Virus record (IMG/VR): IMGVR_UViG_3300046804_006004
Location: 1 to 20,555 of that record
Reading direction: 5' to 3' (one strand)
Length of the DNA: 20,555 bases
Source: a virus
The notes under the pieces are model-generated. The model saw only the letters and a list, made by a program, of their open reading frames with translations. It made no database searches and had not been told where the DNA came from. Positions 1 through 20,555 of this stretch are shown here, in pieces. The position numbers and the translations under genes were made by a program. Positions within the stretch are counted from its first letter, which is position 1; each line of letters begins with the position of its first letter.

Positions 1-3000
1 TCCACTGCAAGTGGTGACATTGTTGTTACAGCAGATAATGGCAGTGATTCAACACATTATATTGATCTTGGTATAAACAGTTCAACATTTAATGATGGCG
101 GTATAGATGGAGCAGATGATGGTTATTTGCTTGTTGAAGGTGGGCATCTTCTAGTTTCTACACTTACAAATAATAAAGATATTATATTTGCAACTGGTGG
201 TCACAATGCAGGTAATGTAGTTGCAAGATTTAAATCAAAAGAATTAAATGTAACTGGTAATATAATACCAGCAGCAAATGTTACTTACAGTCTTGGTAAT
301 GTAAATTATCAATGGAAAGATTTATATGTAAGCAACAATACAATTTATATTAATAATATTCCTCTTTCTATTGCTGCAAACAGTGCACTGTTAGTTAACA
401 ATAATCCTGTTGCTACAACTGTAAATGGCACACTTACAAATAATGGCGATATCTATGCAACAGGTAATGTTACTGCAAACGACACACTTCGTGCACAATA
501 TGGTGATATTGGTAATGTTCAACTTTATGGTGGAACAGTATCGCTTAAGCCAGATGCACCTTGGGACAATCTTACATTAGCAAGTCAAGTAGAGGGTTAT
601 GCATTATTAGAATTACCCAGAAATGTATTTGCTAATGTTAATAATGTAACATTACATAATGATGCTGGTAATATCCAACTTACTACTGGTGATCTTTCAA
701 CAGGTGCTTCACTTTATAATTGGTATTTCAAAAATAATGGTGTTTTAACTTTACCATCATACGCTAACAGTTATAGTGTTATTTCAGGTAATTCTTTTGC
801 ATTACAAGGTGATAATGCAGGTGGTTTTGTTTATTCATATGCATTTCTGCAAAATAATATAGATGCACCTACTCAACCAACAGGTTTGTATAATACTGTT
901 GGAAACGTAGAAATTGGTGCTGGTGGTGTAAATTACTGGTTATTTAAAAATGATGGAATAATAACAACACCAAATGGTGGTTTAATTGGTAATGTTGACA
1001 GCAATGATCCTAATAGTTTTGGATTAAAAGCTGGTGGCAGTGTAAATTATGTTGAATTAAATTATGGTAATGATCAACGCATTTATGTTGATTCAGCAAG
1101 TGTAAACATTGGAACAAACAACAATGTATCACAATATTTGTGGACATTTAGTGACAATGGTTCTACTACATTCCCAGATCATAAACCAGTAAGTATTACT
1201 GGTAACTTGACTGTAGGTAATTTGTTTGTAACAGGTAATTCAACTGTTATTAATACTAATAGTTACACAGTAAGTGACAATATTATTCAACTTGCTGATC
1301 AAAATCCTGCTGATATTTTAGATTTAGGTTTTGCTGCACATCGCACAGTTGGTGGCACATTACAACACACTGGTCTTGTTCGTGATGCAAGTGCAAATAC
1401 TTGGAGATTGTTTAGTAATATCACTTCACAACCTGGTGCTACAATAGATTTTACAAATGCTGTATATGATGCCCTACAAATTGGTAATGTAACATCTACA
1501 GGAAATGTTGCAGCAGAATACTTCCTTGGATATTTTCAGGGATTAATTGGTAGCATAACCAATCTTGACAGTACAAATTTTACTACACAAAATATATATG
1601 CAATAGATCCTGACACTGGAGTTAATATTAGTGCTGGTGGTAACAATAATCTTCTTGTGAAACCCAACGAAGTAAAGATACAAAATGTTCCACTTATTGC
1701 AAATACTGTAACAGCAAATCTTGGTAATGTTATTACTACAAGCGGTGTATTCTGGAGTAATGGTGTAGCTTACAGTAGCGGTGGTAGTTCATACAGTAAT
1801 ACTAATGTAGTTTCTATGTTGGGTGCTAATACTTCTGTTGTTATTGGTAATACAAATACATATCCACTACAAGCCAATACAACACAAATGGTTGTTGGAA
1901 ATGCAACAATTCTTGCAACTGGTGGTTCAACGAACTCAACCACTACATATTTGCTTAATAACATTTACTATGATGCAAGTGGGGCTACAAGATATCGTAA
2001 TACAGGAACTGGTGCGGTATCGATTGCTATGGGCGGTGCAAGTGGTATTACTATAACTGGCACAACCAGTGGAGTTACTGGCAATGCCGCAACTGGAACT
2101 GGTATATGGGTTACAATAAATGGCACAACTCTTTCCACAGTTAATGGTATAGCTATAAGTTCATCTGGTTCATTAACAACAACATCAGGTTCATTGATAA
2201 GTGGTAGTGCAACAGGCTCATTGTTTAATACAACAGCAACTACTATCAACTTTGGTGGTGCAGCAACTACAATTACGATGGGTGCAAACACTGCAAATGT
2301 TTATGTTGGTAGTAATGTTGGTAATGTGTATGTTGGTAATTTAATTACAACAAGCGGTGTATTCTGGAGTAATGGTGTCAGTGCATTAACAAGTTCTTAT
2401 GGTAATACACAAGTTGCAAGTTATCTTACAGGTAACGTTACAATTGGTAACATTGCGATGGGTGTAATGCGTATAAATGGTAGTGACCAAACTCTTACTA
2501 CACTAAATGGTTCTGCAATTATAGTTGGAACCAGACTTAATATAACTGGTAGTGCGGCTGGTGTTGGATTAAATGTTACAAGTGGTAATATCAGTGCTGG
2601 TAGTGCAACTGCAACACTTGGTAATGTTATTACTACTAACGGTGTATTCTGGGCTAATGGTGTAAGTGCATTAGGTAGTAGCAGTTATGGAAATACACAA
2701 GTCGCTGCATATGTTCTTGGTAACTTAACATATGGTAACATAAGTGTAACTGGTATTGCTGCAAGTGGTAACGTAAGTGCTGCATATGTTTTAGGTAATG
2801 GTGCTGGTTTAACAGGTGTTACAACCAATAGTGTTGGTAACATTTATGGCACAAGTAGTAATGTAACAATCGTTGCTGGTTCTTATCAAAGCACATTTAA
2901 CAATGTTGGTAATGTAATTGTTCCAACTATTTGGTCAACAGGTAACTTAACAACAACTACTGGTATCTATTGGAGCAATGGTGTTGCTTGGAGTAGCAGT

Positions 3001-4455
3001 GGTGGTTCATATAGTAACACAGAAGCAGCCGCATATCTTACCATTTATAATGGTAACTTGACCGCAGCTAATCTGTTTGTTGGTGGTAGCGGTTATACAT
3101 ATCTACCAAATACTATTGCACAATTTACTTCAAATAGTAACAGTTATACACAAATTAATACACAAAATATTAATAGTGGATCTGCTGCTACTGCTGATTA
3201 TATTGCAACAGCAAATAATGGTAGTGATACAAAATATTATATTGATCTTGGTATCACTAATAGCAACTATGCAAATGGTTCACCTAACAATAGTTTAGGA
3301 ACAAGTGTTTATCCAAATGATGCTTATTTGTATGTTCAAGGTAATACAGGTACCACTGCTGGTGGTAACCTTGTAATTGGAACAACAACCGCAGCAAAGA
3401 GCATTGTGTTTATTGCTGGAGGTAGTAATGCCGCAAATATTGTAACAACTATAAGCAATACTGGTTTAGTAGTTACTGGTGCTATCACAACAAGCAGTGG
3501 CGGTCAACATATTGGTTATATTACAGGTGCGTTGGGTGCAAATACACCAAATAGTGTTGTTGCAACAACCGTTACTACAAGCAGTGGTGGACAACATATT
3601 GGTTATCATACTGGTGCTATTGGTGCCAACACTGCAAACACGGGTGCATTTACTACTATTAGTGCAACTGGTAATGTAACAGCTACAACTGCAAACGTTT
3701 ATGCCGCAAATATAATCGGTAATACTGCTGTTATTGGTGCTGCTTTCAAATATTCAAACGGTGCTGCATATGATGGAACATATACTAATACTAATGTTGC
3801 AGCATATCTTCCAACTTACACAGGTAATGTTGGTGCAGGTAACCTGATTGGAACAAGTAGTAATGTAACAATAACAAGTGGTGCAAACGTTTGGACATTT
3901 GATAATACTGGTAACTTATCACTTCCAAACTTAAGTGCAACTTATATTCTTGGTGCTAACACTAATGGTAACATTAATATTAATACTGTTGGCACAGGTG
4001 CAGTTAATGTAACTGGTAACTTAACTATAAGTGGTGTTAACGCTGGATATGCACCAAATCGTCCTGCGTTCCGTGTATATGGTTCAAACAGTTATCAATG
4101 GCAAGGTGGTAATACTATCGTTGCTGGTAGCGTTGATTATAACCAAGGAAGTTATTATAATGCAATTACTGGTATCTTTACTGCGCCTATCGCTGGTTTG
4201 TATCATGCATATGCTACACTTCGTGTTGGAAGTAATAATGGTATGAACCAAGCAAGTATACAAAAGAATAGTAATAATACTGGTGCAAATGTTATAAGTT
4301 TCTGGGAAACTGATACTAATACTGGCACAGCAACACACTTTAGTATGACAGGTTATGCTAAACTTGTAGCAGGTGATACAGTTAGATTGCAAGCAATAAC
4401 TGGAAATATTAACCTTGATGCAAATGATAGTTGGGGCGTTACATACATAGGATAA
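1..4455 (+). CDS. Giant repeat-built tail-fibre protein with C-terminal C1q-like head (5' end missing)
   Basis: The reading frame is open from base 1, so the gene begins outside the window; 1484 residues are visible. It is rich in Gly, Asn, Thr, Ser and Val and built from short beta-type repeats, as in trimeric fibre shafts of marine myoviruses. The module at the left edge (ADNGSD..HYIDLGINSS) recurs near bases 3190-3480 (ANNGSD..YYIDLGITNS). A motif of the type TTSGVFWSNGV followed by YxNTxVAxYL recurs about five times between bases 1730 and 3830. A module with HTGLVRDASANTWRLFSNI (around bases 1240-1500) is shared with the last gene of the window. The final 130 residues or so (from base 4060) read as a C1q/TNF-like jelly roll: RPAFRV, then ITGIFTAPIAGLYHAYATL, then a C-terminal WGVTYIG strand. 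C1q-like heads are trimeric binding domains, so I infer a host-surface contact. The receptor is unknown. Fibre identity is firm; the C1q call is good. Confidence 0.85.
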   Translation, partial: STASGDIVVTADNGSDSTHYIDLGINSSTFNDGGIDGADDGYLLVEGGHLLVSTLTNNKDIIFATGGHNAGNVVARFKSKELNVTGNIIPAANVTYSLGNVNYQWKDLYVSNNTIYINNIPLSIAANSALLVNNNPVATTVNGTLTNNGDIYATGNVTANDTLRAQYGDIGNVQLYGGTVSLKPDAPWDNLTLASQVEGYALLELPRNVFANVNNVTLHNDAGNIQLTTGDLSTGASLYNWYFKNNGVLTLPSYANSYSVISGNSFALQGDNAGGFVYSYAFLQNNIDAPTQPTGLYNTVGNVEIGAGGVNYWLFKNDGIITTPNGGLIGNVDSNDPNSFGLKAGGSVNYVELNYGNDQRIYVDSASVNIGTNNNVSQYLWTFSDNGSTTFPDHKPVSITGNLTVGNLFVTGNSTVINTNSYTVSDNIIQLADQNPADILDLGFAAHRTVGGTLQHTGLVRDASANTWRLFSNITSQPGATIDFTNAVYDALQIGNVTSTGNVAAEYFLGYFQGLIGSITNLDSTNFTTQNIYAIDPDTGVNISAGGNNNLLVKPNEVKIQNVPLIANTVTANLGNVITTSGVFWSNGVAYSSGGSSYSNTNVVSMLGANTSVVIGNTNTYPLQANTTQMVVGNATILATGGSTNSTTTYLLNNIYYDASGATRYRNTGTGAVSIAMGGASGITITGTTSGVTGNAATGTGIWVTINGTTLSTVNGIAISSSGSLTTTSGSLISGSATGSLFNTTATTINFGGAATTITMGANTANVYVGSNVGNVYVGNLITTSGVFWSNGVSALTSSYGNTQVASYLTGNVTIGNIAMGVMRINGSDQTLTTLNGSAIIVGTRLNITGSAAGVGLNVTSGNISAGSATATLGNVITTNGVFWANGVSALGSSSYGNTQVAAYVLGNLTYGNISVTGIAASGNVSAAYVLGNGAGLTGVTTNSVGNIYGTSSNVTIVAGSYQSTFNNVGNVIVPTIWSTGNLTTTTGIYWSNGVAWSSSGGSYSNTEAAAYLTIYNGNLTAANLFVGGSGYTYLPNTIAQFTSNSNSYTQINTQNINSGSAATADYIATANNGSDTKYYIDLGITNSNYANGSPNNSLGTSVYPNDAYLYVQGNTGTTAGGNLVIGTTTAAKSIVFIAGGSNAANIVTTISNTGLVVTGAITTSSGGQHIGYITGALGANTPNSVVATTVTTSSGGQHIGYHTGAIGANTANTGAFTTISATGNVTATTANVYAANIIGNTAVIGAAFKYSNGAAYDGTYTNTNVAAYLPTYTGNVGAGNLIGTSSNVTITSGANVWTFDNTGNLSLPNLSATYILGANTNGNININTVGTGAVNVTGNLTISGVNAGYAPNRPAFRVYGSNSYQWQGGNTIVAGSVDYNQGSYYNAITGIFTAPIAGLYHAYATLRVGSNNGMNQASIQKNSNNTGANVISFWETDTNTGTATHFSMTGYAKLVAGDTVRLQAITGNINLDANDSWGVTYIG
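1732..2663 (+). repeat. Three 35-base direct repeats inside the giant fibre gene
   Basis: Near-identical 35-base copies lie at 1732-1766, 2344-2378 and 2629-2663. They encode TTSGVFWSNGV, TTSGVFWSNGV and TTNGVFWANGV. The first two differ at one base and the third at a few. They mark the boundary of a repeating shaft module, each followed by a YSNT/YGNT segment. Such repeats could let the fibre lengthen or shorten by homologous recombination. Confidence 0.85.
3487..3606 (+). repeat. Pair of 33-base direct repeats, 87 bases apart
   Basis: Copies at 3487-3519 and 3574-3606 both encode TTSSGGQHIGY and differ at only a few, mostly third, codon positions. The 87-base period is 29 codons, so gain or loss of a unit would keep the frame. 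This looks like a recent internal duplication in the fibre shaft. Confidence 0.8.
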
Positions 4456-4459
4456 TCAC

Positions 4460-4990
4460 ATGACAATAAGACTTATACATTCAAATAACGTAACAAATAA
4501 TCGTGCAGATATTGCAAATCAATACAACGACATTTACTTCGATGATGTTGCAAATAGTATTTTATTACCTGACCCAACTGGACTATTAGAAACAAAAATT
4601 GGTGCTTCAAGTAACAGCAGTGGTATTAAAGGATTTGCCAGTGGTTATGTAGATGCTGGTCAATTTGTTACATTGGACAATATTAAAGCAACAGTGACAA
4701 CTACTGGTAATCGTGGATTAAGTGTTGCTACTGTAAGTGGAACATTTGTTGCGTCAGTTTCTGCTAATTATAGTTTAACTACTGGATCTAACGGACATTC
4801 AAACGCATATCCAGGTTCAACTTATTCAACTACACCAAGTGGATCATTTTTTAATTATCACTTCCCTAATGCTGGTGATGGTTCAACATATCTTCTTAAT
4901 GATTATAACAATCAAAAGTTTTACAGAATTATTCTTATGATTGGTCCAAGTTATCTTAAAAACTTTATTAGTATTGAGAGATTATATTGA
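4460..4990 (+). CDS. Small tail-fibre-tip-like structural protein, function unknown
   Basis: A 176-residue protein starting at ATG 4460, four bases after the stop of the giant fibre gene, so probably translated from the same message. It has a short N-terminal part (DIYFDDVANSILLPDP), then KGFASGYVDAGQFVTLDNIKA and GNRGLSVATVSGTF. A more aromatic C-terminal half ends in YRIILMIGPSYLKNFISIERLY-type sequence. From memory, endings of the ISIERL type occur in short fibre-associated proteins of marine T4-like phages, which suggests a complete C-terminus. There is no signal peptide or membrane segment. Its place between a C1q-headed fibre and a lectin-like protein suggests it is exposed on the tail, but no catalytic motif is visible. 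Confidence 0.7.
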   Translation: MTIRLIHSNNVTNNRADIANQYNDIYFDDVANSILLPDPTGLLETKIGASSNSSGIKGFASGYVDAGQFVTLDNIKATVTTTGNRGLSVATVSGTFVASVSANYSLTTGSNGHSNAYPGSTYSTTPSGSFFNYHFPNAGDGSTYLLNDYNNQKFYRIILMIGPSYLKNFISIERLY

Positions 4991-5721
4991 TCATACAAAA
5001 TATTACACTTACTAATGTTGGTTATGTTGTCGATGTTCAACCTATAATAACAAGTGGGTTAGTTACAAATTATGATGCACATTTATCAACTATTGCAGGT
5101 GGAACATTCAGTGATTTAAGTGGTAATGGTTATGATGCAACACTTTATAATACTCCAACAACCACAACTTACAACAATTATACAGTCTTGCAATTAGCCA
5201 GTGCAAGCTCGCAATACTTTGGATACACTGGTGGTTATGGCACCGCATTACATACTGGATATACATATGATGTTTGGGCATACCCAACAAGTGCAGGTGT
5301 TGCTGGCACATTAGTTGGTGAATGGGAAGGCAGTAATTTTAATACTGCTTGGACTGACGCACATTTAGGGTTTAGCACTTCAAATATCAATGGTGGATAT
5401 TTTAACGCAGGATATGTTTTAGGTCCAAGTTGGAGTGCAAATACTTGGTATCACATTACATTTACATATGACAATGCTACACCATTAGGAACACTTTATG
5501 TAAATGGTGTAAGTTATGGAACTATGTTGGGATTAAAAAGTTATCCAGCCGCAGTTTATCTTTCATTAGGCAAAGATGATAATAGTAATGGTATCTATGT
5601 TGGTGGTGTAAAAAATTATTTTAATGGTTATGTTGGTGCTTGGAAGGTATATAATCGTGCGCTAACAAGTAGTGAAGTTACACAAAACTTTAACGCTTTA
5701 CGTTGGAGATATAATGTATGA
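4987..5721 (+). CDS. LamG/concanavalin A-like lectin domain protein, probable phage adhesin
   Basis: A 244-residue protein best started at TTG 4987, which overlaps the TGA of the previous gene (TTGA). A GAGAG ribosome site at 4976-4980 supports this rare start. After about 25 residues the whole protein reads as a LamG (laminin G type 3) jelly roll: GLVTNYDAHLS, FSDLSGNGYDATLYN, WSANTWYHITFTYDN, GTLYVNGVSYGT, then NGYVGAWKVYNRALTSSEV and a terminal FNALRWRY. The WYHITFTYDN...LYVNG strand pair and the YNRALTSSEV ending are strong family signatures. LamG domains bind glycans or proteins, so I infer binding of host surface polysaccharide. The next gene overlaps by ATGA at 5718-5721, consistent with translational coupling. 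Confidence 0.88.
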   Translation: MIIQNITLTNVGYVVDVQPIITSGLVTNYDAHLSTIAGGTFSDLSGNGYDATLYNTPTTTTYNNYTVLQLASASSQYFGYTGGYGTALHTGYTYDVWAYPTSAGVAGTLVGEWEGSNFNTAWTDAHLGFSTSNINGGYFNAGYVLGPSWSANTWYHITFTYDNATPLGTLYVNGVSYGTMLGLKSYPAAVYLSLGKDDNSNGIYVGGVKNYFNGYVGAWKVYNRALTSSEVTQNFNALRWRYNV

Positions 5722-6833
5722 CTTTCAATATAAGTGGTGTTAACATAAATGGTGTTAATATCTATGACACTTTTGGATTATACAACTTTACTACATTTAC
5801 GTTCCAAGCAGGTAATGTAAGTGGTCATATCGGTGCAAATGGCACACAATTATTTTCTAATAGCTATAGTAATGTTGGTAATACTTGGTTAACGACTACA
5901 AGTTTTTATAATACCTATGGCAATGGTTATCAATTCTGGACAGTTCCTGTTAGTGGAAATTATACAATTAAAGCAGCGGGCGCACGTGCTGGTATACCAT
6001 ATTTTACACCAGGCAATGTTGCTAATGGTAATCTTACTCCAGGTTGGGGTGCTATTGTTCAAGGAACATTTAGTTTAACACAAGGTCAAATACTTACACT
6101 TGTTGTAGGACAAATGAGCGCAAATGCACTTGCTGGTGCAACTTATAGTTCTACTGGCGGTGGTGGTGCAAGTTGGGTTGTTACTGCAACTGGATCACCG
6201 CTTCTTGTAGCAGGTGGCGGTGGTGGTGGCGGTAACTGGAGTGGTGGCGGCGCAACGCAAAGTGTTAAAGGTGGTAATGGTGTCACTACAACAAGTGGGG
6301 GTGCAAGTTTCCGTGGTGCACCTGGTGGAACAAATGGCATAGGTGGTAATAGTCACGTTCATGCAAATGGAACAGTTAGTCTTAATGGTTATGATGCTGG
6401 TGCTGGCGGTGGTTTATATGCAAATGGTGTAAGCGGATATGGTGCTAATGTTAGAACCAATCTTGCTAATGGTAATAGTGGTGGCGCAGGTGTATCATTT
6501 GCACGTGGTTTAGCAGGTGGTTATTATGCTGGTTATCCAGGTGCAACTTATAATCCTGGCACAAGCAGCGGTGGATTTGGTGGTGGTGGCGGTGCTTCTC
6601 CTATTACTGGCGGCGGTGGTGGTGGATATAGTGGTGGTGCTGGAACATATGCATCTACAACTACAAGCACAGATGCAGGTGGTGGCGGCGGTAGTTATAT
6701 AGATGCTAATGCTACAAATGTTGCAACCAGTGATGGTAATTATGAAACAATTAATACATTTAATGGTAGCAGTATCACAAACATTGGTTATCTAAATTAT
6801 GGTCATGGTTATATAACCATAACAAGGGTATAA
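5718..6833 (+). CDS. Glycine-rich tail adhesin (ALK/LTK-type glycine-rich domain)
   Basis: A 371-residue protein whose ATG overlaps the stop of the lectin gene. It opens with MTFNISGVNINGVNIYDT, a tag almost repeated at the start of the next gene. From about residue 75 a beta-sandwich entry (YQFWTVPVSGNYTIKAAGAR) leads into STGGGGASWVV, LLVAGGGGGGGNW and further runs of Gly up to GGFGGGGGAS, ending in a beta strand, GHGYITITRV. This order matches the glycine-rich domain family first named from ALK/LTK receptors. In phages, glycine-rich segments can pack as polyglycine-II helices that form receptor-binding tips, as in the gp38 adhesin of some T-even phages. The receptor-binding role is inferred. 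No enzyme motif is seen. Confidence 0.85.
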   Translation: MTFNISGVNINGVNIYDTFGLYNFTTFTFQAGNVSGHIGANGTQLFSNSYSNVGNTWLTTTSFYNTYGNGYQFWTVPVSGNYTIKAAGARAGIPYFTPGNVANGNLTPGWGAIVQGTFSLTQGQILTLVVGQMSANALAGATYSSTGGGGASWVVTATGSPLLVAGGGGGGGNWSGGGATQSVKGGNGVTTTSGGASFRGAPGGTNGIGGNSHVHANGTVSLNGYDAGAGGGLYANGVSGYGANVRTNLANGNSGGAGVSFARGLAGGYYAGYPGATYNPGTSSGGFGGGGGASPITGGGGGGYSGGAGTYASTTTSTDAGGGGGSYIDANATNVATSDGNYETINTFNGSSITNIGYLNYGHGYITITRV

Positions 6834-6835
6834 AA

Positions 6836-7492
6836 ATGGCATTTAATATTAAGGGTGTAAACATTATAAATGCTGCAATTCGTGATACAACGGATGCAAT
6901 TCGTTCTGCTTTAACAACAAGTTTAAGCACATATGATGCTGCAACTGTAGGAAACTTTATTGCTATTACGAGCACTGAATATTCTACGTTGTTTTCATCA
7001 CTATCTGGTGTAAGTAAGCAAGGTATGACAGATGTTCAAATGGCTGAAGCTGGCACATCTTGGACAGCTTACTGTGCAAGTGTTATGCCAACCACTTATA
7101 GTAGTGTAAGTGCTGGTAGTTATATTGTTGCGTGTACAGCAAGTTCAGCAACATCAACTATAAGACCTCTTTTTAATACTGTTCATCCTGGTTCTAATGT
7201 AAGCACATCCTTTACTTCAATCTCTAATGCTGTTTCTATAAGTGCATCAGCAGGACAATATTATCTTGTTAGAAAACGTCCACCTGCGGTAGATAGCAAT
7301 GGATTTGTTGGACATGTTGGTGGCACAACTGGATTTCTTTATAGTGGAACAACCAGTTTTACTGGTGTTGGCGTTAATAACGGTTATTATTCTTGTGTTA
7401 CGAGTGCTCTACCACCGTTTACTCCTTGGAACGCACGTAGTGGCACACTTCCAAAAGTGCAATGGTTAATTTCAACCACACAACAGTGGTAA
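6836..7492 (+). CDS. Virion-associated protein of unknown function sharing the adhesin N-terminal tag
   Basis: A 218-residue protein starting at ATG 6836, two bases after the previous stop, with an AAGGG ribosome site at 6824-6828. Its N-terminus, MAFNIKGVNIINAAIRDT, closely follows that of the glycine-rich adhesin just upstream, so the two probably dock on the same structure. The rest is Ser/Thr/Ala-rich without long Gly runs. The C-terminal third is aromatic and Trp-containing (GYYSCV, FTPWNAR, VQWLISTTQQW). I do not recognise the remainder. It is the last gene before a 5' leader region, so it likely closes the first transcription unit. It may be another tail tip protein or a chaperone for its neighbour. 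Confidence 0.7.
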   Translation: MAFNIKGVNIINAAIRDTTDAIRSALTTSLSTYDAATVGNFIAITSTEYSTLFSSLSGVSKQGMTDVQMAEAGTSWTAYCASVMPTTYSSVSAGSYIVACTASSATSTIRPLFNTVHPGSNVSTSFTSISNAVSISASAGQYYLVRKRPPAVDSNGFVGHVGGTTGFLYSGTTSFTGVGVNNGYYSCVTSALPPFTPWNARSGTLPKVQWLISTTQQW

Positions 7493-7505
7493 TAACCTTA
7501 ACAAC

Positions 7506-7513
7506 AATAAATA
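7506..7513 (+). promoter_or_regulatory. T4-type late promoter (AATAAATA)
   Basis: The octamer AATAAATA, followed by TTTG, differs from the T4 late consensus TATAAATA at one position. It lies in an 87-base intergenic gap, 66 bases before the next start codon. The leader is longer than for the other late promoters here. Confidence 0.65.
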
Positions 7514-7531
7514 TTTGTGTCGTTTAAGACT

Positions 7532-7549
7532 ACGGTTTTTGCCAACCGT
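7532..7549 (+). promoter_or_regulatory. Leader hairpin before a strong ribosome site
   Basis: ACGGTT (7532-7537) and AACCGT (7544-7549) form a 6-bp stem with a 6-base loop. It lies between the late promoter and the AAGGAG ribosome site at 7568-7573. No T-run follows, so it is not a terminator. It could stabilise the 5' end of the mRNA. Confidence 0.45.
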
Positions 7550-7579
7550 TGACCTGGAACGTCATATAAGGAGAATAAA

Positions 7580-8224
7580 ATGGCAAAGTTTAAGATACAA
7601 AAAGCAGCAACAGTAAACCAATATTTTGATGCAGGTAACGTCATCGGTGGTACTGGTGGTCTAACAACAATTGCAGGAACACAAATCCGTCCAAACGTAT
7701 TTGTGACGGGTAGTGCAGGTTATGGTAGCATTCTTGCACAAAAAGGTCGTGGTAAGTTTTTAGTTCAAGATGGTAGTGGTAACAAAGGTCAATGCACACT
7801 TGCTAATGTTCCTAATGCAAATCTTGCATCAGCACAAATGACTATTACAGTAAATACATCAAGTTTTGCTGCAAACGTGGGCAATCTTGGTGTAAGTAGT
7901 GCAACTACATTTGCAAGTGTTATTTGGTCAAATGCTAACGTTGCTGGTGTAACAAGTCCAACTATTGGTAGTGTTTTAACTGGTGTTGGTAGTATTACAG
8001 GTAACGTAACTATTAGAAGTATTGCTTCTTATGGAACAAATGGTAGTAATGCTAACGTTACAATTAATTCACAAACTGTAGCAAATGCTACTACTGCAAC
8101 TGTGAGCACATCAACTTTTGCAAAAAGATTGACTAACAAGTTTGTTCAAGATTTTAGTGATACTGAATATAAATGGACATTTGGTCCACCAACTTCAACA
8201 ACTGTTCAAATTCCTGGTGCTTAA
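7580..8224 (+). CDS. Virion structural-type protein, strongly expressed single-gene unit
   Basis: A 214-residue protein starting at ATG 7580 behind AAGGAG (7568-7573), the best ribosome site in the window. It has its own late promoter upstream and its own terminator downstream, so it looks like an abundant product. Visible blocks are TQIRPNVFVTGSAGYGSILA, QKGRGKFLVQDGSGNKGQC, a Thr/Ala/Val-rich middle of low complexity, and a C-terminal AKRLTNKFVQDFSDTEYKW followed by TTVQIPGA. From memory, the order KFLV-D...GxC...RLTNKFVxDF...Y.W occurs in structural proteins of marine T4-like phages. It has no transmembrane segment. The exact place in the particle is unknown; a decoration, tail or baseplate role is possible. 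Confidence 0.72.
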   Translation: MAKFKIQKAATVNQYFDAGNVIGGTGGLTTIAGTQIRPNVFVTGSAGYGSILAQKGRGKFLVQDGSGNKGQCTLANVPNANLASAQMTITVNTSSFAANVGNLGVSSATTFASVIWSNANVAGVTSPTIGSVLTGVGSITGNVTIRSIASYGTNGSNANVTINSQTVANATTATVSTSTFAKRLTNKFVQDFSDTEYKWTFGPPTSTTVQIPGA

Positions 8225-8245
8225 TATCAGCAACATGGGAGGATT

Positions 8246-8274
8246 AATAGCAGCCTTCGGGCTGCTATTTTTTT
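8246..8274 (+). terminator. Rho-independent terminator with UUCG loop
   Basis: A perfect 10-bp stem pairs 8246-8255 with 8260-8269. The TTCG tetraloop is at 8256-8259 and a run of seven T's spans 8268-8274. It lies 22 bases after the stop of the structural gene and just before the next late promoter. Confidence 0.95.
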
Positions 8275-8289
8275 ATAAAATAGCCTTCG

Positions 8290-8297
8290 CATAAATA
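8290..8297 (+). promoter_or_regulatory. T4-type late promoter (CATAAATA)
   Basis: CATAAATA followed by TTT, one mismatch from TATAAATA. It ends 19 bases before the ATG at 8317 and begins 15 bases after the terminator's T-run. It probably drives the four genes up to 10542. A bulged inverted repeat (8277-8285 with 8305-8311) surrounds it. Confidence 0.75.
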
Positions 8298-8316
8298 TTT
8301 GGTAGGATTTTCTTGA

Positions 8317-9054
8317 ATGGCAACCGTAAAACGTGTAACTGGTGCAAATGGTTTAACTGGTCCATGGGACATTTATAGCAATGTTGTAACTGTTCATGGC
8401 AACCTTGTTGTTACTGGTAATACATCATATATTAATAGTAATAGTTTTAATATTGGTAATGCATATATTATATTAAATGATGCAGAAACTGGTGCTGGTG
8501 TTACTAATGGTAATAGTGGTATTTGGATAGATCGTGGTAGTTTAACTAATGCTTATTGGGTATGGGATGAAGTTACAACAACATTTCGTGGAACAATTGG
8601 TGGTAATTTAGCAACAATCAGTGCAGCAAATCCAGTAAATCCAAGTGATGTAGTTACTAAAGGCTATCTTGCAAATGTTGGTGGAACGGCTGGTGGTAAC
8701 ATTACTGAAGTTCAATTCAACGTTTCTAACCTATTAACTGGTAGTCAATTCTTTACATTTAATAATGGTAATTTAAAAGTTTATAATACTGTAATTGGTA
8801 ATGGTAATGTTACTACTCAAGGCACAAATCAAGATTTAGTATTGAGTGCTAATGGTAGTACTGGATATGTTACAATAGATGACGTATTAAAAATAAGTTT
8901 TCAATCAACTCCAACCAATGTAGCAAGCACTACATTCTTATATGCAAACACTGTCGGTGTTGGTAATAGTGGATTGTTCTTTGTGAATAATAACACTAAT
9001 GATGAATTACTTGCTAAAAACAGGGCAGTTGCACTGTCACTAATCTTTGGATAA
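8317..9054 (+). CDS. Virion structural/fibre-like protein, first of a tandem paralogous pair
   Basis: A 245-residue protein starting at ATG 8317. It opens with MATVKRVTGANGLTGPWDIY, almost the same as the next gene, and the two align over their full length. It has a module NTSYINSNSFNIGNAYIILN followed by GIWIDRGS and YWVWDE, which also appears in variant form in the fibre genes at both ends of the window. A middle block reads NPSDVVTKGYLAN. The C-terminal block is GNSGLFFVNNNTNDELLAK plus a hydrophobic end, ALSLIFG. From memory, such DEL-x-K...IF endings are found in conserved T4-like marine phage structural proteins. I infer a baseplate- or neck-attached fibre. No enzyme motif is seen. Confidence 0.8.
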   Translation: MATVKRVTGANGLTGPWDIYSNVVTVHGNLVVTGNTSYINSNSFNIGNAYIILNDAETGAGVTNGNSGIWIDRGSLTNAYWVWDEVTTTFRGTIGGNLATISAANPVNPSDVVTKGYLANVGGTAGGNITEVQFNVSNLLTGSQFFTFNNGNLKVYNTVIGNGNVTTQGTNQDLVLSANGSTGYVTIDDVLKISFQSTPTNVASTTFLYANTVGVGNSGLFFVNNNTNDELLAKNRAVALSLIFG

Positions 9055-9058
9055 ATGA

Positions 9059-9820
9059 ATGGCAACAGTAAAAACTGTCACAGGAGCAAATAGTTTATAT
9101 GGTCCTTGGGACATTTACAGCAACGTTGTAACTATACATGGTAATATTAATATTATCGGGAATCTTGCTAATATTGCATCTTCATTAACAGCTATAAGCA
9201 ATGCATATGTTATTGTTAATGATGCTGAAACAGGTTCAGGTATTACAGGAAATGCAGCAGGTTATGGTAATGCTGCTGGTTTTATTGTTGATCGTGGAAC
9301 TTTACCTAATGCATTTTGGCATTTCCATGAAGTTTATGGTGGATTTATAGGTAATATAACAGGCAATTTGTCAAGAATTATGGCGGCTGATCCAACCGCA
9401 AATAGTCATGTTGTGACATTGCAGTTTTTGAGTAATACCAGTGCAGGTGTTCCAGCAGTTGGCGCAAATACATATGTTCAATATAATCAAGGTGGTGGTT
9501 TACTTTTAGGTAATGCTAATTTTACTTGGGATAATGCAAATCTTAATGTGTATAGAACACAAATTGGTAATGCAAAGATTACCACAACTGGAACAAATCA
9601 AGATTTAAAACTTTTTGGTAATGGAACGGGTGTAATTGCTATAGAAAAAGGATTAAAGTTTAATTTTAAAAACCTTACACCTACAAGTGTAAGTAGTAAT
9701 ACATTGCTCTTTGCCAATACAGTTGGTTCAGGAAATACTGGTCTATATGTGGTAAATAGTAGTAGAGGTGATGAACTTGTTGGCAAAACACGAGCCATAG
9801 GTTTCAATATAATGATTTAA
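9059..9820 (+). CDS. Virion structural/fibre-like protein, second of the tandem paralogous pair
   Basis: A 253-residue paralog of the preceding gene, started at ATG 9059. Another ATG at 9055 is out of frame. Its N-terminus is MATVKTVTGANSLYGPWDIY. Shared landmarks in the same order are NAYVIVNDAETGSGI, GFIVDRGTLPNAFWHFHE, GTNQDLKLFGNG against GTNQDLVLSANG, then GNTGLYVVNSSRGDELVGK and a hydrophobic C-terminus. The main difference is an extra Gly/Asn/Ala stretch (ITGNAAGYGNAAG) before the DRG motif. The pair most likely arose by tandem duplication and may form a hetero-oligomer or two stacked fibre rings. It lies four bases downstream of its paralog, so they are co-transcribed. Confidence 0.8.
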   Translation: MATVKTVTGANSLYGPWDIYSNVVTIHGNINIIGNLANIASSLTAISNAYVIVNDAETGSGITGNAAGYGNAAGFIVDRGTLPNAFWHFHEVYGGFIGNITGNLSRIMAADPTANSHVVTLQFLSNTSAGVPAVGANTYVQYNQGGGLLLGNANFTWDNANLNVYRTQIGNAKITTTGTNQDLKLFGNGTGVIAIEKGLKFNFKNLTPTSVSSNTLLFANTVGSGNTGLYVVNSSRGDELVGKTRAIGFNIMI

Positions 9821-9829
9821 GGATTAAAG

Positions 9830-10138
9830 ATGGCTATAAGTAACACAGTTTTAACAACAACAGCAAGTGCGATTTATACAAGTAGCGGCACCAATGTTGT
9901 CAGCCTGCTTTATTTCTGCAATACAAGCGGCAGCACAAAGACAGTGAATCTTTATCTTGTTCCAAGTGGCGGTACAGCAAATAGTAACACACAAGTTTAT
10001 GCAAATTATGCAATTACAAGCACAGATACACTTGTTGTAAACAATGAAAAAATTGTTTTAAGTAATGGTGATGCAATTTATGCAAACGCCAATGCAAATA
10101 GTAGTATTACATCAACTGTAGGATATTTTACACTCTAA
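9830..10138 (+). CDS. Small conserved structural-type protein
   Basis: A 102-residue protein starting at ATG 9830, with AAGGA at 9819-9823. The sequence alternates beta strands: VVSLLYFCNTSGSTKTVNLY, LVPSGGTANSN, TLVVNNEKIVLSNGDAIYAN, TVGYFTL. The order SLLYFCNTS, NLYLVPSG, NEKIVLSNGDAIYA resembles a small beta-sandwich protein of about 100 residues that I recall from T4-like marine phages near fibre genes; the function is not known to me. Its stop overlaps the start of the next gene by one base (TAATG at 10136-10140), which suggests coupled translation. One Cys is present. There is no signal peptide. Confidence 0.72.
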   Translation: MAISNTVLTTTASAIYTSSGTNVVSLLYFCNTSGSTKTVNLYLVPSGGTANSNTQVYANYAITSTDTLVVNNEKIVLSNGDAIYANANANSSITSTVGYFTL

Positions 10139-10542
10139 TGGCAAGATTACTAAAAAATCCTAAAATAGATGGTGCAGCAGCAATTCAGTTACCTTTAGGT
10201 GCAACTGCTGATCGTCCTGAAAATCCTGTCAATGGACAGATTCGTTATAATACAGATACACAACGTTTTGAAATATATTATAATGCATGGCAAAGTATTG
10301 CTATTTTAGGTAATGTTACTATTCCAAAAGATACATTTACTGGTGACGGAACAACTACTGTCTTTACATTAAGTTACACTCCACCAAGTGATACAAGTAT
10401 TCTTGTATTTGTTGGTAACATTGCACAGAATCCTGGCGATGCATTTACTCTGGCTGGTGCAAGTATTACATTTAGTAATCCACCACCACTTGGTCAAACA
10501 GTAGTTGTATTTCATAAATTCAATTCAACTGATGCCAATTAA
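10138..10542 (+). CDS. Small fibre/baseplate-associated protein with LPxG-x-AxRP module
   Basis: A 134-residue protein translated from ATG 10138, overlapping the previous stop by one base. It opens MARLLKNPKIDGAAAIQLPL and then GATADRPENPVNGQIRYNT and RFEIYYNAWQSI. This is a module found in many phage fibre proteins, seen again in the gene at 10586 and at the right end of the window (LPVGTTAQRPPNGTAGMLRF). The second half, DTFTGDGTTTVFTLSYTPPS to TVVVFHKF, is a compact beta domain; the gene at 10586 carries a matching block (DTFTGDGSQVNFTL). It looks like a free-standing copy of a two-domain unit otherwise embedded in the larger fibre, perhaps an attachment or cap protein. Last gene of its transcription unit. 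Confidence 0.75.
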   Translation: MARLLKNPKIDGAAAIQLPLGATADRPENPVNGQIRYNTDTQRFEIYYNAWQSIAILGNVTIPKDTFTGDGTTTVFTLSYTPPSDTSILVFVGNIAQNPGDAFTLAGASITFSNPPPLGQTVVVFHKFNSTDAN

Positions 10543-10554
10543 GGCTACAAAGAA

Positions 10555-10581
10555 AACACCATAAATATTAGATAAGGTGTT
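10555..10581 (+). promoter_or_regulatory. Inverted repeat enclosing a late promoter and the ribosome site
   Basis: AACACC (10555-10560) pairs with GGTGTT (10576-10581). The late promoter lies in the left arm and loop, and the AAGG ribosome site (10574-10577) partly in the right arm. A transcript starting at the promoter would lack the left arm; a read-through transcript could fold and hide the ribosome site. Confidence 0.5.
10560..10567 (+). promoter_or_regulatory. T4-type late promoter (CATAAATA)
   Basis: CATAAATA followed by TTAG, one mismatch from TATAAATA, ends 18 bases before the ATG at 10586. It lies in the 43-base gap between two genes. Confidence 0.75.
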
Positions 10582-10585
10582 ATAA

Positions 10586-12388
10586 ATGTCAATACTTGGA
10601 AAAGTTGCAGGTCCAATGCTTAAAGACAATCTGTTGCGTAATGGCACAGATTTAATCATTGACACTGACCTTGTATATTTTGATGTAGCAAATCGTCGTG
10701 TTGGTATCTATACCACTATGCCTGGTAATACATTATCTGTTAATGGTAGTGTTTTAGCCAGTAATGTCTATATAAACAACAATCAAATTACCAGTGTAAA
10801 TGGTAATCTTTTTTTAAACTCTGCTACAGGAAATATAAACGTAAATGGTTTACGTGTAACAAATGTTTCTATGCCTGTAGAATTATATGATGCAACCAAT
10901 AAACTTTATGTTGATACTGCAATTGCTACTGCTGAACCAAACCTTACAATAAGCGATGGCACACATATTGATAATGTTGGTATTAATTATCAAACACTAA
11001 CATTCTTTGGTAATACTGCTCAAATGAATGTTTGGGTTTCTAATAATCAAGTAACTTATGGTTTTATTCCTAACCCAACTGTTTATGGTAATTTAACGGT
11101 AAATGGTAATACAAATAGTAATTTAGTAGGTTTAATTTTAACTAATAGTCAACCGTATCTTAATAATCTAGATACAGTCAGTGTTAATTCAGTTAATGTT
11201 AGTGGAAACTTAAAGGCTAATGCTGTAGAAGCATGGCAAATCGGTAATACAAACACAATACTTGAAGGAACTATTGCTACTGTAAGTTCAAGTCAACCAA
11301 ATATAACAAGCACTGGTACGTTAGTTTCACTCAATGTTGCTGGTAATATTACAAGTGCTAATCTTATAACAGGCAATATCAATAGCAGTTATATTATAAG
11401 CAATGCTAACATTTCTGCACAAAATCTTAACATCGCAAGTAGTATAGTTTCTACTAACGTAAATGCAAATGTTTACACAAATTATATTACTGGTCAAGCA
11501 ACTAATGGCAACATTTTTTTAACTCCAACTGGTATTGGTATTGTAAACATTACAGGTAATACTGCACTACAAGTACCAAGTGGTAACAATGGCGAATACC
11601 CAACATTTACAACACCTGGAATGATTCGTTGGAATACAAGTTATAATTATTTGGAAGTTTATACTGGAACTACATGGGAAGCTGTTGGTCTTGAAGGAAC
11701 AACAGTTGTTACCAGTGATACATTTACTGGTGATGGTTCACAAGTAAACTTTACATTAACACAGAATAATACTACACAAGGCACACTTGTTAGTATAAAC
11801 GGTGTGTTACAGATTCCAACAACCAGTTATACTGTTACTGGTAATGTATTAACATTTAGTGAAGCACCACTATCTACTGACGTTATTGAAGCAAGAACGT
11901 ATTCACCAGGTTCAACAGTTAGTGGTATTCGCAACGATAATTCACGTTTCTATATTCATACAGATTATCTTGGACCAGCACTTGAAAAATTAACAACAAT
12001 TGCAAATAGTGTAATTGTTGCTGAAACTACACAAGCTAATACAGCAATCTTTAATGTGTTAAATTTAAGTTCTGGTATTGCGGCAAATGTTAGTAATATT
12101 GCTGTTAATACCACAACTTCCATTATTGATAGTTTTAATCCTGCAATGTATAGAACTGCAAAGTATTTGATAAGTGCTACAAATACTACAAGTAACTATT
12201 ATCAGTCAGCAGAAGCTATGATTATCCATAATGGTTCCACTGCAAACATAACAACTTACAATGTTGTAGCTACGAATGGACAGTTCTTTACTCTATCTGC
12301 TAATGTTTATAGCGGCAGTGTGCGACTTTGGGCAACCACAACAGCTAATACTAACTTTAAAATAAGCAATCTTTACATACCAGTATAA
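10586..12388 (+). CDS. Large tail-fibre/virion structural protein with embedded LPxG-type and beta modules
   Basis: A 600-residue protein starting at ATG 10586 behind its own late promoter. The N-terminus, MSILGKVAGPMLKDNLLRNG followed by DLVYFDVANRRVGIYTT, is typical of fibres that attach to a baseplate or neck structure. Residues of about 70-310 are an Asn/Thr/Gly/Val-rich shaft (VNGNTNSNLVG, LTNSQPYLNN, ISTGT-type repeats). Then follows GMIRWNTSYNYLEVYTGTTW, a block DTFTGDGSQVNFTL matching the small gene just upstream, and IRNDNSRFYIHTDYLGPALE. A more alpha/beta-mixed end carries NPAMYRTAKYLISATNTTSN, ending in NLYIPV. No chaperone or protease end is visible. It is probably a structural baseplate-proximal fibre; the exact T4 counterpart cannot be named from sequence alone. 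Confidence 0.78.
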   Translation: MSILGKVAGPMLKDNLLRNGTDLIIDTDLVYFDVANRRVGIYTTMPGNTLSVNGSVLASNVYINNNQITSVNGNLFLNSATGNINVNGLRVTNVSMPVELYDATNKLYVDTAIATAEPNLTISDGTHIDNVGINYQTLTFFGNTAQMNVWVSNNQVTYGFIPNPTVYGNLTVNGNTNSNLVGLILTNSQPYLNNLDTVSVNSVNVSGNLKANAVEAWQIGNTNTILEGTIATVSSSQPNITSTGTLVSLNVAGNITSANLITGNINSSYIISNANISAQNLNIASSIVSTNVNANVYTNYITGQATNGNIFLTPTGIGIVNITGNTALQVPSGNNGEYPTFTTPGMIRWNTSYNYLEVYTGTTWEAVGLEGTTVVTSDTFTGDGSQVNFTLTQNNTTQGTLVSINGVLQIPTTSYTVTGNVLTFSEAPLSTDVIEARTYSPGSTVSGIRNDNSRFYIHTDYLGPALEKLTTIANSVIVAETTQANTAIFNVLNLSSGIAANVSNIAVNTTTSIIDSFNPAMYRTAKYLISATNTTSNYYQSAEAMIIHNGSTANITTYNVVATNGQFFTLSANVYSGSVRLWATTTANTNFKISNLYIPV

Positions 12389-12404
12389 TAAGTGGCTATT
12401 ACTG

Positions 12405-12412
12405 CATAAATA
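12405..12412 (+). promoter_or_regulatory. T4-type late promoter (CATAAATA)
   Basis: CATAAATA followed by TTCC, one mismatch from TATAAATA, ends 20 bases before the ATG at 12433. A GGAG ribosome site is at 12421-12424. Confidence 0.75.
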
Positions 12413-12435
12413 TTCCTAACGGAGTTGCATTTATG
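12405..12435 (+). promoter_or_regulatory. Inverted repeat linking a late promoter to the start codon
   Basis: CATAAAT (12405-12411), inside the promoter, is the exact reverse complement of ATTTATG (12429-12435), which contains the start codon. The loop holds the ribosome site. The stem is AT-rich and weak on its own, but the arrangement matches that at 10555-10581 and 18744-18782. Confidence 0.4.
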
Positions 12436-14286
12436 TCTTATACCATTACATACGCAAATGGTGCTAATTCGATTGTCATTGCTGATGGAACATTAGATAA
12501 CAGCACAAGTATATCACTCGTTGGTAAGAATTATCCCAATTATGGTCAGTATCTTGACCAAAACTTTCTTAATATGTTGGAGAACTTTGCCAGCGGCAGT
12601 CAACCAAGCAATCCAGTTGTTGGACAGATTTGGTATAATACTACTAAAGGTGCGCTACAAGTATATAATGGTGTAATTTTTAAAAATATTGCAAGTGCAA
12701 CAAATAGTCCAACTTCACCTACAAGCAGTGTTGCGGGTGACTTATGGTTTGATAGTGCTAACCAACAACTTAATGTTTACAATGGAACAGGTTGGGTAAC
12801 AATTGGGCCACTTGGTGGTGCTGGTCAAGTTGTTAGTGAAACAATAACAGATACTCTGGCAGGTAATCATGATGTTATTAGTATGAAGATTAATAACGTC
12901 CGTTATGCTATTTTAAGTAAAGATGCAACATTTACACCTTCAACCACAATAAGTGGTTTTAGTACAATTTCACCAGGTTTCAATATTGCTTCTACTGCTT
13001 TTGTTAGTAACAATAAGTTTGTTGGTCAAGCAAGTGATAGTGCTGCACTTAATGGTATTAGTGGCAGTAGCTTTATGCGTAATGATTCAAATACTGGCAC
13101 GGTTGGTATTTTAAGTGTAACAAATAATAGCGGTATTTCTTGGGGAACAACAGGACAAGGACAGGTTAGCGTATACAGCAATGAAGTTCGTTTTGATAAT
13201 GTTTTAAACAATGGTATTATTAGAATGAGAACAAGAAATGGCAGTGGTGCTGTTGTTGATGCGCTTGACATTCTTGCTAATGCTGATGTGCAAGTTAATG
13301 GTAATTTGATTGTTCTTGGTGATTTAGATGTTGTAACAAGTAATGAAATTGCAGTAATCAGTGGAACATCTGCTGCTTACAGTACAACAAGTGGTGCATT
13401 ACAAGTTTCAGGTGGCGCTGGTATTGTTGGTAATATCATTGTTGGTGGTCCAAATAATGCATTTACGGGTAATGTTTATGTTGGTAATCTAATTGCTAAT
13501 GGAAGTAGCAACAATGGTAATGTTTATGCAAACTATGTAATGGCTGGCACTATTGGTAATAGTAGTGCAACACTTACTGGAACTATAAGCACTGCTTCAC
13601 AAACAAATATTACAACAATTGGAACATTAACATCATTGCAAGTAAGTGGTGCCGCAGGTTTTACAGGTGGAACTGTTACATTTAATCCAACAACAACTTA
13701 TAAATTAATTCTTGGAAATGTTGGCAACGTTCAAATTGCTGGTGGAACAAATGGACAAGTTCTTTCAACTGATGGAAGTAGTAATCTTAATTGGTATACA
13801 ATTCCAACTCCAGTTACAGGTGGCGCAACTGCTGGTCAACTTGCAATATACACAAGTGCAGCAAATATTGCTGGTAATAGCAGTGTTACATTTAATGGTT
13901 CTAATGTAAGTATCACTGGTGGTTTACTTGCTACACAAGATATCGTAGCTTTCTATTCTGACCAACGCTTAAAAACTGATATTACACCAATTACAAATGC
14001 TGTAGAAAAAGTTAAAGCAATTAGTGGTGTTACATACAGAACAAATGATGTTGCGGCAAGTCTTGGCATTGGCGATGACCGTGAACATGTTGGTGTGCTT
14101 GCACAAGAAATACAACAAGTCTTACCACAAGTTGTGTTACAAGCGCCATTTGATATTGATCCAACTAACGGTAGTATCAGTGGTGAACATTATTTGACAG
14201 TTCAATACGATAAAATTGTTCCGCTTCTTATTCAGGCAATTAAGGAATTAAGTGCAGAGGTTGAGGCATTAAAAGCAGCGAGGTAA
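12433..14286 (+). CDS. Tail fibre/spike with C-terminal peptidase-S74 self-cleaving chaperone
   Basis: A 617-residue protein starting at ATG 12433 behind GGAG. The N-terminal domain carries NSTSISLVGKNYPNYGQYLD, QNFLNMLENFASGSQPSNP and two copies of a GQIWYNTTKGALQVYNG-type block. From memory this is a typical baseplate-attachment N-terminus of cyanophage-like T4 fibres. A Gly/Asn/Thr shaft follows. The C-terminal 109 residues begin at SDQRLKTDI (Ser509, base 13957) and match the intramolecular chaperone of endosialidase family (peptidase S74). Further marks are HVGVLAQEIQQVLPQVV, HYLTVQYDKIVPLLIQAIKE and a final coiled-coil-like SAEVEALKAA. In this family the chaperone trimerises the fibre and then cuts itself off just before the Ser of the SD-x-RLK motif, so mature fibre would end at Tyr508. 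No tail-spike enzyme domain is seen before it. Confidence 0.92.
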   Translation: MSYTITYANGANSIVIADGTLDNSTSISLVGKNYPNYGQYLDQNFLNMLENFASGSQPSNPVVGQIWYNTTKGALQVYNGVIFKNIASATNSPTSPTSSVAGDLWFDSANQQLNVYNGTGWVTIGPLGGAGQVVSETITDTLAGNHDVISMKINNVRYAILSKDATFTPSTTISGFSTISPGFNIASTAFVSNNKFVGQASDSAALNGISGSSFMRNDSNTGTVGILSVTNNSGISWGTTGQGQVSVYSNEVRFDNVLNNGIIRMRTRNGSGAVVDALDILANADVQVNGNLIVLGDLDVVTSNEIAVISGTSAAYSTTSGALQVSGGAGIVGNIIVGGPNNAFTGNVYVGNLIANGSSNNGNVYANYVMAGTIGNSSATLTGTISTASQTNITTIGTLTSLQVSGAAGFTGGTVTFNPTTTYKLILGNVGNVQIAGGTNGQVLSTDGSSNLNWYTIPTPVTGGATAGQLAIYTSAANIAGNSSVTFNGSNVSITGGLLATQDIVAFYSDQRLKTDITPITNAVEKVKAISGVTYRTNDVAASLGIGDDREHVGVLAQEIQQVLPQVVLQAPFDIDPTNGSISGEHYLTVQYDKIVPLLIQAIKELSAEVEALKAAR

Positions 14287-14290
14287 TTAA

Positions 14291-15304
14291 ATGGCTTTTG
14301 TTCCTAACTCTGGTGTAGTAAGCACTGATATAATAAGTGATGTGTTTGGGTTAGGCGACGATTTTAATAATTATCGTGGCACAATATGGTATTATCCAGC
14401 AAATTTAACTTATGGTTACTTTAGTACTGGAACAATAAAATCCAGTGACTTTTATGGTAAACAACCTAATGATCCTGCAACTGCTGGTGTTTTGTTTAGT
14501 AACACTGCTGGTAGTGGAAGTTTTGTTGTTCCGCTTTATAGAAATACAATTACTATAGAAATATGGGGTGCAGGCGGTAGTGGTGGTGGAGGTAATGGTG
14601 GTGCTGGTGCAAAAGGTGGTGATAGCAGTGCATTAGGTATCACAGTGGGCGGTGGAGATGGTGGAAAAGCAGGTAATATTCCTGTACCCCCACCAAAAAT
14701 AATTGACAACCCAAGTGGTGGTAAAGATGCTGCAAACCCACCAGGCTATTATAGCGGTCAAGGTGGATATGGTCAAAATGGTGGTGGTAATCAGGTTGTA
14801 GGTAGTGGACCAGGTGGAACTATTCAAGATTGTATTGTCCCAACTGCATTAATAACCTTAGATGATGGAACACAAAAAGAGGTCCAATATATTAAAATTG
14901 GTGACAAAGTAAAATCTAAAAATGAAAAAAATAATATTGTGATTGGTATTAGTAACCCAGTTTTTAATGGTAGTCTTGTTGCGTTTAATGATAGTAATTA
15001 CTTTATTACTGAAACACATCCATTATTAACGGATAAAGGATGGGGTACATTTAATTTAGAATTATTTAAATCATGTAAGCCAGATGAATATCAAAAGATA
15101 GTAGAAGATAATAATGGTAATGATTTAATAGAAATTAATGAAAAAATAAAACTTGCTAAAATCGTTAAAGATTCTGTTGAATTTTATGAGTGTAAAAATA
15201 TTACATATAAAGAGGTTACAAATTTTACGGTTTATAAATTATCAGTTGATGGCGATAAGACTTTTATATGTGAAAATTATGTATCACATAATAAACCAAT
15301 TTAA
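14291..15304 (+). CDS. Glycine-rich tail adhesin N-terminal half fused to a C-terminal Hint (intein-like) domain
   Basis: A 337-residue protein starting at ATG 14291, four bases after the S74 fibre gene. Residues of about 1-60 are an adaptor (DVFGLGDDFNNYRGTIWYYP ... IKSSDFYGKQP) that also opens the gene at 15724. Residues of about 67-180 begin a glycine-rich tip domain: GSGSFVVPLYRNTITIEIWG, then AGGSGGGGNGGAGAKGG. At Cys181 (after GGTIQD) a Hint domain begins: CIVPTALITLDDGTQKEV, IKIGDKVKSK, the TxxH block TETHPLLT (His243), and a C-terminal block VYKLSVDGDKTFICENYVSHN ending His333-Asn334. Only KPI follows before the stop. At 154 residues there is no room for a homing endonuclease. The residue after Asn334 is Lys, not Cys/Ser/Thr, so ordinary intein ligation is unlikely, but N- or C-terminal cleavage remains chemically possible. 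The rest of the glycine-rich domain seems to be in the next ORF. Confidence 0.88.
   Translation: MAFVPNSGVVSTDIISDVFGLGDDFNNYRGTIWYYPANLTYGYFSTGTIKSSDFYGKQPNDPATAGVLFSNTAGSGSFVVPLYRNTITIEIWGAGGSGGGGNGGAGAKGGDSSALGITVGGGDGGKAGNIPVPPPKIIDNPSGGKDAANPPGYYSGQGGYGQNGGGNQVVGSGPGGTIQDCIVPTALITLDDGTQKEVQYIKIGDKVKSKNEKNNIVIGISNPVFNGSLVAFNDSNYFITETHPLLTDKGWGTFNLELFKSCKPDEYQKIVEDNNGNDLIEINEKIKLAKIVKDSVEFYECKNITYKEVTNFTVYKLSVDGDKTFICENYVSHNKPI
14831..15292 (+). other. Hint (hedgehog/intein) domain coding segment
   Basis: This segment encodes residues 181-334 of the adhesin, from Cys181 to Asn334. It contains the first nucleophile Cys, the TxxH motif (Thr240, His243) and the terminal His-Asn pair, so every residue for an N-S acyl shift and Asn cyclisation is present. 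Its Lys/Glu/Asn/Ile-rich composition contrasts with the Gly/Thr/Asn composition of the flanking host protein, consistent with insertion. Confidence 0.85.
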
Positions 15305-15317
15305 AAAAATGTTAACA

Positions 15318-15339
15318 TATAGTAACAAAACTTACTATA
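15318..15339 (+). promoter_or_regulatory. 8-bp inverted repeat overlapping a late promoter
   Basis: TATAGTAA (15318-15325) and TTACTATA (15332-15339) are perfect reverse complements around a 6-base loop. The right arm overlaps the promoter octamer by four bases. A 10-base palindrome, ATGTTAACAT, lies just upstream at 15309-15318. These could be a protein-binding site or a weak RNA hairpin ending the upstream message. Confidence 0.5.
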
Positions 15340-15343
15340 AATA
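15336..15343 (+). promoter_or_regulatory. T4-type late promoter, exact consensus TATAAATA
   Basis: TATAAATA followed by TTTC is an exact match to the T4 late promoter consensus. It ends 16 bases before the ATG at 15360 and gives the C-terminal adhesin fragment its own transcription start, separate from the Hint-bearing N-terminal half. Confidence 0.85.
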
Positions 15344-15359
15344 TTTCAAAGGATAAAAA

Positions 15360-15722
15360 ATGACAACGGGAACACCTGGAACAGGCGGTAGTGGTGGAAC
15401 TATAAATGATAAACCAACACCATCAATCGCTAATCCACGTTCATTTACATTTTTAAATGGAAATAGTGGTAGAACAGGTTCTACTGCAAACACTTATAGT
15501 TATTCTAATGCAAATGTTGGGGTCGGTGGCGGCGGTTCTACGGTAACAAATACTAATGGTACTGCAACAGGTGGTGCAGGCGGTGCAGGTGCTTATATTA
15601 AAATTGTTTATGGACCTGGTCAATTGACTGCTGGTAATGTATTAAGCTATATTATTGGTGCTGGAGGAACAACTGGTGCAATTGATGGCACAAATGGTGG
15701 AATAAAAATAACTTGGACTTAA
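15360..15722 (+). CDS. Separate C-terminal half of a glycine-rich adhesin domain
   Basis: A 120-residue protein starting at ATG 15360 with AAAGGA at 15348-15353. It lacks the adaptor and first beta strands expected of a glycine-rich tip protein and holds only the closing part: TNGTATGGAGGAGAYIKIVY, GPGQLTAGNVLSYIIGAGG, NGGIKITWT. That is the usual C-terminal end of the domain whose first half precedes the Hint domain in the gene upstream. Its early sequence GGTINDKPT matches the two residues runs flanking the Hint domain (GGTIQD before, KPI after) as if the insertion were absent. An in-frame TAA at 15354 rules out simple read-through from upstream. It may assemble with the N-terminal half as a split adhesin, or be the remnant of a duplicated gene. 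Confidence 0.75.
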   Translation: MTTGTPGTGGSGGTINDKPTPSIANPRSFTFLNGNSGRTGSTANTYSYSNANVGVGGGGSTVTNTNGTATGGAGGAGAYIKIVYGPGQLTAGNVLSYIIGAGGTTGAIDGTNGGIKITWT

Positions 15723-15723
15723 A

Positions 15724-16554
15724 ATGACAATTTCTTTAACTGGTAAAGTTGCTCTTAACGCTAATATCAATACTGAATTTCAGTTGGGTAATGCTATGTC
15801 AACATACCGTGGTGTTGCATATTACAAACCATCTACTACAACCATTGGAGCTTTTGATAGTGTTAACTTGAATTTTAGTGAATTTCGTGGAACACAGGAT
15901 AAAATTACAACAGACTTAACTATTTCTGCAAATACTCAAAATTATACATTAAACCCAGCTGCAGTTGCTGGTTATGTTGCAAACTTTTCAAAAGTAAATT
16001 TAACAGTTGATTCTAATGTTTATGTTGGTAGTGCATCTACTGGTTCTTATGCAATGACGATTACAGGATTTGCAGCAGGTGATACGATTAACTTAATAAA
16101 CAATGGCACAATTATTGGTGCTGGTGGTGATGGTGGTAGTAGTCCAGTTGGTGGAACTGGTAATAATGGTAATGCAGGCGGTAATGCATTATTGTTACAA
16201 TGTCCTGTAAACATTACAAATAATGGAACAATTGCTGGTGGCGGTGGTGGCGGAGGCGCAAATGATGGTGGCTCTATTTACGGAAGCTGCACAGGTGGAG
16301 GTGGTTCTGTCGCTGGTCAAGGTGGCGGTGGTGGGGCTGGTTATAATTCAGGTAGTGGTGGTAGTGGTGATCCAAGTGGAAGTTCAGGTTCATATACTTC
16401 TGGCGGTGGCGGCGGCGGCAATGGCGGTGGACAAGGTGCTGCTGGTGACACAAGTGGAAGTGGAAGGGCAGGTGGTGCCGCTGGTAAATATATTACTGGC
16501 CTTGCATATGCAACTTGGGTTGCTACGGGTACAAGACTTGGTGGAAGCAGTTAA
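15724..16554 (+). CDS. Glycine-rich receptor-binding tail adhesin with shared N-terminal adaptor
   Basis: A 276-residue protein starting at ATG 15724, two bases after the previous stop. Its first 60 residues (FQLGNAMSTYRGVAYYKPST ... NLNFSEFRGTQD) align with the adaptor of the gene at 14291: LG, YRG, YY.P, S.F.G. A beta segment (TDLTISANTQNYTLNPAAVA) and the motif NNGTIIGAGGDGGSS lead to a repeated NITNNGTIAGGGGGGG block and long Gly/Ser runs. It ends in GKYITGLAYATWVATGTRLG. NNGTI-GGGG segments are typical of phage distal-tail receptor-binding proteins, where glycine runs can pack into helices topped by variable loops. Host-surface recognition is inferred from this architecture. Unlike its upstream neighbours it is uninterrupted. 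Confidence 0.85.
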   Translation: MTISLTGKVALNANINTEFQLGNAMSTYRGVAYYKPSTTTIGAFDSVNLNFSEFRGTQDKITTDLTISANTQNYTLNPAAVAGYVANFSKVNLTVDSNVYVGSASTGSYAMTITGFAAGDTINLINNGTIIGAGGDGGSSPVGGTGNNGNAGGNALLLQCPVNITNNGTIAGGGGGGGANDGGSIYGSCTGGGGSVAGQGGGGGAGYNSGSGGSGDPSGSSGSYTSGGGGGGNGGGQGAAGDTSGSGRAGGAAGKYITGLAYATWVATGTRLGGSS

Positions 16555-16563
16555 GGAATTAAA

Positions 16564-16926
16564 ATGGATACATTAACAGTTAAAGTTCATGAATATAATG
16601 AAGAAACACACAGTTTAATAGTTAGTTTTGCAACTGATGGTGATGAAATGAGTGTTGATGAAACAGAAAGATTTAATTATGATATCCACAAGTTTAATCC
16701 CAATGATTTACAAGATACACTTGCACAAATTGCAAGACAAGGGGCAAAGTTAGCGCATCAACGTTGGTTAGCTGAACAAAGCAAGAAAAATGCAGAAGTT
16801 ATTGCGGCTGCTAAAGCAGAAAGTGGAAAAGTATATAACTTTCCTATCGCTGATTTAGTTGAAATTACAACTTATCCATCACCAGAGGGTGATAATGGAA
16901 CTATGACAGGTATAACAATTCTATGA
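16564..16926 (+). CDS. Small protein of unknown function, possible fibre-assembly helper
   Basis: A 120-residue protein starting at ATG 16564 with AAGGA at 16553-16557. Composition differs sharply from the fibre proteins: it is acidic and charged, with few Gly. The N-terminal half is beta-type (LTVKVHEYNEETHSLIVSFA). The centre is probably helical (DLQDTLAQIARQGAKLAHQR, then WLAEQSKKNAEVIAAAKAES). The C-terminus is short and mixed. I do not recognise a family. Its place directly after a receptor-binding adhesin is where T-even and lambda-like phages often encode a fibre chaperone, so that is one guess, based on position only. Its stop overlaps the next start (ATGA at 16923-16926). Confidence 0.7.
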   Translation: MDTLTVKVHEYNEETHSLIVSFATDGDEMSVDETERFNYDIHKFNPNDLQDTLAQIARQGAKLAHQRWLAEQSKKNAEVIAAAKAESGKVYNFPIADLVEITTYPSPEGDNGTMTGITIL

Positions 16927-17516
16927 GTGTTAGAACAGGAAATACAATTCATATTGATAATTTTCCTATGCAACTTGCTAAAGTTACAATGACAAAAGCT
17001 GGTGATTCTATTACACAAAATTACCCTTTTAGGGGAGTCACTAAAGAAGAATTTATTTCCCGCCATGTCCTTGCAAGTGGTTGGCTTAATATAGATGGTT
17101 ATCTTGATGGACAAAAGGTTGGAACTGAATTAAACGAAACACCTTACATTTCAAGATTGCGTCATGGTATTATAATAACACCAAGTGGAACATTTGATAT
17201 TGATAGTTGTGTATCTACAGCAGTCGAAGATAATACAAGTTTTTATTGCATACATCCAGCAACTCAAAGAGATTTAGTTAATAATGCTATTAATGAAGTA
17301 GTAAGAGATAAAGTTTGGCGTATACCAAGTGGTCAAACATTCAGATTAAAAACAGGTAGATATTATTTTTCTAATGTTGATTTAGAAATAAACGGTCAAA
17401 TTTACAAAGCACTTGAACCAATTGCTTGTGTATATAGAGAAGCAGATGCAATGCCAGCAGTTGATGCTGCAATCGCTGAATTTTGGGTAGAACGTATTTT
17501 TATTAACAAAGTATAA
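16923..17516 (+). CDS. Protein of unknown function, coupled to its upstream neighbour
   Basis: A 197-residue protein whose ATG overlaps the previous stop. It is not glycine-rich and has no signal peptide or membrane segment. Features seen: ITQNYPFRGVTKEEFISRHV near the N-terminus, a central SRLRHGIIITPSGTFDIDSC, and a C-terminal beta-rich part RIPSGQTFRLKTGRYYFSNV with DLEINGQIYKALEPIACVYR. The last part has a vaguely cupin- or jelly-roll-like rhythm, but I cannot assign it. It ends 18 bases before the ketoacyl synthase gene. It could act in fibre assembly with its neighbour, or with the synthase; the sequence does not decide. Confidence 0.68.
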   Translation: MSVRTGNTIHIDNFPMQLAKVTMTKAGDSITQNYPFRGVTKEEFISRHVLASGWLNIDGYLDGQKVGTELNETPYISRLRHGIIITPSGTFDIDSCVSTAVEDNTSFYCIHPATQRDLVNNAINEVVRDKVWRIPSGQTFRLKTGRYYFSNVDLEINGQIYKALEPIACVYREADAMPAVDAAIAEFWVERIFINKV

Positions 17517-17521
17517 CCGTT

Positions 17522-17529
17522 CTTAAATA
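17522..17529 (+). promoter_or_regulatory. Weak late-promoter-like octamer (CTTAAATA)
   Basis: CTTAAATA has two mismatches to TATAAATA and lies only five bases before the ATG at 17535. A transcript from it would be nearly leaderless, and no clear ribosome site is visible before this gene. Read-through from 15336 may instead supply the mRNA. Confidence 0.25.
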
Positions 17530-17534
17530 TCCAC

Positions 17535-18734
17535 ATGGAAAATATAGTAGTCACTGGTATTGGTTGTATTACTGCTTGTGGCGTGGGTGTTGATGCACTA
17601 TGGAATTCAGTAAAAAACAATATAAGTGGAATTAAAACATTTCAACATGAATATGATGTTGGAAATAAAGTTAATATTGCCGCTAAAATAAGAGGTTTTA
17701 ATCACTTAGATTATTTTTCAAGACAAACAAGAATTGATTTATTTGCAGCTTATGCAGCAATAGCAGCACGTGAAGCTATTGCACATAGTGAATTAACACA
17801 AGAATTATTAAGTGATAGCAGAACGGGTATTGTTGCTGGTCATGGTTTGCCTGGTGCTGAGTCCATTTACAGTTTTATTACAAAATTAAATGCTGGTAGC
17901 CATAAAAACGATATATTTGCTGTTCCCCGTGCAATGACAAATGCTGCTATAAGTTATGTATGTATTGAAAATAAAATATACGGGCCAAGTTATCCAATTG
18001 GTGCAGGCTGCGTCGCAAGCAATCAAGCAATTGGATTGGCGTATCAACTTATACGTGCAGGTATAATTGATAGGGCAATAGTTGGTGGCACCGAAGCTAC
18101 AATACAACCACATGTTATAAGAGCGTGGGAATATATGAACGCTTTAAGTTTAAATGGCAGCAAACCTTTTACAATTGACAGAGATGGAGTTGTATTGGGT
18201 GAAGGTGCTGGCATGTTAATTCTTGAAAAAGAAAGTGATGCGATTGCACGAAATGCAAAACCACTTGCAAAAATTATGGGATACGGAACTTCTAATGATG
18301 CTTTTCATTTAGTTCAACCCGATAATGAAGGGCTTGTAAAAGCAATGACAGCAGCAATAAAAGATTCAGGTTTATCAGTAAGTGATATTGACTATGTAAA
18401 TGCACATGGCACAGGCACTTTATTAAACGATAAAAATGAAATTGCAGGTTTACGTAAAGTATTTGGTAAACATGCGGATTCACTTCCCATATCTTCAACT
18501 AAACCAATACATGGTCATATGATAGCAGCAACAGGTGCAGTTGAGGCAATCATTACAATCAAAGCAATGCAAAATAACTTTGCACCACCAACAATTAATT
18601 TCACAACTGCTGACCCAGAATGTGATATGGATGTAATTCCTAATTTTGGCAGAAACATGCCAATAAAGTATGCAATGACCAATAATTTTGCATTTGGTGG
18701 GTTAAATTCTACATTAATACTTGGCAGATACTAA
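17535..18734 (+). CDS. fabF: Beta-ketoacyl-ACP synthase (KAS II / FabF-like)
   Basis: A complete 399-residue thiolase-fold condensing enzyme, close to the usual length of FabF/FabB (about 410). It would condense malonyl-ACP with acyl-ACP in fatty-acid chain elongation in the cytoplasm. The start fits the family exactly (MENIVVTGIGCITACG). Catalytic residues are all in place: nucleophile Cys159 in PIGAGCVASNQAIG, His291 in NAHGTGTLLND, Lys323 and His328 in STKPIHGHMIAATGAVE. Other landmarks are VGGTEA, FTIDRDGVVLGEGAGMLILE (residues 212-231) and the glycine loop NNFAFGGLNSTLI near the C-terminus. Around the Cys the usual xAC becomes GAGC, and the usual GFGGTN becomes AFGGLN, so it is a divergent member. 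No ACP or other fab gene is in the window. A secondary-metabolite or chain-length-factor-like role is possible, but the intact active site argues for an active synthase. Confidence 0.93.
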   Translation: MENIVVTGIGCITACGVGVDALWNSVKNNISGIKTFQHEYDVGNKVNIAAKIRGFNHLDYFSRQTRIDLFAAYAAIAAREAIAHSELTQELLSDSRTGIVAGHGLPGAESIYSFITKLNAGSHKNDIFAVPRAMTNAAISYVCIENKIYGPSYPIGAGCVASNQAIGLAYQLIRAGIIDRAIVGGTEATIQPHVIRAWEYMNALSLNGSKPFTIDRDGVVLGEGAGMLILEKESDAIARNAKPLAKIMGYGTSNDAFHLVQPDNEGLVKAMTAAIKDSGLSVSDIDYVNAHGTGTLLNDKNEIAGLRKVFGKHADSLPISSTKPIHGHMIAATGAVEAIITIKAMQNNFAPPTINFTTADPECDMDVIPNFGRNMPIKYAMTNNFAFGGLNSTLILGRY

Positions 18735-18743
18735 GCAAAAAAA

Positions 18744-18782
18744 ACTAAACTATCCCTAAATATACTTGTGGGAGTTTAGTTA
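18744..18782 (+). promoter_or_regulatory. Hairpin enclosing a late promoter and hiding the ribosome site
   Basis: AACTAAACT (18744-18752) is the perfect reverse complement of AGTTTAGTT (18774-18782), which abuts the ATG at 18783. Inside, CCC (18755-18757) can pair with GGG (18771-18773). The ribosome site GGGAG (18771-18775) is therefore buried in the right arm. The late promoter lies in the left arm and loop, so transcripts begun there would lack the left arm. Confidence 0.65.
18756..18763 (+). promoter_or_regulatory. Variant T4-type late promoter (CCTAAATA)
   Basis: CCTAAATA followed by TACT has two mismatches to TATAAATA but keeps TAAATA and the 19-base spacing to the ATG at 18783 seen for the other late promoters here. 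Confidence 0.55.
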
Positions 18783-20555
18783 TGCCAGCCTTAACCCGTA
18801 TACGTAATAATCAGGTTTATAACAGCGATATTTACGCTGATGCTAAAGTTGTAGCAAAATCTATCAGTGGGGGTTTGTTAAGCGATAATTTTACCTATAC
18901 TGGTAACCTTACAATTGGTAATCTGACGGTTAATGGTAATACAACAACTCTCGATACAACAAATCTTGTTATTGCTGACCCAATGTTTAGCCTTAACCGT
19001 AATGCCAGCGGTGCCCCAAGCTATGATCTTGGCATGGTTATGGGTCGTGGTAGTTCTACAAACGTAGCATTTATTTGGGAAGAAAATTCACAACAATTCC
19101 AGTTACAATATACTACACAAAGCACTGCTGCTACAACATTTGGTGTAATTAATAATAGTGGTTATGCTAATTTACAAGCATATGGCGGTAAGTTTAATAA
19201 TACAACCATTACAACAAGCACTGTTACAAACGATATTGTAGCAAATACACAAATTTCTGGTGGAACTATTGATGGAACACGAATTGGTTACACAACGCCA
19301 AACACTGGTGGTTTTACAACCGTAGTAACAACAAGTAACATTTATGCTAGTGGTAATATCATTGCTGCCAGTGGAACTAATTCAACCAGTATAACCACTG
19401 GTGCACTTGTAACTCGTTCAACGGGTGGTGTTGGTATTGGCGGAACATTAAGTGTTGGTGGCGGTATTTTAGTCAGTGGTAACGGTAGCATTGTAAGTGA
19501 TTCTGCAACAGCAAATATTTTTAATACTTCACCTGTAACCACAACAAATCTTGGTGGTGGCGGTATTGTTAACATAAATGGAACTGCAAATAGTTATGGT
19601 AGTGGTCAAGGTGCATTACAAATTGCTGGTGGTTTCTATGCTGCTGGTGATAGCTACATCCGTGGTAATCTTGTTGTAGGTAATATCACAAGCACGGGTT
19701 ATAATCAACTTATTGCAAATGCACCATTATTATATTTGACTGCAAATGCATTTTCAACATACAATTATGAAATTGGTTTTTTCAGTAACAAAGTTGATGA
19801 CGCATATGAACATACAGGATTAGTAAGAAATCACCTTGATAATGCTTGGTATTTGTTTAGCAATATTGGAACTGAACCATCTGGTACTGTTGATTTAGCT
19901 AATGCAAGTATTGTATATGATACCCTAAAATTAGGTAATGTTATTGCATACAGTGGTAATGCATCCACTACTACAACAACTGGTGCTGCTGTAATTTACG
20001 GCGGTGCTGGTATTACAGGTAAATTAAATGTTGGTGGTAATATCTATACACTAAGCACCACAACAAGCACAAGCACTTCAACTGGTGCAATTGTTGCGGA
20101 TGGTGGTGCTGGTATTGCTGGTAATGTTTACAGTGGTGCTAACATTTATGCTGCTACTGCCTTTAGTGGTCCAAATGTGTATGTAGGTAATATTCATACT
20201 CAAGTTGGAACTGGTAACTTAAATGTCTATAGTGCATTAAATGGAAATATTACATTAAATGCAAATCAAGTTGTAGCAAATCTTATTGTTCATGGTAATG
20301 CCGCTGCTGGTTATACAAATCTTTTAACAACAAATGGTGCAAATGGTTCAGTTGGTATTAAAACTGCCCCAAGTGCCATTACACCAAATGCTTCTTTAGT
20401 TATTACATCAACTGATAGCGTTATTCTTCCAGTTGGAACAACAGCACAGCGTCCACCAAATGGCACTGCTGGTATGTTACGTTTCAACAATCAAAGTAAT
20501 AACTATGAATTCTATAATCCATCAACAAATGATTGGACAGGAACAGGTTCTGTAT
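18783..20555 (+). CDS. Large tail-fibre protein (3' end missing)
   Basis: The frame is open from ATG 18783 to the window edge (591 codons, no stop), behind a GGGAG ribosome site. The N-terminus MPALTRIRNNQVYNSDIYAD is followed by a shaft. Modules seen are NGNTTTLDTTNLVIADPMFS with DLGMVMGRGSSTNVAFIWEE; a repeated ST(T)GALV/AIV..GGxGIxG unit (for example STGAIVADGGAGIAGNVYSG); and HTGLVRNHLDNAWYLFSNIG, which matches HTGLVRDASANTWRLFSNIT in the first gene. Near the right edge LPVGTTAQRPPNGTAGMLRF and YEFYNPSTNDW repeat the module of the gene at 10138. It is thus a mosaic of units used elsewhere in the window. The C-terminal domain, which would tell its role, lies outside. Confidence 0.85.

Follow-up and report, generated by a model that had tools for sequence, protein, structure and literature searches.

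The locus described here raises the question of what a complete Hint domain does at the very end of a phage tail-tip gene, and of how the gene boundary that follows it came about. The window (the whole stretch analysed, a 20.5-kb virus record) belongs to a phage known from environmental DNA only. It carries a gene for a glycine-rich protein, gene A, which stops shortly after its Hint domain, and then a short second gene, gene B (Table 1). A sequence-only reading, whose coordinates for both ORFs proved exact, had described the pair as an adhesin split by a Hint domain. Of the genes at this locus, only the one directly 3' of gene B matches PF05268 (GP38 adhesin), with no match to that family for A or B, and gene B has no Pfam match. 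Elsewhere in the window, a phage-encoded beta-ketoacyl-ACP synthase (17535-18734; both Pfam domains far above cut-off) lies directly 3' of the tail genes and is kept in relatives, and a very large ORF (1-4455) has a C1q domain at its C-terminus. Other records are cited by locus number (L009 and so on).

Table 1. Parts of the tail-tip locus, in window coordinates.
Feature	Position	Strand	Description
gp37-like long tail fibre with C-terminal S74 chaperone domain	12433..14286	+	5' of gene A
Gene A	14291-15304	+	337 aa
Gene A, residues 1-135	14291..14695	+	Conserved N-terminal part, first glycine-rich half of tip
Gene A, residues 136-180	14696..14830	+	Hypervariable region (VR), exchangeable cassette; last residue Asp180
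Hint / A-type BIL-like domain	14831..15292	+	Residues 181-334; Cys181, T240, H243, H333, N334
C-terminal flank Lys335-Pro-Ile and stop codon	15293..15304	+	+1 Lys, clade hallmark
TATAAATA between A and B	15336..15343	+	Putative late promoter; not above chance; missing in relatives
Gene B	15360-15722	+	120 aa; glycine-rich tip, closing half
GP38-family tail-fibre adhesin	15724..16554	+	3' of gene B; PF05268 39.1 bits, over cut-off

Identity of the Hint domain

The presence of a complete Hint domain at the C-terminus of gene A is confirmed by profile comparison. The domain comprises 154 residues, starting at Cys181 and passing through T240-E-T-H243 to H333-N334, after which K335-P-I and the stop codon follow. 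Pfam assigns it to Vint (1.9e-5) and to Intein_splicing (0.0027, with the last profile position reached at N334), both scores for the window domain alone being below the curated cut-offs, and a profile of phage C-terminal Hint domains from which the window was left out matches it with 80.8 bits over residues 1-155. Full-length homologues were found in L072 (39.5% identity, 4e-28), L066, L082, L087, L101 and L060. These surfaced only once a Hint alignment served as query; a single-sequence search of viral and genome contigs returned no close relatives, and PHROGs, NCBIfam and named phage records held no close match. Because the structure predictions were poor (pLDDT 47 for the Hint domain alone, 31 for the whole of A), assignment of the fold rests on sequence profiles. 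The low GC content of the domain (0.25) was not accepted as evidence that it is foreign, GC3 (0.12) being the same in the domain and its neighbours.

A-type BIL (bacterial intein-like) domains (Amitai 2003; Dassa 2004; as described in PMC4031507, PMC7765530 and PMC9185962) are Hint domains of 130-155 aa with Cys1, a block-B His and a terminal His-Asn, they have no +1 nucleophile of the Cys/Ser/Thr kind, and they lie in hypervariable regions of non-conserved proteins. The window domain fits this definition on every sequence feature tested, having a whole-domain HINT-family sequence, an N-terminal Cys, the block-B His, a C-terminal His-Asn followed by a residue other than Cys/Ser/Thr (H333-N334-K335) and a place in the hypervariable region of a non-conserved protein; its length is within the BIL range and no endonuclease family was matched in it by Pfam. 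It departs from the described A-type domains in that its host is a phage tail tip, its +1 residue is a near-invariant Lys, its gene ends three codons on, and the remaining half of the host fold is encoded separately by another gene. A class 1 intein was rejected on the grounds of Lys335 at +1, the variable insertion site and a C-flank of three residues, which bears out the earlier opinion that standard splicing is unlikely. Split inteins in fractured genes resemble the window in that the host gene is broken at an intein-like element, but here the Hint domain is complete within one ORF and B has no intein part, and this candidate was rejected too.

Genes A and B as halves of one tip

The relationship between A and B is illuminated by single-chain paralogues of 280-284 aa, which sit directly 3' of B in L009 and L010 (L009:5320-6162 and L010:5322-6176), a position taken by the GP38-family gene in the window. 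Gene A aligns to the start of these proteins with z 21-31, an alignment trusted only over residues ~1-137 because it enters glycine repeats beyond that point, and gene B aligns to residues ~139-280 with z 7-10. The assignment of residues 1-135 of A to the first half of the tip has the same basis, together with their retention in relatives. The best explanation is that a single glycine-rich tail-tip adhesin, sitting at the tip of the gp37-like fibre, is translated as two separate halves, A and B, and the earlier description of B as a closing half holds on this alignment. T-even gp38 adhesins (PMC6851490, PMC12892980) are comparable, likewise being glycine-rich tips that come after gp37 and have variable segments between conserved glycine-rich motifs, but A and B do not match PF05268 and their variable part falls where two genes meet.

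IMG/VR searches yielded 22 related records, 23 with the window. A and B are separate ORFs in 23/23, and 19 of these have no Hint domain yet are equally split; in the Hint-less relatives the genes share a single base or are separated by 2-23 bases, against a gap of 55 in the window. The Hint domain was thus rejected as sole cause of the present split, and of the adhesin proposed to be split by it, the two halves of one glycine-rich tip stand. The sequence-only reading had counted an independent B in close relatives as evidence against such halves; B is indeed independent throughout, and yet it corresponds to the closing half of the paralogues. A further claim, that B has an exact-consensus late promoter, was abandoned: the window has one copy of TATAAATA where chance alone predicts 4.4, and upstream of B it was found in 0/18 relatives. 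There are hints that A and B once formed a single open reading frame with the Hint domain in its interior, in that the 5' flank of the domain matches the start of B at 17/24 nt (a possible duplicated junction) and its 3' flank AAACCAA (4 copies in 20.5 kb) likewise matches B, although this match is post hoc and too short to lean on.

The division of one fold between A and B, together with the ability of type A BILs to join chains via a free amine (PMC4031507), could suggest splicing of the two in trans into a single chain by the Hint domain. This is very improbable, as B lacks an intein part and 19 records manage without any Hint domain. The start of B, which was looked at as a possible trace of trans-ligation and rejected as such, is MS, MT or MA alike with or without the domain.

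The Hint domain within an exchangeable cassette

The VR, which starts after the proline motif of A, is more divergent than its flanks, with a median pairwise nucleotide identity of 0.52 compared with 0.67 for the N-terminal part of A and 0.71 for B. L010 and L014 carry a different Hint domain at the same place in A (Hom_end_hint above cut-off, without a terminal His-Asn). Between these two records the VR and Hint are 96% identical at the nucleotide level (dS 0.03-0.07), whereas identity outside the cassette is 79% for the N-terminal part of A, 73% for B and 69% for gp37 (dS 0.67-1.15), which shows that the whole cassette changed hands as one piece in the recent past. VR swaps not involving a Hint domain were seen in L021/L026 and L016/L019. 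These comparisons identify the C-terminus of A as a hypervariable cassette, evidently swapped between phages by recombination. Gene A varies at a second place too, as L032 (4971-6071) has a large insertion in its N-terminal half.

The end points of Hint-less alleles are informative with respect to processing. L009 has a homologue of the window VR (z 6.6, 0/300 shuffles), and its A ends about one residue beyond the position of Asp180; the L010/L014 VR resembles that of L011, in which A ends seven residues further on. Hint-less alleles thus end 1-7 residues from the Hint start position, near the predicted end of a cleaved A.

The same data bear on the possibility that the domain is an inert intein or BIL remnant, hitch-hiking on cassette exchange and processing nothing. 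It is dispensable in 19/23 records, there being just three distinct Hint cassettes among the relatives of A, and the window domain has no sister in the same gene on which selection could be tested. All of this agrees with an inert remnant, but the window domain keeps every catalytic residue, dN/dS between L010 and L014 is 0.48 for the Hint domain, a value based on few changes, and 1.6 for the VR, and a divergent clade shares the Cys1, the His, the His-Asn and the +1 Lys (below). Inertness is accordingly judged unlikely, while being the strongest of the alternatives to cleavage.

The HN-Lys clade and its solved relatives

The Hint alignment search returned 60 viral Hint loci, and in ~22 of them the domain caps the C-terminus of a phage protein, in some cases a tail-like or glycine-rich one. 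In the 18 nearest Hint domains that end in HN, mutually related sequences from seeded searches and so not independent, the +1 residue is K in 16, R in one and N in one; +1 Cys/Ser/Thr is confined to more distant, mostly canonical inteins. The clade also has bacterial members (Pelagibius, Marinobacterium, Zobellella, Bdellovibrionales and others). In an alignment of 20 phage and bacterial sequences C1, the block-B H63, H153 and N154 are invariant and K155 is present in 19, at 24-39% identity to the window domain. Secreted-looking bacterial proteins with HN-Lys Hint domains occur in L115 (637-1686, 2809-3879) and L118 (2557-4107), where glycine-rich acidic tails begin at the Lys and sigma-factor-like ORFs are near; they possibly form a separate bacterial system.

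When the clade profile was compared with the PDB, the best matches were 6y75/6tmm (3e-13), followed by 2lwy, a 'bacterial intein-like domain' (3.5e-10), and inteins ranked behind these. The 6y75/6tmm structures are of BIL2 from the Tetrahymena BUBL1 locus, which has been reported to form a lysine isopeptide (PMC8616854). Like the window domain BIL2 ends a separately folded domain, but it belongs to a eukaryotic ubiquitin-like precursor for which conjugation is reported, whilst the window domain is known from sequence. With BIL domains as the closest solved relatives, one of them making lysine isopeptides, the earlier suggestion of thioester formation and cleavage is plausible by analogy.

This relationship and the near-invariant +1 Lys are also what commends a ligation reading, in which the Asp180 thioester would be captured by a Lys (K335, or a Lys of B, the fibre or the host) to give an isopeptide or covalent attachment. 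Type A BILs nevertheless yield mainly cleavage products (PMC4031507), the Lys of the clade is a candidate nucleophile only, and the partner is hypothetical, so that ligation appears rather improbable at this locus. The broader idea that HN-Lys BILs on phage virion proteins are built-in ligases, their thioesters captured by Lys to cross-link particles by isopeptides or attach them to host surfaces, is similarly speculative and has long odds against it.

Hint domains in other virion proteins

A virion protein unrelated to A, phrog_358, carries the same Hint domain between profile positions ~1407 and ~1421. In L072 and L101 a single reading frame spans the domain (VHN-KAGDNPPPPPPDDDDPIAQTF; AHN-RDPIAQTF); in L082 and L087 a stop codon follows a short way past it and the remainder (NPIAQTF...) forms the next gene. 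This break, together with cassette exchange and the +1 Lys as clade hallmark, had been missed by the sequence-only reading.

Further arrangements were observed. The glycine-rich tail-tip protein L060:2084-5176 has two tandem HN-Lys Hint domains, the second of which runs straight into an S74-like chaperone domain (HN-KSDARLKRN). L066:1-2361 encodes a collagen-like fibre with four tandem Hint domains at its end, the first ones joined as VHN-K-C, and the gene after it is a phrog_358 relative. C-terminal Hint domains also occur on tail-region proteins of Achromobacter phage JWF (AJD82922), phage 2-1 (WKV22028) and Providencia phage PSTNGR1 (QPB11246), but these are of another type without His-Asn and there is no split glycine-rich tip. 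As the JWF tail fibre has its Hint domain by annotation, the novelty claimed earlier needs narrowing: a Hint domain on a tail protein is not wholly new, although the open-access papers searched include none that discusses Hint-capped phage tail tips. In JWF (L048:5234-6598) and 2-1 (L055:3731-5089) a CNCDCNCNC stretch precedes the Hint domain, and a radical-SAM gene lies two genes past the Hint-capped fibre, which is possibly further modified.

Proposed mechanism and history

Type A BILs form an N-terminal thioester, cut at the C-terminal Asn and give mostly cleaved products (PMC4031507; BIL chemistry is also described in PMC7765530). By analogy, we propose that the A-type BIL domain of gene A cleaves at Asp180/Cys181 and that A(1-180) assembles with B, a reading to which we give a probability of roughly 55%. 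After folding, Cys181, aided by T240 and H243, would attack the Asp180 carbonyl in an N-S acyl shift; the resulting thioester would then be hydrolysed or captured by an amine, and Asn334 could cyclise, releasing the KPI tail. Asp at -1 is not particularly supported as a site of cleavage. The predicted product, a mature A comprising residues 1-180 and similar in length to the Hint-less alleles, would assemble with B.

If the Hint domain cuts the chain, a gene break after it would be cheap, and later loss of the domain would be cheap too. Self-cleavage that makes both steps nearly cost-free fits the three states observed, namely one gene with a Hint domain (phrog_358 in L072/L101), two genes with it (the window, L082 and L087) and two genes without it (19 records). 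These states probably arose in that order, with phrog_358 showing the earlier ones.

Implications

BIL domains have been known since 2003, and their natural role is poorly understood. Here a BIL domain occupies a segment of a phage tail tip that is exchangeable and of the host-range type. Its flanking Lys is conserved across the clade, and the domain gains a concrete setting with visible partners in A, B and the fibre. What is new is the occurrence of a +1 Lys clade on virion proteins, the swapping of Hint cassettes among tail tips, and gene breaks directly after the Hint domain in two unrelated virion proteins, in both of which the gene end coincides with the predicted cut site of the domain. 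This offers a plausible route by which self-cleaving domains may create two-gene proteins. By analogy with BIL chemistry, phage tail proteins may be capable of cleaving themselves, or even of forming covalent attachments, and, if ligation were true, this would amount to ATP-free covalent linking at the phage tail tip.
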